Assembly (NCBI GenBank): GCA_024281825.1
Contig: JAMWZY010000007.1
Location: 62,001 to 126,000, forward strand
Reading direction: 5' to 3'
DNA: 64,000 bases
DNA from: Nitrosomonas sp.
Lineage (GTDB): Bacteria; Pseudomonadota; Gammaproteobacteria; Burkholderiales; Nitrosomonadaceae
Positions 1 to 64,000 of this stretch are shown here, in pieces. A model generated the notes under the pieces. It was not told where the DNA came from. It saw nothing but the letters and a program-made list of their open reading frames with translations, and searched no databases. Position 1 is the first letter of the stretch; each line of letters begins with the position of its first letter. A program made the translations under genes and the position numbers.

Positions 1-153
1 ATTCACGCATTTGATTTTATGAAGGCTTGAGTATGTAAATGAAAAATAACGATAGTACTAAGCTAGAGCTTCTTCTAGCTCCAAAAAACAATTAAATCAA
101 AAATAACAATCTCTTACAAAAAAATCACTTTCTCATTTTATGAGTCTTTCAGA

Positions 154-579
154 TTATAGTTTAATAATTCGGGTTCCTGCAATCCGATCATGTAAAAATT
201 GCCGATCACGATCAAAAAAGATCCAAATGATTCCGATGCAAAAAAAAGGATAGACAAGCAGGGCTAAAAGATAGCGAGTTATAGCCTGCTTCTTAGTAAT
301 GCTTCCTCCGTTTGCATCAACCAAACGTAACTTCCATGTCTGCATAGCGAGTGTTTGTCCTCCATGTGTCCAAAACCAAATGAAATACAGTCCCATGATG
401 ATCAACAAATAAAATTGATAAAGCGGTTTAAAATACTCGCTATCCATTTTGGAGAATAAAGGTACAAAAATGAAACTGGCTATAAAAATAATAGCTAACA
501 ACAGTAGAAAATCATAAATCAGGCATAAAATGCGTTGCCATAGTTTGGGCGTTACATAGGGTGTAATTGTGTCTTCCAT
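154..579 (-). CDS. RDD family membrane protein
   Basis: A 141-residue integral membrane protein with three hydrophobic segments at about residues 17-40, 52-72 and 104-125. The family signature is visible: Arg and Asp in the first helix region (QRILCLIYDF), the GGQTLAMQTWKLRLV stretch after helix 2, and a C-terminal HDRIAGTRII motif. RDD proteins sit in the inner membrane; some have been linked to ion exchange, but the role here is unknown. The length is normal for a single-domain member. It lies alone on the minus strand, divergent from the tonB operon. The ATG start has only a weak ribosome site. Confidence 0.85.
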   Translation of the reverse strand: MEDTITPYVTPKLWQRILCLIYDFLLLLAIIFIASFIFVPLFSKMDSEYFKPLYQFYLLIIMGLYFIWFWTHGGQTLAMQTWKLRLVDANGGSITKKQAITRYLLALLVYPFFCIGIIWIFFDRDRQFLHDRIAGTRIIKL

Positions 580-760
580 AGCTTTATATATTCAAACCGC
601 TTTTTTAGTGATCATATGCATCGTTAAATTAAACAACTAGTTGCATAATTCAGCCAAGAAATAAGATAGCCAGATAAATGCATTTTGATAATCCAATATC
701 AGTGTGACCTTAAGGTTATACCTGACATAACGATACTAAAGTATGAACTGGCCATACTTA

Positions 761-779
761 CAAATTGATAATTATTATC
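761..779. promoter_or_regulatory. putative Fur box upstream of tonB-exbB-exbD
   Basis: The 13-base palindrome GATAATTATTATC at 767-779 differs from the core of the Fur consensus (GATAATCATTATC) only at the central base. Over the full 19-mer I count about 15 matches. It ends 111 bases before the preferred tonB start, a usual place for a Fur operator. Iron control of TonB systems is established in many proteobacteria; Fur binding here is inferred. The rest of the 580-890 gap shows nothing else I recognise. Confidence 0.5.
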
Positions 780-890
780 GTTTCGGTTAATATTTGTACA
801 TATCAAAGTACTCTGAATCCATTATATCGAAAATCAATCGACTGCCGCCATCAAACAGATCACAAGTCAACGCAGTTTTTGTTTTTAAGT

Positions 891-1619
891 ATGCAAACAC
901 TTTTATTGTCTCAGAATAAGTATCAAATTTCTCAGCGCAGTATCATATCCTTACCGGGCTTATTATTTGTTTTGGCTATTCATGCCGGATTATTTTATTT
1001 TTTTTGGAATCAGAAATTAATCCCTCCTCCAGAAAGAATGGTGACATTATTTGCGCAATTGATTACACCAGCAGCACCTATTCGTGAGCAAGCACCCAAT
1101 CCTGTCAACCTCAAACCTCAACCGACCAAAGTTGAACCAGTTAAAAAAACACCTCCTCCGGTAAAAGTTAAAGAGCAACAAATGACAACTAAGACCGCAA
1201 CCAAACCTGAACAAAAAAAGGTTGAATTGCCGCAGGAACACACGTCCGACTTTCTCAACAAAAATACTGCCGAGTCGCAGCCCACCGCAATAGCTTCTGC
1301 TCAACCCACACAAATGCCAGCAGCACCAATGACGCTATCGTCAGAGCTATCGGTCTCTTGTCCAAAACAAGCAGCACCAATTTATCCTGCGATTTCTAGG
1401 CGTATGAGTGAAGAAGGAAAATTAGTTTTGCGTGTAGAGCTAGATGAAAAAGGGAATGTTGATAATGCAAAAGTAATTAACAGTAGTGGATATGAACGCC
1501 TTGATAACGCTGCACTGACTGCAGTAAAGAACTGGCATTGCAACCCATCGCTACGCGATGGCCAACCGGTTCGAGCAGTTGCATTGCAACCTTTTAATTT
1601 TGTTTTGCAAGGAAACTAA
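891..1619 (+). CDS. tonB: TonB-family energy transducer
   Basis: About 242 residues from the ATG at 891. An in-frame upstream start at 765 would put the reading frame through the Fur-box palindrome, so the downstream ATG is preferred. Layout: short cytoplasmic tail, one membrane anchor (about residues 18-40), a Pro/Lys-rich spacer with repeated PxP and Lys-Pro motifs (about 55-110), then a TonB C-terminal domain (YPAISRRMSEEGKLVLRV followed by GNVDNAKVINSSGYERLD). TonB spans the periplasm and passes proton-motive energy from ExbB-ExbD to outer-membrane receptors. exbB and exbD follow immediately, giving a complete set. No TonB-dependent receptor lies nearby. Confidence 0.9.
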   Translation: MQTLLLSQNKYQISQRSIISLPGLLFVLAIHAGLFYFFWNQKLIPPPERMVTLFAQLITPAAPIREQAPNPVNLKPQPTKVEPVKKTPPPVKVKEQQMTTKTATKPEQKKVELPQEHTSDFLNKNTAESQPTAIASAQPTQMPAAPMTLSSELSVSCPKQAAPIYPAISRRMSEEGKLVLRVELDEKGNVDNAKVINSSGYERLDNAALTAVKNWHCNPSLRDGQPVRAVALQPFNFVLQGN

Positions 1620-1625
1620 TAGAAT

Positions 1626-2408
1626 ATGGAACATGGTCTTGGATTTGCAAATTTTCTTGCACAGATCGATGAAGTCGGCATGGTTGTTTTGGCATTACTT
1701 ATTTCACTTTCTGTGGCAAGCTGGTATTTAATTATTACAAAAAGCATCGCAAATTTTGTTGCAAAACGTCGTGCCGAAGCTTTTCTTGATCGCTTCTGGA
1801 GTCTCGACTCACTTCAAGCGGCGCAAATGGATTTCAAAGATCACGAACCTGATAACGCATTCGCTGAGCTGGCTAAACTGGGTATTAGTGCTGCAAACGA
1901 TTCAAAAAACTACCATTCTCACAAGCTTGCAGCAGCGGGTGGTCTCAGCGAACTAGTGACCCGCACACTGCGTAATGGTATTGATCAAGAAGCCACGCGA
2001 ATTGAAAATGGATTGACCTTGATCGCTTCAGCCGGTTCAGCCGCGCCATACATTGGTTTATTTGGAACGGTCTGGGGCATTTATCATGCTTTAATTCAGA
2101 TTGGTCTTTCTGGCCAAGGCACGCTGGACAAAGTAGCTGGCCCGGTTGGAGAAGCCTTAATCATGACCGCATTAGGTTTGGCTGTAGCTATTCCAGCAGT
2201 ACTTGCGTATAACGCTTTTGTGCGTCGAAACCGAATATGGCTGGCACGCCTGGAAGCATTTGCACATGACCTTTTTACCTTGGTTACTGTAAGTGAGCCC
2301 ATATCAGCAACGAATCAAACCGCACATTCCGCAGAACATGCCGATTCATCATTAACGTCCTATGATGGTGCAAATACCCAGGCAATTTCTACAAATGAGA
2401 GGTCATAG
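1626..2408 (+). CDS. exbB: ExbB proton channel subunit
   Basis: A 260-residue MotA/TolQ/ExbB family protein. It has an N-terminal membrane helix (about residues 17-40), a cytoplasmic region, and two C-terminal helices carrying the family signature (AGSAAPYIGLFGTVWGIYHA, then VGEALIMTALGLAVAIPAV). ExbB forms the proton channel of the TonB complex with ExbD in the inner membrane. It starts six bases after the tonB stop and is followed two bases later by exbD, so the three genes are surely one operon. The last ~35 residues after the final helix are polar and Ser/Thr-rich, a short tail of no known role. Confidence 0.95.
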   Translation: MEHGLGFANFLAQIDEVGMVVLALLISLSVASWYLIITKSIANFVAKRRAEAFLDRFWSLDSLQAAQMDFKDHEPDNAFAELAKLGISAANDSKNYHSHKLAAAGGLSELVTRTLRNGIDQEATRIENGLTLIASAGSAAPYIGLFGTVWGIYHALIQIGLSGQGTLDKVAGPVGEALIMTALGLAVAIPAVLAYNAFVRRNRIWLARLEAFAHDLFTLVTVSEPISATNQTAHSAEHADSSLTSYDGANTQAISTNERS

Positions 2409-2410
2409 CG

Positions 2411-2830
2411 ATGGCTTTTGGCGGCAATATACAGAATAATAGCGGTCAAGCACCTATGTCTGAAATCAATGTTGTTCCCTTGGTTGACGTCATGCTGGTG
2501 CTATTGATTATTTTTATTATTACTGCGCCATTATTGACGCATTCTGTCAAAATCGATTTACCGAAAGCTGACAACGTGCCCAATGTTACGCGAAGTGAAA
2601 ATATCGAATTAGCCATTCAGATGGATGGTAGTCTGTTCTGGAATGGCCAGCCAGTAGAATTTAAGGAATTAACGTCGCGCTTTACTTCGGTAATAGCTCA
2701 AGCACCACAAACCGAATTACACATTCGCGCAGATAAAATGTGCCCCTATCAACATGTTGCTCGTGTAATGAGCACTGCGGCTAAAGCAGGAATGGCGAGA
2801 ATCGGGTTTATTATGGACCCTTCTGAATAA
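2411..2830 (+). CDS. exbD: ExbD/TolR family biopolymer transporter
   Basis: A 139-residue ExbD/TolR protein. The single membrane helix (about residues 22-44, VVPLVDVMLVLLIIFIITAP) contains the conserved Asp needed for proton coupling. A periplasmic domain ending in HIRADKMCPYQHVARVMSTA follows. The start is supported by GAGAGGT before the ATG. It is the last gene of the tonB-exbB-exbD operon, and a 9-bp-stem hairpin follows the stop. Confidence 0.95.
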   Translation: MAFGGNIQNNSGQAPMSEINVVPLVDVMLVLLIIFIITAPLLTHSVKIDLPKADNVPNVTRSENIELAIQMDGSLFWNGQPVEFKELTSRFTSVIAQAPQTELHIRADKMCPYQHVARVMSTAAKAGMARIGFIMDPSE

Positions 2831-2843
2831 TAAACCCTGAGAA

Positions 2844-2864
2844 ACTCTAAACCCAGTTTAGAGT
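2844..2864 (+). terminator. hairpin after exbD
   Basis: ACTCTAAAC, three-base loop, GTTTAGAGT: a perfect 9-bp stem 14 bases after the exbD stop. No run of T follows, so it may mark the 3' end of the operon mRNA rather than be a strong intrinsic terminator. Confidence 0.5.
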
Positions 2865-3279
2865 CTGGTTAATGGCTGTTTTGTGTAGTTCTAACCCAAA
2901 AAACTGGTTCGCACCATCAGCCACAGGTAAAACATACTTGATCAATTCTTAATCTCTTTCAGGCTTAATCTTTCTCTATTTTTGATTCAGAGAAGAGCTA
3001 GCTGAAGATATTAGCATGCTGTAGTTCTTAATCCTCCGCTGTTTGCGGCAAGGACTTCTTATTATCATTAATACGCATTAAAAACAATTTTTATTCAATT
3101 AAGAAAACTATAGTTATACGGGGTAAAATCCTAAGGTAAAAAAGACCTGTAAGTTTTCATATGTCGTATGGTGCATCAAAGAGGTCATCTATATGAAACA
3201 TCTGCCTTTTTTATGTACCGTTATTCGTGTCGTAATTGTTATGAATCGTACTGCTTACTTTTAATTCGGAGACTACGCA
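2865..3279. other. intergenic region before the Ig-repeat gene
   Basis: About 415 AT-rich bases with no convincing long ORF. Seen: an imperfect palindrome CCGCTGTTTGCGG near 3033, a possible 23-codon ORF at 3193-3264, and a good ribosome site (CGGAG) just before the ATG at 3280. The length leaves room for a regulated promoter, but I cannot name one. Confidence 0.4.
3193..3264 (+). CDS. possible short leader peptide
   Basis: ATG at 3193, preceded by GAGG, opens a 23-residue frame (MKHLPFLCTVIRVVIVMNRT and three more residues) that stops 15 bases before the Ig-repeat gene. It is basic, then hydrophobic. It might be translated upstream of, or coupled to, the large gene, or be chance. I do not recognise it. 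Confidence 0.2.
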   Translation: MKHLPFLCTVIRVVIVMNRTAYF

Positions 3280-5763
3280 ATGACTTCTAGTGCTTTGGTA
3301 GGAAACAAAGATCCACAAACTAAGTATGCTGATAAGACACCACCAATTCTCACCTTTAGCATACCGGGTAACGACAGTTCGTTAAAAGTCGATACTCCCA
3401 TTACTTTGAATTTCAACGAACCAATCAAGGCGGGTCACGGCAGAATCATTATTAGCAGCGAGCACGATACACGTAAAATTCCGATCACCGATGCGAGTCA
3501 AATTACAATCATCAATGATACTATCGGTCAAGCAAGTTCTATTCACATTACACCCACCATCAGTTTAAAACCCAATACCCATTACAGTATCGAAATAGAA
3601 GCAGGGGCAATCAAAGATCAAGCGGGCAATACGTTTGTTGATCTATCCAATGGCAATAGTATCAACTTTACATCCACCGTTTCTAACCCAATACTCAATT
3701 TCACGAATCTGCACAGTGGATTGGAAGCTAATGCCGATCTTGCATTCGCTTTTGATGAAAAAATTAATTCTGGCGTAGGTAACATAATCATTAGCAATGG
3801 CAACGATACACGCACTATTGCAATGCTTGATACCAGTCAAGTATCGGTCGGAAAATTTGGCTTCACCGTCAACCCCACTGAAGATTTGATACCGAATACC
3901 CAGTACACCGTACAACTTGATCCGGGCATTGTGACCGACCAACAAGGTAACCCTTATCTCGGAGAGAGTACTAACGCACAATTTAGTTTTTATGCGAGCC
4001 TACCGCGCGCACCCATATTTTTAGGAAGCAACATACAAAATGAATTCAGTCCAATCCAAACCGATAACGTGATTGAGTTGTTTTTTAACGAACCAGTCAT
4101 GGCCGGCAATGGCAATATCATCATCAGCAATGGAACAGATACGCAAACCATTTCCACTCGTGATCTTAATCAAGTCAATTTTTGGGGTGGGCCTGGATTA
4201 GTGATCATTGACCCTATTTTTGATTTCAAGGAAGGTACTGAATACAGTATTCGTATCGATCCGGGTGCAATTACTGATAACAAAGGGGATGCATTTGCAG
4301 GCTTTAATGAGGCCGCTGCACTCCACTTTACGCCCATTTCAACCGCTCCCATTTTGATTGATAGCAATCCATCGGATGAATCGACAACATTTAAAAACGA
4401 TCAGGACATTCACTTATTCTTTAATGAACAAGTTATGCCTGGAAAAGGCAATATCATTATTAGTAATGGCACAGATACTCGAACGATACCCGTTGATGAT
4501 GCCAATCGTGTGCGCTTTGATGAATTCGGAGTCGTCACGATTGATCCATTTCGAAATTTAATGAAGGATAAGAACTACAGTATCTGGATCGACAAGGGTG
4601 CGATTACAGATTTAAATGGAAATCCCTATGCGGGCATCCAAGACAAAACCACCTTAAACTTTAGAACAATTTCCTCGAACCCTCAATTGATGAACAGCAT
4701 ACCACCAGACGACACAAGTGGTTTTTCGGTGGATCGCGACATCGAGCTATGGTTTGATGAAATCGTCGAAGCAGGAAAGGGCAATATTATTCTTAGTAAT
4801 GGCATTGATACGCGTATCATCCCGATTAATGACAGCACTCAAGTCACGATCGGCGGCCGTAGCAAAATAACCATCAATCCAACGGAAGATCTCGTACCTA
4901 ATACCACCTATCATGTTCAAATGTCCAAAGGCGTCATTGTCGATAGCGATGGTTATGCTTATTTGGGAATCCAGGATAAAACCACACTGAATTTCACCAC
5001 CGTCCCCTCCGATCCGGTTTTAATCGATAGCAATCCGATGGATGAAAGCGCATTTGAGGCTGACAATAGCATTCACTTAAACTTTAATAAAACTATTTTT
5101 GCAGGCAGTGGGAACATTGTGATCAGTAATGGCTCCGATATTCGCACGATTAATGTGACAGACACAGATCAAGTTGCATTCAATGGAAATGCCATCATCA
5201 TTAATCCGACTGAAAATTTACAAGCCCAAACCAATTACAGCTTATACATTGATCACGGTGCTATTCGAGATTTTAGCGGATACGCGTATGCCGGTATTGA
5301 CGACGACACAACGCTAAATTTCTCTGTTGTTGAAGATCTCACTGCACCCATGTTGATACAGAGTTGGCCCCAAGATGATTCAACATTATTTCCCTTTGAA
5401 GATATTTTACTAGGATTCGATGATGAAATTACTGCAGGCAGCGGAAATATCACCATCAGCAATGGTACCGATACCCGCATTATTGATGTTACTGATGACA
5501 GTCAAGTGTCTTTCATGCCGGATGGGGTGACTTTGGCCATCAACACCAAGGAAGAATTCATCATCGGCAGTACTTACCACGTAATGATCGACAAAGGAGC
5601 AATTTTAGATACTGCAGGACATGCTTTCACCGGCATTCAAGGTCACTCAGCGCTAAATTTTGTCATTGCCAATCCCTTTTATAATAATAACCTTATAGCA
5701 AACACAAAACTGATCGGAATAGCAGATATAGCCGATGCTTCATTACACTCTTCAGCACCATGA
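3280..5763 (+). CDS. large Ig-like (SbsA/Big_5-type) repeat protein
   Basis: An 827-residue protein built almost wholly of seven tandem Ig-like modules of about 110 residues. Each has a SNPxDxS-type opening, an 'IxLxFNExVxAGxGNIIISNG' strand pair, a DTRTI step, and ends in 'YSIxIDxGAIxDxxGxxYAGI...TxLNF'. This pattern fits the SbsA Ig-like/Big_5 family seen in S-layer and secreted surface proteins. There is no N-terminal Sec signal: the protein begins with a polar Ser/Thr/Lys stretch, so if exported it would more likely use a C-terminal signal (type I secretion) or another route; no RTX repeats are seen. The last ~35 residues lie outside the repeats and could be such a signal. A TPR-acetyltransferase gene follows on the same strand. 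The surface role is inferred. Confidence 0.8.
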   Translation: MTSSALVGNKDPQTKYADKTPPILTFSIPGNDSSLKVDTPITLNFNEPIKAGHGRIIISSEHDTRKIPITDASQITIINDTIGQASSIHITPTISLKPNTHYSIEIEAGAIKDQAGNTFVDLSNGNSINFTSTVSNPILNFTNLHSGLEANADLAFAFDEKINSGVGNIIISNGNDTRTIAMLDTSQVSVGKFGFTVNPTEDLIPNTQYTVQLDPGIVTDQQGNPYLGESTNAQFSFYASLPRAPIFLGSNIQNEFSPIQTDNVIELFFNEPVMAGNGNIIISNGTDTQTISTRDLNQVNFWGGPGLVIIDPIFDFKEGTEYSIRIDPGAITDNKGDAFAGFNEAAALHFTPISTAPILIDSNPSDESTTFKNDQDIHLFFNEQVMPGKGNIIISNGTDTRTIPVDDANRVRFDEFGVVTIDPFRNLMKDKNYSIWIDKGAITDLNGNPYAGIQDKTTLNFRTISSNPQLMNSIPPDDTSGFSVDRDIELWFDEIVEAGKGNIILSNGIDTRIIPINDSTQVTIGGRSKITINPTEDLVPNTTYHVQMSKGVIVDSDGYAYLGIQDKTTLNFTTVPSDPVLIDSNPMDESAFEADNSIHLNFNKTIFAGSGNIVISNGSDIRTINVTDTDQVAFNGNAIIINPTENLQAQTNYSLYIDHGAIRDFSGYAYAGIDDDTTLNFSVVEDLTAPMLIQSWPQDDSTLFPFEDILLGFDDEITAGSGNITISNGTDTRIIDVTDDSQVSFMPDGVTLAINTKEEFIIGSTYHVMIDKGAILDTAGHAFTGIQGHSALNFVIANPFYNNNLIANTKLIGIADIADASLHSSAP
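3340..5670 (+). repeat. seven in-frame Ig-module repeats
   Basis: The strand-turn motif GNIIISNGTDTRTI recurs with variation near 3436, 3779, 4111, 4447, 4780, 5110 and 5446, a period of about 333 bases (111 codons). The copies differ clearly at DNA level, so this is an old expansion rather than a recent tandem duplication. The first module (GRIIISSEHDTRKI) is the most divergent. Confidence 0.85.
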
Positions 5764-5812
5764 CAGGGTAGCTATACGCTTGCTAATCTTTTATCTGTAA
5801 ATCATCTGATCA

Positions 5813-5852
5813 TAAGACGGTAATAAGATAAAGCAATCTTATTACCGTCTTA
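5813..5852 (+). terminator. strong hairpin after the Ig-repeat gene
   Basis: TAAGACGGTAATAAGAT and ATCTTATTACCGTCTTA form a perfect 17-bp stem around a six-base loop (AAAGCA), about 50 bases after the stop codon. It is the longest perfect hairpin I found in the window. No T-tract follows; it may act as a terminator or mRNA stabiliser between the Ig-repeat gene and the TPR gene. Confidence 0.6.
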
Positions 5853-6018
5853 GCAAAATGAAACGGCGACAATTTCCCCACTTCCTATTTGTTATTGGAT
5901 TTTTGTATAAAATTCATCTGAGAAATATCGCTGAGGAAGACCATACAAACCATGATGAGCCTGTTTTTGACACCGCAACAGCTTTCCTAACGACCCGATA
6001 TCCGTAGGCAATAGACAG

Positions 6019-7308
6019 ATGTTCAGTTCAACGAGTAATCATCATCAACTCACCAAACTGCTACAAAATGCATTTCACTTGTATCAAGTCGGACAATTAC
6101 AAGAAGCCGAGAATTGTTGCCTTAATCTTTGCAAAATCACCCCAGATCAACCCGATATACTCCATTTATTAGCTATCATCCATGCACAAACCAAACGTTT
6201 CCAAACTGCCAATGATTATTTCAAGAAGGCCATTGCTACAGCGCCTTCTCGCATCGATTTTCTGGGAAATTATGCCAATGCCCTATGGGAACAAGGCTTA
6301 ATTGACAAGGCGATCCACTATTGTGAACAGTCGCTCGATCGTGATTTTAATCAAGCAGAAGTCCATAATATTTTAGGAAATGCATATTTTGCACAGAGCC
6401 GCTTAGAAGTAGCAGTAAAAAGCTTTCGACATGCTATACAAATTCGCCCCCACTACCCACATGCGCTCAATAATCTGGGAAACGCCTTACAACGCATGAA
6501 TCGTTTCGAAGAGGCGATCACTTGTTATCAACAAGCAATTCAACTGCAAAATAGATACCCGGAAGCCTACAACAATCTTGGTCAAGTGCTTAAGAAAATA
6601 GGGAAAATTTCACAATCCAGAGAAAGCTTTCAAAAAGCACTGGCATTACGTCCAGATTTTGCACAAGCACAATGTAATCATGCTGAAGTCGATACTACTT
6701 GGATTGAACCAATTGACGGAAAACATCTCTACCTACGGCGTTACCAACCGGAAGATGCAGCTTACTTGCACCAATGTTATCAGAATGATGCTTTCATGAT
6801 GCAGTACAACCAGTATACCCCTCGACACCAACACCTCGATGCGCTAGCCGATCAGCTACAACTAAACCGTACTTTACACCCATGCCAATCTAAAGCAGTA
6901 GATTGGATCATCCTCAAAAAGCAACCTCACGAAAGAGTCGGTATTGCGAATTTGGTCGAAATTCAATTTTCACACCGCCGTGCAGAATTCCTAGTTGGTT
7001 TGCCTAACCCGCAAAACCATACACACGGAATCGGTTTGGAAGCAACTTTACTGGTTTTTGATTTTGCATTTAACCGAATTGCTTTGAATAAACTGACCGC
7101 CCATATTTATGAAAGCAATGCTTTCTCACGACAAAATGCTTTGGCAATCGGATTTGTGCACGAAAGTAATCTGCGAGAACATATTTTAGATCCCGATACA
7201 GGCTATTTTGCCAATGTTCACAGTTATGGAATGACATTGCATGATTTCCACAGCAATCTAAGGATTTCCAAATTATCCCAGCGAATTTTAGGGCGAAAAA
7301 TTAATTAA
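6019..7308 (+). CDS. TPR protein fused to a GNAT acetyltransferase
   Basis: A 429-residue two-part protein. Residues about 10-220 are tandem tetratricopeptide repeats with typical spacing (for example HALNNLGNALQRMNRFEEAI and EAYNNLGQVLKKIGKISQSR). Residues about 235-400 match a RimJ/RimL-like N-acetyltransferase (GKHLYLRRYQPEDAAYL at its start, a GIGLEATLLVFDFAF-type acetyl-CoA region, then NKLTAHIYESNAFSRQNALAIGF). TPRs bind protein partners, so the enzyme may be docked to one substrate. It follows the Ig-repeat gene on the same strand, about 170 bases beyond the hairpin, which makes that protein a candidate partner. That link is inference; no signal peptide is seen and the ribosome site is weak. 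Confidence 0.8.
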   Translation: MFSSTSNHHQLTKLLQNAFHLYQVGQLQEAENCCLNLCKITPDQPDILHLLAIIHAQTKRFQTANDYFKKAIATAPSRIDFLGNYANALWEQGLIDKAIHYCEQSLDRDFNQAEVHNILGNAYFAQSRLEVAVKSFRHAIQIRPHYPHALNNLGNALQRMNRFEEAITCYQQAIQLQNRYPEAYNNLGQVLKKIGKISQSRESFQKALALRPDFAQAQCNHAEVDTTWIEPIDGKHLYLRRYQPEDAAYLHQCYQNDAFMMQYNQYTPRHQHLDALADQLQLNRTLHPCQSKAVDWIILKKQPHERVGIANLVEIQFSHRRAEFLVGLPNPQNHTHGIGLEATLLVFDFAFNRIALNKLTAHIYESNAFSRQNALAIGFVHESNLREHILDPDTGYFANVHSYGMTLHDFHSNLRISKLSQRILGRKIN

Positions 7309-7356
7309 TCCACCCTCCTCAATTCACCCTCCTCTATGCCATTCTGAAGCGGTTCG

Positions 7357-9132
7357 CTATTTCTCGAGTGGCCAACCGATTAATAACACAGCAATCGTAA
7401 CAATCGCCGTTAAAATGTTCATCGGTATACCAACTTTCAGAAAGTCAACAAAACGGTAACGTCCAGGACCATACACCATCATATTGGTTTGATAGCCAAG
7501 CGGCGTAGCAAAACTTGCAGAAGCGGCCATCATGATCGCCAAGACAAAAGGCACGTTGTTTAAATCCGCCTTTTCCGTAATCTCCAATACGATCGGTAGC
7601 ATCAACAACGCTGCCGCATTATTGGTAATGACTTCGGTCAATATAGAAATAGCGATATAAGTTAGAATCAACAACAGCCAAGGTCTGCCACCACTTAAAT
7701 CGACAATGTTTTCCGCCAAATACTTAGCCACACCGGTTTTTTCCAAAGCCATTCCCAAAGCAAAAGAACAAGCAATGGTAATGATGACTTTCAAATCTAA
7801 ACTTCTCTCTGCTTGATTCGCAGAACAACATCCGGTCAAAATCATCAACCCAGAACCAATCAATGAAGCATTTAACATACTAATGACTTCGAAGCTCGCC
7901 AATGTAATGATACCAATCAAAATAAACCAAGCGATATAAGCTCTTTCATGCCGCGGCGATTCCGTTCGCAGATCACTGATCACCAGAAAATCTTTGTTAT
8001 ATTTTTGGCGGCTGATAAAAGCCGGTCGTGCCTCGAGTAACAGCGTATCACCAGCCTCTAGAATAATGCTACCCAAATTCCCTTTAATGCGTTCGCCATT
8101 TCGGGCAACCGCCAATACCGCTGCACCATATCGTGCACGAAATTGCGCTTCACGAATCGCAAAACCGAGCGCGGAACAATGTGGTGAAACAACCACTTCC
8201 ACAAGCCGTCTTTCGGCGTGCCGCAAATTAAAGGTTTCGGCTTGCTCTTCCTCAGTAGAAGGAACAATTCCATTGATTCGCAATAAATCAGAAATAGCCT
8301 CTGTATCGCCGGCAAACACTAATCGATCTCCACTCTGCAGTACTTCTTCCGGCGAGACAACCGTGATTGGCGTACCATTGCGCTCGATCTCCACCAAATA
8401 AATGCGCTGTAAATGTCGCAATCCAGCTTGCTCAATGGTTTTTCCAACTAAAGGGCCGTTCGGTGCAACAGATACCTCCAGCGTAAATTCACGCAAATTA
8501 GCAAAAGCTTGATCTTGACTATGATCTGGCAATAACTTGGGGAAAGCTAGCCACATGAATACAAAGCCTGCAATGGCTACAGGTAAGCCCACCGCGGTAA
8601 TCGAAAACAAGGAGAAACCGGCCTCACCAGTAAGCGTTTGATACTGCCCATTGACAATCAAGTTGGTACTGGTACCGATCAAAGTAACCGTGCCACCGAG
8701 TATTGCAATATAACTAAGCGGAATCATTAGCTTAGAAGGCGATATGCCAATTTTCCGGCTCCAGCTATAAATGGCTGGAATCATCGTCGCGACAACCGGC
8801 GTGTTATTCAGGAAACTGCTGAGAAAAGCAACCGGCCAAAACATACGATTCAGCGCGGCACGAGGAGTTTTAGGTCGACCTAGCAACGAATTCACCAGTA
8901 AATCAATCGCTCCCGATGCGTGCATGCCTGCAGCCACGACAAACATACCGACAACGGTAATGAGTCCTGAATTGCTAAAACCGCTTAACGCATCATTGGC
9001 TTTCAGAATCCCCATCGTGCTTAAAATCGTCAATGCACCGGCCATAATCAGATGAGGGCCTACCCGAGTAAATATCAGTGAAGCCAATACCGAGATGCAC
9101 AAACCCAATACAAACCAGCCTTGCCATTCCAT
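7357..9132 (-). CDS. SLC13-type permease with two TrkA-C domains
   Basis: A 591-residue membrane protein of the divalent anion:Na+ symporter group. An N-terminal set of helices (residues 1-195) and a C-terminal set (about 400-590) flank a cytoplasmic insert with two TrkA-C (RCK_C) modules (about 205-290 and 300-375), each ending in a 'SGDRLVFAG' or 'AGDTLLLEA' strand. The helix-loop motifs FLNNTPVVA and ITNNAAALLMLP are the SLC13/CitM substrate-site signatures. Such proteins import sulfate, phosphate or dicarboxylates; the substrate here cannot be read. The start is supported by AGGAG eight bases upstream of the ATG. No operon partner is evident. Confidence 0.88.
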   Translation of the reverse strand: MEWQGWFVLGLCISVLASLIFTRVGPHLIMAGALTILSTMGILKANDALSGFSNSGLITVVGMFVVAAGMHASGAIDLLVNSLLGRPKTPRAALNRMFWPVAFLSSFLNNTPVVATMIPAIYSWSRKIGISPSKLMIPLSYIAILGGTVTLIGTSTNLIVNGQYQTLTGEAGFSLFSITAVGLPVAIAGFVFMWLAFPKLLPDHSQDQAFANLREFTLEVSVAPNGPLVGKTIEQAGLRHLQRIYLVEIERNGTPITVVSPEEVLQSGDRLVFAGDTEAISDLLRINGIVPSTEEEQAETFNLRHAERRLVEVVVSPHCSALGFAIREAQFRARYGAAVLAVARNGERIKGNLGSIILEAGDTLLLEARPAFISRQKYNKDFLVISDLRTESPRHERAYIAWFILIGIITLASFEVISMLNASLIGSGLMILTGCCSANQAERSLDLKVIITIACSFALGMALEKTGVAKYLAENIVDLSGGRPWLLLILTYIAISILTEVITNNAAALLMLPIVLEITEKADLNNVPFVLAIMMAASASFATPLGYQTNMMVYGPGRYRFVDFLKVGIPMNILTAIVTIAVLLIGWPLEK

Positions 9133-9524
9133 AGTTCATACTCCTGAAAAGTTCTGCAATATACCTGGGTAATTCAATCCCAAGAAATAATAAAAAATAA
9201 TAACTATATGTATATTGGTTATATTTGATAGTAGCGTATGGTGCGAATTTGGTATTAAGAAATAATGGGGTGGTTTATCCCATATTTGATCGCTTGAGTA
9301 CTTCTTATTAAATATCAGTTAGATAGCCACCAATTTAAACACTCAGTAGCAAGCCTCAGACATTTGAGTGAAAAGGATTCGTTTCTCTTCCATAACATTT
9401 TTGATCAATAACAATAACTTCATTTTCATCAATGTGTACAATTTACATTGTATTAAGATGGTTATTCTTCTATTGACTGAATCAATCATGATAATGAATC
9501 TATTTTATGTCAAGGAGCTTCCCC
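9133..9524. other. divergent intergenic region
   Basis: About 390 very AT-rich bases between the permease and the GGDEF-EAL gene. They must hold both promoters. I see no convincing hairpin, operator or hidden gene. Confidence 0.4.
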
Positions 9525-11729
9525 GTGTTGACATCAAAGTATCCCATTTTAGATAACCTGGAAATTCCTGAACTGATGTTCAATTCATGGCAGGAAACGG
9601 TAAACCTCATGGCAGAAGTTTTCTCGATACCCGCCGCGCTCATTATGCGAGTACACGCAAAAGATCTTGAAGTATTTCTTGCAAGCAACAATAAGGATAA
9701 TGTCTATCAACAAGGTACAAAATCACCCTTGGATATTGGTCACTACTGTGAAACTGTCATGAGTACGCGAAATGAACTATTGGTTCCAAATGCGCTTAAG
9801 GATCCAAAATGGGATAAAAATCCCCATATTGCTTTTGGCATGATTTCATATTATGGCTTGCCACTCACCTGGCCTTACGGAGAAATCTTTGGAACTATCT
9901 GTATACTCGATAACAAAGAGAATGCCCATTGTCTGCAATACCGTCAAATATTAAAACGTTTCCAACAAAGTGTACTTTATGGGTTGGAGACTACTTACCA
10001 GAAACATCATTACGCAAAAGAAGCGAATATAGCCAATGAGAAATTTAACATCATCTTGCAAGCGCTGCAGCAAAGCCCTAATGCCATTGCTATTACCGAT
10101 GCAAAGCTGAATGTTATTTACACTAACCAAGGGTTTGAAAAATTATCAACACACTCTGATAATGAGCCATCTGATAAGATTCTGGACAAGTTATTAAAAA
10201 ATCAAATTTCCAATTTTACTGAAGAAGATATCCAACGTGGATTACTGGCCAACAATTGTTGGGAAGGAGAAATTCAAACGCTGGATAAAAATAATCATCA
10301 ACATTGGGAGCATGTGCAAATTTCCAGCATCCTGGATAATTTCGGTAATCCCAATAATTATCTGCTGATTCGAGAAAACATCACCAAACAAAAAACACAT
10401 GAAGATAAGCTACGCCAGCTTGCATTGTTTGATCAATTAACTGGATTACCGAACCGTAGGCTGATTATTCATCGATTAAACCAGCTAATTAACGACGCAA
10501 AAGAAAATGGACAAAAGGTAGCCGTTACTTTTCTCGATCTCGATGATTTTAAAAAAATCAACGATAGTATGGGGCACGAAAGTGGTGATGAATTAATCGT
10601 TAGTGTTGCTGGACGAATAAATGCCATTCTTCGTACAAACGATACACTAGGCCGGTTTGGTGGCGATGAATTTATCATCTTGATGGGATATCTGGACGAC
10701 ATGTCGTCTATTCAACAGTTAATGGTAAGAATTAAAGATCTATTCAGTAAAGGTTTTCAAATTAGAAACAGGAATTTTCTGATATCTGCAAGTATGGGAA
10801 TTGCCATTTATCCTGATGATGGTGATACTCCGTCAATTCTGATTAGAAGCGCAGATACGGCAATGTATCATTCCAAGAAAAGCGGCAGGGGTACTTATAC
10901 ATTTCATACAAAATCGATGAATCAAATCGCCGAGCATCAAGTAAAGCTCGAAGAGCAACTCAATAAAGCTTTGGAGCTTTGTGAATTAAAAGTGTTTTAT
11001 CAACCTCAGGTTAATATTGCCTCAGGCAAAATAATCGGATTTGAAGCATTGGCACGCTGGCATAGTTCAGAATTGGGTGAAGTTTCACCCGATGAATTTA
11101 TTCCTCTTGCAGAACAGACAGATCTAATAGTTCATATTGGTCAATTTGTTTTGGACCAAGCATTGATGCAGCTTTCAATCTGGCAAAAGACACATGATCA
11201 ATCATTAAAAATGGCAGTTAATTTTTCACCACGCCAGTTTTATGATCCGTCGTTATTCACAACGATCCAGACCGCATTGGCAAAGCATAAGCTCAGCACT
11301 AACAGTCTGGAAATTGAAATTACTGAAGGATTGCTAATGAGCAAAAACTCATATGTGTTTGATACGCTGATCAGCCTTAAAGAATGCAACATAATGATAA
11401 CCATGGATGATTTTGGTACGGGTTATTCGTCATTAAGCTATTTAAATCGATATCCGTTCAATATGATTAAGATTGATCGTAGTTTCATTAAAAATGTAAC
11501 AACCGACACACAGAGCCAACATTTGGTTAGCTCTATCATTACCATGGCGCATGGTATAGGCTACAAGGTTACCGCTGAAGGAATTGAGAATGTAGATCAG
11601 CTGAACATTTTGTCTCGATTTCAATGCGATTATGCGCAAGGCTATTATTTTGGAGTACCTTCATCTGCGAAAGACATATACCAAAAATATTTATGCACTG
11701 CAGATAAACCCCAGTTCAACACGCTGTGA
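9525..11729 (+). CDS. GAF-PAS-GGDEF-EAL c-di-GMP turnover enzyme
   Basis: A cytoplasmic four-domain protein: GAF sensor (about residues 15-165), PAS (about 175-290), GGDEF diguanylate cyclase (about 300-460) and EAL phosphodiesterase (about 475-720). The GGDEF active site is intact (GRFGGDEFIILMG) and the EAL motif is intact (GFEALARW), with downstream MDDFGTGYSS, so both making and breaking of cyclic di-GMP are possible. An ATG lies in frame at 9507, but AAGGAG at 9512-9517 sits seven bases before GTG 9525 and inside the longer frame, so GTG 9525 (or TTG 9528) is the better start. No membrane segment is seen. The ligands sensed by GAF and PAS are unknown. Confidence 0.9.
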   Translation: MLTSKYPILDNLEIPELMFNSWQETVNLMAEVFSIPAALIMRVHAKDLEVFLASNNKDNVYQQGTKSPLDIGHYCETVMSTRNELLVPNALKDPKWDKNPHIAFGMISYYGLPLTWPYGEIFGTICILDNKENAHCLQYRQILKRFQQSVLYGLETTYQKHHYAKEANIANEKFNIILQALQQSPNAIAITDAKLNVIYTNQGFEKLSTHSDNEPSDKILDKLLKNQISNFTEEDIQRGLLANNCWEGEIQTLDKNNHQHWEHVQISSILDNFGNPNNYLLIRENITKQKTHEDKLRQLALFDQLTGLPNRRLIIHRLNQLINDAKENGQKVAVTFLDLDDFKKINDSMGHESGDELIVSVAGRINAILRTNDTLGRFGGDEFIILMGYLDDMSSIQQLMVRIKDLFSKGFQIRNRNFLISASMGIAIYPDDGDTPSILIRSADTAMYHSKKSGRGTYTFHTKSMNQIAEHQVKLEEQLNKALELCELKVFYQPQVNIASGKIIGFEALARWHSSELGEVSPDEFIPLAEQTDLIVHIGQFVLDQALMQLSIWQKTHDQSLKMAVNFSPRQFYDPSLFTTIQTALAKHKLSTNSLEIEITEGLLMSKNSYVFDTLISLKECNIMITMDDFGTGYSSLSYLNRYPFNMIKIDRSFIKNVTTDTQSQHLVSSIITMAHGIGYKVTAEGIENVDQLNILSRFQCDYAQGYYFGVPSSAKDIYQKYLCTADKPQFNTL

Positions 11730-11767
11730 AGATTCATCCCATCTTCATAGCTTCTTTCGAACCAAGT

Positions 11768-12583
11768 TTAATCTTCTCGATTGGATTGCGTTGGTTTCAC
11801 TGCATGGGTCCAATACAGCATAAAACCGGTGAACAGCATACCACCGAGCAAATTGCCCGCAATCACCGGAAAACCGTTCCATAACCACCAATCCATCCAG
11901 GTAATGGGAGCGCCCAGCAAGATCCCCGCAGGGATGACGAACATATTCACAATCGCATGCTCATAACCCAAACCAAAGAATGTCATGATAGGCAACCACA
12001 TCGCGGCAATTTTTCCGATCGTAGCGGTTGAAGTAAAAGCCATCACGGCGCCTAAAGTAACCATCCAGTTACATAGGATCGCGCTGGTAAAAGCGGTCAC
12101 CGTTCCATCCCAACCTAACTTTGCATATTCGAGCGTTTTAGTTTCAGCGATCATGATTGTGCGCTGCAATGCAGGTAGGGTTTCCGGATCGACCGTACCC
12201 ATTTTGGTAGCCACGATACAATACAGATACGCATACGTTACGCTACCTAAAAGGTTACCCACCAAAACCCAAAACCAATTCTTCAATAACAACGGGCATG
12301 AAACTCTGCGATCTTTGACTGCGATTGGTATCAATGCAAAATTGCCGGTTGCCAGTTCCAATCCAAGTAGTACGATCATGACAAAACCAATCGGAAACAC
12401 CATTGCACCGGCGATCCCCCATCCAGTTTGTGTCGCAGCCAGTATGGCCAATGTGGTGGCATACCCTAAAAAAGCACCCGCCAGAAAACCGCGAATCAAT
12501 AAATGCTTGACCGGCAAAGCAGCTTTCTGAGCACCGGCTTGCAACATGCTTTCAACAATGTCTTGTGGTTTTACGTAACTCAC
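11768..12583 (-). CDS. formate/nitrite transporter (FNT) family channel
   Basis: A 271-residue FNT family membrane protein with six helices. Family motifs are visible: GFLAGAFLGYATTLA in helix 1, GLELATGNFALIPIA after helix 2, ILCNWMVTLGAVMAF at the broken helix, and FGLGYEHAIVNMFVIPAGIL. FNT proteins pass formate, nitrite or hydrosulfide as anions or weak acids; in an ammonia oxidiser nitrite would be a natural substrate, but the sequence alone does not decide. The start is GTG at 12583 with GGGAG eight bases before it. hemW lies 33 bases upstream-to-start on the same strand, with no clear functional link. Confidence 0.9.
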   Translation of the reverse strand: MSYVKPQDIVESMLQAGAQKAALPVKHLLIRGFLAGAFLGYATTLAILAATQTGWGIAGAMVFPIGFVMIVLLGLELATGNFALIPIAVKDRRVSCPLLLKNWFWVLVGNLLGSVTYAYLYCIVATKMGTVDPETLPALQRTIMIAETKTLEYAKLGWDGTVTAFTSAILCNWMVTLGAVMAFTSTATIGKIAAMWLPIMTFFGLGYEHAIVNMFVIPAGILLGAPITWMDWWLWNGFPVIAGNLLGGMLFTGFMLYWTHAVKPTQSNRED

Positions 12584-12616
12584 ACCTGGGGCTCCCTTCC
12601 AGTCAAATCAGTAATT

Positions 12617-13834
12617 CTACTGCGCATCAATAGGCTGCGACGGAATCGCATCGACTTCCGGTAAAAAAATTTGCAGCAAATCATTGAGGAAACGCTTACC
12701 CAGAATGGTAGGTTTAATATGAAAAGCATTGCTCACGATCAAGCCGCGTTGTTCGGCTTCTTGTAATTGCGGTTGAATGACGCTCAGTGACAGTCCAGTG
12801 CGCTCCTGAAACAGCTTCGTTTCAAATCCGCTATGAAGCCTCAAGGCATTCATCATGAATTCAAAACTGCGATCAGCATTTGAAAGCACCTGTTGCGTTT
12901 GAATGCACGATGCCGCATTGCGACTGTGTGCCAAGTATTCCTTCGGCTGCTTGTAGCGCATTTGCCGGATGATTTTATCGGCAAAACTGATTTTACTGTG
13001 CGCACCTGCACCGATACCAAGATAGTCGCCAAACAACCAGTAATTCAAATTATGCCGCGATTCTTTTCCCGGCCGTGCAAACGCCGAAGTTTCATAATGA
13101 TCATAGCCCTTCTGCTGCAAAATTTGCTCGATGATGTCCTGCATCGCAGCCGTTTGTTCATCATCCGGCAATTGCGGCGGATAACGATGAAACAGCGTAT
13201 TCGGTTCCAATGTCAGATGATAGGCAGAAAGATGCGAAACACCGAATGCGCAGGCCATGTCAATATCGTGCTGAGCTTCGGTAAATGTTTGCCCAGGCAA
13301 AGCGTACATCAAGTCCAGATTAATCGTATCAAAATTATTTTGAGCAATTTCCACAGCACGTAATGCTTCCTGATCATCGTGCACACGGCCAATTGCTTTC
13401 AGCCGATTAGGATCAAAACTTTGAATACCAATGGATAATCGATTAATTCCAGCCAATCGATAATCTGCAAACTTTTGTGCTTCAAAGGTACCAGGATTCG
13501 CTTCCAGCGTAACTTCGGCAAAATGTTCTAATGGCATCAAAGTGCGCACCGCCGTTAAAATTTTATCAATCGAAGATGCGCTGAATAAACTCGGCGTACC
13601 GCCACCAAAAAATACACTATTAAGCCGCCTACCCCATACATCGGATAATGCCATTTCCAGATCGCGTATCAACGCCCCGACATAGTCCTCCTCCAACGAT
13701 AATTGCTCATCGCTGATTGGATGAATTGCATGCGAATTAAAGTCGCAGTAAGGGCATTTTTTCAGACACCACGGAATATGAATATACAAACTCAAGGGCG
13801 GTAATGCAGTTAATCTAGAAATGGCTTCGCTCAC
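12617..13834 (-). CDS. hemW: HemW-like radical SAM protein
   Basis: A 405-residue radical SAM protein of the coproporphyrinogen III oxidase-like family. The iron-sulfur site is CLKKCPYCDF (Cys-x3-Cys-x2-Cys), preceded by LYIHIPWC. A SAM-binding GGGTPSL stretch and a C-terminal HemN-type domain follow (FEFMMNALRLHSGF). HemW is thought to be a haem chaperone rather than a true oxidase, acting in the cytoplasm or at the membrane. The start appears to be GTG. It lies 23 bases after ybbP in the same direction and may be cotranscribed. The length is normal for HemW. Confidence 0.9.
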   Translation of the reverse strand: MSEAISRLTALPPLSLYIHIPWCLKKCPYCDFNSHAIHPISDEQLSLEEDYVGALIRDLEMALSDVWGRRLNSVFFGGGTPSLFSASSIDKILTAVRTLMPLEHFAEVTLEANPGTFEAQKFADYRLAGINRLSIGIQSFDPNRLKAIGRVHDDQEALRAVEIAQNNFDTINLDLMYALPGQTFTEAQHDIDMACAFGVSHLSAYHLTLEPNTLFHRYPPQLPDDEQTAAMQDIIEQILQQKGYDHYETSAFARPGKESRHNLNYWLFGDYLGIGAGAHSKISFADKIIRQMRYKQPKEYLAHSRNAASCIQTQQVLSNADRSFEFMMNALRLHSGFETKLFQERTGLSLSVIQPQLQEAEQRGLIVSNAFHIKPTILGKRFLNDLLQIFLPEVDAIPSQPIDAQ

Positions 13835-13857
13835 ACTGATTTTGCTTAAATAATAAG

Positions 13858-16383
13858 TTAGGCTAGCTTACGTAATGTGGATATGGGTGGCGTTGATAAC
13901 GCGGCGCGCGTTCCGAGCAAGCCCGCCACTAACACGATAAAGGCGCCTAATGGCGTTGCAATCAATCCAACCCAGAGATTGAAGCGATACTCAAAGTGCA
14001 AAATATGCTCAGCGATTACATAACCCAACATACTCGCCCCTACAGCCGCCAATAACCCTGCCAACCCACCCAGCAATGCAAATTCCACCGCCCAGGCACG
14101 TTGTAGTTGTTGCCGATGGGCACCTAACGTGCGAAAAATGGCCGCTTCATAAATGCGTTCATCTTGCGTCGCCGTGATGGCGGCGTATAACACCGAGAAT
14201 CCTGCCAGCACAGTGAATATGAAAACGAAACGAACCGCCTGCGATACTTTCTCAATCATTCCCTGTACTTGATTGATAACCGTCGCCATATCGACCACCA
14301 AAATATTGGGGAAAGCGCGTACCAATTCGTGCATCCTATTCGATTCTGTAGCCGGAACATAGAAACTGGTAATATAGCTAAGCGGATACTGTTCTAGTAA
14401 ACCAGGTGGTGTAACGACAAAAAAATTGACACGAAAACTATCCCAATTCACTTTTCGAATACTCGTTACGGGTGCAGAAAAATGACTGCCTGCAATGTCA
14501 TACGTTAATTCATCTCCGAGTTTGATGCCAACAATTTTGGCAATACCCTGCTCGATCGATAGCTCTGGCTTAGGTTGCGTAACATCATCCCACCAAGCAC
14601 CTTGAGTTATTTGATTATCCGGATTGAGCTGGCTCGCCCACGATAAATTAAACTCACGCCGTATATGCCTTTCCGCATGTAAATCATGCGCAAAATCTTC
14701 CGGAGTAATCTCCTTACCGTTAATTTTAATCAACCGCCCTCTCACCATCGGAAAAACTTCAGGATACTCAGCACCCTGCTGTTGGAAAAAGTCTTTTAAG
14801 GAATCCAGTTGATCAGCTTGTATGTTAACCAGAAAGTAGTTAGGTGCATTGGGTGGCAAGCTGGTATGCCAATCTTCAATCAAATCATCTTGAATCAACG
14901 TCATCACAAGTAAGGCCATCAGTCCCAAACCCAACGCCACGATCTGCAAGATGCTCGACATTGAACGGCGATGGATGCTTGCCAGACCATACCGCCAAGT
15001 GTTGTTTGCATGCTGTCTAAAACTTGCGAGCATTTTGATCAACAACCAGCCCAAACCACCAAATAGCAGTATGGCCAAAATGAAACCCATGACGATATAC
15101 AAGCCCATGCTCAAATTTTGCGCTTTCCAAATAAAAAGTGCCGCTAATACCAACAAACCGAATAGATAGCCTATTAAGCCATGTTTATTGGATAATCCGA
15201 TATCTCTGCGTAATACTCGCATGGTTGAAACACTTCGTAGATTGAGTACCGGCGGCAACGCAAACCCCAACAATAATACCAATCCAACCGCGAAACCATG
15301 GATTACTGGCCAAAAACTGGGCATCGGCAAAACTGTTTCAGTAAGCCCTGTTAACCAAACCGATAAAATTTCCTGTGTGACGAACCCAATCAAGCACCCT
15401 ATACCACTAGTCATTAAGCCAAGGTTCAAGAAATAAACGACATACAAAACCAACAATTGGTTTTGGCTTGCCCCTAAACTGCGCATGATCGCGCATCCAT
15501 CCAGGTGCCGCTGCGTAAACTGGCGCACCGCTAAAGCAATCGCCGCAGCCGCCATGACAACTCCCGCCAATGCAGCCAAGTTTAAAAATTTTTCTGACCG
15601 CTCCAATGCTGCTTTGATTTCTGGCCGCGCATCGCGAATACCTTCGATACGCTGCGCTTTGCTCAAGCGCATTTGGGCCCAATGACGAAAGCGCTGCACC
15701 ATTTCTTCATCTCCAGCAACCTGAAGATTATAGGAAACACGGCTGCCGAGCTGAATTAACTCGGTTTCCTCAAGATCAGCAACATTCATCAGGATACGTG
15801 AACCCATACTAATAAAACCAACTGAATGGTCTGGCTCGCGCGCGATAAATTCACTCACTCGCAACTGAGTCGCCCCAACATCGACATTGTCGCCTTTTTT
15901 CAGCATAAGTTGGTGCAACACTTTTTCATCTACCCAGATCGTACCCGATTGCGGGATATCGCTTGCGGTCTGCCACATTGATCGCGCTGCTATCGAAGAT
16001 AAACCAATCGGCGTATCAGAGTGCAACTGTACGCGGCCCCGCAACGGATATCCCGCTGTGACCGCACGTATTTCAGTTAATAGGCTATGCTCTCCATTAG
16101 AAATCATACTGGGAAATTTAACTATCTCAGCAGTCTTCAATCCCAAGCTTTCCGCCTCTCTTTGAAAAATATCCGCTATCGGTTCACTAGAAATAACGAG
16201 CAAATCGGCACCCAGCAATTGATTGCTTTCACGAACCAGAGCAGTTTTTACCCGGTCGATAAAAAACTCGACGGTAGTCATTCCAGTGATCGCGATCATC
16301 AACGCAACGATCAAGACGTTCAATTCACCTGCACGCCAATCTCGGCGTAACATATTAAAAGACAGTCTACAAATGGATCTCAT
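13858..16383 (-). CDS. ybbP: YbbP-like ABC transporter permease (FtsX family)
   Basis: An 841-residue inner-membrane protein with the MacB/FtsX arrangement: one N-terminal helix (about residues 18-40), a large periplasmic domain, a cluster of helices around 260-480, a second periplasmic domain, and a final helix set from about 715 on. The FtsX domains are recognisable from repeated 'R.LGA...Q' motifs (IMRSLGASQNQLLVLY and IFRTLGAHRQQLQRAW). It partners with the ATPase encoded directly upstream (ybbA, five bases away). In E. coli the ybbA-ybbP pair is likewise divergent from tesA; the substrate is not firmly known. Confidence 0.9.
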   Translation of the reverse strand: MRSICRLSFNMLRRDWRAGELNVLIVALMIAITGMTTVEFFIDRVKTALVRESNQLLGADLLVISSEPIADIFQREAESLGLKTAEIVKFPSMISNGEHSLLTEIRAVTAGYPLRGRVQLHSDTPIGLSSIAARSMWQTASDIPQSGTIWVDEKVLHQLMLKKGDNVDVGATQLRVSEFIAREPDHSVGFISMGSRILMNVADLEETELIQLGSRVSYNLQVAGDEEMVQRFRHWAQMRLSKAQRIEGIRDARPEIKAALERSEKFLNLAALAGVVMAAAAIALAVRQFTQRHLDGCAIMRSLGASQNQLLVLYVVYFLNLGLMTSGIGCLIGFVTQEILSVWLTGLTETVLPMPSFWPVIHGFAVGLVLLLGFALPPVLNLRSVSTMRVLRRDIGLSNKHGLIGYLFGLLVLAALFIWKAQNLSMGLYIVMGFILAILLFGGLGWLLIKMLASFRQHANNTWRYGLASIHRRSMSSILQIVALGLGLMALLVMTLIQDDLIEDWHTSLPPNAPNYFLVNIQADQLDSLKDFFQQQGAEYPEVFPMVRGRLIKINGKEITPEDFAHDLHAERHIRREFNLSWASQLNPDNQITQGAWWDDVTQPKPELSIEQGIAKIVGIKLGDELTYDIAGSHFSAPVTSIRKVNWDSFRVNFFVVTPPGLLEQYPLSYITSFYVPATESNRMHELVRAFPNILVVDMATVINQVQGMIEKVSQAVRFVFIFTVLAGFSVLYAAITATQDERIYEAAIFRTLGAHRQQLQRAWAVEFALLGGLAGLLAAVGASMLGYVIAEHILHFEYRFNLWVGLIATPLGAFIVLVAGLLGTRAALSTPPISTLRKLA

Positions 16384-16388
16384 GGTAG

Positions 16389-17072
16389 TTAAGCTATTTT
16401 GCCGTGAGACAAGCGAATTTGACGCGAGCAGCGCTGTGACAAGGTTTCATCATGTGTTACCAAAACTAGCGTGGTACCTTGTTCCCGGTTGAGCTCAAAC
16501 ATCAAGTCAATAATTTGCTCACCCGTTTCCGCATCCAGGTTACCCGTTGGTTCGTCCGCTAATAACAATTTTGGCATGGTGACAAAAGCACGGGCAATTG
16601 CAACACGTTGCTGCTCTCCTCCTGACAATTGCTTGGGGTAATGATGCAAGCGCTGCGCAAGTCCGACACGCGCTAGTAATTGACGCGCCTTTTCGAATGC
16701 CTGATCAGTATTCGCCAGCTCTAATGGCAACATGACATTTTCCAAGGCAGTTAACGCAGGCAGTAATTGAAATGATTGAAAAACAAACCCCAACACTTTA
16801 CTTCTTAAAGCTGCACGTTGATCCTCATCTAGCAAGAAAATATCTAATTGATCTAAATAGACTTTCCCAGAGGTTGGCAAATCCAAGCCAGCAAGCAATG
16901 CCAACAACGTCGACTTTCCAGAGCCGGATGCACCGATAATAGCTACCGTTTCTCCCGAATTTATCTGTAAGTGAATATCTTGTAGTATGGTAAGGTGTGT
17001 ATTACCCGTGCCAACTTGCTTGGTCAGTGCATGCACCGAAAGAATAGACTCTTGATCGCCTTTGTTCATCAT
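16389..17072 (-). CDS. ybbA: YbbA-like ABC transporter ATPase
   Basis: About 228 residues of an ABC ATPase of the MacB/LolD group. Walker A is GASGSGKSTL, the Q-loop lies in VFQSFQLLPALTALEN, the signature is LSGGEQQRVAIARA, Walker B is LLLADEPTGNLD, and the H-loop is VTHDE. It powers the YbbP permease. The frame stays open upstream to a GTG at 17144, but the family alignment begins near LSVHALTKQVG, so ATG 17072 or 17069 is likelier; neither has a good ribosome site. ATG 17072 overlaps the divergent tesA start codon. Confidence 0.9.
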   Translation of the reverse strand: MMNKGDQESILSVHALTKQVGTGNTHLTILQDIHLQINSGETVAIIGASGSGKSTLLALLAGLDLPTSGKVYLDQLDIFLLDEDQRAALRSKVLGFVFQSFQLLPALTALENVMLPLELANTDQAFEKARQLLARVGLAQRLHHYPKQLSGGEQQRVAIARAFVTMPKLLLADEPTGNLDAETGEQIIDLMFELNREQGTTLVLVTHDETLSQRCSRQIRLSHGKIA

Positions 17073-17697
17073 GAAAAAAAATATCCTGATTCCTTTATTA
17101 TTATTGATTGTTTTTACGATACCGATTGTAAAAGCAACGCCCACAACGATTTTAGTTTATGGCGATAGCCTTTCTGCAAATTTCGGCATACCGATCGAAA
17201 CAGGCTGGGTGACATTATTGGCACAACGCTTAAAGGACAATCAGTATACCCATTACCACGTTGTTAATGCCAGTATCAGTGGAGAAACCACGCTTGGAGG
17301 ACGCAACCGAATCAACCAAACCCTCGCTGCTCACAATCCTGGCATTATCATTATCGAACTCGGCGCAAATGACGGTTTACGCGGAACGGCCATTCAAACC
17401 ATATACGATAACTTGGCGACCATTATTAAAAGATCACAAGAAAATAACATCAGCGTTTTACTAGTAGGCATGCAGCTCCCTCCCAATTATGGCATGAGCT
17501 ATACGCAAAAATTCAAAGAAATTTTTATACGCCTGGCGAATGATTATCAAATCCCTTTAGTACCCTTTTTATTTGAAGGGTTTGCTGGCAACCCTGATTT
17601 TTTCCTGACGGATCGTTTACATCCCAATGAGATAGCACAACCTAAGATTCTTGAAATTATTTGGCAAGTCTTGGAGCCAATATTTAAAAAACACTAA
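17071..17697 (+). CDS. tesA: TesA-like arylesterase / lysophospholipase (SGNH hydrolase)
   Basis: About 208 residues from ATG 17071, with a clear Sec signal peptide (MKKNILIPLLLLIVFTIPIVKA). SGNH blocks are present: catalytic Ser in YGDSLSANFG, Gly in SISGETT, Asn in ELGANDGLRG, and Asp/His in TDRLHPNE. TesA is a periplasmic esterase acting on thioesters, lysophospholipids and small esters. An in-frame TTG nine bases upstream has no better support. The gene is divergent from ybbA, with start codons overlapping on opposite strands, and its 3' end overlaps the convergent rluC by 14 bases. Confidence 0.92.
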   Translation: MKKNILIPLLLLIVFTIPIVKATPTTILVYGDSLSANFGIPIETGWVTLLAQRLKDNQYTHYHVVNASISGETTLGGRNRINQTLAAHNPGIIIIELGANDGLRGTAIQTIYDNLATIIKRSQENNISVLLVGMQLPPNYGMSYTQKFKEIFIRLANDYQIPLVPFLFEGFAGNPDFFLTDRLHPNEIAQPKILEIIWQVLEPIFKKH

Positions 17698-18691
17698 ATT
17701 TGCTATCCAATTGATTGATAAAACTTTTCAAGTCATTAGCCAGAGGGGCATGTAGTTCCATAGGCCGCTTGGAAATAGGATGAGTAAACTGCAAGGTATG
17801 GGCATGCAAAAACATACGTGACAAGTGAAGTGCATGATTCGATCGAGCAAGTTGCTTATTGATTTCAAAATTTCCATATTTATCATCACCAGCAATAGGA
17901 AATCCATAATAGGCAAGATGAACACGAATTTGATGTGTACGGCCGGTTTTTAATTCGGCATCCAGCAAGCTAAAGCTATCCCAAGCTTTTTGTAATCTAA
18001 AGATGGTATAAGCTGGCATTGGTTTGATCGTTTCGTTCTTAGCTGCTTCTTTAACCACGGCTACACGCCGCTCACCATAAGCCGTTGTGTACTTACTTAA
18101 TGCCAACTTAACGTGTTGTACCGGATTAAGCCAATTTCCACAAACCATAGCCAGATAGTGTTTGCGCGTAAGCCCATCGCGAATCTGCCGATGCAACTCT
18201 ACTAACGCACTCCGTTTTTTCGCCAACATCAATAAACCTGAAGTTTCCCGATCAAGTCGATGTACTAATTCAAGAAATTTCCAAGAGGGGTTTTGTGCAC
18301 GCAATTGCTCAATTACGCCAAAATTGACGCCACTCCCGCCATGAACAGCGATCCCCCCCGGTTTATCAATCACTAATAATGCCTCATCCTCAAAAAGTAC
18401 ATGAAAGGTAAAAAATTTTGCTGGGATAAGAATCGCTTGTATGCAATTTTTTTCAGGCAAACGAATCGGTGGAATTCTTAAAACATTACCAAATTGCAAA
18501 CGATAATCTGCGCGAATTCTTTTTCCATCCACGCGCACCTGACCACTTCTTAGTAATTGATATATATGACTTTTTGGTACATTCTTAAATCGTTTAAATA
18601 AAAAATTATCGATTCGTTGATCGTATTCTTCCTCAGCGATTTGGATTTTCTGTACCGTATGAATAGAACTTTTTTTTTGTTGGCTATTCAT
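17684..18691 (-). CDS. rluC: RluC-like 23S rRNA pseudouridine synthase
   Basis: A 335-residue RluA-family enzyme. An S4 RNA-binding domain (about residues 28-75, FKNVPKSHIYQLLRSGQVRVDGKR) precedes the catalytic domain. The catalytic Asp lies in LVHRLDRETSGLLMLAK, and KTGRTHQIRVHLAY and GDDKYG follow. RluC makes pseudouridines 955, 2504 and 2580 in E. coli 23S rRNA. It is divergent from rne, a conserved arrangement in beta- and gammaproteobacteria that supports RluC over its paralogues. The start has no evident ribosome site. Confidence 0.92.
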   Translation of the reverse strand: MNSQQKKSSIHTVQKIQIAEEEYDQRIDNFLFKRFKNVPKSHIYQLLRSGQVRVDGKRIRADYRLQFGNVLRIPPIRLPEKNCIQAILIPAKFFTFHVLFEDEALLVIDKPGGIAVHGGSGVNFGVIEQLRAQNPSWKFLELVHRLDRETSGLLMLAKKRSALVELHRQIRDGLTRKHYLAMVCGNWLNPVQHVKLALSKYTTAYGERRVAVVKEAAKNETIKPMPAYTIFRLQKAWDSFSLLDAELKTGRTHQIRVHLAYYGFPIAGDDKYGNFEINKQLARSNHALHLSRMFLHAHTLQFTHPISKRPMELHAPLANDLKSFINQLDSKFSVF

Positions 18692-19180
18692 AAATTATTT
18701 GATATTTACTTTATTTTTATAAATCCTTAGCTATAATTCCTAAGGATTTATGCAATTGTTTGTTTTGTTACGTTAGGTATATAGTGCTTTTGATTATATT
18801 ATCACCATATTTTATGATGTAATTGATACAGTTTATTAAGATTTTTACAAAGATTACTTGAATTGCAAAGGTTCTTTTTTGAAATTTGACTTATAATCTT
18901 TCAGGTTTAGAAAATTTAATCAAGCCCAGAAAAGTAAGAAATATTGTTCTTATACAATGACCAGTTAAGTGATACACAATCACTATTTATGCCTTTTCTA
19001 TCCGTAATACGTATCGGCATAAAATAGATCGTTTATCAAGAAATACATATAATTGACAGAAATCTTTATAAAAAAATTATTACAATATCTTCGTTATTAC
19101 AACTGCATAGAAAAAATGAAACAATCTGGTATTTCTAATACCAGCATACTAACAATTAAGACACTCAAGGTTTGTTGTAA
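18692..19180. promoter_or_regulatory. rluC-rne divergent promoter region / rne leader
   Basis: About 490 AT-rich bases. Candidate promoter parts towards rne are TTGACT at 18886 with TAGAAA 16 bases on, and a TTGACA at 19053 without a convincing -10. A long rne leader is expected, because in E. coli RNase E controls its own mRNA through 5' UTR hairpins; I could not define equivalent hairpins here. AAGG precedes the ATG at 19181. Confidence 0.4.
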
Positions 19181-21685
19181 ATGAAACGAATGTTATTTAA
19201 TGCGACACAGCCAGAAGAGCTGCGGGTTGCTATCGTAAATGGTCAAACACTTATTGACTTAGATATTGAATCTATTGGCAAAGAACAAAGAAAAAGCAAT
19301 ATCTACAAGGCTGCCATCACACGTGTCGAACCCGGTCTAGAAGCTGTTTTTGTTGATTACGGTTGCGAGCGTCATGGTTTTTTACCCTTCAAAGAAATCT
19401 CCCAATCTTGCTTTGAAGATGGCATTGATCTCAGCAACTCCCGTATTCAAGATCTTTTGTACGAAGGGCAAGAGATTATTGTTCAAGTGGACAAGGATGA
19501 GCGAGGAAATAAAGGAGCAGCCCTTACCACTTATATTTCCCTTGCTGGACGATATTTAGTTCTAATTCCTAATAATCCCAATAGTGGCGGCGTATCTCGT
19601 CGAATAACCGGTGAAGAGCGCAATGACTTGCGTGAGGTTTTAGCGCAATTACAAGTACCTGAAGGCATGAGTATTATTGCCAGAACTGCAGGTATCGGTC
19701 GAAGTGTAGAAGAACTGCAATGGGATCTGAATTATTTAACACAGCTCTGGTCTGCGATCGAATCTGCTGCGAATAATCAAGACGGTGTCTTTCTTATCTA
19801 TCAAGAAAGTAGCTTAGTTATTCGAGCGATTCGCGATTATTTCAATCATGAAATCGGTGAAATTTTAATTGATAGTCGAGAAATTTATGAACAAGCCAGT
19901 CAATTCATGTCGCATGTCATGCCTGCGAATGTAGACCGGTTAAAATATTATCAAGAAGACATTCCTCTTTTTTCGCGTTTCCAAATCGAACATCAAATTG
20001 AAACAGCTTATTCAAGACAAGTTTCCTTACCCTCTGGGGGTTCCATTGTCATTGATCACACCGAGGCTTTGGTATCCGTAGACGTCAACTCTGCTCGCGC
20101 TATTCGCGGACTGGATATTGAGCATACTGCCTTGAACACCAATCTCGAAGCAGCCGAAGAAATTGCGCGCCAATTAAGATTACGAGACTTAGGTGGACTG
20201 ATCGTAATTGATTTTATCGATATGGATGTTCAACGCAATCAACGCGACGTTGAAGCCAAACTGCACGAAGCACTTAGGCAAGACCGTGCCCGCATCCAGG
20301 TCGGGAAAATTTCCCGTTTTGGCTTATTGGAGTTATCCCGCCAGCGTTTAAGACCTTCCCTGGGTGAAGGTAATTACATATCGTGTGTTCGTTGTAATGG
20401 TACAGGCTTCATACGTGGTACCGACTCCTCTGCCCTACATATACTGCGCATTCTTCAAGAAGAAGCTTTGAAGGAAAACACCAATACGCTCCATATCCAG
20501 CTACCCGTCGATGTCGCAACATACTTATTGAATGAAAAGCGCTCTGAAATCTACGATATCGAAATCAAGCAAAAAATTAGTATCGTATTAATCCCTAATA
20601 TCTATATCGAAACCCCAAATTACACCATAACACGCTTACGTCACGAAGACATCAAATCTAGCGAGATGCCGACGCCAAGCTACAAAATGGTTGAAAGAAA
20701 CAGTGAAGAAAACGCTTATCAAACAACATTTGATAAAAAAACTCAACCTATTAAACCTCAAGCAGCCGTTCAAGGTATTACCCCTACTCAACCCGCACCT
20801 ATTCATGAAGAGAGGCAAAAAGAATCTTCGCTCATTGATAAATTCTTCGGTTGGTTTAAACCTGCAGATAACAAAGTAGATGAAGAAACTAATCAGCCCA
20901 CAGAAAGAGCAAAACCATCTGACAAACCAAGAGGATCCAGATCTCGCCGTGGAAGAAACAAAGGTGACGCCAATCAAACAAAACAATCTCGACAGAAAAA
21001 TCCAGCAAATGCTACAGCTGATGTGAATATTAATGAGGAAGGGATTGTTCAGAAGGAAATAAAGTTTGAATCTAATGAAAGTACTATTGAATTCTTCCAC
21101 GGAGCTGATTCAAAATCCAATGACAGTTCTGCATTAGTTGAAAAAGAATGTGTAACTGCAGATACTGCCCCAAAATCAGATAATAGAAGACGTTCACGTC
21201 GATTTCGTGGTGGCAAAACTCGTAATATGTCTAGTCGGACGCGAAACTCTTCAGAAAATGAAAATGTGATCATTGTTTCTGAGAATTTATCGAATACTTC
21301 TGATCTCATCAATGATTCCTTAAATCATGCTCCTCTTGAAGAGAAAACATCCGGCACGCTTGCGGAATATGTAAGCAATTTAAATACCGCAAATAACGAC
21401 GCTTCCTACATTAATACGATGGAGGAAAGAAAAGAAAATTTTCCTGTCGACACTCAGTTATTAACTGGAACGTCTTCAACAAATATGTTAAATGCATTTG
21501 ACGTTACCAAAGAATTACAACTGAACATTGAGAAAAGCGGGCTTGTTATGATTGAAACACCATCCGACAAAATTCAAGAAACTGTTTATGAGGAAGCCAC
21601 AACTCCAAAAAGAACAAGAAGAAGAGCTAGAAATGTAGAAACTACTGAGGCCGGCCCGCTTATGCAAGTAGAAACAAGGGATTAA
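19181..21685 (+). CDS. rne: ribonuclease E
   Basis: An 834-residue RNase E. The catalytic half (about residues 1-500) shows an S1 domain interrupting the RNase H-like fold, the DNase I-like core with the metal-binding Asp residues in SVDVNSAR and LIVIDFIDMD, and the zinc-link CVRCNGTG. The rest (about 500-834) is low-complexity scaffold with Arg-rich RNA-binding patches (GSRSRRGRNKG, RRRSRRFRGGKTR, PKRTRRRARN) and a DKFFGWFKP motif like those in other betaproteobacterial RNase E tails. It starts mRNA decay and processes rRNA and tRNA. Total length is shorter than the E. coli enzyme, mainly in the tail. Confidence 0.95.
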   Translation: MKRMLFNATQPEELRVAIVNGQTLIDLDIESIGKEQRKSNIYKAAITRVEPGLEAVFVDYGCERHGFLPFKEISQSCFEDGIDLSNSRIQDLLYEGQEIIVQVDKDERGNKGAALTTYISLAGRYLVLIPNNPNSGGVSRRITGEERNDLREVLAQLQVPEGMSIIARTAGIGRSVEELQWDLNYLTQLWSAIESAANNQDGVFLIYQESSLVIRAIRDYFNHEIGEILIDSREIYEQASQFMSHVMPANVDRLKYYQEDIPLFSRFQIEHQIETAYSRQVSLPSGGSIVIDHTEALVSVDVNSARAIRGLDIEHTALNTNLEAAEEIARQLRLRDLGGLIVIDFIDMDVQRNQRDVEAKLHEALRQDRARIQVGKISRFGLLELSRQRLRPSLGEGNYISCVRCNGTGFIRGTDSSALHILRILQEEALKENTNTLHIQLPVDVATYLLNEKRSEIYDIEIKQKISIVLIPNIYIETPNYTITRLRHEDIKSSEMPTPSYKMVERNSEENAYQTTFDKKTQPIKPQAAVQGITPTQPAPIHEERQKESSLIDKFFGWFKPADNKVDEETNQPTERAKPSDKPRGSRSRRGRNKGDANQTKQSRQKNPANATADVNINEEGIVQKEIKFESNESTIEFFHGADSKSNDSSALVEKECVTADTAPKSDNRRRSRRFRGGKTRNMSSRTRNSSENENVIIVSENLSNTSDLINDSLNHAPLEEKTSGTLAEYVSNLNTANNDASYINTMEERKENFPVDTQLLTGTSSTNMLNAFDVTKELQLNIEKSGLVMIETPSDKIQETVYEEATTPKRTRRRARNVETTEAGPLMQVETRD

Positions 21686-21731
21686 TTGCCGCGAGTATAG
21701 TAAATACGTTTAGTTTCAATTATATAAAAAT

Positions 21732-21757
21732 CTCAAAGTAGGAACTCAAAGTAGGAA
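21732..21757 (+). repeat. 13-bp tandem repeat after rne
   Basis: CTCAAAGTAGGAA occurs twice head to tail (21732-21744 and 21745-21757). It is a small duplication in the 173-base gap between rne and the convergent RND gene; no function is evident. Confidence 0.7.
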
Positions 21758-21858
21758 TTGGTCAGTCTAGTGAAAGACTACAAAATGTCTTACCTGCCCG
21801 ATAAATTTACCACAAGAAAAATTCCTTATCTATCGCATTAGCCTATCTGGATTTGCAA

Positions 21859-24800
21859 TCATGCCTCTTGGCTGATTAAAAAGTAAGCTATTGGAATGAC
21901 CAGCAATGAGAATAAGGTAGAAGCAAAAATACCAAAAATAAAGCTCCATGCTAATCCTGAGAAGATCGGATCTAGGATAATGACAAACGCGCCAAACATA
22001 GCCGCACCTGCGGTTAGGAAAATGGGCCGTAAGCGAATTGCACCGGCTTCGATCAGAGCTTCTGTCAATGCGATATTGGTACGGACACGAATACGTTCGA
22101 TAAAATCAACGAGGATAATAGAATTTCGCACGACAATACCTGCCAGCGCAATCATGCCGATCATGGCAGTAGCTGTAAAATAAATCGGATTAGGATAACC
22201 CGCAATAGGTGTCGCCATCAATTGATTCAGCAGCCAAAAGCCCGGCATGATACCGATGACAGTCAGCGGAATTGCAATCATCATAACCAAAGGTAGGGTA
22301 AGGGATCCTGTTTGGCCGACTAACAGGACATAAATCATCACCAATGCAGCCGCAAAAGCGAGTCCCAGATCACGAAATACATCGACAGTAATTTTCCATT
22401 CACCTTCACCGTCAAACTCGGCGACAAAACCTTCCGGCAGAGGTCGTTCAGACAAGGTGTCATTGAGATCAAACACTGCTTCTACTGGACTGCGTCCAGC
22501 CATTTCTGCAACGACATAATTCACTCTCTGCAGATTCTTGTGATAAATGGGCTGATCAGCTTTGAGGGTGGTGGCTGTTCCTATTTCACTTAATGGAATC
22601 AGTTCTCCGTACTCGGTTTTTACCCGCAACACCAATAAATCGGGTATTGATGATCGCAGCGCACGAGGCAATTGTAATATGATTTCTAGGGGTTGGCGCT
22701 CACTATCGATATGAACAATACCGACACTTTGTCCCGCAACAGCAGTACGCAGCATTTCTGCAATTTGTGCAACGCTAACGCCGAACAAGGCGGCTTTTTC
22801 TCGATTTAATTGGAAATGCACCTTGTCATGTGACACCTCAGAAAAATCATCCACATCAACCACACCTTCCGTGTTTTCCATATCGGCCCGGATGCGTTTG
22901 GAAACAGTCACTAAACGATCAATGTCAGCCTCAGGTGGACCATAGATCTCAGCAACCAAACTCGAAAGCACGGGTGGCCCGGGTGGAATTTCTACGATTT
23001 TGAGGTTGGCGCCGTACCGCTTACCTAATCGTTCTATATCGGGTCGAATACGCAAGGCAATTTCGTGCGATTGTTGTACACGACTATCTTTAGGTAACAA
23101 ATTGATTCTCACCTCACCCAAATGCCCTCCATTGCGCAAGTAATATTGGCGCACCATACCGTTAAAATCCATGGGAGAAGCCAAACCGGTATAGATCTGA
23201 TAATCCGTAACTTCATTGACAGTAGCAAAATAACTACCTAATGCACGGGCAACTTCGTCTGTTTGTTCCAATGTCGAGCCACGTGGCATATCGATCATGA
23301 TCTGTAATTCGTTTTTATTATCAAATGGTAGCAGTTTGAGTGGAACTGCACGGGTAACCGCCAACATCACTGAGCCAATAAAAGCAATTAGCACGATTAA
23401 CAAAAATAATTTTGCACGCAAAGAAGTTTTCAGTAATGGCGCAAGCACAGAACGATAGGCTTTATAGATAGTAGTTTGTTTGAGATCCAAGGATGTTTCA
23501 TGACTTTGTTGCTGATGATAGTCCCTTCGCAGTAGTTTATAACTTGCCCAGGGTGTAATAGTAAAGGCAACGATGAGTGAAATAATCATGGCTATTGGAA
23601 CATTAAAAGCCATCGGCGCCATATAAGGCCCCATCATCCCCGTGATAAAAAACATGGGTAAAAAAGACACGATCACGCTAAATGTCGCCAATATAGTTGG
23701 CGGCCTAACTTCATCGATCGCTGTCAACAATGCGCCAAGCGGGGATTCTTTGCCTAATTTATAATGCCTATGAATATTCTCGACATCCACGATGGGATCA
23801 TCCACCAACAAGCCCAACGATAGAATTAAAGCGAACAACGTGACACGGTTAATGGTGTAACCAGTGATGTAATCTAGTAATAAAGTAAGCGCCAACGTCA
23901 TTGGCACAGCAATGGAAACAATAAAAGCTTCTTTCAAACCCAATGAAAATGCCAGCAACGCGACAATAATCACGATAGCAAAACATAAGTGCTTAACCAG
24001 TTCATTGACTTTGTGATTAGCAGTTTCACCGTAATCGCGTGTAATACTCAGCAAAATATCTTTGGGAATCAGCGTGCCGTGCATTTTCTCTGCGTTCGCA
24101 ATCACAGCTTCGGCGACATTAACAGCATTGCTGCCTTTTCGTTTGGAAACAGCAATGGTCACCATCTGACGTTCTTGCCCAGCTTGTGGTTTGCTGCCGG
24201 TGGAATTGCCGATCGTGGGCATGTGGTCAACCGCGGGACCGAAACCAATACGCGTGTAATGATTCACATCAGCCGGACCGTCTTCGATATGTGCCACGTC
24301 GCGCAGATAAACTGGGCGACCGGCAACACCTTTAATGATGGTGCTTCCCACTTCTGCCGCAGAGCTGAAATGTGGCCCTGCTTCTAGAAAGATTTCACGA
24401 TTGTCGCGTTTGAAGCTGCCCACTTGCAGATTGACATTGGCATGCGTAAGCGCTTGAGTGATTTCGTTGAGTGTGACCCCATGCGTAGTCAAACGTGTAG
24501 GGTCGGCATAAACCGAAACCCGGCGTTGTTCACCGCCAACCACCCAGCTCTTGCCGACATCGCGTACACTTCTTAGGGAAACAATTAGTTCGTCAGCAAC
24601 ACGTCGTAATGCCATGGAATCATAATCGTTATTCTGTGCTGACAATGCCATCAAAACAATAGGAACATTATCGATTTCAACAGGCATAACTTTCCAATGG
24701 CTGACCCCGGGTGGAATAATATCCCGGTTAGACAGAATTTTATCCCAAGTTTTGATTAAGCTATTGTTAGAATCTTCACCAACGAAATAACGTACGGTAA

Positions 24801-25110
24801 CAACTGCCGCACCTGGTTTGGAGACGGAATACACATATTCCACTCCTTGGATTTGCTTGAGTAAAACTTCCAGTGGTGTAACCGCCAGTTTCTCAACTTC
24901 TTCACTTGAAGCGCCCGGATATTCAATCAGTATATCCATAACAGGCACCACGATCTGTGGATCTTCTTCCCGTGGGGTCAGGATGAGCGCTACGGCACCA
25001 GCCAGTAGCGAAATAATTAAGAACAGAATGGAGAGCTGTGAAGTGGTGAAAACCCTGACAATCTTTGTCGTCAAACTAGAGTGGGAGTTATGCTCTTGCG
25101 GGGCGCTCAT
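21859..25110 (-). CDS. RND efflux pump inner-membrane transporter
   Basis: A 1083-residue AcrB/MdtB-class RND protein with twelve expected helices and two large periplasmic loops. The first helix is at about residues 22-44; the proton-relay helix has VDDPIVDVENIHR near residue 445, and the second half repeats the layout. It resembles the HAE-type pumps near the MdtBC/YerP end of the family rather than heavy-metal CzcA pumps, as no CzcA metal motif is evident. Its ATG overlaps the stop of the adaptor gene (TAATG), so translation is probably coupled. With the adaptor and TolC-like genes it makes a complete tripartite pump; the drug or solvent substrate cannot be read. Confidence 0.9.
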   Translation of the reverse strand: MSAPQEHNSHSSLTTKIVRVFTTSQLSILFLIISLLAGAVALILTPREEDPQIVVPVMDILIEYPGASSEEVEKLAVTPLEVLLKQIQGVEYVYSVSKPGAAVVTVRYFVGEDSNNSLIKTWDKILSNRDIIPPGVSHWKVMPVEIDNVPIVLMALSAQNNDYDSMALRRVADELIVSLRSVRDVGKSWVVGGEQRRVSVYADPTRLTTHGVTLNEITQALTHANVNLQVGSFKRDNREIFLEAGPHFSSAAEVGSTIIKGVAGRPVYLRDVAHIEDGPADVNHYTRIGFGPAVDHMPTIGNSTGSKPQAGQERQMVTIAVSKRKGSNAVNVAEAVIANAEKMHGTLIPKDILLSITRDYGETANHKVNELVKHLCFAIVIIVALLAFSLGLKEAFIVSIAVPMTLALTLLLDYITGYTINRVTLFALILSLGLLVDDPIVDVENIHRHYKLGKESPLGALLTAIDEVRPPTILATFSVIVSFLPMFFITGMMGPYMAPMAFNVPIAMIISLIVAFTITPWASYKLLRRDYHQQQSHETSLDLKQTTIYKAYRSVLAPLLKTSLRAKLFLLIVLIAFIGSVMLAVTRAVPLKLLPFDNKNELQIMIDMPRGSTLEQTDEVARALGSYFATVNEVTDYQIYTGLASPMDFNGMVRQYYLRNGGHLGEVRINLLPKDSRVQQSHEIALRIRPDIERLGKRYGANLKIVEIPPGPPVLSSLVAEIYGPPEADIDRLVTVSKRIRADMENTEGVVDVDDFSEVSHDKVHFQLNREKAALFGVSVAQIAEMLRTAVAGQSVGIVHIDSERQPLEIILQLPRALRSSIPDLLVLRVKTEYGELIPLSEIGTATTLKADQPIYHKNLQRVNYVVAEMAGRSPVEAVFDLNDTLSERPLPEGFVAEFDGEGEWKITVDVFRDLGLAFAAALVMIYVLLVGQTGSLTLPLVMMIAIPLTVIGIMPGFWLLNQLMATPIAGYPNPIYFTATAMIGMIALAGIVVRNSIILVDFIERIRVRTNIALTEALIEAGAIRLRPIFLTAGAAMFGAFVIILDPIFSGLAWSFIFGIFASTLFSLLVIPIAYFLISQEA

Positions 25111-26198
25111 TATTGCGCCCGCTGCTGTGGATGAGTAATGATCGTCTCACCAACACGTAAGCCAGAGATCACTTCAATTAGGCCACCAAAAGTTTTAGCG
25201 GTTCTGATATGTCGCATCTGTGGCTGCCCCTCTGACAATACCTGAACAACTTCTAGTTGACCGATATGTTGAATCGCGCTGACAGGTATTAAGAGTGCTT
25301 CATGCTGCTCACAGGCCTGTTCTAACCAGCCAAAATGTCCCGGCTTCAAGTCTTTAATGTCAGGTAATGCGACTTTTATCAACTGAGTATGAGTCTGTGA
25401 ATCAATCTCCGGGCTGATTTCATTAATCTGACCACTGATTCTTCGCTCCAAAGTATCAATATGTACGGTAACATCCATACCAATATAGTAATGACTCGCG
25501 CAGCTATTAGGTACATCCACTTCAAGCCGCAATCCTTGAGGTAGTTGCATAGTCACTATGGGCACGCCGGGCAACCCCATATCACCAGGTTGTTTAAGGC
25601 GTTTAACCACGATACCATCAAAAGGAGCTAATAATAAGGTATCCATAAGATGCGTTCTAATTTCGCGCACAGTATTGGTCGCCTGGTTGACACGAGCTTG
25701 TGCTTCTTTTGCTCGCGCGGTCACAGCATCAAAATTTTCACGTGTCGCTGCTTCTTTGCTATACAAATTACGAATCCTTTGTTCGTCGGCTTTAGCGCGA
25801 TTCGCTTCGGCAGTTGCGCCCGCTAGCGTGGCAAGCGCTATTTGTTCTTGAGCTTTAATCTCACGCTCATCCAGCCGCGCGATGAGATCGCCCTTTTTGA
25901 CTGCATTACCTGCATTTACCTTAACCTCGATAATTCGTGCAGTCATTCTAGGTGCAATGTTGACAACGGTTCTGGATTTCACGATACCAGGCCAAGTCAA
26001 GATATTGCCGACCTGCTGTTTTACTACAATAGTCGTGTTGCTAAAGACCGGATTTAACTGTTGAGTTTGAGGGCTCAATCCAGGCGATACTTTATTGACA
26101 AAAGTACCCTGCATGTAAAGTAACAAAATAATCAAGACGATAATCACCGCAAGAATAGTGATCATTTTTTTTGTGTTTGTGCGCTCAGTTTTCGGCAT
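25110..26198 (-). CDS. RND periplasmic adaptor (membrane fusion protein)
   Basis: About 362 residues: a membrane anchor (about residues 12-32), a first lipoyl half (VVNIAPRMTARIIEVKVNAG, then GDLIARLDEREI), a coiled-coil hairpin (about 105-165), a second lipoyl half (LLAPFDGIVVKRLKQPGD) and a beta-barrel. This is the HlyD/AcrA layout linking an RND pump to TolC. An ATG eight codons upstream (26222) would overlap the TolC gene; AAAGGGAT before ATG 26198 favours the shorter form. It sits between the TolC-like gene and the pump gene in one minus-strand operon. Confidence 0.88.
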   Translation of the reverse strand: MPKTERTNTKKMITILAVIIVLIILLLYMQGTFVNKVSPGLSPQTQQLNPVFSNTTIVVKQQVGNILTWPGIVKSRTVVNIAPRMTARIIEVKVNAGNAVKKGDLIARLDEREIKAQEQIALATLAGATAEANRAKADEQRIRNLYSKEAATRENFDAVTARAKEAQARVNQATNTVREIRTHLMDTLLLAPFDGIVVKRLKQPGDMGLPGVPIVTMQLPQGLRLEVDVPNSCASHYYIGMDVTVHIDTLERRISGQINEISPEIDSQTHTQLIKVALPDIKDLKPGHFGWLEQACEQHEALLIPVSAIQHIGQLEVVQVLSEGQPQMRHIRTAKTFGGLIEVISGLRVGETIITHPQQRAQ

Positions 26199-26208
26199 AT
26201 CAATCCCT

Positions 26209-27606
26209 TTATTCCCAGTCACCGATTGCTTTTTTTAATGCAGCTTCAGCATTCAAAGCATCGTAATGAGCTGCAATGGAATTCGATTGCGCTTTTTTTC
26301 TGGCAACCTCAGATTCAATATAGCGAGTGATTGTAGCCATACCTTCGCGCCTTTCTTCATTAACCAGCCTAAAAGCTTCACTGGCTGCACGCACCGATGC
26401 TTCGGTGACACGTAATCGCGCTAAAGCCTCTTCAAGCTTTAAAAATGCAATTTTTACTTCTTGTTCAACAGCCAATTTGGTTTTTCTTTCTGTTTCACGC
26501 ACTTCTGCCAATTTTCGCTCAGCAGCATTGATGCGTTGGTTGATGTTAAATCCCGAAAACAAATTCATTTCGACAGCAACACCGACGGTAACATTATCCT
26601 TCTGACCGGAAAATCCAGGATGCTGACTATTTTGACCATAGCTGACAAAAGCATCCACTTTGGGTAGATGAGCACCTTGCTCGACTTTTAACTGATGTTC
26701 TTTGACTTTTAGCTGTTTAGCAACCGCTTTGATTTCTGGGCGCGCCGTCATAGCGAGATCAAGCAAGTCATTAAATGAGGCTGTCAGTCTAGGTTTAGTA
26801 AGTATTGAAGAAGGCGTTGAAATCGCAAATGCGTGATTGCTTGGAATCCCTAATAAATTAGCAATACTGGTTTTAGATAGCTCAATACCATTGGTCGCCC
26901 TGATTTCAGTATCTTGCGTTTCCGCCAATTTCACTTCCAGCGACAACACGTCCGATTTTAAGGTGGTCCCCGCTTCATATTTGAGTTTTGTCTGATTTAA
27001 CTCATTGGTAATGGCGACCATGGAATCTCGCGCAATTTTCTGTGCTTCTAATGCAGCAAGATAAGCATAATAAGAGGTTGTCACAGCTTCTATTAAGGCA
27101 TTATGTATGGCTAAACGCTCAAACTCGGCTGCACTTACCCCCAATTCAGCAGCTTTACTTTGGTGATAATCTTGCCCACCGCGAAAGAGTGATAGCTTTC
27201 CAATGATTTCAGGACGAAAATTTTGCCGATGGCCGGGATTATTAATATCCAGGATTGAATCCGCGCTGAATTCTCGTTGCGATACCACCATGGAAAAAAC
27301 TTGTGCGGGATTATTTGAGTCCTCATAACTGGCTCTAGCGGTTACTTGTGGATAAAACGCAGATAAAACAATGCCGAGCTGAGCTTCAGCATGACTGATA
27401 CGTTCTATCGCAATTTGCAGATCTGGGTTGTTGGCCAATGCGTAATCGACAGCTTGTTTCAGAGTAAATGTTTGCGTAACTAACTTTTCCTGCGTTATTT
27501 GTGTCATGACATTATTGGGAACACGATCTGCGCCTAACGATAAGTTCGATAACAGGAGTATCGTTAGCAAACTAAACATCAGTCTGGTTTTAGTTGTTTT
27601 CCGCAT
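26209..27606 (-). CDS. TolC-family outer-membrane efflux protein
   Basis: About 465 residues from ATG 27606, which places a typical Sec signal peptide (KTRLMFSLLTILLLSNLSLG) at the N-terminus. The frame is open 24 codons further up, but that would bury the signal. Two OEP repeats are recognisable: TLKQAVDYALANNPDLQIAI at the start of the first and FNDLLDLAMTARPEIKAVAK at the start of the second, each followed by long helices. It is the first gene of the efflux operon, with the adaptor gene 10 bases on. The trimer would form the outer-membrane exit duct. Confidence 0.9.
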   Translation of the reverse strand: MRKTTKTRLMFSLLTILLLSNLSLGADRVPNNVMTQITQEKLVTQTFTLKQAVDYALANNPDLQIAIERISHAEAQLGIVLSAFYPQVTARASYEDSNNPAQVFSMVVSQREFSADSILDINNPGHRQNFRPEIIGKLSLFRGGQDYHQSKAAELGVSAAEFERLAIHNALIEAVTTSYYAYLAALEAQKIARDSMVAITNELNQTKLKYEAGTTLKSDVLSLEVKLAETQDTEIRATNGIELSKTSIANLLGIPSNHAFAISTPSSILTKPRLTASFNDLLDLAMTARPEIKAVAKQLKVKEHQLKVEQGAHLPKVDAFVSYGQNSQHPGFSGQKDNVTVGVAVEMNLFSGFNINQRINAAERKLAEVRETERKTKLAVEQEVKIAFLKLEEALARLRVTEASVRAASEAFRLVNEERREGMATITRYIESEVARKKAQSNSIAAHYDALNAEAALKKAIGDWE

Positions 27607-27783
27607 ATCTTCACGCATGCTTGGCAGACTTAAAAAATTCTCCGTCATCCCATAAATCATGACAGGGATAGTGGTCAAAAGAATATGCTTTCGTGATCCT
27701 CATATATACTTTGCAGTAAGAGATAAAGCGATAAATGGCGTCTTTAATTAGCCACGATAAAATATTTTAACTGCTCACCATTC

Positions 27784-27984
27784 TTAGAAAGCGCTTCCTG
27801 GCTTAATACCGATTTTTTTAAGAATCATAGCCATTGGACAAAACCCGGTAAATGCCGACTGCAACAAATTAGTACCCACAAAAGCAGTAAACCATAACCA
27901 GTTCACGGAATGAAAATGCGCCAACAATAAGCTAATCAGGATAAAACTACCAGCAATCGCTAATACTGCCCTATCAATAGTCAT
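27784..27984 (-). CDS. small DUF2892/YgaP-type membrane protein
   Basis: A 66-residue protein with two hydrophobic hairpin helices ([19 protein letters not shown] and [19 protein letters not shown]) followed by a [15 protein letters not shown] tail. This is the DUF2892 pattern, also found as the membrane tail of YgaP-type rhodaneses; the Cys-Pro in the tail is common. It starts one base after the SQR stop, and its AAGGAG site lies inside the SQR 3' end, so the two are translationally linked. The context suggests a role in sulfur handling at the membrane. Confidence 0.85.
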
Positions 27985-27985
27985 T

Positions 27986-29272
27986 TTATTCTCCTTTTTC
28001 TTTTAGTCGAGTGACGCCCAATAGCTTAAGCGCTAACTTTTCATAATAAGGCTCGCTTACGCCATTGCGTATTTTGTGCATGAAATATTTCTCAAAACCA
28101 ACTTTAGCTAAATGCACCCATTTACCTTCTGATGACCAAGTAGTATTACGAGGTGGAATTTGGGGCATAGCAAGGAAAGCCACGCCAGAATCACCAAAAT
28201 CAGCCAGACACAAAGCATTCCATGTTGCTTTATGTGTTGGTTCCTGACCAGCCAATGCTTCAGCAATATTGTGCGCAGTGGCCGTTACCATTGATTCAAT
28301 CATAAAGCCAGTTTTCGGCGCACCAACCGGCAATGGTGTCTTTTCAACAGGTGGAATAGCGATACAGACACCGATAGAATAGATATTTTTGAATGTTGTG
28401 TTACGTTGATATTCATCCACTAAAACAAAGCCACGTGCATTAACTAAGCCTTCTGCATTGACATATCGCACTGCATCAACCCCTGTAAATGCAGGTAGCA
28501 TCATTGCGTGTTTAAAAGGTAGTTCATGCTTCTTCTTATCTTTACCTTCTTCATCGACCTCAGTGGCGAAAATCAGGCCTGGTTCTATCTTGTCGATCTT
28601 GGCATTTGTTACCCATTTAATTGTTTTATCGCGTAAAGCACTTTCCAGTATTCCTTTGGTATCACCGACCCCCCCCAACCCCAAATGACCAATATAAGGT
28701 TCAGAGGTAATAAAAGTCATCGGCACTTTATTTCGGATTTTTCTTTTACGTAATTCTGTTTCAAGAACCATCAAGTATTCATAGGCTGGTCCAAAGCACG
28801 ATGCTCCTTGAACTGCGCCGACAACAACCGGGCCGGGGTTTTCCATAAATCGATCAAGATCTTCTGCAGCAATAGCTGCATGATCGACATGACAAACTGA
28901 TGAAGTATAACCATCTGGACCTAAACCGGGAATTTCATCAAATGCCAAGCGCGGACCAGTGGCAATAATCAGGAAATCGTAGCTTATAATTGAGTGATCA
29001 TCTAAGTGAATTAGATTATTCACCGGATCAATTTTTTCTGCTGGTTTTTGAATAAATTCAATACCTTTCTTTTCCATTATTGGCGCTAATTCAATCTTGA
29101 GATCCTCCGGTTTGCGCCACTTGGGTGGAATCCAGGGATTTGATGGAACAAAATGAAAAGTGGGCGTATCGGAAATAACGGTGACATCATGTTTCTTACC
29201 AACCATTTCTTTCATTTCGAAAGCCATTGGTACACCCCCAATGCCTGCACCTAAAATTACGATACGAGCCAT
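27986..29272 (-). CDS. sqr: sulfide:quinone oxidoreductase-like flavoprotein
   Basis: About 428 residues from ATG 29272, chosen because AAGGAG sits eight bases before it; the frame is open 16 codons further up without support. The N-terminal FAD site is [17 protein letters not shown]. Cysteines expected to carry sulfur are in [14 protein letters not shown] and [11 protein letters not shown], with another in [12 protein letters not shown] enzymes oxidise sulfide at the membrane surface and feed electrons to quinone; flavocytochrome c dehydrogenases are the nearest alternative. It lies between a DsrE gene and a DUF2892 gene in one operon, which supports a sulfide-detoxification or oxidation role. 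Confidence 0.85.
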
Positions 29273-29460
29273 GATAATCTCCTTATTTGAATAGCTATTA
29301 TTGTCGGTTACCGCATACAACTAACTATAAAGATGAAGAGCCTACTTGATTTGTCCATTAGCTTTAATATATATGCCATACACCGATTACACACAGTGGT
29401 TAGTTAGCTTTACAGCTCTTTATCCTCTTTTACTCTGTCGCTTCTTTTGCAATTGGTAGA

Positions 29461-29814
29461 TTAAAAACTGATGAATTTAGCATCCGCTCGAGAAATATTT
29501 TGATGCAGATCACTCATCCCTCCAAAGGAAACATTATTTACCAGCATATCTTCCCTGATAGAGCGTACTTCAGCACATGGCCTACATACAAGTACCTTAG
29601 CACTCACATTGGAAAACACCTCAATAAACTTCGCTGGTGGACCGAAAGGAATTATTTTTTCATGAGTTTCATTAACAGCGATAGTGACTGCATCATGAAA
29701 TAGCATCATCATGACTGTATCGCCTGCTTGTAAAGCAGAAGCAGCAAAAACGAATGGTAATGCAGCTCGTGTAGCATCAGTTGGACCCCACGTTGTAGAA
29801 ATAACGTAATGCAT
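29461..29814 (-). CDS. DsrE-family protein
   Basis: About 117 residues from ATG 29814, which has AGGAG six bases upstream; the open frame runs ten codons further. The DsrE/DsrF-like fold is suggested by YVISTTWGPTDATRAALPFVFA and the helix AALQAGDTVMMMLFHDAVTIA. A CRPC motif (VLVCRPCAEVRSI) could carry sulfur as a persulfide. It is first in the operon with the SQR gene 188 bases on, so a sulfur-carrier role is likely but inferred. Confidence 0.8.
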   Translation of the reverse strand: MHYVISTTWGPTDATRAALPFVFAASALQAGDTVMMMLFHDAVTIAVNETHEKIIPFGPPAKFIEVFSNVSAKVLVCRPCAEVRSIREDMLVNNVSFGGMSDLHQNISRADAKFISF

Positions 29815-29844
29815 CTTATCTCCTAATTTAGTCATAATATTCAA

Positions 29845-30861
29845 ATAAACTCTAAGTGCAATCTATTACAGCTCTATAAGGAATTTTTCGATAGAAAAAT
29901 ATCCCTCTTTCTTAGTCAGTTATTCCTTAGCCGCACCAAAAAAACTAACAGTATATATTATATATTTAATGAATATATAATTCTAGATTTTCTGAATAGC
30001 TCGACTATGTGTGGATCCAAACCAAGAGTATGCATTGATGAACATGCAGAGTTGTCTCGCCTGAAGCAAGAAATAAAGACGTTGTTGATGGAAAAAGAAA
30101 TTCTAAAAAAAACCGCACAGTACACTTTGTTATAATCAGATAAAATCAGGAGCTCTATTCGGTTTATTTCGAGTTCTACTGGCGTCACATCACCGATTGC
30201 TGTATGAATGGGCTGAGAATCATAGTACGATAATGTCAGACTCTTCAATTGGATGAACATGATCTTTACTGAAGAAAGAACCAGCCAAGGTATTGACATT
30301 CTTATGCACAATAGAAGTAATTTTCCTTTTTGCTCATTGAACGAACCATCTTAAACTAACAAAACAGCAATAAAAATCTCGATTGATATCATCAGATTTT
30401 TGAGAAAACTTTAATATACTGGATACTACAATTACTAGAACCTTAAAAATAATTTTTATCCACAAAATCTGTGGATAACTTTGTTAGTAATTTGTAAATC
30501 AAGCAGCTTAATGTATGTATTTTTAGGGTTTTTTCTAAACCTGATTAATTACTTGTCATTATTAGTTATTAAATATCAACAAGTTATTTCTAATGAATGA
30601 TTTTTATGAAAAAAATCCCAAGTCATTCTTCAATCATACTAGTACTGTGGATTATTTGAATTGTCAAGAAGAAAATAATAATTTTAGATGGTACTTTTAA
30701 GGGGTTTATTTCTTAAGGATTTCTCACTACAGAGATCGTGTAATTTCATCATATTCAGCTGCCTGAACCCAAAACAATCAATACATTCCCGGAAATTTAG
30801 AATGCTCAATTTAGCGCTTTTGATATAATTTTGCAGATAGTAATAAGTATAAATATTTCAT
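29845..30861. other. long gene-poor region before msrB
   Basis: About 1 kb, very AT-rich, holding an IS3 transposase relic (30007-30330) and no intact gene. The rest (30331-30861) shows no ORF or hairpin I can support; the msrB promoter should lie near its right end. Confidence 0.5.
30007..30330 (+). pseudogene. IS3-family transposase relic
   Basis: The frame at 30007-30135 encodes 42 residues ending in AELSRLKQEIKTLLMEKEIL followed by KKTAQYTLL. This is the C-terminal signature of IS3-family OrfA (leucine-zipper end: LRRENxxLxxExEILKKA). Just after the stop, in shifted frames, come stretches like the start of OrfB (FGLFRVLLASHHRLLYEWAE, then IFTEERTSQGIDILMHN). No terminal repeats or full ORF remain, so it is a decayed fragment. 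The OrfA part is well supported, the OrfB part less so. Confidence 0.6.
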
Positions 30862-31266
30862 ATGAAAACCGATAAAGAGTTAAAAGAAAACAATCCAGAA
30901 TTATATAAAGTAGCGCGCCAAGGCGAAACTGAAAGACCTCATTCGAGTGATTTATTACATATCGACAAAAAGGGCATATTTCATTGTGCAGTATGCAATG
31001 CAAGTTTATTTAGTTCAGACACTCAGTTTGACTCAGGATCAGGCTGGCCTTCATTCACAGACCCAATCAACCAAGAATCCGTAAAACTTATTGCAGACCA
31101 CAGTCATGGCATGCATCGCACAGAAGTGCGATGTACAAATTGTGATGCGCATTTAGGTCATGTTTTTCCAGATGGCCCTAAAAGAAAAGGGGGAAATTTA
31201 GAAACTCTGGGACGACACGATCGATATTGCATCAATGGCATTTGCCTCGATTTGCAAAATAACTAA
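30862..31266 (+). CDS. msrB: peptide methionine (R)-S-oxide reductase MsrB
   Basis: A 134-residue MsrB. It has the four zinc-binding Cys (CAVC near the start, CTNC later), the substrate motif FDSGSGWPSF, HLGHVFPDGP, and the catalytic Cys in RYCING. MsrB reduces the R form of methionine sulfoxide in proteins, using thioredoxin. It ends ten bases before msrA, so both stereoisomers are handled by one operon. There is no signal peptide, so it is cytoplasmic. Confidence 0.95.
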   Translation: MKTDKELKENNPELYKVARQGETERPHSSDLLHIDKKGIFHCAVCNASLFSSDTQFDSGSGWPSFTDPINQESVKLIADHSHGMHRTEVRCTNCDAHLGHVFPDGPKRKGGNLETLGRHDRYCINGICLDLQNN

Positions 31267-31275
31267 GCTACATAA

Positions 31276-31776
31276 ATGTCAATTTATAAAAAAGCAGTTT
31301 TAGCGGGTGGGTGTTTCTGGGGCCTAGAAGATTTGCTTCGTAGGCAACCAGGGATAATGAATACGGAAGTTGGATATATCGGTGGACAAAACGATAATCC
31401 TACTTACCATAATCACCCTGGGCATGCAGAGGCTGTTGAAATTACATACAATCCAGAAGAAACCAGCTATAGAAATATTTTAGATTTTTTCTTTCAAATC
31501 CATAACCCAACGACACTTAACCGCCAAGGCAATGACCGAGGAACTTCCTACCGTTCGGCAATATTCTACGCAAACGATGAAGAAAAAGCTGTTGCCGAAG
31601 AAATAATTAATATTGTAAACAAATCGGCACGATGGCCGAATCCTGTTGTTACGACACTTGAACCGTATACACATTTCTGGTCTGCAGAAGACTATCACCA
31701 AGATTACCTAAGGCGAAATCCAGGCGGATACACATGCCACTCTATTTATTTTGACAGTTATCTTAAAAAGAATTAA
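31276..31776 (+). CDS. msrA: peptide methionine (S)-S-oxide reductase MsrA
   Basis: A 166-residue MsrA with the catalytic GGCFWGLE motif near the N-terminus, [33 protein letters not shown] and AEDYHQDYL. It reduces the S form of methionine sulfoxide in the cytoplasm. It is the second gene of msrB-msrA. A gap of 150 bases with an 11-bp inverted repeat separates it from the convergent di-haem cytochrome gene. Confidence 0.95.
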
Positions 31777-31861
31777 GGACAATCTGAAGAAATTTTCTAA
31801 GTAGAGTGTTTCTATTTAGCGTTTGATTATTATGTGCATTCAAGCAACATAAATATCACCA

Positions 31862-31908
31862 CTAAGAATTCCAACATAGTGGTTTTCCTGGCATCCCGGA
31901 ATTCTTAG
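31862..31908. terminator. inverted repeat between convergent msrA and cytochrome genes
   Basis: CTAAGAATTCC (31862-31872) and GGAATTCTTAG (31898-31908) are perfect inverted copies with a 25-base spacer. Lying between two convergent genes, the pair may end transcription from both sides; it lacks a T-run, and a small mobile-element footprint is the alternative. Confidence 0.45.
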
Positions 31909-31926
31909 CGTCTAGTGACGACAAAC

Positions 31927-33345
31927 CTACAAAGTAGCTAAAAAAGCTACTAGATCTGCTTTTTCTTTTTCGGTCAACCGTATTTTGAAACGTTGATCAT
32001 AGAAATTAATAACTGCTTTCAGATCTTTTGCTGAACCATCATGAAAATACGGTGGACGTGATGCAACAGAACGCAATATTGGCCCTTTGAAACGGCCAAT
32101 ATCCTTCCATTTGCCTGTTAGTAATGCACGACCCGGATCAGTAGTTTGCATAATTTCTCCAGTTGTTTTTTTTCTTAACGTATACAGAGGCATATCAGGC
32201 GTGCGACGCGATGCATCAGCAATACCGATATTCAGCGGCATGGGGGTTGAGTGATTACCTGAGTTCGGTGTGTTATGGCATGAAGTGCAGGTGCCTTTCA
32301 ATACAGCGATATTCAGATCATCATTGATACCGGCAACACCGCTAATTTGAATCGGTTTATTATTAAATAGGGCCTGGCCACGTGCAATTGCACCGCGCGC
32401 TCTTTGTGTTTGATTCGTTGCACGGCTAGAATAACGTTCCCAAGTATTATATAAAGACATAGCGTTAGAATCGAAGGATTCACGAGTCCGGTAATCCCCA
32501 ACCAAAGTATCATTAATACCAAAATAATAATCTTGGGTCATCAAAAAACCAGGCCCGCCATTCACTCCATTTCCCGTCAAATTCCCTGCATTATTATCGA
32601 CTATTTGTGCTGTAAATAACCCCATTTCAAAATTTACGATTTCGGTTCGCTCTGCCTCGGTAAGATCTGCTAAAGCTTCAGCATGGCCTCGTGTTGCATG
32701 ATTAGCTTGCATCGATAAATCAGAAGCCACAGGTGAAAAGCATGTCGTTGTACCAAAAATACAATCCGTAGAAATATCGCTCCGAGTTGTTTCGCGTCCA
32801 TCCCACATCACCGCGCTAAGGAACTTTAGATTCGTAGTCGGCATGGGTCTTCGAAACAACGATAATTCATTTGCATTAGCAAAACCATACGGATCATCGA
32901 TTCCAATCAATTCAAATTCGGCATCCACCGGTATGCCTATACCAACACGTATATTGCCTTTGTTCAACAACATGCTATAGGCCTGGCGGCGTTTCTCAAT
33001 AGTCGAGACATCGGCATTTGGAGAATTAGCCCCATCTACCAAGCGAAATAACGGATCTAAACCGGCTGTTTGTTCGAAACGTTTTTGGGTTCCTTTCGGT
33101 GTAATTGCCCAGCCTTCCGTAGGAACATGGCAAGTAGCGCATGTTCTGTCGTTAGTCCCCATTTTTTTAAAAAAAGCATTGTTAAAATCAATAAATCCAT
33201 GGGTACTAATAGTTTTATCAATACCATGACGATTGATTGCTGAAACACTAGTTAAGTTTTCAGCAGCAATAGATAGAGTAGGGAATGTAATCAATAATAC
33301 GATTATCACAAGCAATTTACGTAATTTATAAAAACATTGATTCAT
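31927..33345 (-). CDS. di-haem cytochrome c peroxidase / MauG-like protein
   Basis: A 472-residue periplasmic protein with a Sec signal peptide (about residues 1-27). Two c-type haem sites are visible: CATCH (in NDRTCATCHVP) and CTSCH (in GTCTSCHNTPNSG). The C-terminal LRSVASRPPYFHDGSAKDLK is typical of the bacterial cytochrome c peroxidase/MauG superfamily. Members reduce peroxide or carry out long-range oxidations of proteins. It is longer than classical CcpA (about 330 residues), which fits the broader MauG group. It lies downstream of the multicopper oxidase gene on the same strand and may use or supply electrons in the same process; that is inference. Confidence 0.85.
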   Translation of the reverse strand: MNQCFYKLRKLLVIIVLLITFPTLSIAAENLTSVSAINRHGIDKTISTHGFIDFNNAFFKKMGTNDRTCATCHVPTEGWAITPKGTQKRFEQTAGLDPLFRLVDGANSPNADVSTIEKRRQAYSMLLNKGNIRVGIGIPVDAEFELIGIDDPYGFANANELSLFRRPMPTTNLKFLSAVMWDGRETTRSDISTDCIFGTTTCFSPVASDLSMQANHATRGHAEALADLTEAERTEIVNFEMGLFTAQIVDNNAGNLTGNGVNGGPGFLMTQDYYFGINDTLVGDYRTRESFDSNAMSLYNTWERYSSRATNQTQRARGAIARGQALFNNKPIQISGVAGINDDLNIAVLKGTCTSCHNTPNSGNHSTPMPLNIGIADASRRTPDMPLYTLRKKTTGEIMQTTDPGRALLTGKWKDIGRFKGPILRSVASRPPYFHDGSAKDLKAVINFYDQRFKIRLTEKEKADLVAFLATL

Positions 33346-33364
33346 ATTTTATTTCTTATGTAAT

Positions 33365-33472
33365 TAATAAAGCACCTCGCCGCAAGCAGCCAGGTATTAG
33401 GTATGCTCTCCAAGCTCCTGTTTTCAACCAGCTTGCTCCCCCAAGGGGCGAGTAATTTAACCCGAAGAGATT
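33365..33472 (+). repeat. structured dispersed repeat, copy A
   Basis: About 108 bases that resemble 61279-61392 along their length: both begin TAATAAAGCAC, contain TTTTCAAC or GTTTCAAC followed by AGCTT, then CCAAGG, and end AATTxAACC...AGATT. The two ends can pair (CTCGCC with GGCGAG). It lies between the cytochrome and multicopper oxidase genes, opposite to their transcription. It is probably a REP-like palindromic element rather than an RNA gene. Confidence 0.55.
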
Positions 33473-33543
33473 AAAAAATATAGCAACCTTACCACCTCAA
33501 CCAATTACCATAAAAGGATTGGCGTTTCTCAAAAAGAGAAACA

Positions 33544-34599
33544 CTATTCAACTTTAAATGAGGTCATCATACCGGCGGTGATATGATCGTTTACGTGACA
33601 GTGATACATCCAGATCCCGGGTACATCGGGGCGCATATCCAGTGTTTTAGTCGCTGCGGGCAATACTTCGGTAACATCCACCCGATTTCCATTGTGTAAC
33701 AGCGTTGCACCATGCCAATGCGGTGAGTGAAGATCGACCTCTGTTCCTAATCCTAGGATATACCAACGCACACGTTCACCCTTCTTCATGATGTAACCGA
33801 TGTTGTTGTCATAAACGTAACCATTGATACCATGCATAAGATTGCTTTCCTGGAAACCCTCATCCGATGGATCACAGGTACCGCTACAAAAAGGCAAATT
33901 AGTCTCAAAATAGAGACTGGCATTTTCATCAAACACTGAAAATAACGAAAAAAATTCACGATCCACATCATTGGGTTTTCTGGTGGTAGTCTCAAAACCT
34001 TTTTTTGTGATGACGATAGGCCCGATCAATCCGGCATTGGTATCGGCAGGTTCATTATTGTGACTGTGATAAATCCAAACGATGGAAGATGGATCATTAG
34101 GTCCAGGTCCTGCACGTTCTGGAACTTCCCATTGATAAGTATACTGACCACCCGGCGCCACTAACCCTTCGGTATGTGGCACACCTTCATGTGTTTTAGT
34201 ATATAACACCCCATGCGGATGTATGCTAGCCGGAAAACGGGTATTGTTTTTGAAATGTACGGTAATTTTATCACCGACCGCGGCCCGAATGACCGGGCCT
34301 AGAATACCCATATGCGCTTCTTCGGAGACACGTTGTTTAAATCCTGCAAAGCCTTCATTGTATTCACGATAAATTGCTTTTAAATAACGTCTTCCAATTC
34401 CCTGCTCAACAAAAACGCGTTGCTCCGCAGTAAATTCGGTATTAGTCATCGGATTGATCGGGAATGACGGTGCATAATCCCAATGCATTTCATCCGCCGC
34501 GATCCAATAAACTCGATCCGCATTAGCCAATGCAGATGTATGAATCAATCCAACCAACACAGCAATAATGAACAAGCAACCTACTTTCCCGCTAGACAT
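33544..34599 (-). CDS. ceruloplasmin-like two-domain multicopper oxidase
   Basis: A 351-residue secreted multicopper oxidase with a Sec signal peptide (about residues 1-26). All four copper motifs are present: HPHG and HSHN in the N-terminal cupredoxin domain, HSPHWHG and YHCHVNDHITAGMM in the C-terminal one, giving the type 1 Cys/His/Met and the type 2/3 His set. The text between them reads like animal ceruloplasmin and factor VIII A domains (EEAHMGILGPVIRAAVGD, GLIGPIVITKKG, LFSVFDENASLYFETN), more so than typical bacterial laccases. Such enzymes oxidise Fe(II), Mn(II) or phenols with oxygen; ferroxidase activity is an inference that fits the Fur box upstream of this gene set. Confidence 0.88.
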   Translation of the reverse strand: MSSGKVGCLFIIAVLVGLIHTSALANADRVYWIAADEMHWDYAPSFPINPMTNTEFTAEQRVFVEQGIGRRYLKAIYREYNEGFAGFKQRVSEEAHMGILGPVIRAAVGDKITVHFKNNTRFPASIHPHGVLYTKTHEGVPHTEGLVAPGGQYTYQWEVPERAGPGPNDPSSIVWIYHSHNNEPADTNAGLIGPIVITKKGFETTTRKPNDVDREFFSLFSVFDENASLYFETNLPFCSGTCDPSDEGFQESNLMHGINGYVYDNNIGYIMKKGERVRWYILGLGTEVDLHSPHWHGATLLHNGNRVDVTEVLPAATKTLDMRPDVPGIWMYHCHVNDHITAGMMTSFKVE

Positions 34600-34762
34600 C
34601 TAATGCCCTCCTCATTACTGACAAACAAAATTCAATCGCCATTGAAAATTATTTCAATATTCAGCGAAATTTTTCTATTCGGTGTTAATTGATAGCACAA
34701 AAAATTGTGCTAACTAATGGTGTGATTTAAGCAAGTAAAGCTCGCTTACTGAGTCATTTCAG

Positions 34763-34799
34763 AAGGTAATTTGCTGTAATTTCTCAGGCAAATTACCTT
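34763..34799. terminator. 12-bp-stem hairpin between the 750-residue protein gene and the oxidase gene
   Basis: AAGGTAATTTGC and GCAAATTACCTT flank a 13-base loop, starting just after the stop of the upstream minus-strand gene. The T-run (GTTTTTT) lies on the plus-strand side, so for the minus-strand operon this looks more like a processing or attenuation hairpin than a clean terminator. Confidence 0.45.
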
Positions 34800-34805
34800 A
34801 GTTTT

Positions 34806-37058
34806 TTAGATCAATTGCCCTTGGTACTGGGAAAGAACATCATCAATCACTGCTTTAGCAGCAATTGCTCGCTCCGAATCCGTTGTTTGAATGGCATGCT
34901 TCAAATTACGAATGGCATTTTCTATTTTTACCCGGCGCAATGTATCTAAGCGCAATTCCAAATCAGGCAGAAAGCTACTTACATACAGGTCAATAGCCTC
35001 CACTGCTACCAGCGCTTGACTCCTATCCGTTGAAAACGTTGCTGCAATCTGATGAATACTGCGGTTTATTTGCCCAATCATGCCCTTACTGATATCACTG
35101 ACGATTTCATCTGCCGAAACAGTAGCCAGATCGCCAATTAGTTGTGCCTTAATACGATTACTGCCGGATGGATTATCTTGCGCGATAAATCCTTCAATAA
35201 TGCGATAGAAATATTCACCTTCAACTTGAGCTTCTCGTGCATCAGCAACATCAGCATCGCGATTGCCAATGATTCCTTCAACTTCACGTAAAACACCAAT
35301 CAGATAAGTCCTAACTAGTGGCACAACAATGTTTTCGCGTGCGATCGATACATCAAAATGATTCTCTTCATTTGTTTTTGCGAGTGCTTGTCTACCATAT
35401 TCAAAAGCCTGCAGAATTTGGTAATCCAAATCAGGATCCCGACCATCCTGTAATGATTTTTTATCGCTTGTGAGTACTTTGTTTAAACGTGAAGCTGTGC
35501 CGCTAATAGCTTGAAAAGCTGAATAAGCCCTATCCCACTCCAAAATCAATTGATCGGAAGAAAAACTATCAAACTGATGAACCACCAACGTCGTTCTATC
35601 GTATACCGCAATGGCAAAAACACGTTGCAATGACTTGTCGATTACCTGGGCGGCCAATGGTACATCAATCTGGTTTTTAATTGAATTAATGGCGGACATC
35701 ACATCGCTATCGACGGATAAACCATATATTTGGTCGACAATTTTTGTCAATTCTTGCAAATCACCTTGATAAGCGGCCTCAATAGCACTCCCATCAATGG
35801 TCGCTTGTCTGCGTAATTCACCGATCGTTTGAAAGCTTTTAACAGCTTCATCAATGATCACTGTAGTCGTTGAAGTTTCGTATTTTGCAACTTTCAACGC
35901 ACCTTCATAGCTAGTCAAAATGACAGTAATTGCATCACGAGCTTGCACAGATTTCTCGACACTGTTTTCACTACTGGCTACTTGCAAGTTATTAAGTTCT
36001 GTTTCAAGATTCGTTCGTACCGCAGCACCTAAACGCAATTCAATGTCTGGAAACATAATCTTGGCGAAATAAACCGCGCCAGCGGCTTCAGCCATTGCTT
36101 GCGGACGATCACTGCCAACAGCACTCGCTTGCCCTGTCATTTCTGCTTTAACCCGACCGATCAATCCCTTGCTTAATTCACTTACAAAAGTATCTGCATC
36201 AATTTCCGACAATCTACCCGTCAAACGAGATTTCAAAAATGCGCTTCCTGCCGGATTATCACGTGCAATCAGCGATTCGATGATGCGATAAAAAACTTCC
36301 CCCTCTTTTAACGCTTCGCGCGCTTCATCGGTATCAGCATCGCGATTACTTATAACCCCGGATATCTCACGCAATACACCAATATAATATGCGCGTGCTA
36401 ATGACATACGAATGCCGTACCGTTCCACTTGCAGCGTGGCAAAATCTTCATTTGGATTACTTTTATTCAAGGCTGTTTTGACTCTGGCAAATGAATTTTT
36501 AATCGCTACATCCAAGCCTGGATTGGTGCCCGCTTCAAGTGCTTTCTTATCAGCAGTGAGCACTTGATTCTCTCTTGCAACAGTTTTTTCGATTGCTACA
36601 AAAGCTGCTTCCGCTTGTAAAAGTAACTGTATCAACGTATCCGAACCGCTCGTATTGAATTCATCACGGATAGCCGTAATGCGATTCCATATCGATTGAT
36701 AAAAAACACGCTGCAGAGTTTTATCGACAACTTGGGCTGCCAATGCTGGATCTTTGCTATTTTTAATATCTTCAATTGCCGCTTGAATGTCTTTGTCTAA
36801 TTCAAGGTTATTCACTTCGTCAATTTCCATTGCCAAGTTTTGTAATGCGCCTGTATACGCATTTGCAATCGCATCACCATTGATCGGAGATTCTTGACGT
36901 AAATTCCCTATGGTTTGGAAAGCAACAACAGCTGCCTGAATATCCGTGACACTTGCGGTTGCTGCGAAAACACCACTACTACTGCAAGTAAAAAATATCA
37001 TAAAACTCATAATCGCTATATTTTTCATCTTGACTACGAGTTGGTTGAATAAATACAT
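34806..37058 (-). CDS. secreted 750-residue protein of two homologous halves, unknown function
   Basis: A predicted all-helical exported protein: signal peptide (about residues 1-33, ending SGVFA-A), then two copies of one ~350-residue domain (about 36-380 and 388-748). Shared blocks include FQTIGNLRQ / FQTIGELRR, LAAQVVDKTLQRVF / LAAQVIDKSLQRVF, and the striking NRDADxxDAREAxxEGExFYRIIE followed by DNPxGS. Acidic clusters with Glu-Gly-Glu are compatible with metal binding. I do not recognise a named family; imelysin/EfeO-like or FTR1 periplasmic domains are distant possibilities. ATG 37058 is preceded by two AAGGAG sites. A near-consensus Fur box lies 35 bases upstream. The oxidase gene follows on the same strand. 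Confidence 0.8.
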   Translation of the reverse strand: MYLFNQLVVKMKNIAIMSFMIFFTCSSSGVFAATASVTDIQAAVVAFQTIGNLRQESPINGDAIANAYTGALQNLAMEIDEVNNLELDKDIQAAIEDIKNSKDPALAAQVVDKTLQRVFYQSIWNRITAIRDEFNTSGSDTLIQLLLQAEAAFVAIEKTVARENQVLTADKKALEAGTNPGLDVAIKNSFARVKTALNKSNPNEDFATLQVERYGIRMSLARAYYIGVLREISGVISNRDADTDEAREALKEGEVFYRIIESLIARDNPAGSAFLKSRLTGRLSEIDADTFVSELSKGLIGRVKAEMTGQASAVGSDRPQAMAEAAGAVYFAKIMFPDIELRLGAAVRTNLETELNNLQVASSENSVEKSVQARDAITVILTSYEGALKVAKYETSTTTVIIDEAVKSFQTIGELRRQATIDGSAIEAAYQGDLQELTKIVDQIYGLSVDSDVMSAINSIKNQIDVPLAAQVIDKSLQRVFAIAVYDRTTLVVHQFDSFSSDQLILEWDRAYSAFQAISGTASRLNKVLTSDKKSLQDGRDPDLDYQILQAFEYGRQALAKTNEENHFDVSIARENIVVPLVRTYLIGVLREVEGIIGNRDADVADAREAQVEGEYFYRIIEGFIAQDNPSGSNRIKAQLIGDLATVSADEIVSDISKGMIGQINRSIHQIAATFSTDRSQALVAVEAIDLYVSSFLPDLELRLDTLRRVKIENAIRNLKHAIQTTDSERAIAAKAVIDDVLSQYQGQLI

Positions 37059-37092
37059 TCTCCTTAATCTCCTTAAAATAATAGATAAGAAA

Positions 37093-37111
37093 GCTAATGA
37101 TAATCATTATT
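37093..37111. promoter_or_regulatory. near-consensus Fur box
   Basis: GCTAATGATAATCATTATT matches 17 of 19 positions of the Fur consensus GATAATGATAATCATTATC. It is centred about 44 bases before the start codon of the 750-residue protein gene and about 175 bases before the divergent plus-strand gene, so Fur could repress either or both. Confidence 0.7.
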
Positions 37112-37278
37112 ATTTAGTTTTTCAAGGATTATACTAAAAGAAAAAATAATCTGGATATGAGAAATGGAAATGGATCAGAGTGTTTTCTCATTGATCCATT
37201 TCAAAACATCGCGGCATTAAACAGCTAGTTATATGATAAATTTTAGCAAATGATCTAATTCACCAAAATCAAAAGCGA

Positions 37279-38025
37279 ATGAGCATTCCCTTAGAATACT
37301 GGCTGCATCACATGTACTTTTATGTGTTGTTATTTATAATCCACTATATCAATGGAATATTAGTCATTGATCTAAATTTCAAGGTCAATTACACAAGAAA
37401 GATCAATCACTTCGCATTTTTCTTTCTTCCAACACTACTATCACTAGTCGTTAAATATCCATACAGCGCAGCCACATTTATTATGGATATGGTATGCGCC
37501 TTTATATTTTTGACATTTTTCATAACACCATTACGAAATAGATTTAGGCTACTTCGGGTGATGTTTTGTTCGTTCGATAGGCCTGAGGATAGGCCGTTTA
37601 CACTGGTATGGCTGTACACACAATTTATTGCCAGCTATTTAGTACTCATTCCATTACTGATCTATTTCGAGAGTCACGGTATGCTACCGCTTCTGATGAT
37701 TATTATCATAGTCAACGGAATAGGTGATGGTCTCGCAGAACCAGTTGGCATAAGATTTGGGAAACGAAAATATGCAACTTATGCACTTTTTACGAAGGAA
37801 AAATATGTTCGCAGCTATGTGGGCAGTGCTTGTGTATTTGTAACAGCTTTCATCACAATCTTAGCATTTCACTCCTATTTCAATGCAATTCAGTTGATAG
37901 TCGCACTACTCACAATACCCATTCTGATGACTTTGGCAGAAGCCTTTTCTCCGCATACCTGGGACAGCCCATTCATATACGCCGTAGGTGGTATTTCATT
38001 AATTGGTATTTTTTTGTTTTTGTAA
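37279..38025 (+). CDS. dolichol-kinase/CTP-transferase-like membrane protein
   Basis: A 248-residue protein with seven or so hydrophobic segments. The motif GIGDGLAEPVGIRFGKRKYA followed by KSY-like RSYVGSACVFV resembles the CTP-binding signature of phosphatidate cytidylyltransferases and dolichol/phytol kinases (GDxxAxxxGxxFGK). It would act in the inner membrane on a lipid alcohol or phosphate; the exact substrate is unknown. It is divergent from the 750-residue protein gene, with the Fur box between them. The ribosome site is weak. Confidence 0.7.
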   Translation: MSIPLEYWLHHMYFYVLLFIIHYINGILVIDLNFKVNYTRKINHFAFFFLPTLLSLVVKYPYSAATFIMDMVCAFIFLTFFITPLRNRFRLLRVMFCSFDRPEDRPFTLVWLYTQFIASYLVLIPLLIYFESHGMLPLLMIIIIVNGIGDGLAEPVGIRFGKRKYATYALFTKEKYVRSYVGSACVFVTAFITILAFHSYFNAIQLIVALLTIPILMTLAEAFSPHTWDSPFIYAVGGISLIGIFLFL

Positions 38026-38204
38026 TTTGCATTGTACGGTTAAAGCAGAAAACTTTTGAAAAATAAAAACTACCCGATAAACTGAGTAAATCAAGAAATA
38101 GAGCCTTCAAGCCATCGCAGCACATCCTTTTTGCATGACTGCCTACCCATATATATGCGTTTTTGTGCTTGATGGATTGGTGTGGAAGTGTGTGGATACA
38201 GAAA

Positions 38205-38294
38205 TGGCGGAGGCGGTGAGATTCGAACTCACGGTAGAGTCACCCCTACGGCAGTTTTCAAGACTGCTGCCTTAAACCGCTCGGCCACACCTCC
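38205..38294 (-). tRNA. tRNA-Ser(UGA)
   Basis: On the minus strand, a 90-nt tRNA with encoded CCA. The acceptor stem is GGAGGTG paired with CGCCTCC (one G-T pair), with discriminator G. The anticodon arm is GCAGT, loop CTTGAAA, ACTGC, giving anticodon TGA. A long variable arm (type II) and a T-arm with GTTCGAATC complete a serine tRNA reading UCA and related codons. Confidence 0.95.
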
Positions 38295-38535
38295 GAATTG
38301 AGGCCTGTATGATACCTTTATGTCATTCGATTGACTAGTCTAAAAACAAAGATCTTTGTAACAAAGACGCTTTGGATTGATCTTCACTGTTTTCTTTCCA
38401 TTGCAGAAGACTCAGACGATAAAACCACTACTGACAATCGAGTGCCGCCATAGTCACATTTATGTAATTGCCTATGAACTATTCTCAGTGTTTTTCATCT
38501 TATTCAGCAAGATCAATAGGATAATGAGGTAGGCG

Positions 38536-39429
38536 ATGAAAGGCAAAGGAATGACTTTGATGGATTGGCAGAAGCAGTATGGAACAGAAGAAGGCTGTAT
38601 CGAAGCGCTGATAAAGCAACGCTGGCCGGAAGGCTTTCGCTGCCCATGCTGTGGCTACGATAATGGTTATGCTATTAAGACACGTGGTTATTGGGAATGC
38701 AGCCAATGTCATAAACAAACCTCGATAACGGCTGGTACCTTATTTCATTCAACCAATCTGCCATTAACCAAGTGGTTCTGGGCGATTTACTTAGTTGCAT
38801 CTGATAAAGGCGGTGTTTCTGCCTTACGATTATCCAAACAAATTAACGTGTCTTGGATTACTGCCAGCAGAATGCTACGCAAGATTCGTATTGCTATGGG
38901 ACACCGAGATAGCCTATATCGGTTACAAGATTTGATTGAAATAGACGACGCATTGATTGGAGGGCGTCATACTGGGGGAAAGCGCGGTCGGGGCGCTGAA
39001 AGAAAAACATCAGTGCTCGTCGCGATTGAGAGTCGAGAAAAGCGTGCTGGTTTTATTGCCATGCAGCAAGTCTCTAGCGTTAACCGAGAAACGGTGTCAC
39101 AGTTTGTAAAGCGGCATCTGTCACCTGATCAATATGTACGAAGTGATGCACTGCCAGCCTTAGCTGAAATCAGTAAAACACAGAACCATACTCCTCGTGT
39201 GACTCCACCAAACAAAGCTGGCGAATGGCTTCCATGGGTTCATGTCGCAATTGGCAATCTCAAGACATTTTTATTGGGAACATATCATGGTGTGTCATCA
39301 GGTTACTTGCAAGAATACCTCAATGAATTTTGCTATCGCTTTAATCGACGAGTGCGGGAAGCAGAACTGCCTTCTCGACTCCTCAATGCATGTTTGAGTC
39401 ACACCCAGATTAAACTGAGAATAGTTTAG
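38536..39429 (+). CDS. IS1595-family (ISXO2-like) transposase
   Basis: A 297-residue transposase. The N-terminal zinc ribbon is FRCPCCGYDN ... YWECSQCHKQTS (about residues 34-65); the ISXO2-like catalytic domain follows with IEIDDALIGGR (first Asp), YVRSDALPAL (second Asp), and a late Asn/His/Glu region (HVAIGNLKTFLLGTYHG, then YLNEFCYRFNRR). The gene fills the element and its stop lies in the first copy of the duplicated right end. All key motifs look intact, so it may be active. Confidence 0.92.
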   Translation: MKGKGMTLMDWQKQYGTEEGCIEALIKQRWPEGFRCPCCGYDNGYAIKTRGYWECSQCHKQTSITAGTLFHSTNLPLTKWFWAIYLVASDKGGVSALRLSKQINVSWITASRMLRKIRIAMGHRDSLYRLQDLIEIDDALIGGRHTGGKRGRGAERKTSVLVAIESREKRAGFIAMQQVSSVNRETVSQFVKRHLSPDQYVRSDALPALAEISKTQNHTPRVTPPNKAGEWLPWVHVAIGNLKTFLLGTYHGVSSGYLQEYLNEFCYRFNRRVREAELPSRLLNACLSHTQIKLRIV

Positions 39430-39510
39430 AGGCATAAGAACTGCCTTCTCGACTCCTCAATGCATGTTTGAGTCACACCCAGATTAAACTGAGAATAGTT
39501 TAGAGGCATA
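39363..39510 (+). repeat. 74-bp tandem duplication of the IS right end
   Basis: 39363-39436 and 39437-39510 are identical and adjacent. Each copy holds the last 22 codons or so of the transposase frame plus the right inverted repeat. Only the outer copy abuts the 8-bp target repeat, so the element carries two right ends. Confidence 0.95.
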
Positions 39511-39742
39511 TTTATGTATGTCGATAAATTACGGTTTATACGGTGCCAACAATTAATCATGTTACGATTTCTATAAAATGATGGTAAGGCTATTTTGTCG
39601 GTAGAGATTAGAGATGTTAGTGTACAAGTATTTAATTATTTCTTGAAAGCATGGTCACTGAATCTTCTGCTCTTTAAAATCTTTCCAATATGTTAATCTG
39701 GTTTCTCTAATCTAAAATCCTATATCTTTTCCTAGGTGGTAT

Positions 39743-41815
39743 ATGAATAATTTAATCTCAAAACTGGGCTGGTTGTCACTGTCTCTTGCTGGTGCATTTG
39801 CTTTTGGCGTCATAGCGTTAAATCGTGGTGAGGCGATTGGTGCTATTTGGATTGTCATAGCAGCAGTGTGCATATATTTGATTGCTTATCGTTTCTACAG
39901 TCTATTCATAGCAAGTCGTGTGTTGGGGCTGGATGCAACGCGCATGACACCCGCGTACAAGCATAACGATGGCTTGGATCATGTACCTACAAATAAATAT
40001 GTATTATTTGGGCACCATTTCGCAGCAATTGCCGGAGCGGGACCTTTGGTTGGGCCGATTTTAGCGGCACAGATGGGATATTTGCCCGGTATGCTGTGGT
40101 TGCTAGCTGGCGTTGTGTTTGCAGGAGCAGTACAAGATTTCATTGTATTATTTGTTTCGACACGACGTAACGCCCGTTCGTTGGGTGACTTAATCAAATC
40201 AGAGCTGGGGCAAATACCAGGCATGATCGCATTATTTGGTGCGTTTTTTATTATGCTGATTTTGTTAGCGGTATTGTCTCTGATCGTGGTCAAAGCACTA
40301 GCTGAATCACCTTGGGGCTTATTTACCGTTGCAGCAACAATCCCTATCGCGCTATTCATGGGTGTTTATTCGCGATTCATACGCCCTTGTGCGATCGGTG
40401 AAGTTTCGTTGATTGGCTTTGTGCTATTGATGCTATCCATCATTGCGGGACAGTATGTACAGGAACATCCTGTTTGGGGTGAGTTTTTCACTCTGACCGG
40501 CGAACAGTTAACTTGGTTATTGATTGGCTACGGCTTTATCGCATCAGTGTTACCGGTTTGGTTGTTGTTGGCACCACGTGATTACTTGTCGACATTTTTG
40601 AAAATTGGCACGATCGTTGGATTAGCGATTGGCGTGGTGATTGTTTCACCAGAACTCAAAATGCCGGCATTGACACAGTTTATCGATGGTTCTGGGCCGG
40701 TTTGGTCAGGTGACTTATTTCCTTTCTTATTTGTTACCATTGCGTGTGGCGCGATTTCCGGTTTTCATTCATTGATCGCTTCTGGTACGACGCCAAAAAT
40801 GATCCAAAATGAAACTGATGCACGCTTCATTGGCTATGGCGCCATGCTGATGGAGTCGTTCGTGGCCATTATGGCGTTGGTTGCAGCAGCGGCATTGGAA
40901 CCGGGAATTTACTTTGCAATGAATAGCCCGGGCGCGATCATCGGCACAACAGCAGAATCAGCAGCGCAAACCATTTCACAATGGGGATTCTATGTCACTC
41001 CGGAAATGATTAACCAAACAGCACAGAATGTCGGTGAACACAGTATCATTTCCCGTACAGGCGGCGCGCCGACATTAGCGGTTGGTATGGCACAAATTTT
41101 GTCGGAAGTGATTGGCGGCACTGCAATGATGGCCTTTTGGTATCATTTTGCCATTTTATTTGAAGCCTTATTTATTTTAACTGCGGTCGATGCGGGCACT
41201 CGTGCCGGTCGGTTTATGTTGCAGGACTTGCTCGGATCGTTTATTCCAGCGATGAAGCGTACTGATTCGCTCGTAGCCAGCTTGATTGCTACTGCACTTT
41301 GTGTTTCAGGCTGGGGCTATTTTTTATATCAAGGCGTCATAGATCCATTGGGTGGTATTAATACCTTATGGCCATTATTTGGTATCTCCAACCAAATGCT
41401 AGCGGGTATCGCACTGATTTTATGCACGAGTGTGTTGTTTAAAATGAAACAAGATCGCTATGCTTGGGTTACGGTCATCCCATTGATGTGGGTCAGTGTG
41501 TGTACTTTGACTGCAGCGTGGCAGAAAATTTTCCATGATAATCCACGTATCGGTTTTCTGGCACACGCTCAACAATACCAAGAAGCCATTGCGCAAGGAA
41601 TGGTACTGGCTCCAGCTAAATCGATTGAACAAATGCAACAGGTTGTCTTTAACGATTACGTGAATACGTCATTAGCAGTCTTATTTATGCTGGTGCTAAT
41701 CAGCATGCTGATATTTGGCGTGAGAACCGCATTACAGGCGCGTGTAATGAACCAGCCAACAGTGCAGGAGGCGCCTTTTGAGTTACTGCCATCCCATGTG
41801 ATGCCACAAAAATAA
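39743..41815 (+). CDS. cstA: CstA-family peptide/pyruvate transporter
   Basis: A 690-residue membrane protein of the carbon-starvation CstA family with many helices throughout. Family blocks include [30 protein letters not shown] near the N-terminus in pieces such as [16 protein letters not shown], and [14 protein letters not shown] in the middle. CstA and its paralogue BtsT import peptides or pyruvate when carbon is short. AGGTGG precedes the ATG. The small DUF466 partner gene follows 13 bases on, the same pairing as E. coli cstA-ybdD and btsT-yjiX. Confidence 0.93.
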
Positions 41816-41828
41816 CAGGAGAAACAAG

Positions 41829-42032
41829 ATGATATTTAAAATATTCAATACCGTAATAACGCGGATAAAGCAAAGTATGCGGCTGATGGTGGGTGTACCT
41901 AATTATGAAGCCTATGTGGTCCATATGAAAACAGCTCATCCAGACCAACCAGTCATGTCATATCCAGAATTCTTTCGTGAACGCCAGGAAGCGCGTTATG
42001 GCGCTAAGGGAAGATTAAATCGTTGTTGTTAA
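41829..42032 (+). CDS. DUF466 (YbdD/YjiX-like) small protein
   Basis: A 67-residue protein with the DUF466 pattern: [20 protein letters not shown], then [22 protein letters not shown] precedes the ATG. It directly follows cstA; in E. coli the equivalent small proteins are made with the CstA/BtsT transporters and are needed for their activity. There is no signal peptide or membrane segment. Confidence 0.92.
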
Positions 42033-42053
42033 CATTCTATAAGGTTGACGGTG

Positions 42054-42626
42054 TTATTTCTTAGTTTGTAATAAAACCAGAATAGCACCGCCGCCGCCAT
42101 CCGATGGTTTTGCCTGATAGAAAGCCAGTACGCTGGGATACATTGCTAACCAATGACCAACTTGTTTTTTTAATATCGGATCGCGATTGGGCGAGCTGAG
42201 CCCTTTGCCATGGATAACACGGACACACCGAAATTGGCTTTCAATACAATTCTCCAAAAATGCAATTAATTCCTGACGAGCTACATCCCGCGTATAGCCA
42301 TGCAAGTCTAAATTATCTTGAATTGGCCAATAACCTCGACGTAGGCGACGAAGCGTTTGATGTGATACGCCAGGCCGAGCAAAAGACCAATCATCACCCG
42401 ACTCAATGGATGAAATGAAGGAATGTTCAGAAGATAAATCCACAGAAACATTTACCAAATCAGGCCTTCGTTTCCTAGAAACTGGTGTAATCGTGCGTTT
42501 ATCCGAAGCTATCCGGTTGGGAGCGGATAATGGCACTACATCCCGCATAGCATCGCGAAATAAAGTATTATCGCTAATGCCACTTAGCGCTGCAGTTTTT
42601 TTTGTATCGCCATCAAAATCATTCAT
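42054..42626 (-). CDS. Smr-domain protein
   Basis: A 190-residue protein. The C-terminal half (about residues 105-190) is an Smr domain, with LDLHGYTRDVARQELIAFL, the IHGKGLSSPNRDP loop, and a GGGGAILVLL end strand. Smr domains bind or nick nucleic acids. The N-terminal ~100 residues are polar and of unknown role, as in stand-alone proteobacterial SmrA/YdaL-type proteins. It begins 30 bases after trxB on the same strand, so the two are probably cotranscribed. Confidence 0.88.
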   Translation of the reverse strand: MNDFDGDTKKTAALSGISDNTLFRDAMRDVVPLSAPNRIASDKRTITPVSRKRRPDLVNVSVDLSSEHSFISSIESGDDWSFARPGVSHQTLRRLRRGYWPIQDNLDLHGYTRDVARQELIAFLENCIESQFRCVRVIHGKGLSSPNRDPILKKQVGHWLAMYPSVLAFYQAKPSDGGGGAILVLLQTKK

Positions 42627-42656
42627 TTGCCACTTTACAACTTGTTACTATTACGG

Positions 42657-43616
<960 letters not shown>

Positions 43617-43746
43617 TTATTATTGTAGATTTAATTAAGCTAAAACTATATTGTACTGGCAAACGAGTGTTTTTTTGTGATTTATCGTTTTACCGAATCA
43701 TTTCATATCACTTTCTAAAGTGAAGTATGTCTGTGCTATGTCTTAA

Positions 43747-44136
43747 TCAAGTGTCGCCACAAATTCTCGCTTCAATATGGTGCAAAATAGATTGATTAGA
43801 AAAATCGAACCAATCCTCAGATTCCGCATGACGTGCACCATTGGGTGTAGTTGCAGCGTTTTCATCAGGATAAAATAGCAACGTAATAATCCTAGCTTTA
43901 TGATCGGTACAATTGAATTCATAGTGTGTTTTTAATGAGTGAAACTGGCCGGGCTGTTGTTTCTCGTAACTTGATAATACCCAAACTTTTCTGAAATGTT
44001 CATTCTTGTCGATAGTTTCCCAATCAACAAAATGCTTTTCCCCATGTTTTACTCCCTGATCAATTGCAGTCCATTTTGCTTGTAAAGGTAAAGCAAAACA
44101 GGTTAGAAAAAACAGTATCAGTAATCGATTGGTCAT
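43747..44136 (-). CDS. surface-adhesin E-like secreted protein
   Basis: About 129 residues from ATG 44136, with a signal peptide (MTNRLLILFFLTCFALPLQA). The mature part fits the 'surface-adhesin protein E' domain: one Trp near the start (AKWTAIDQG), VDWETIDK, KVWVLSSYE, and a Cys pair (FNCTDHKARI and ARICGDT) likely joined by a disulfide. The role is unknown; the family name comes from a Haemophilus adhesin. Start choice rests on the signal peptide, as the ribosome site is weak. No operon partner. Confidence 0.7.
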   Translation of the reverse strand: MTNRLLILFFLTCFALPLQAKWTAIDQGVKHGEKHFVDWETIDKNEHFRKVWVLSSYEKQQPGQFHSLKTHYEFNCTDHKARIITLLFYPDENAATTPNGARHAESEDWFDFSNQSILHHIEARICGDT

Positions 44137-44511
44137 TTTTAACAATCCCGATGAAAAGTGGATTTCTTAGTGCGTTATCTCAAGCAGCTTAAATTATGGA
44201 TATATTAGATTTTGCGACGAAAATGCAATATTCATGCAGGATGTTGTAAAAGTGTATTATTTTGCAATAAAAAAGTTCCCACTGTGGAAACTTTGGTCTA
44301 TTCTTAGCGACGGGTCTATTCTGTGCCAAGTTTTTCTTCAACCAATGTGAAATTACATATCGGCGTGCTTCATGCACGTTTTATTATATCTGGAATAGCT
44401 GTGTTTTTTTACAGTCACAGTTAGACATATTGCAAAGTTTCTTATTTTGGAAATCTTCAGAACTGATACAAACTGCTAACAACGTTATATATCTTCAACT
44501 TGGAGTTAATT

Positions 44512-45159
44512 ATGGAAGAACTAAATCAGGCCTGGGTGATGTTAAAGCTCGGTGGCGTTATTATCATACCGCTGGTGGCGTTAGCCATAATTGCAGTGGC
44601 AATTATGCTTGAAAAGGCTTTTATTTATTGGCGTTATGCGCGGTTGTCTAACGATTTGTTAAATCTAGTGGAAACTTATGGATTTAAATGGAATGATTTG
44701 GAAAAAATTCTTTCAGGGTTGGATAAACGCCATTATTACAAACGCTTCTTCGAAGTGGTCATTTCCAATCGGCATAAACCCGCTTGGTGGACTGAATCAC
44801 GCGCCGCCGATGAAGCACAAATTATTGAAGAATCTTTAGCACGCCGACTTTGGGCGTTGGAAACGATTGTTACCGCAGCACCGTTATTAGGATTGGTAGG
44901 AACTGTGGTTGGCATGATGCGGGCTTTCCAAGTAATCGGCAGTGAAGGTGTTGTTAATCCTACCGCAGTGACAGGCGGTGTGGCTGAAGCTTTAATTGCA
45001 ACTGTCGTGGGATTGGCCATTGCGTTAGTGGCTTTGTTCGGTTTCAATTATTTTTCCCGCTTGCAGTCATTAACAATGGATGAAATGGAGCGCTTGGGTA
45101 CACGATTAATCGACAATATTCGACTTGATCAGCAGAGAGATTCTCATGAGACTTCGTAA
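44512..45159 (+). CDS. ExbB/TolQ-family proton channel protein (second set)
   Basis: About 215 residues from ATG 44512, six bases after GGAG. Three helices: about residues 17-38 (GVIIIPLVALAIIAVAIMLE), and two in the C-terminal half with the family signature APLLGLVGTVVGMMRAF and VAEALIATVVGLAIALVALF. It is the first gene of an ExbB-ExbD-TonB-like operon. The sequence is clearly different from the exbB at 1.6-2.4 kb, so it serves another system. Confidence 0.9.
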   Translation: MEELNQAWVMLKLGGVIIIPLVALAIIAVAIMLEKAFIYWRYARLSNDLLNLVETYGFKWNDLEKILSGLDKRHYYKRFFEVVISNRHKPAWWTESRAADEAQIIEESLARRLWALETIVTAAPLLGLVGTVVGMMRAFQVIGSEGVVNPTAVTGGVAEALIATVVGLAIALVALFGFNYFSRLQSLTMDEMERLGTRLIDNIRLDQQRDSHETS

Positions 45160-45547
45160 ATCACGCACTGTTTCAAAGGGTAAGATCGAAATCATTCCGA
45201 TGATTGATGTCATGTTTTTTTTGCTTGCCACATTCATGTTGGCATCGTTATCAATGCAGAATCTAGATTCTCTGCAAGTCAATTTACCTGAAGGTGAAGC
45301 GGAAAAACTGAGTGCCGAAAAGCCTGTGACACTTTCGTTGACCAAAGATAGCAAAATTTATATCAATCAGAAAACGGTTACGCTGGATACACTAGCCGAA
45401 ACACTCAAACCGCTGCTTGCGGATTCCAAACAAAAACTGATAGTTTCGGCAGATAACGAGGCACCGCAGGGTGTTGTAGTACAAGCGATGCTTCGAGCCC
45501 GGCAAGCTGGCGTACAGCATTTTCTTATTGCTGTAAAACATAAATAA
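45146..45547 (+). CDS. ExbD/TolR-family protein (second set)
   Basis: About 133 residues from ATG 45146, which overlaps the upstream gene by 14 bases. The membrane helix (about residues 17-38, IIPMIDVMFFLLATFMLA) carries the conserved Asp. A periplasmic ExbD domain follows, with a long helix-rich middle and a C-terminal VVVQAMLRARQAGVQHFLIA. It would form the proton channel with the preceding gene product and energise the third protein. Confidence 0.9.
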   Translation: MRLRKSRTVSKGKIEIIPMIDVMFFLLATFMLASLSMQNLDSLQVNLPEGEAEKLSAEKPVTLSLTKDSKIYINQKTVTLDTLAETLKPLLADSKQKLIVSADNEAPQGVVVQAMLRARQAGVQHFLIAVKHK

Positions 45548-45557
45548 TACAAGTCAT

Positions 45558-46421
45558 ATGGCGAGCTCCAGATCTCAAGAGATTCGTCTGTGGTGGCCAT
45601 TACCACTAGCGGCTCTGATATGGTTGCTGATAATTTGGGGGGTAGGTTTTTTATTATCAATGCCGGAGGTTGAAATCGAAACACCTCCACCCATTGCCGC
45701 CAGTTTTATTGATCTAAACGAAACGGAAGATGCGACAAACTCCCTACCTGCTTCTGCACCAAGTGCTCCAACACCACCTCAAGAAAAACCTGTACCAATG
45801 GAAGTGGCGCCTAAACCAGCACAAAAAATGCCAGCTCCTTCCGCTCAGAATCCACCAACAGCGCGCCTACCGAAACCGAAAATTGCTGATAAAACTGTTA
45901 AACCTAAACCTTCGCAAGAAAAATCCATCACTAAAAAACCTGAAAAAACCACCCCAGATCAATCAGTTGATTTATCGGATTTTATTAATAAAAATCGGGC
46001 CAAACGTGGTGAACCTGGGATTTTTGATCATCTTAATCATATGCCGCCGAATAATGCGATTCCATTATCTTCCCCGAGTGAAGCGCGTATGGCCAATGTC
46101 AGGCGGAATCTACAAACATCTGGCACGAGTGGCATATTTCAGATTCTCCGGATAGGACCTCGCACGGCTGAATTCTCATTTCGTGCATGGACAACGGGAC
46201 AAAGCAATCCTCGTTTGCAATACATTCAAGTAGATGCCGGCCCTGACGGTAGCGTCGAACGTGCCATTATTCGGCGCATGATTCAATTGATCCGGGAATA
46301 TTATAAGGAGGATTTTAATTGGGAATCTCATCGTTTGCATCGCGTGGTAGTTTTGTCTGCACGTGAGAAAGATACCAAAGGACTCGAAGATTTTTTGATG
46401 CGAGAGTTTTTTGTAAATTAA
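45558..46421 (+). CDS. TonB/TolA-like transducer with atypical C-terminal domain
   Basis: A 287-residue protein: one N-terminal anchor (about residues 13-34), a Pro/Lys-rich periplasmic spacer (about 40-150, many PxP, KP and APxP motifs), then a C-terminal domain of ~130 residues. The architecture and position after ExbB/ExbD genes say energy transducer. However, the C-terminal domain (FRAWTTGQSNPRLQYIQVDA, then RRMIQLIREYYKEDFNWESH) lacks the TonB_C YP...G pattern, and I do not recognise it. Its partner, a receptor or an envelope machine, is unknown. Confidence 0.75.
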   Translation: MASSRSQEIRLWWPLPLAALIWLLIIWGVGFLLSMPEVEIETPPPIAASFIDLNETEDATNSLPASAPSAPTPPQEKPVPMEVAPKPAQKMPAPSAQNPPTARLPKPKIADKTVKPKPSQEKSITKKPEKTTPDQSVDLSDFINKNRAKRGEPGIFDHLNHMPPNNAIPLSSPSEARMANVRRNLQTSGTSGIFQILRIGPRTAEFSFRAWTTGQSNPRLQYIQVDAGPDGSVERAIIRRMIQLIREYYKEDFNWESHRLHRVVVLSAREKDTKGLEDFLMREFFVN

Positions 46422-46779
46422 CAGTGATGACCATACAACGTCTGCATCTTATATAGATAGAGATCTTGCAAAACTTAATAAAGTTGCTCCGTGCGCTTAT
46501 GCTGATTATGCTGACTTTAAAAATACAAAAACTATAATATTCCTCATGGCAAAACCACGAGGAATCGCAAATTCAAAGTGGCAATCAATTCCAAATCCCC
46601 CAGTCAAATTTGAATTGGCGTATTATCACCAACAAAAGGGATCGGCTCATGGGGCTTGACTCAAGAAAATAGCCTCCGGAAAATACGGAACGATTCAAGA
46701 CGGCGAATATTAAGTCTCTATGTAACCAACAACAAAAGAATTATTTGTTGATTATTCATCAATAGGAGTTTTCTTTCTT
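46422..46779. other. intergenic region before ppsA
   Basis: About 358 bases. One frame from 46545 reads MAKPRGIANSKWQSIPNPPV and a little more before stopping; it looks like chance or a tiny relic. AGGAG 12 bases before the ATG at 46780 is the ppsA ribosome site. Nothing else is evident. Confidence 0.4.
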
Positions 46780-49161
46780 ATGTCAAAATACATTGCTTGG
46801 TTTAATCAGTTGACGATGAAAGATGTGGGCTTGGTTGGCGGTAAAAATGCTTCGTTGGGGGAAATGATCAGCCACCTTTCACAAGCAGGCGTTAATGTAC
46901 CGACAGGCTTTGCCACCACGACCCAAGCTTACCGAGAATTTCTAGTTGCTAATGGATTAGCTGATCGTATCAATCGTGTACTAGAGGCCTTGGACGTTGA
47001 CGATATCAATGCGCTGACGACTGCAGGTAAAACGATCCGTACCTGGGTGCTTGATGCAACCCTGCCAGATGCCATTTTGCAGGCCATATCGCTAGCTTAT
47101 GAACAGCTTGTTGCCAGTAGCGCTGACCACGAGGATATTTCGTTTGCGGTACGCTCATCGGCAACCGCTGAGGATTTGGCAGATGCATCATTTGCTGGCC
47201 AGCAAGAGACACTGCTGAATGTGCATGGGGTCGAGCAGATTATTGCTGCGATCAAAATAGTATTTGCTTCACTGTATAACGATCGTGCTATTGCTTATCG
47301 TGTACATCAACAATTCCCGCACGATAGGGTGTATCTTTCTGCTGGTATTCAGAAAATGGTGCGTAGCGACCTGGGTGCCAGTGGCGTGATGTTCACACTC
47401 GACACCGAATCCGGTTTTCGTGATGCGATTTTTATTACGTCTGCCTATGGTTTAGGTGAAACGATTGTGCAGGGTACTGTCAATCCGGATGAGTTCTATG
47501 TGTATAAACGCGGCTTGACTCTAGGCTACCCTGCGATTCTCTCACGTCGCCTAGGGACCAAAGTCATCGAGATGATTTATGGCGATAAAAAAAATACCAA
47601 TGATGCATCCACGCTTACCCGCAATGTGGATGCTGAGCGACGCATGCGTTTTTCTCTGTCGGATGCTCAAGTTGAAGCACTGGCGCGCCAAGCCATAATC
47701 ATCGAGCAGCATTATGGTCGTCCGATGGACATTGAATGGGCCTTGGATGGATTGGACGAGCAGTTGTACATCGTACAAGCTCGTCCTGAAACGGTTGAAA
47801 GCCGTGCCAGTCAAGCCGTCGAACGATTCAAGCTAAATGACCATGGAAGCGTGTTGGTTGAAGGGCGAGCGATTGGGCATAAAATTGGCCAGGGTACGGC
47901 CCGCTTAATCATGGGCACTGATCAGATGCATGAAGTTCAGCCCGGCGATGTGTTAGTGACGGATATGACTGATCCGGACTGGGAGCCTATTATGAAACGG
48001 GCCTCTGCGATAGTGACCAATCGCGGGGGGCGCACTTGTCATGCAGCCATTATTGCGCGTGAAATGGGAATTCCTGCGGTAGTAGGTTGTGGCGACGCAA
48101 CAGCGCGCATTCAGGATGGTTCCACGGTGACGGTTTCCTGTGCGGAGGGAGATGCGGGGTATGTGTATGCTGGCTTGTTGCGTTTCGAGCACACTACCTC
48201 AGATACCGGAGAATTACCGAATTTGCCGGTGAAAATCATGATGAATGTCGGCAATCCGTCGCATGCTTTTGCATTCTCCCGTATGCCCAATCAAGGGATT
48301 GGACTTGCCCGTCTGGAGTTCATCATCAACAATATGATTGGCATTCATCCGAAAGCACTCCTGGAGTTCGAGCAACTATCCGATGCGTTAAAAGCGGAAA
48401 TTAACAGCCGTATCGCGGGATATGCGAATCCAGTCAGCTTTTATGTGAATAAACTGGTCGAAGGCATTGCCACGCTAGCGGCTGCTTTCTATCCGCATCC
48501 GGTGATTGTACGTACATCCGATTTCAAGTCGAATGAGTATGCCAATCTGATTGCTGGCAGCCGCTATGAGCCGAGCGAAGAAAATCCGATGATCGGTTTT
48601 CGGGGCGCATCGCGCTATCTTGCGTCGGCTTTCCGGGAATGTTTTGAACTCGAATGTCAGGCTTTGCGGACAGTGCGCGATGACATGGGACTAACCAATG
48701 TTGAGATCATGATTCCATTCTGCCGCACATTGACCGAGGCCAAGCAAGTGACAGCATTACTGACAACGCAAGGATTGTTGCGTGGAAAGAACGGGTTGCG
48801 CTTGATTATGATGTGTGAAATCCCTTCCAATGCGGTGCTGGCTGAAGAGTTTTTGCAGTATTTCGATGGCTTCTCCATCGGTTCGAATGACATGACCCAG
48901 CTAACGCTCGGTATCGACCGTGATTCCGGCCTGGTGTCGCATTTGTTCGATGAGCGCAATCCAGCCGTCAAGAAACTGCTGAAAATGGCTATTGAAGCAT
49001 GTCATAAACAGGGAAAATATATCGGTATCTGTGGTCAGGGGCCTTCAGATTATCCAGATTTTGCAGCTTGGTTATTTGAACAAAGGATCAGCAGCCTGTC
49101 GCTCAATCCCGATTCTGTGATCGAAACATGGATGGACTTGGCAAAGTTGCATCATGACTAA
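46780..49161 (+). CDS. ppsA: phosphoenolpyruvate synthase
   Basis: A 793-residue PEP synthase. The N-terminal nucleotide-binding domain begins VGLVGGKNASLGEM; the swivelling domain carries the phospho-accepting His in GGRTCHAAIIAREMGIPAVV; the C-terminal PEP/pyruvate barrel shows VRTSDFKSNEYANL, GFRGASRYL, and FDGFSIGSNDMTQLTLG with the active Cys region CGQGPSDYP. It turns pyruvate and ATP into PEP, AMP and phosphate, feeding gluconeogenesis, which an autotroph needs to build sugars. The regulator gene overlaps its 3' end by eight bases. Confidence 0.96.
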   Translation: MSKYIAWFNQLTMKDVGLVGGKNASLGEMISHLSQAGVNVPTGFATTTQAYREFLVANGLADRINRVLEALDVDDINALTTAGKTIRTWVLDATLPDAILQAISLAYEQLVASSADHEDISFAVRSSATAEDLADASFAGQQETLLNVHGVEQIIAAIKIVFASLYNDRAIAYRVHQQFPHDRVYLSAGIQKMVRSDLGASGVMFTLDTESGFRDAIFITSAYGLGETIVQGTVNPDEFYVYKRGLTLGYPAILSRRLGTKVIEMIYGDKKNTNDASTLTRNVDAERRMRFSLSDAQVEALARQAIIIEQHYGRPMDIEWALDGLDEQLYIVQARPETVESRASQAVERFKLNDHGSVLVEGRAIGHKIGQGTARLIMGTDQMHEVQPGDVLVTDMTDPDWEPIMKRASAIVTNRGGRTCHAAIIAREMGIPAVVGCGDATARIQDGSTVTVSCAEGDAGYVYAGLLRFEHTTSDTGELPNLPVKIMMNVGNPSHAFAFSRMPNQGIGLARLEFIINNMIGIHPKALLEFEQLSDALKAEINSRIAGYANPVSFYVNKLVEGIATLAAAFYPHPVIVRTSDFKSNEYANLIAGSRYEPSEENPMIGFRGASRYLASAFRECFELECQALRTVRDDMGLTNVEIMIPFCRTLTEAKQVTALLTTQGLLRGKNGLRLIMMCEIPSNAVLAEEFLQYFDGFSIGSNDMTQLTLGIDRDSGLVSHLFDERNPAVKKLLKMAIEACHKQGKYIGICGQGPSDYPDFAAWLFEQRISSLSLNPDSVIETWMDLAKLHHD

Positions 49162-49984
49162 GCAAAAACGCACAGTCTTCTATTTATCCGATCGCACGGG
49201 TATCACAGCGGAAACACTGGGGCACAGTTTGCTGACTCAGTTTGATGGCATTGAATGGGAAATCATTAATGTACCCTTTCTGGATGACCTGGAAAAAGCT
49301 CAAGTCGTGCTAGCGCAGATTAATCATGCAACCGAATGTGATGGTCATCGCCCTTTGGTATTTAGTACTTTATTGAAACCTGAAATTCTGGAAGTCATCA
49401 AGCGAACTAACTGTCGAGTATTTGATTTTTTTGAAACTTTTATCAACCCCATCGAACAAGAATTAAGCCAGCCTTTTGCTCGTATGGCCGGACGCTCGCA
49501 TGGATTGCAACATCATTTGTCGTATTTCAAGCGGATTGCTGCCATCAACTATGTATTGGCGCACGATGATGGGGTCAATCCCCAAAAATTTGCCGATGCG
49601 GATATTGTTTTAATTGGGATTTCGCGTTCTGGAAAAACCCCTACTTGCTTGTATTTGGGATTGCAATACGGTATTGCGGCTGCAAATTATCCACTAACCG
49701 AAGAAGATATGTCCATTTTGCAATTACCCGAAGTATTGGGAAATGTTAAAAGTAAAATATTTGGACTAACAATTAGTGCGGCACAATTGCACTTCATTCG
49801 CGAGGAACGTCGTCCAAACAGTCAATATTCGTCATTGGCACAGTGTCAGAAAGAAGTTTTATGGCAGGAATCCTTGTTTCAGCAATTCAATATTCCTTAT
49901 CTCGATACAACACGTATTTCAATCGAGGAAATCAGTGCCATAATACTCAATCGTTGTGGGTTGAAACGTCAGCTGTATGGTTAA
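49154..49984 (+). CDS. ppsR: PEP synthase regulatory protein (kinase/pyrophosphorylase)
   Basis: A 276-residue DUF299 protein. The P-loop is GISRSGKTPTCLYL near residue 155, and the N-terminal YLSDRTGITAETLGHSLL is typical. Such proteins inactivate PEP synthase by ADP-dependent phosphorylation of a Thr next to the catalytic His and reactivate it by phosphorolysis. The overlap with ppsA (ATGACTAA) couples their translation. Confidence 0.95.
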   Translation: MTKQKRTVFYLSDRTGITAETLGHSLLTQFDGIEWEIINVPFLDDLEKAQVVLAQINHATECDGHRPLVFSTLLKPEILEVIKRTNCRVFDFFETFINPIEQELSQPFARMAGRSHGLQHHLSYFKRIAAINYVLAHDDGVNPQKFADADIVLIGISRSGKTPTCLYLGLQYGIAAANYPLTEEDMSILQLPEVLGNVKSKIFGLTISAAQLHFIREERRPNSQYSSLAQCQKEVLWQESLFQQFNIPYLDTTRISIEEISAIILNRCGLKRQLYG

Positions 49985-50463
49985 AAGTAGCTGCCAACAC
50001 CACCAGAAATTCCTATTTTAATCGCATAGTAAGAAATCTCCGGTACTGCAGAAAAATAACCATCATCTATTCGGGTTGATGTACCAGTTTGTGTAGATTC
50101 CGAAATATCGCCAAAAAATGACCTATGCCACTTAAAGATTGGAAGCCTGCGTTAAGCAGGTTTACTATTCAATTTAATAAAAGAATACTTCGGTATTAAT
50201 TAATTGCCATTTACACAAAATCTAGGACACCCTCAAATCAGGGTTAGCAGTATAAAATGCATCCTATCGTAAAATAACTGTCATGAGCGAATAAAGCTCA
50301 AACTGAACAAATTGAAGTCTGGTAGACTATAATCACAGTTTACAACACAGCCAGCTTCTGAGAGGCGATTTAGATCGAAAAACCTCGCACACCTGTCTTG
50401 ACTTGTATCAAAGACGGGTTATTGCATGGGGAGCATAATAAATCGAGTGATATGGAGAATCCC
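49985..50463. other. intergenic region before the DksA-type gene
   Basis: About 480 AT-rich bases. No gene or strong hairpin is evident. GGAGAATCCC precedes the ATG at 50464. The change from AT-rich spacer to GC-rich coding sequence is abrupt. Confidence 0.4.
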
Positions 50464-50841
50464 ATGACCAAATACCTCACCGAACCTTTCAAGAAACAAC
50501 TGTTGGAACAGCGCGCCAGTCTGTCGGAACAGCTGGCTAACTTACGTGGCGGTAACATCGGTCGTGCCGAAGCATCGGTCGAGCGCTTCCAGCATACCGA
50601 AGATCCCCGAGCTCAGGTCGATATCGAACGTGATCTAGAATTTGCGCTGGACGCACGTGAAAGTGCTGAACTGGAGGCTGTCGATGCCGCGCTCAAACGC
50701 ATCGAGAATGGTGTGTACGGCATCTGTATCGATTGCAAAGCAGAGATCCCCGCACAGCGCCTGCATGCCGCGCCCGAAACGCTGCGTTGCATAATCTGCC
50801 AGAGTAAGTTCGAACTCCGGCACAAGTCACTCGGCGCCTGA
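50464..50841 (+). CDS. DksA/TraR C4-type zinc finger protein
   Basis: About 125 residues from ATG 50464 (upstream in-frame starts have no ribosome site). A coiled-coil N-terminal half (FKKQLLEQRASLSEQLANLR and on) leads to a C4 zinc finger, YGICIDCKAEIPAQRL ... LRCIICQ. DksA-like proteins enter the RNA polymerase secondary channel and modulate stress transcription with ppGpp. Acidic tip residues are hard to place, so it may be a TraR/YbiI-type relative rather than DksA itself. Base composition is clearly GC-richer than the flanks and matches the next gene, 40 bases on, suggesting they arrived together. Confidence 0.88.
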   Translation: MTKYLTEPFKKQLLEQRASLSEQLANLRGGNIGRAEASVERFQHTEDPRAQVDIERDLEFALDARESAELEAVDAALKRIENGVYGICIDCKAEIPAQRLHAAPETLRCIICQSKFELRHKSLGA

Positions 50842-50881
50842 GCTTTAGTCTATCTTACCCAACTCTTTACAAGGAGAAACC

Positions 50882-51322
50882 ATGTCCACTTTCCACGCCA
50901 TCGTCTGGCTCGACCGCTCCGAGGCTCACGTCATCATGTTCGACCGCGAGCACGTTGAAACGCAGAAAATTAAATCACGCAGCCACCACAAGGCCACTGG
51001 CGGTCATGTCGGTTCGCACCAGGGCATGCATGGCCGCGGCGACAGCGCTAGCAGCCGCCATTCGGCGCAGGGTGGCCACGCCACTTCAGAAGAGAACTTC
51101 TACCGCGTAGTCGCCGAGGCTCTCCAAGGCGTGCATGAAATCCTAGTCACCGGCCCGGCTCAAGCCAAGGACGAGTTCCGTGTCCACTGCCAACGCCATA
51201 ATAAGGACATCGACAAGGCCATCGTCGGCGTGGTGAGTTCGGATCACCCGAGCGACGGTCAGCTAGTGGCCATGGCCAAGCAATACTTTCTCAAGCACGA
51301 CAAGATGCAGAACCAAACTTAA
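50882..51322 (+). CDS. 'translational machinery protein' family, function unknown
   Basis: A 146-residue cytoplasmic protein. It begins FHAIVWLDRSEAHVIMFDRE, has a His/Gly/Ser-rich linker (about residues 35-70), then EILVTGPAQAKDEFRVHCQ and VVSSDHPSDGQLVAMAKQYF. This resembles a family commonly labelled translational machinery protein, with a fold related to bacterial release-factor-like or host-attachment proteins; its role has not been shown to my knowledge. GC-richer than the surroundings, like the DksA-type gene 40 bases upstream, with a good AAGGAG site. Probably one operon acquired by transfer. Confidence 0.7.
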   Translation: MSTFHAIVWLDRSEAHVIMFDREHVETQKIKSRSHHKATGGHVGSHQGMHGRGDSASSRHSAQGGHATSEENFYRVVAEALQGVHEILVTGPAQAKDEFRVHCQRHNKDIDKAIVGVVSSDHPSDGQLVAMAKQYFLKHDKMQNQT

Positions 51323-51675
51323 AAGGTTTGACACTTCTCTGGGGGTATATATTAACTGTCTCAGACAGAAAAAGCATCGACAGACCTTGAGCTGATTGAT
51401 CATACTATCATCTAGACATGCTGTATGAATATTATCTACTTCTATAGGCAATCAAAAACACCGTAAATCTTTTGAGAAAAGCCACAAGTGGCGATTCTTC
51501 GAAAGACACATCCATTGAGATGGTGGCAATAAAGGTGATCTCGGTTCAACATGAGTTCCAAAAAAATAGAACTCTGGTACGGTTATAGATTTAAATTAGA
51601 AAATATCGATAGATGCGAAATCCAACCGATCATTACATTTAGAAGATACAGCAGAAGGCTCAGTAGCGACAGATT

Positions 51676-51819
51676 TGCTTGACGATAAAGTAAGCACACT
51701 AGCTATTTTGGCGATGCAATAAAAGATATAAGATTCCTTTCTATAAGATAGGAAAAAAGATTTACTACGATATCAATGATATAAATGGTTTCGTAGAATC
51801 AATGAAGATTTACTCTTAA
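51676..51819 (+). pseudogene. relic of an excisionase-like helix-turn-helix protein
   Basis: The frame at 51724-51819 encodes RYKIPFYKIGKKIYYDINDI and NGFVESMKIYS, the C-terminal half of an HTH_17/excisionase-type domain (normally ...G.IP..KIGRR..Y...DLD.F...). The preceding helix (LLDDKVSTLAI) lies in another frame, so the gene is broken. Such small proteins accompany phage-type integrases; none is left here. Confidence 0.45.
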
Positions 51820-51884
51820 AGTTACCCCGACGTTACCCTGAAAGAAAAAAGCACTCTTGATGTTATCGCAAGTGCTTGAATATT

Positions 51885-51929
51885 TGGTGGGTCTGGTAGG
51901 ACTTGAACCTACGACCAAGGGATTATGAG
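51885..51929 (-). other. 3' tRNA(CAU) fragment, probable att site
   Basis: On the minus strand this reads as the 3' 45 nt of a tRNA: anticodon loop CTCATAA, variable region, a T-arm TAGGTTCAAGTCCTA, 3' acceptor strand and CCA. The anticodon would be CAU (Met or lysidine-type Ile). The 5' half is absent: sequence beyond 51929 cannot form the anticodon, D or acceptor stems. Such fragments are left where integrases recombine into tRNA genes. Confidence 0.75.
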
Positions 51930-52161
51930 ACGCAGCCATTGAATATGCAATTAATATAATCAATCGCTTACAATGCTTGCCAAGCACAAAACCAGTGTCA
52001 AACAGCCTCAAATGATGGTATTTCTGCCGCAGTTTGGCACAAATTTGACACAGTCATTTCTTAGCAATGATTGTTTCAATATCTGTTTGCTGTTTCAATT
52101 TGCAAATCATACTTATCTATGCCAAGATTAAACATGATTACTTCTGATTAAGGAATAAGAA

Positions 52162-52410
52162 ATGGCAAGCGAAACAGGACGCATGAGTGTATCAGTGGCA
52201 CCAGAAAAACAAGAAAAGCTGGATGCAATTGCGCACAGTCTGGATCGTTCCAGAAACTGGTTAGTTAATCAGGCTATTGATCACTATCTGGAAATTTACG
52301 ATTGGCAAACAAAAAAAATTCAAGAACGTCTGGATATTGCTTCAGGGAAAAATGCAAAATTTCATTCAAGCGATGATGTTGATGCCATGATAGATAAATT
52401 CAAAGCATGA
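52162..52410 (+). CDS. ribbon-helix-helix antitoxin
   Basis: An 82-residue CopG/RHH-type protein. The N-terminal strand and helices (MSVSVAPEKQEKLDAIAHSL, then RSRNWLVNQAIDHYL) bind DNA; the charged C-terminal tail (about residues 48-82) would wrap the toxin. Its stop overlaps the start of the toxin gene (ATGA), the usual coupling in type II systems. It should repress its own promoter. Confidence 0.88.
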   Translation: MASETGRMSVSVAPEKQEKLDAIAHSLDRSRNWLVNQAIDHYLEIYDWQTKKIQERLDIASGKNAKFHSSDDVDAMIDKFKA

Positions 52411-52706
52411 GCGCTGTTGTATGGCTCGATGAAGCACTAGAAGATTTAAAATCAATTGGCGATTATATTGCACAAGAGAACGCCAATGCTGCTTATAATG
52501 TTTTAATTAGAATAAAAGCTACTGCCAATAATCTATCACTCCACCCCGAAATTGGTCGCCCAGGCCGTGTGTTTGGTACGCGTGAAATAGTGATGAGCGA
52601 TCTTCCATACATTCTTGCCTATCAAATAACCGACAGAGATATTCGCATATTAGCTGTCATGCATACATCCAGAAAATGGCCTGAAAATTTCAATCGATTA
52701 CGCTAG
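52407..52706 (+). CDS. RelE/ParE-family toxin
   Basis: A 99-residue toxin of the RelE/ParE superfamily: VVWLDEALEDLKSIGDYIAQ, the LHPEIGRPGRV loop, REIVMSDLPYILAYQ and a C-terminal RILAVMHTSRKWP. These features are closest to ParE-type toxins, which act on gyrase, but RelE-type RNase action cannot be excluded. Paired with the RHH antitoxin just upstream. Such pairs are common on genomic islands. Confidence 0.88.
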   Translation: MSAVVWLDEALEDLKSIGDYIAQENANAAYNVLIRIKATANNLSLHPEIGRPGRVFGTREIVMSDLPYILAYQITDRDIRILAVMHTSRKWPENFNRLR

Positions 52707-53127
52707 TGGTTATGCTTACAACAACTTTGGCACTTCGATATCGTAAAAATAGCGAACATCCATTCCATTACAACATGAAAGACCTCTATTACAGCTCGTC
52801 ATGCCATACTGCAAATGATTCAAATTGGAGTAGTGTGTCCATTGACATCAAAATGACACTGCATTAATAACCTTTTTATCCTTTAAAAAAGATCCAGAAT
52901 TAACGCTATTTGTTGTCGATTAAACACAAATTTTGTGAATTTCTGATCGCTTTATAGCGTGATGGATTAACCATTGAGCTCGAAAATTCGGCGAACAAAG
53001 TGTATAGAAAACCCCGATGATTAAACCGTTGGGGCGTCAGGTCACATTGCGAGATGATCCGCCATTCCATAATCACGCGTCTGATATTCAGTTGACTCTA
53101 CTGTGAAAGTTAACGAGACAGTAGTGG
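52707..53127. other. intergenic region after the toxin gene
   Basis: About 420 bases with no ORF I can support. A loose palindrome GTGTCCATT ... AATGACAC near 52836-52860 is the only structure seen; it might be an IS end but there is no transposase with it. Confidence 0.35.
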
Positions 53128-53394
53128 TTATTTCTTAACATATCCTAAATGCTTATGACGACTACATCCGCACCCAGGCACGTGTAGGTGATTTACCGGA
53201 TCGGTTTTTGGTTGAAGTGAACGTATTGCCAGATCACGGCCACGCGCCATGTTGCCATGCGCCGCAGGAGCAGAAAGAATAACCTTTTCTGTCGTACTCC
53301 CGCATACCGGGCAATCTGGATTGGTCGCATTGATTGAATGGCGTGTCTCGAATTGTAGTTTGCACTGTGTGCACAAGTAATCATAAGTTGGCAT
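53128..53394 (-). CDS. FmdB-type zinc ribbon protein
   Basis: An 88-residue protein with an N-terminal FmdB zinc ribbon (YDYLCTQCKLQFETRHSI, then DCPVCGSTTEKV, giving two CxxC pairs). The C-terminal part has an unusual second Cys/His patch (VPGCGCSRHKHLG). FmdB-type proteins are small putative regulators of unknown action. It lies 99 bases downstream of the carbonic anhydrase gene on the same strand and may share its transcript. Confidence 0.85.
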   Translation of the reverse strand: MPTYDYLCTQCKLQFETRHSINATNPDCPVCGSTTEKVILSAPAAHGNMARGRDLAIRSLQPKTDPVNHLHVPGCGCSRHKHLGYVKK

Positions 53395-53493
53395 TTAGAA
53401 TCCCTATCCATTAATCAAGGCATTTCTCAGAAATGTTATGACGCGACCACTTGGCACAACAAGTGATCACGTTTCCAGGTTTTTCTCTTGAAC

Positions 53494-54147
53494 TTAGCTC
53501 CAACGAGGTGGTTGCTTCACTTTGACACCGAATTGAGCGGAGGTGACATCGGTTCTGGCCCGTTTTTCAGGGTCTCGGGTTGGCGCTCTCAGCCGGCGCG
53601 TCTCGACCTCCCAGATCCAGCCGCTGATGGCTACGTCCTTGGGAATGAGAGGATGATTTTTGAATGTCTCGATGGTCTTCAAGCAGGTTTCGTCCACGTC
53701 ATCCATCATTCCGATCCACTTGGCGAACGCACCTTTCTCCAGCTTCTGCTCCGGCAGGGTCGGGTCCAGCGCGATATTGTCCGGATCGATCCCCTTGTCG
53801 CGAAAAGCCTGTTCCAAATCGGCTGCATTCGCCGACAGCATGCCGCACTGCGTATGTTGCACGATGACGATTTCCCTAGTACCAAAGAAATTACAAGTCA
53901 GCATCGCTGAACGGATTGCATCATCGGTGACAATTCCACCGGCATTGCGGAAACAGTGCGCATCGCCATGTCCGGCCGGTGTGTCTACGTGAATGCCGAG
54001 CGCTTCATCTACCGGCAGACGTTCGTCCATGCAGGCAAGTACCCATAATCTCAGGTTGTTATGTCCAGCCGGCCCATGGCGGCGACGCTGTGCCCAGTGG
54101 TCATATGCGGCAACGCGTGTGTTTAGTTCATCTTTGAGAGTTTTCAA
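53494..54147 (-). CDS. beta-class carbonic anhydrase
   Basis: A 217-residue beta-carbonic anhydrase-like enzyme. Zinc ligands and the Asp-Arg dyad are in LACMDERLPV (Cys, Asp, Arg) and VQHTQCGML (His, Cys), with CFRNAGGIVTDDAIRS between. It interconverts CO2 and bicarbonate; this short clade also includes carbonyl sulfide and CS2 hydrolases, so the substrate is not certain. The start is TTG at 54147 with GAGGAG eight bases before it. The gene is GC-richer than its neighbours, a sign of transfer. It carries no signal peptide. Confidence 0.85.
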   Translation of the reverse strand: MKTLKDELNTRVAAYDHWAQRRRHGPAGHNNLRLWVLACMDERLPVDEALGIHVDTPAGHGDAHCFRNAGGIVTDDAIRSAMLTCNFFGTREIVIVQHTQCGMLSANAADLEQAFRDKGIDPDNIALDPTLPEQKLEKGAFAKWIGMMDDVDETCLKTIETFKNHPLIPKDVAISGWIWEVETRRLRAPTRDPEKRARTDVTSAQFGVKVKQPPRWS

Positions 54148-54239
54148 TGTTAAGTCTCCTCGGTAATAGGTTGCAATTTTAAAATTACTTTAAGTGATCT
54201 ATCTTTTCGATAGACCCTAAAGGGATTCATAATGGATAT

Positions 54240-54386
54240 TTAACAGGCCGTTGAAAAACTATCTGTGTTGCCGTTACGATTTTAAAAAAATGGGTTCAAA
54301 ACGCTCATTGATTAAGCATAAACTGCGATTCACCTGTTCTTGCCTTGTATCGGCAGCCTCGAAAAAGTTTTTCAACGGCCTGTTAA
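54240..54386. mobile_element. MITE-like palindromic element
   Basis: TTAACAGGCCGTTGAAAAACT and its exact inverse form 21-bp terminal repeats (54240-54260 and 54366-54386) around 105 bases of non-coding sequence. Ends of the kind TTTTTCAACxGxCTGTT are familiar from IS1182- and IS5-like elements, so this is probably a non-autonomous derivative. I cannot tell its target repeat because the ends are themselves palindromic with the flanks. Confidence 0.7.
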
Positions 54387-54494
54387 CCCGCACACCTGGT
54401 AATTGTTAGATGCAATAAAATTACATGCAAATACCATGCCACTGAGGATCAATAATTTTTATTATTAATTACAATAGGTTATTTATGAGCTGTT

Positions 54495-54510
54495 GCTACA
54501 TTAGTGTAGC
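54495..54510. promoter_or_regulatory. palindrome upstream of the sigma-54 activator gene
   Basis: GCTACA, TTAG, TGTAGC is a perfect 6-bp inverted repeat 47 bases before the activator ATG, followed by TGAAG...CTTCA at about 54534-54538. Either could be an operator, perhaps for autoregulation. The remaining 54148-54239 and 54387-54494 gaps hold nothing I recognise. Confidence 0.3.
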
Positions 54511-54556
54511 TGTGCTTCAATTGATGAAGTTTCACTTCACAAATCATCCATAAACT

Positions 54557-56119
54557 ATGAACAAGAATCCTCTTGCTGAATTAACACCGGTTTTTTTTCT
54601 GCAAACCTTTATTCTTGAGCTGATGCATGCCAGTGAACAACAGGGGCAAAAGCATTGCGAGCAGTTGATTGAACATATCGCCAAAACCGCCGGATGCTTT
54701 TTTGAAGAAACTTACCGGGAGAATACCAATAAAAGTGAGCAGCTCGATAGTGAAAGCTATACCGAACTCATACTCGGCATCAAAAACAATATCGGCGGTA
54801 AATTTTCACTTGTTTCCAGTAATCCGGACTGCATAACGGTTACCAATTCACGTTGTCCTTTCGGCGAGCAAGTCACCAGCTTCCCTGAATTATGCCGGAT
54901 GACTTCCAGCGTATTCGGGGGGATCGCAGCCAGAAACTTCGGTTATGCCAAGGTTGAAATCAAAAAAAGCATAGCCCGTCAGGATGGCCAATGTGATGTA
55001 TGTATTTATACCAATCCGCATGCAGCAAAAGGGCACGCCGGAATGGAATATACTGACACGACACCGGTTAAGGAGATTAATGATATCAATGAATTACAGT
55101 GCCGAATTGAAACAAGCATGCAACGGCTTTGGCATAAACAAAGCAGGCAAGCATCAAAGAAACATCAATCTCCTGCAATCATAGCAAAATCACCAGTGAT
55201 GCAGAAAATACTGCAATCGATCGAGGTTGTTGCGCCTACAGTGGCAACAGTGCTAATCCAGGGGCAAACAGGTGTGGGTAAAGAGTTGATAGCACGTGCC
55301 ATACATGCGATGAGCGAGCGTTATCATAAACCGTTCATCGCTATTAACTGCGGTGCAATCCCGGAAAGTCTGATTGAAAGTGCCTTGTTTGGGCATGAAA
55401 AAGGTGCTTTTACCGGAGCCATAGAAGTACACCAAGGCTACTTTGAGCGAGCCGAAGGCGGTACTCTGTTTTTGGATGAAATCGACTCATTGTCGCCAGC
55501 AGCACAAACTCGATTGCTTCGTGTAATCCAGGAAGGGGAACTGGAAAGAGTTGGCGGCAAACAAACATTGGCGATTGATGTAAGGATCATCTCTGCAACG
55601 AATCAAAATCTGGAGAGTCTCGTAAAAGAGGATTTGTTTCGCAATGACCTGTACTATCGCATCAACGTAGTCCGCTTAAACATCCCTCCTTTGGTCGAAC
55701 GGTCGGAAGATTTACCTTACCTGGTGCAATTGATCATTCAGCGATTGAACAAGCGTTATAACAAAGAGGTTGAATCAGTAAGCCGTGAAGTCATGCGGAA
55801 AATCCGCGCCTACCATTGGCCAGGTAACGTCCGCGAGCTGGAAAACATTCTTGAGCGCAGTATCCTGTTTGCCAGTGGCAAAGAAATGACCGAACTGGAT
55901 TTAGAGCTTCCAGCTAAAACCAAAAGTGTTGTTGAATGGAAAAGCGTAAAAGAACATACTCTTGCCAAAATAGAGCAATCGTTCCTTGAGACAGCTTTGA
56001 AACAGCATCATGGAAATATAAAAAGAGTTTCTGAGAACATGGGAATTACTTCACGTGCTGTTTACGCCAAACTAAAAAAATACGAAATAAACTTGGCAGA
56101 ATTCCGTATTTTTGATTGA
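54557..56119 (+). CDS. sigma-54-dependent activator with MetOD1-type sensor
   Basis: A 520-residue enhancer-binding protein. The N-terminal ~165 residues look like a MetOD1-type (V4R-related) sensor, with a Cys-rich stretch TNSRCPFGEQVTSFPELC and GQCDVCIYTNP that may hold a ligand or metal. A linker leads to the AAA+ domain (about 210-445): Walker A GQTGVGKELIAR, intact sigma-54 loop GAFTGA, Walker B GGTLFLDEID. A Fis-type HTH closes it (about 480-515, HHGNIKRVSENMGITSRAVY). It should switch on a sigma-54 promoter in response to a small molecule. Nearby candidates are the DsrE and methyltransferase genes downstream. Confidence 0.88.
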   Translation: MNKNPLAELTPVFFLQTFILELMHASEQQGQKHCEQLIEHIAKTAGCFFEETYRENTNKSEQLDSESYTELILGIKNNIGGKFSLVSSNPDCITVTNSRCPFGEQVTSFPELCRMTSSVFGGIAARNFGYAKVEIKKSIARQDGQCDVCIYTNPHAAKGHAGMEYTDTTPVKEINDINELQCRIETSMQRLWHKQSRQASKKHQSPAIIAKSPVMQKILQSIEVVAPTVATVLIQGQTGVGKELIARAIHAMSERYHKPFIAINCGAIPESLIESALFGHEKGAFTGAIEVHQGYFERAEGGTLFLDEIDSLSPAAQTRLLRVIQEGELERVGGKQTLAIDVRIISATNQNLESLVKEDLFRNDLYYRINVVRLNIPPLVERSEDLPYLVQLIIQRLNKRYNKEVESVSREVMRKIRAYHWPGNVRELENILERSILFASGKEMTELDLELPAKTKSVVEWKSVKEHTLAKIEQSFLETALKQHHGNIKRVSENMGITSRAVYAKLKKYEINLAEFRIFD

Positions 56120-56486
56120 AGCCATCATATCAATCTCGAAGTGGCCACGCAAATTCGGACAGCCCGCTAAGTATTAGCTTTGCTCAACCTAAACCGTAGT
56201 GTACTGGGTCAAATTATTAGAAAGTCACAATGCGTCAAGACTGCAATAGAAGCAGAAGCAACGTTTTACAGCAGATCCATCCCATTAATCATTACAAATC
56301 TAAGTGCTGCCGATGCGGAGTATTAGTACCCATACCGAATTACGAGAAATTGGCACGCTAACCCTAATCCGATTAGCACGATTCCAATCTAAAAATTTAA
56401 CAAATTTCTACACAAGAATTCTATACTGCATACAGTTAGCTTCTTATCGAGGCTAACGAACAACTAATGGAATTGAAGGAAATTAA
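56120..56486. promoter_or_regulatory. promoter region of the DsrE gene with GCTAAC palindromes
   Basis: Two inverted repeats share the GCTAA core: 56357-56377 (GCTAA ... TTAGC) and 56435-56457 (GTTAGC, 11 bases, GCTAAC). TTGGCACG at 56350-56357 matches the -24 part of a sigma-54 promoter, but the expected TTGC at -12 is missing. These may be activator sites for the adjacent sigma-54 regulator; that is inference. AAGGA precedes the DsrE ATG. Confidence 0.35.
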
Positions 56487-56807
56487 ATGAAACTCGGAAT
56501 TATCATTTATTCGAATGACTCAGAAACTGTATGGAACGCCTTCCGACTTGGAATTTTCTCCCGCAAGCAGGGGGATACTGTTTCAGTGTTTTTACTCGGA
56601 AAAGGTGTGGAGGTAGAATCTCTTGATAGGGACAAGTTTGATATTACCGGCCAGATTCACAGTTTTTCGGATATAGGCGGTGCAATTTTAGCTTGCGGAA
56701 CCTGTCTTAAGCTTCGTGAGTCTGAAGAGTTAGGAATCTGTTCGATATCCACGATGCAGGATTTATATACGCTGATTCACGATTCAGATAAGGTATTGTG
56801 CTTTTAG
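56487..56807 (+). CDS. DsrE-family protein
   Basis: A 106-residue DsrE/DsrF-like protein (MKLGIIIYSNDSETVWNAFR, then GDTVSVFLLGKGVEVESLD). Three Cys are present: GGAILACGTCLKLRE and a later GICSISTMQDL, positions that could carry sulfur. Unrelated in detail to the DsrE at 29.5 kb. It lies right after the palindromic promoter region and 13 bases before the frameshifted methyltransferase, so the two form a likely operon, possibly under the sigma-54 activator. Confidence 0.82.
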   Translation: MKLGIIIYSNDSETVWNAFRLGIFSRKQGDTVSVFLLGKGVEVESLDRDKFDITGQIHSFSDIGGAILACGTCLKLRESEELGICSISTMQDLYTLIHDSDKVLCF

Positions 56808-56819
56808 AGAAATTACCCC

Positions 56820-57432
56820 ATGGATAATAAGCGGCATTGGGAACAGGTATACCACTAAGGCATCTGACTCAGTTAGTTGGTTTCAGGAACACGCTGACCA
56901 GTCTCTGCGATTAATCCATAATACAAGACTCGGTAAAGATGCGGCCATTATTGATGTGGGAGGGGGGACTTCCAGACTAGTAGATGACCTTGTGGCAGAA
57001 GGCTATACTGATTTGACAGTATTTGATCTGTCATCGACTGCGCTTGCTGTTGCAAGGCAGCGTTTGGGGAAACATGCGAATATTGTTCACTGGATAGAAG
57101 GCGATATTACCCGTGCAAAGTTTCCCATGAACCGATTCGACATTTGGCATGACCGTGCAGTGTTCCATTTTTTGACTGATCCGGCAGATCGCCATGCTTA
57201 TGTCGAGCGTGTCTTAAGTTCGGTTCGGCCAGGCGGCCATGTGATTGTTGCCACTTTTGCCGAAGATGGGCCAGAGAAATGTAGTGGTCTACCCGTGATG
57301 AGATACCAACCTGAAGCCCTACATGCGGTATTTGGAGATACTTTTCAGCTGGTCGAACATGAAAAAGAAGCACACCACACGCCATTTGGCACTGTTCAGC
57401 AGTTTGTTTATTGCTACTGCCGCAAGAGATAA
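56820..57432 (+). pseudogene. class I SAM methyltransferase, frameshifted near its start
   Basis: ATG 56820 opens MDNKRHWEQVYH and then hits TAA at 56856. One base into that stop another frame continues without gap: KASDSVSWFQEHADQSLRLI, IIDVGGGTSRLVDDL, then DIWHDRAVFHFLTDPADR and GGHVIVATFAEDGPEKC. Together they make a complete methyltransferase (SAM motif DVGGGTSRL, about 203 residues) with one frame break at about 56853-56857. A two-base loss or one-base gain explains it. An in-frame GTG at 56956 could yield only a truncated enzyme. A sequencing error cannot be excluded. Substrate unknown. Confidence 0.75.
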
Positions 57433-57502
57433 TAGCTAATTCTCCGAATATTTTTAAAACTGAATGTCTTTCCCGGATAGAAGCACAACTTGTTTATCCT
57501 AA

Positions 57503-58393
57503 TTACTTCTTTTTGCTAAGCACTTTTGAGATTTCTAAACTTTTAGACTCTTGAAAGATAATCGAAGGCACCAATCGTATGTAAATCAGCTCACCGATTA
57601 GTTCCACCAGCGTTTGAGTCACGATTACAACAGATGCCAAAATCCAACCATCCGGCAAAGCCAGCGCTAAAGGCAGAACCACCAACGAATTCCGCGTCCC
57701 TGCGCTAAAAACAAGTGCTCTTCCTGCCTGTGTGTCCAGGCGAAATGCATATGCTATCAAGCGAGAAAGAAAGGGCATGATAGCCATAAAGGCAATATAA
57801 ACTGGCACAACTTGTTCCACAACAGGGAGGTATTCTTCTATTCTGCCAATTTGAGATGCCACGACGAGAAGTAATGTAACCGCCATAAATGGCACCGGAA
57901 ACCACGCCGTGACTTCAAGCCAGATTGCACCGCTACGCTGGCGCTTTGCCCAAAACTCCGTTAGTAAGGCAAGCCCTAGAGGAAACACAATCAATACAAG
58001 AAAAGCCTCAAGGAAAGGCTCAGCACTCATGACTTGTGCAGCTTGTTCTCCCATGAAAAGCCATAGATACACGGGCAAAAGAAGCATCTGGGTAAGCAGC
58101 AACAAAGGCGTGGAAGCAAGTACAAGCCGGGCATTGCCACGACCAAGGTGAGTAAAAACGACAACGTAATCAATACAAGGTGTTAACAGAACCAGATATA
58201 CCCCTAGTAACAGCGGCGAGTGCTCCGGCAAAGAAAATGACAATAACCAAACAACGATGGGCACGATGCTAAAATTAACTAGCAATAGCGCAGCTGTAAA
58301 CCGCTTATTCGCGAACGCCTCGCGTAGTTGAAGAAAAGGGATTTGCGCAAACATGCTATAAAGCAATACTGCAAGCACGGGGGAAATCAAATA
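57503..58393 (-). pseudogene. ACR3-like arsenite/bile-acid-type transporter, 3' part, 5' end split off by an IS
   Basis: About 295 codons of a ten-helix transporter of the ACR3/bile acid:Na+ symporter group: LLLGVYLVLLTPCIDYVVVF with the Cys typical of ACR3, RLVLASTPLLLLTQMLLLPV, and SAGTRNSLVVLPLALALPDG. ACR3 proteins expel arsenite. The frame runs straight into the IS481 element at 58394 and lacks its own start; the first residues (REQLEENQIGLY) sit beyond the element at 59615-59652. Compared with relatives about 25 residues of the first helix seem to be missing as well. A TTG start at 58390 might give a shortened product, but function is doubtful. Confidence 0.75.
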
Positions 58394-59614
58394 TGTAGCA
58401 GTTCAGACCCGATCTGACAGTCACCCGATTTGACGATGTGCCTGTTAGATCAAATTCAGTTATTCAATGCAGTGATTTTATCGCCCCATACCTCCTTTGC
58501 GTCAATTAAAGTTTGCATTGGCGTGCGCCCACAGCACATCTTACCCTGGTGAGTACGCGCACTGTTGTAGTACACCATCCAGTCATCCAAATCGTGCTGT
58601 AGCTCCTCGATCGATTGGTAGATCTTGCGCCGGAATGCCACTTGGTAGAACTCCTGTAAGATGGTTTTGTGGAAACGCTCGCAAATACCGTTGGTCTGCG
58701 GATGATTGGCTTTCGTTTTGGAATGCTCAATGTCATTGAGTGCCAGGTAGAGCTGGTAATCGTGATTCTCCGGTTTGCCGCAATATTCGGTACCACGATC
58801 GGTCAGGATGCGGATGACGCCCATACCTTGCTCAGCGAAGAACGGCAGTACCCGGTCATTGAGCAAATCAGCCGAGGTAATCGGTGTTTTGGTGGTATAT
58901 AGCTTAGCTGCTGCCCACTTGGAATAAGTGTCGACGAAGGTCTGCTGGTAAATTCGTCCCACGCCCTTGAGAGTGCCGACGTAAAACGTGTCTTGGCTAC
59001 CGAGATAGCCAGGATGAGCCGTCTCGATCTCACCATGGGCAACATCATCTTCCTGTTTTTTCTCCAGTGCCTGCACCTGCGCCTCGGTTAATACCCTCCC
59101 AGTTTCGGCAACATACTTTTCCAAAGCTGACAGACGCTTCTTGAACGACTCCAGATTTTGGCGCAGCCACACTGAACGAACGCCAGATGGAGAAACGAAG
59201 ATTCCGCGTTTGCGTAGTTCATTGGAGACACGAACTTGACCAAAAGCCGGTTGCTCCAGAGCGAAAGCGCTGACCGCCGCCTCTGTCGCTTCTTCTACAC
59301 GGTTCTTAATGTTGGGCTTGCGCCGGTTTGCATCAATCAGGGCATCAACACCGCCTGTTTCCACCGCCGCCTGATAGCGATAGAAAGTATCGCGAGAAAA
59401 ACCCATCACTTTGCAAGCGCGGGATACATTGCCAAGCTCGGCCGCCAAATTAAGCAAGCCAATCTTGTGTTTGATGACATTATGTTGAACACTACTCATG
59501 GGATTACTCCTTTACGCTTTCGCGTTTGGTTGATAAAGTTTCGCACCTCTATCAAACCGGGTAATCCCACCTCATGGCAAGACCCTAATGTCAGATCAAG
59601 TCTGAACTACTACA
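58394..59614 (-). mobile_element. IS481-family insertion sequence
   Basis: About 1.2 kb. The left end TGTAGCAGTTCAGACCCGAT and the inverted right end TGTAGTAGTTCAGACTTGAT agree at 17 of 20 positions and continue (CTGACAG/CTGACAT). TGT...ACA ends are typical of IS481. ATAT flanks both sides; as ATAT is its own inverse it could be a 4-bp target repeat or part of the ends. One transposase gene, opposite to nothing else. It splits an ACR3-like gene. Confidence 0.88.
58456..59499 (-). CDS. IS481-family transposase
   Basis: A 347-residue DDE transposase: an N-terminal HTH (IKHKIGLLNLAAELGNVSRA, then GFSRDTFYRY), a central linker, and the rve integrase core with DTFYVGTLKGVGRIYQQTFV near the first Asp, LTDRGTEYCG for the second, and the Glu in NHPQTNGICERFHKTIL. 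A C-terminal WMVYYNSARTHQGKMCCGRT region is typical. GGAG precedes the ATG at 59499. All catalytic residues look intact. Confidence 0.93.
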   Translation of the reverse strand: MSSVQHNVIKHKIGLLNLAAELGNVSRACKVMGFSRDTFYRYQAAVETGGVDALIDANRRKPNIKNRVEEATEAAVSAFALEQPAFGQVRVSNELRKRGIFVSPSGVRSVWLRQNLESFKKRLSALEKYVAETGRVLTEAQVQALEKKQEDDVAHGEIETAHPGYLGSQDTFYVGTLKGVGRIYQQTFVDTYSKWAAAKLYTTKTPITSADLLNDRVLPFFAEQGMGVIRILTDRGTEYCGKPENHDYQLYLALNDIEHSKTKANHPQTNGICERFHKTILQEFYQVAFRRKIYQSIEELQHDLDDWMVYYNSARTHQGKMCCGRTPMQTLIDAKEVWGDKITALNN

Positions 59615-59655
59615 TATAACCCTATCTGGTTTTCTTCCAGTTGTTCTCTTCGCGT
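59615..59655 (-). pseudogene. 5' fragment of the split ACR3-like gene
   Basis: On the minus strand, just outside the IS, the sequence reads REQLEENQIGLY, the usual N-terminus of arsenic-resistance ACR3-like proteins. AAGGAA lies a few bases before an ACG codon that may be a mutated ATG. Joined across one ATAT copy, this frame runs directly into the 3' part at 58393. The rest of the gap to 59852 shows nothing else. Confidence 0.6.
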
Positions 59656-59852
59656 TGTGTTTCCTTAAAATACATACCGTAATGGGATAGTGAGCAATTT
59701 GTGCCATAATTTGGCGCAGCGTTTTATTTCAATGTTTCTGATCATGTTGACATAACCATTGCAGTTCAGTCTACGAATCTCCGATCGGTTCCATCTAATT
59801 TTAATATATCCGCTATTTTTAGAAATTCACATGTCGGAAAGAGAATCTATAT

Positions 59853-60773
59853 ATGGCACATAACCACTCCCCCGATCATGATCATAGCCATGTTCCCAAA
59901 AACTTTCATCGCGCATTCGCAATAGGGATTGCGCTAAATGCAGGTTTCGTTGTGGTTGAAATTGTTTTTGGTTTATTTGCAAATTCTCTCGCGCTGTTGG
60001 CAGATGCAGGCCATAACCTCAGCGATGTTTTGAGTTTATTATTCGCGTGGGGCGCAAGCGTCTTAGTGCGCAAGTTACCAACACAGCGGCATACTTACGG
60101 TTTGCGCCGTACTTCTATTTTGGCTGCATTGATTAATGCGCTAGTTTTGCTTGTTGCTGTTGGCGCTATCGCCTGGGAAGCCATTCTCAGATTTGGCCAT
60201 CCCGAGGCAGTGGCAAGTGACACAGTCATCTGGGTGGCATCAGTTGGCATAGTCATCAACGGGTTCACGGCATGGCTGTTCATGTCCGGCCAAAAGCAAG
60301 ATATGAATATTCGCGGTGCATATTTGCACATGATGGCTGACGCAGCAGTTTCTCTTGGCGTCGTTTTGGCAGCTATTGCCATAAAATTTACGGACTGGTT
60401 GTGGTTGGACCCATTCATGAGCCTTGTGGTCGCAGTAATTATTGGTATTGGCACTTGGGGCTTGCTCCGTGAATCGTTAAGCCTTGCTCTTGATGCTGTT
60501 CCAGCAAATATCCATCCGTCCAAAGTTGAAGCTTACCTCGCTAGTCTTCCAGGGATTGAAGCAGTTCACGACCTACATATCTGGGCAATGAGCACGACGG
60601 AAATTGCACTAACCGTGCATCTAGTCAAGCCAGATGCGGTCATTGATGATTTGCTATTGGTTCACATCAATAATGAATTGCGTGAGCTGTTTGGAATTCA
60701 GCATACCACCGTCCAATTTGAGCGCGGAGATACATCCCATCCCTGTAAGCAAGCACCGGCAGAAGTGGTTTAA
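59853..60773 (+). CDS. CDF-family heavy-metal cation exporter (CzcD/ZitB-like)
   Basis: A 306-residue cation diffusion facilitator. It has a His-rich N-terminus (HNHSPDHDHSHVP), six helices with the metal site in LADAGHNLSDVLSL (helix 2) and MMADAAVSLGVVLAAI (helix 5), and a C-terminal cytoplasmic ferredoxin-like domain (VEAYLASLPGIEAVHDLHIW). It exports Zn(II), Co(II) or Cd(II) using the proton gradient. GGAAAGAG precedes the ATG. It opens the metal cluster at the right end of the window. Confidence 0.93.
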   Translation: MAHNHSPDHDHSHVPKNFHRAFAIGIALNAGFVVVEIVFGLFANSLALLADAGHNLSDVLSLLFAWGASVLVRKLPTQRHTYGLRRTSILAALINALVLLVAVGAIAWEAILRFGHPEAVASDTVIWVASVGIVINGFTAWLFMSGQKQDMNIRGAYLHMMADAAVSLGVVLAAIAIKFTDWLWLDPFMSLVVAVIIGIGTWGLLRESLSLALDAVPANIHPSKVEAYLASLPGIEAVHDLHIWAMSTTEIALTVHLVKPDAVIDDLLLVHINNELRELFGIQHTTVQFERGDTSHPCKQAPAEVV

Positions 60774-60873
60774 AGTAGAAATGAGTAACTTTTGTTTTAT
60801 CATCATAATAAATAATTATTTGAGAGCTCCGAAGGTTTTGTAAACTTAATAATTACGTGATAAATATGCATAA

Positions 60874-61101
60874 ATGAAAACGATACAGTTGCAATCGACT
60901 ATTACTTGCCCGAATTGTGGAACTCAAAAATTGGAGACGATGCCGACCAATGCCTGTCAATTTTTTTATGAATGTGAATCTTGTCACCATTTATTGAAGC
61001 CTAAAGCTGGAGACTGCTGTGTTTACTGCTCTTATGGCGATGCACCATGTCCACCGATTCAACTGTCCGGTAGCAATTCTTCTTGCTGTACAGATTCTTG
61101 A
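60874..61101 (+). CDS. GDCCVxC-domain small metal-related protein
   Basis: A 75-residue Cys-rich protein. CPNCGTQ, YECESCHHLL, the family signature GDCCVYCSYGDAPCPPIQ and a C-terminal SCC make up eleven Cys. GDCCVxC proteins are found beside heavy-metal exporters and are thought to bind metal; the role is not proven. It follows the CDF exporter on the same strand, 100 bases on. Confidence 0.85.
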   Translation: MKTIQLQSTITCPNCGTQKLETMPTNACQFFYECESCHHLLKPKAGDCCVYCSYGDAPCPPIQLSGSNSSCCTDS

Positions 61102-61278
61102 ACACCAAGTGCTAAACGTTATCGTGGTTTCTAGTCCTTATTGGAATTCTGTCAAGGTTGTAATAAACCTGTTTAGACTTAACTTAAAAAACACTCAATT
61201 TGATAAGTTAATGTAAATGTGTACATTAAATAACTATATCATCTTGAACGCTACTAATTTTTAAGTTAAACAAATTCT

Positions 61279-61392
61279 TAATAAAGCACTCCGCTGCTTG
61301 CAGCAGCGGTATAAACTACGCACTTCAATGTACTAGTTTCAACTAGCTTCTCTGTTCCAAGGAGTGGGGAATTGAACCTGCAAAGATTGTTC
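61279..61392 (+). repeat. structured dispersed repeat, copy B
   Basis: About 114 bases resembling copy A (33365-33472). Two stems are possible: a local CCGCTGC/GCAGCGG hairpin at 61291-61309, and an end-to-end pairing of CACTCC (61287-61292) with GGAGTG (61361-61366). Copy A pairs at the same ends with different bases. It lies in the ~330-base gap before the CusF-like gene. Confidence 0.55.
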
Positions 61393-61463
61393 AAATCGAA
61401 TGTTAAGCAGATTATTGCTTACTAATATGTGTGCAAAACTATATTTATATCGGAGTGATAATC

Positions 61464-61814
61464 TTGAAAAGAAACATTAGTAATGTTTTTGCCAATATTT
61501 GCAGTATGTTCGTGCTAATAATATTGTCTGGAGTGTTGGCCATGCAACTTGCCGATATAGCAATCGCAGCACAGGAAGAAATGGTCGTCTCTCATGAGGG
61601 TATAGCAACTGTCAAAGCGATTGATATGAACCAAGGCATCGTGAAGCTAGCCCATGGCCCGATTGCATCCCTCAAATGGCCGTCTATGACCATGAATTTC
61701 AAGATTAAGGATAGAGCATTATTGCAAGAAATCAAGGTGGATAATGTTGTGACCTTTACATTCATTCAATCAGGCAGTGACTATATAGTCACGCGTATCC
61801 AGTCTAGCAAATAG
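61464..61814 (+). CDS. CusF-like periplasmic copper-binding protein
   Basis: About 116 residues from TTG 61464, eight bases after GGAG; a GTG 11 codons upstream is less likely. An N-terminal signal or anchor (SMFVLIILSGVLAMQLADIA) leads to a CusF-type OB-fold. The copper site is complete: His in KLAHGPIASLKW, then WPSMTMNF, giving the His-Trp-Met-Met set of CusF. CusF hands Cu(I) or Ag(I) to a CusCBA efflux pump; no such pump is in view here, though it could lie to the right. Confidence 0.88.
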   Translation: MKRNISNVFANICSMFVLIILSGVLAMQLADIAIAAQEEMVVSHEGIATVKAIDMNQGIVKLAHGPIASLKWPSMTMNFKIKDRALLQEIKVDNVVTFTFIQSGSDYIVTRIQSSK

Positions 61815-61843
61815 CCATCAAAACCATTTTTTAGAAAAATATA

Positions 61844-62644
61844 GTGCCAACTCCGGATATGCGCTTCTTTACCAGATACAAATTTATAATATTATTATTT
61901 TTATTAATACCAGTTTCAGCGTTAGCACACGGTATTTCTGAGGAAGATAAGCTGCGAATGTTGAGTGGTGGATACCTCCAATACATAGGGCTTGGTGCTA
62001 CCCACATGCTGACTGGATATGATCATTTACTGTTCCTATTTGGGGTAGTGTTTTTCCTGACCAGTTTCAAGGATATAGCAAAGTTTGTAACAGCCTTCAC
62101 GGTCGGACACTGTATTACACTGATTTTTGCAACCTTCTACCAGATTACCTGGAATTATTTTTTGATTGACGCGATTATTGCACTTAGTGTTATCTATAAG
62201 GGTTTTGACAATAACGGCGGCTTCCAGAAGTATCTGGATATGAAATCACCCAACCTGTTAGGCGCGGTTTTTTTATTTGGTTTACTACACGGCTTTGGCC
62301 TTTCAACTCGCCTTCAGCAGTTGCCACTCGGCGACGATAGCACTGACATTCTATTACGAATATTGAGTTTTAATCTGGGTGTAGAAATAGGGCAGATCGT
62401 TGCTTTGGTGGTCATGGTGGCTTTGCTTTCTTTATGGAGACATAAACCATCTTTTCAACGATTTAGCTTTGCATCTAACCAATCTCTTATTTATGCCGGA
62501 GTACTCTTGCTGTTGATGCAATTACACGGGTATCAGCATGATTCTGATCCTGATAGTTTCCGCTTTCCCAGCCAAGAACACAAACATGCGCATGAGGATC
62601 TAGAAGTTGAGCAGAGCATTGATACGGGGCGTGAAAGCCTTTAA
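61844..62644 (+). CDS. HupE/UreJ-like membrane protein
   Basis: About 266 residues. A signal peptide (IILLFLLIPVSALAHG) is followed by six helices with the HupE/UreJ motifs GATHMLTGYDHLLFLFGVV, FTVGHCITLIFA and GLLHGFGLS. HupE proteins are Ni/Co permeases of hydrogenase and urease loci; this variant is often found with copper-related genes. The C-terminal tail is His/Glu-rich (SQEHKHAHEDLEVEQ), a possible metal sink. The start is GTG 61844 or ATG 61859; neither is strongly supported. Confidence 0.85.
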   Translation: MPTPDMRFFTRYKFIILLFLLIPVSALAHGISEEDKLRMLSGGYLQYIGLGATHMLTGYDHLLFLFGVVFFLTSFKDIAKFVTAFTVGHCITLIFATFYQITWNYFLIDAIIALSVIYKGFDNNGGFQKYLDMKSPNLLGAVFLFGLLHGFGLSTRLQQLPLGDDSTDILLRILSFNLGVEIGQIVALVVMVALLSLWRHKPSFQRFSFASNQSLIYAGVLLLLMQLHGYQHDSDPDSFRFPSQEHKHAHEDLEVEQSIDTGRESL

Positions 62645-62670
62645 TTTACTAACTACCGAGGAGTAATTTA

Positions 62671-63021
62671 ATGAAGAAACTATTGATGATAACGATTTTG
62701 GTTGCTGGAATATTTGGGGCTGGCGGGGCAATGGCAGCGGAAAGCAGTAGTTGCCATTTTCACGGCAGCAAAGTTGCTACGGAAGAAACTGTAATAAACT
62801 GCGCGACTGAGCGAAAAGAAATATTGATTAAGCAAGGCAAGATTGATCCATCATGGAAAATGATTGAACAAGATAAAATCGAGATGGTAGATGGGAAAAA
62901 AGGCAAAGAATGGCTAGTCACATTTACTAATCCTGCTGTTGATGATAAGACGAAAGAGAAACTTTATTTATTTTTCACATCCACAGGCAATTTTATTGCC
63001 GCAAACTTTACCGGCAATTAA
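62671..63021 (+). CDS. DUF6488-like secreted small protein
   Basis: A 116-residue protein with a clean signal peptide (ILVAGIFGAGGAMAAE) and GAGGAG before the ATG. The mature part begins SSSCHFHGSKVATEETVINC, has IDPSWKMIEQDKIEM, and ends in TGNFIAANFTGN. This matches the DUF6488 pattern as I recall it; no function is known. The CHFHG motif suggests metal binding, and it follows the HupE-like gene in the same direction, 26 bases on. Confidence 0.75.
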   Translation: MKKLLMITILVAGIFGAGGAMAAESSSCHFHGSKVATEETVINCATERKEILIKQGKIDPSWKMIEQDKIEMVDGKKGKEWLVTFTNPAVDDKTKEKLYLFFTSTGNFIAANFTGN

Positions 63022-63087
63022 GCACATTCACACTTAGAGATAACACTTTGCGCACCAATTCTTGACCGCTATGGCAGCGATCTTTTT

Positions 63088-63438
63088 TTATAGTTGAGCC
63101 CCGATCCTGGGTAAAAAAAACATGAAACTAAAATAACAGCTAATGGTAGCCACAGCGGATAAGCCAAGGCTAAGCCAAAAACCCAAGCCATGTTTAAGAA
63201 ATATGGGCAGCAATACGAAAAACAGAAGCGATGGCAATACGAACCAAAATATTTGCTTTGACAGATCTGCAATTTGCGACACTGTAGAACCTTCAATATG
63301 GAGCCAGATAAAAGCTAATAACGATGTAAGCGGCAGAGACGCTACAAGTGCAGCGAGTCCTGTATTTCGCTTGGCAATCTCTGCAATCGCTACTATTACA
63401 ATGGCCGAAATAATTACTTTGAGTGCGTAATAAAGCAT
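63088..63438 (-). CDS. DUF3147-like membrane protein
   Basis: A 116-residue protein with four hydrophobic segments (about residues 5-22, 28-48, 62-82 and 87-112) and the motif NTGLAALVASLPLTSLLAFIW. It fits the DUF3147 family of small inner-membrane proteins, unknown in function. It is convergent with the DUF6488-like gene. The ATG has only a weak ribosome site. Confidence 0.75.
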   Translation of the reverse strand: MLYYALKVIISAIVIVAIAEIAKRNTGLAALVASLPLTSLLAFIWLHIEGSTVSQIADLSKQIFWFVLPSLLFFVLLPIFLKHGLGFWLSLGLSAVATISCYFSFMFFLPRIGAQL

Positions 63439-63487
63439 AAGGTCTAATTTTTAATAGCCATAAGTATGGCAATACTATTCATAGAGA

Positions 63488-63775
63488 ATGGATATATTCA
63501 TGAAAAACTTCTCTGCAGTATCATATCAAACCGACTCTCAGGCACTAATCACGAAACAAACAAACCCTTTTCAGCATCAAACTTGGAAACAACGCCAACA
63601 GTATTGGAAGAAAAAGTCTGTTCCCTGGCTTGAACATCAAGCTGAACGTGGCAACGAATATTGCAGTGCTGTTTACCGTGCATTACAAGCCAGCTGTGGC
63701 ATACAAACTTCCATGAGTTGTAAGGGTAATTGTTTCTTTGACACGCTAAAAACTGAAAACTTGCATCATTATTGA
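63488..63775 (+). CDS. hypothetical protein, 95 residues
   Basis: A small polar protein rich in Gln, Trp and Lys (TWKQRQQYWKKKSVPWLEHQ), with four Cys (EYCSAVY, ASCGIQT, SCKGNC). No signal peptide or membrane segment. ATG 63500 is an alternative start. I do not recognise it; the Cys pattern may suggest metal or redox use, in keeping with its neighbours, but this is weak. Confidence 0.5.
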   Translation: MDIFMKNFSAVSYQTDSQALITKQTNPFQHQTWKQRQQYWKKKSVPWLEHQAERGNEYCSAVYRALQASCGIQTSMSCKGNCFFDTLKTENLHHY

Positions 63776-63918
63776 TTTAAAACGAGAGAAAATGTTAAAT
63801 GGCTTATTTTTGAGTATATCAAAGTATATTATAATTGCACGAGGCGACATGCAAAGATCAGTAACTAAATACCTGCTCATTTACTCTGATGTGAATGATT
63901 TTAAATACCGGAGCTTTT

Positions 63919-64000
63919 ATGTGTCAGGTATGTGACAAAAAGAACGAATACCTTCAGCATGATTCACGAAAACGTTTATTCCTGAAATTGGCGGCAGCCT
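63919..64000 (+). CDS. partial CDS with Tat-like signal, cut by window end
   Basis: ATG 63919 follows CGGAG by five bases and opens MCQVCDKKNEYLQHDSRKRL followed by FLKLAAA, running off the window. SRKRLFLK resembles a twin-arginine signal with Lys for one Arg, ahead of a hydrophobic stretch, so the product may be exported folded, possibly with a cofactor. The family cannot be named from 27 residues. Confidence 0.5.
   Translation, partial: MCQVCDKKNEYLQHDSRKRLFLKLAAA

Follow-up and report, generated by a model that had tools for sequence, protein, structure and literature searches.

A distant FEA1-like protein and a two-domain ceruloplasmin-type oxidase behind a Fur-box-like site in Nitrosomonas

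Gene order and transcription signals

The window, that is, the whole stretch of 64,000 nucleotides of Nitrosomonas sp. DNA analysed here, carries on its minus strand three ORFs separated in the ORF list by gaps of 206 and 198 bases, as the first-pass annotation had described. The leading gene (34806..37058) codes for a 750-residue protein, termed FEA-like below, in which a signal peptide, judged by eye, precedes an N-terminal FEA-like half (residues about 31-389; mapped as 33-392 on 35883..36962) and a C-terminal one (34809..35882, residues about 393-750). Behind it, on the same strand, lie the genes for a two-domain ceruloplasmin-type multicopper oxidase (MCO) of 351 aa (33544..34599) and for an exported di-haem c-type protein of 472 aa (31927..33345). 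Each of the three products has a Sec-type signal peptide-like start when judged by eye, in agreement with the earlier proposal that all three are exported. The annotated range (end 38025) also includes a divergent plus-strand gene at 37279-38025, whose 248-aa product gave no match in Pfam and NCBIfam profile searches. Methionine sulphoxide reductase genes (30862-31776) adjoin the locus.

We located a Fur-box-like site at 37093-37111, 34 bases before the ATG of the FEA-like gene, with 2 mismatches to the 19-base consensus (17/19) on the plus strand and 3 on the minus strand, no strand being assigned to it. Shuffles gave an expectation of 0.06 such matches per window, and the whole genome holds only three places with at most three mismatches, compared with none for a reversed-pattern control, which bears out the near-consensus box reported before. 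A site of this kind is present before 40 of 51 Nitrosomonas FEA genes. None was found before the MCO gene or the di-haem gene of the window, so that Fur control of both would depend on read-through. The site is overlapped by a promoter-like hexamer pair on the minus strand (TTGAAA-17-TATCAT, 37097..37125), such pairs being no commoner in the window than in shuffles (12 vs 17), and the MCO gene has a terminator-like hairpin at its stop (33544-33522), hairpins of this type being not clearly above chance (7 vs 4.5). The FEA-like gene and the oxidase gene are probably expressed together, presumably by co-transcription.

Relationships of the three proteins

An alignment of one half of the FEA-like protein with the other has 43% identity in 349 columns (E 7e-94), confirming the presence of two like halves. 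The protein had been considered not to belong to a known family; however, we found a match to the NCBI model NF038033, 'FEA1-related lipoprotein' (3.4e-9 and 35.9 bits over about 140 positions; 6.8e-8 for the C-terminal half), although this score falls far below the curated cut-off of 250 bits, and the window protein, judged by eye, has no convincing lipoprotein signal. The model was matched, always weakly, by 17 of the 24 FEA halves tested, and its C-terminal segment was also matched by an anammox protein (L115); in 398 genomes, nothing other than FEA genes matched that segment. The 750-residue protein thus appears to be distantly like algal FEA1, a likeness drawn through the NF038033 model. 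Protein searches, in which the roughly 8000 candidates with the most shared words were scored, gave named matches only in Nitrosomonas and anammox-type bacteria, the rest being labelled just Proteobacteria or Planctomycetes. The predicted model of the C-terminal half is all-helical (mean pLDDT 94.5), and comparison with solved structures revealed no similar fold, Foldseek giving no match at E 0.001; nor did any FEA1 entry surface in a profile search of solved chains. Tyr, Asp, Glu and Arg are among the residues conserved in FEA proteins, whereas His is not. The R/K-E-x-x-E motifs reported for Ostreococcus tauri Fea1, and said in the same source to be missing from Chlamydomonas Fea1 (PMC4855317), were not found in the window protein.

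The MCO is 40-44% identical to two of the three units of ceruloplasmin, the iron-oxidising enzyme of blood, and ceruloplasmin is the best fit to its model among the 984 solved chains compared, so that the closeness to ceruloplasmin first noted is upheld. Twelve residues, which we take to be the type 1 and trinuclear copper ligands, with sites assigned from ceruloplasmin, are invariant in all 24 aligned relatives (H127, H129, H178, H180, H291, H294, H296, H333, C334, H335, H339 and M344), the type 1 set being present in domain 2 only. Equally invariant, in 24/24 relatives and in 35/35 members of a second sequence set, are E251, H256, D338 and E287, the counterparts of the Fe(II)-site ligands given for ceruloplasmin as E935, H940, D1025 and E272 (PMC11817551). 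Judged from its sequence, the MCO is a member of the ceruloplasmin-type class with full sets of copper and Fe(II)-site ligands and may be expected to act as a ferroxidase. Whereas ceruloplasmin and hephaestin have six domains, the window chain has two, and it would most likely rebuild the six-domain ring as a homotrimer. It would offer a short two-domain stand-in for ceruloplasmin. Two-domain oxidases of this type were common among bacteria in the search of about 8000 scored candidates, which included a 68% identical oxidase named as coming from a Methylococcales genome.

The third protein has two CxxCH motifs, at residues 69 and 353, and matches CCP_MauG (PF03150) with 32.5 bits against a cut-off of 25.6, as expected for the di-haem peroxidase-like protein proposed earlier. 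It shares these features with MbnH, MauG and bacterial di-haem peroxidases but, at 472 aa, scores far below the equivalog cut-offs of the MauG (38.5 vs 443.85 bits) and MbnH (50.6 vs 362.85 bits) models. FEA-linked di-haem genes group in one sub-lineage, and a 74% identical copy occurs elsewhere in the same genome. The di-haem gene is probably a later addition to the locus.

Neighbourhoods and iron transport genes in relatives

Of 50 assessable Nitrosomonas loci, 42 have a TonB-dependent receptor gene, scoring in profile searches as a siderophore receptor, directly upstream of FEA; in the window genome this receptor gene is located elsewhere. An oxidase gene follows FEA in 13 and a di-haem gene in 5 of 48 assessable Nitrosomonas loci; N. 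aestuarii Nm36 is a cultured example in which FEA and the oxidase gene are neighbours. Co-occurrence of all three genes, which the first-pass annotation had taken as a test of its reading, was limited to the window and a single very close relative, some relatives' contigs stopping too early to judge; otherwise, FEA-oxidase and FEA-di-haem pairs recur separately. Among 37 genomes, the oxidase was present in 10 of 28 with FEA and 0 of 9 without, which is not significant (p 0.079), and close oxidases (at least 67% identity) occurred only in FEA genomes (10/10, one copy broken), lying in two of the genomes (G018 and G019) on a different contig from FEA. A bacterioferritin-like gene was found in the clusters of 12 of 53 relatives.

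The earlier statement that no permease is present can be extended from the locus to the genome, in which a profile search found neither the FTR1 permease (PF03239; 4 of 14 control genomes positive) nor the FeoB C-terminal domain. FTR1 is missing in 28/28 FEA genomes and present in 4/9 genomes without FEA. The genes next to FEA offered no route for Fe(III) across the inner membrane, and the whole window genome gave one FecCD permease match.

A possible route of iron capture

EfeUOB and Fet3-Ftr1, the parallels initially suggested, combine an oxidase with a binder. The locus follows the same logic, but its genome lacks FTR1, its binder and oxidase come from other families, and the recurring partner is a TonB-dependent receptor and not a permease. 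The closest parallel is instead algal FEA1 with the ceruloplasmin-like FOX1. FEA1 (UniProt Q9LD42, as given in PMC8098128) is described as a secreted algal protein induced by iron starvation, and Chlamydomonas FEA1 and FEA2 as expressed under iron deficiency with FOX1, a six-domain ceruloplasmin-like ferroxidase (PMC3759009, PMC8098128, PMC3600357); two of these sources call FEA1 and FEA2 algal-specific, with the mechanism unsolved (PMC3759009, PMC8098128). Both systems comprise a secreted FEA-type protein and a ceruloplasmin-like oxidase, whereas the window locus is bacterial, its oxidase has two domains, its FEA match is weak, and loci of its type have a TonB receptor and a Fur-like site in place of FTR1. 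O. tauri Fea1 likewise has two Fea1 domains (PMC4855317). The diatom phytotransferrin ISIP2a, reported to be distantly related to Fea1 and to bind Fe(III) with carbonate (PMC4855317, PMC7676907, PMC7972479), differs from the window protein in being membrane-anchored and endocytosed; ISIP2a and transferrin are claimed in PMC7676907 to trace to periplasmic phosphonate-binding proteins.

We consider, with a probability of roughly 0.6, that the locus serves, under Fur control, to capture the Fe(III) that a ceruloplasmin-type ferroxidase produces, in connection with a TonB receptor. Under iron shortage, Fur would leave 37093-37111, allowing expression of the FEA-like gene and probably of the oxidase gene behind it, and both products would be exported. 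The oxidase, most likely a homotrimer with subunits of about 39 kDa, would use O2 to oxidise Fe(II) where neighbouring subunits meet, one contributing E251, H256 and D338 and the other E287. The Fe(III) so formed would be bound by the FEA-like protein, with a site in each half, in the way thought for algal FEA1 and phytotransferrin, and the iron would be passed to, or brought in by, the TonB-dependent receptor, the di-haem protein perhaps acting as an optional redox helper. The iron oxidation or uptake system originally envisaged has good support in so far as it comprises an exported oxidase of ferroxidase-like type preceded by a Fur-like site, whereas the readings of family and partner have changed.

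Adjacency of FEA to the TonB receptor is much stronger than that to the oxidase, and this, with the siderophore-type score of the receptor, the wide occurrence of two-domain ceruloplasmin-type oxidases and the description of N. europaea as having no known siderophore production while using ferrioxamine-bound iron (PMC3050691), would also suit an FEA protein that acts together with the receptor, at the surface or in the periplasm, on ferric siderophores or some other metal complex, a separate general copper or phenol oxidase being adjacent by chance in some species. We regard this as unlikely, though credible, in view of the invariance of all four Fe(II)-site ligands, the restriction of close oxidases to FEA genomes and the lack of FTR1 from every one of these. 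Slightly less likely still is that the FEA likeness is due to chance or is very remote, in which case the protein would represent a separate family of helical carriers, occurring in Nitrosomonas and anammox-type bacteria, whose ligand is unrelated; the sub-threshold NF038033 score, the lack of a structural match and the narrow range of named matches would fit this, but the recurrence of the match in most halves, the match of the anammox protein to the C-terminal segment of the model, and the confinement of matches to that segment to FEA genes in the 398 genomes, argue against it. The locus might also afford protection instead of uptake, with the oxidase and FEA clearing toxic periplasmic Fe(II) and holding it as Fe(III) while the di-haem protein consumes peroxide, as the joint occurrence of exported oxidase and haem protein, the adjoining methionine sulphoxide reductase genes and the bacterioferritin-like genes of some relatives could suggest. 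However, the Fur-like site at its start suggests expression under iron scarcity, and the gene found most regularly nearby is that of an uptake receptor, both of which count against protection, and we hold it to be improbable.

Ammonia oxidisers rely on many haem proteins and require iron. In the open-licence literature, we found no paper with both Nitrosomonas and FEA1, no report of a Nitrosomonas FEA-oxidase-di-haem locus among the matches listed, and reviews of algal iron uptake without the words anammox or Nitrosomonas. An FEA-like protein beside a small ceruloplasmin relative, behind a putative iron-responsive switch, points to an undescribed form of bacterial iron capture. A bolder version of Fe(III) capture by this locus, which we offer tentatively and consider doubtful, makes it the bacterial equivalent of the ceruloplasmin-transferrin pair: a two-domain ferroxidase, as a trimer, would transfer Fe(III) together with carbonate to an FEA/phytotransferrin protein of two lobes, which in turn would serve a TonB receptor; FEA would then also be bacterial, and algal FEA1-FOX1 may have bacterial roots. 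If true, the combination of bacterial FEA, ceruloplasmin-type ferroxidase and TonB receptor would offer a simpler system for studying FEA function and would connect algal iron capture with that in nitrification and anammox. FEA would pair with an oxygen-using oxidase in aerobic ammonia oxidisers and with a two-haem partner in anammox bacteria; in anammox-type Planctomycetes, FEA is followed by a different two-haem gene in 10 of 11 cases.

Layout and putative Fur control of the FEA gene

The window carries, on its minus strand and in the direction of transcription, the genes for a 750-aa FEA-like protein (FEA; 34806-37058), a 351-aa multicopper oxidase (33544-34599) and a 472-aa di-haem protein (31927-33345), the last being convergent with msrB and msrA (30862-31776). 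The closest named relative is the locus of Nitrosomonas sp. NEU_AOB_4 (L052), with 95% identity across the C-terminal FEA half. FEA shares an intergenic region with a divergent 248-aa gene (37279-38025), the product of which appears by eye to be a membrane protein and gave zero matches in Pfam and NCBIfam searches. The Fur box that the first-pass annotation had placed before the first gene was confirmed in this region, as a Fur-like site matching 17 of 19 positions at 37093-37111. Just three sites in the 2.57-Mb genome, this one included, were within three mismatches of the Fur consensus, and a reversed-pattern control gave none; of the other two, one (L158) is flanked by a minus-strand gene and a bacterioferritin-like gene, and the other (L159) is inside an ORF.

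When all genes were scored in the same way, for a Fur-like site of at least 14/19 in the region before the gene, such a site preceded 40 of 51 Nitrosomonas-type FEA genes versus none of 12 Planctomycete genes; the corresponding counts were 1/40 for the receptor, 0/16 for the oxidase and 1/8 for the di-haem gene, so that FEA has the best support among these genes as a Fur target. For the oxidase, such control would depend on putative co-transcription with FEA.

Neighbouring genes and a possible iron system

Among 53 Nitrosomonas-type FEA loci, of which 50 could be assessed upstream and 48 downstream, a TonB-dependent receptor gene was directly upstream of FEA in 42, whereas the gene directly downstream encoded the oxidase in 13 and the di-haem protein in five. 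Two further loci (L063 and L083) have the oxidase gene separated from FEA by a small, probably spurious ORF, and another two (L058 and L079) have the di-haem gene separated by a 1075-aa ORF. Bacterioferritin-like genes were found at 12 of the 53 loci, and tonB-exbB-exbD upstream of the receptor at 10. The receptor gene of the window's genome, 64% identical to that of a relative, is on another contig, and this, together with an IS1595-type transposase gene near the FEA locus (38536-39429), hints at rearrangement in this lineage. Two genes looked broken into pieces, the oxidase gene of an N. ureae genome (L063) and the receptor gene of N. oligotropha Nm75 (L078).

At the level of genomes, the receptor family was present in 28/28 with FEA versus 6/9 without. 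Close oxidases were present in 10/28 versus 0/9 (p 0.079), which counts against a tight bond between oxidase and FEA. The iron permease FTR1 was found in none of the 28 genomes with FEA versus four of the nine without (p 0.0019, with kinship ignored and some genomes incomplete). In the window's genome, the FeoB C-terminal domain was not found and FecCD gave one match.

Under the proposed working, iron shortage would induce the exported FEA, which is predicted to hold Fe(III); the oxidase, by a putative activity, would oxidise Fe(II) to Fe(III) wherever O2 is available, and the TonB receptor would act as outer-membrane partner. The Chlamydomonas pair FEA1 and FOX1, as described in PMC3759009, PMC8098128 and PMC3600357, offers a parallel, and ceruloplasmin with transferrin resembles the proposal in logic. 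Known relatives exist for every piece of the FEA-oxidase-receptor set; a bacterial FEA-like protein combined with an oxidase of the ceruloplasmin type and a TonB receptor was not found in the literature among the matches listed.

Several related genes were seen elsewhere. Genome G018 has a close oxidase away from FEA (L148:4989-9572), near genes of 427 and 556 aa that by eye encode a PepSY-like membrane protein and an ABC exporter, and this region is possibly another iron locus. Genome G010, in which FEA is absent, has a receptor adjoined by a DUF2325 gene (L161:5537-6937); judged by eye, the genes on either side match those at FEA loci. A second di-haem gene, 74% identical, is present in the window's genome (L160:4083-5513; G000:C11:233085-234446); by eye, none of its neighbours is an obvious iron gene.

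Family and predicted structure of the FEA-like protein

A Pfam search of the 750-aa protein gave no match above the cut-off, and the NCBIfam model of an FEA1-related lipoprotein, NF038033, matched residues 520-653 at 3.4e-9, far under its curated cut-off. This model matched 17 of 24 FEA halves of Nitrosomonas genomes (E 0.01) and 14 of 20 domains in a set including nine from Planctomycetes (E 0.001; best 6.9e-10), with the same C-terminal stretch matched in the window protein and in the Kuenenia protein L115, the two matches shown in full. Across 398 genomes of the phylum, the C-terminal stretch of the model matched only two Nitrosomonas FEA genes, the 14 other matches falling on its N-terminal part; it is by its name that the model is linked with algal FEA1. 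A high-confidence prediction gave the C-terminal half as an all-helical domain (pLDDT 94.5), and no similar fold was found among the solved structures compared with it. Nineteen polar positions, with Tyr, Asp, Glu and Arg among them and no His, were at least 95% conserved across 115 FEA domains.

Distribution, descent and the Planctomycete loci

FEA-like proteins were found in 28 of 37 genomes of the window's genus versus none of 24 others in the order (61 genomes). In two database searches, and in a pattern scan that took one genome per species, the named matches among those listed were all in Nitrosomonas, Proteobacteria or Planctomycetes, the Planctomycete carriers including Brocadia, Kuenenia, Wunengus and Anammoxibacter; by name, anammox genera account for six of the 12 Planctomycete loci. 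The Planctomycete form mostly has one FEA-like domain, preceded by a carboxypeptidase-regulatory-like domain (as read for L115), unlike the L100 protein, which has two. A tree of the 115 domains contained three groups: one held 52 of the 53 N halves, another the 49 C halves plus a single N-labelled domain, and the third the 13 Planctomycete domains, including both from L100. The duplication in Nitrosomonas therefore probably happened once.

A gene for a secreted protein with two CxxCH motifs was downstream of FEA in 10 of 11 Planctomycete loci with readable downstream sequence (L110, at a contig edge, was left out), a small opposite-strand ORF intervening in L105; it was not found downstream in L100. 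At 1e-15, this protein and the Nitrosomonas di-haem family were not recognised as the same family. In Brocadia sp. WS118 (L104:14893-18669), the region downstream of FEA encodes a 394-aa encapsulin-domain protein and, after it, an 862-aa protein in which a multicopper oxidase is joined to a hydrazine-dehydrogenase-like multi-haem part.
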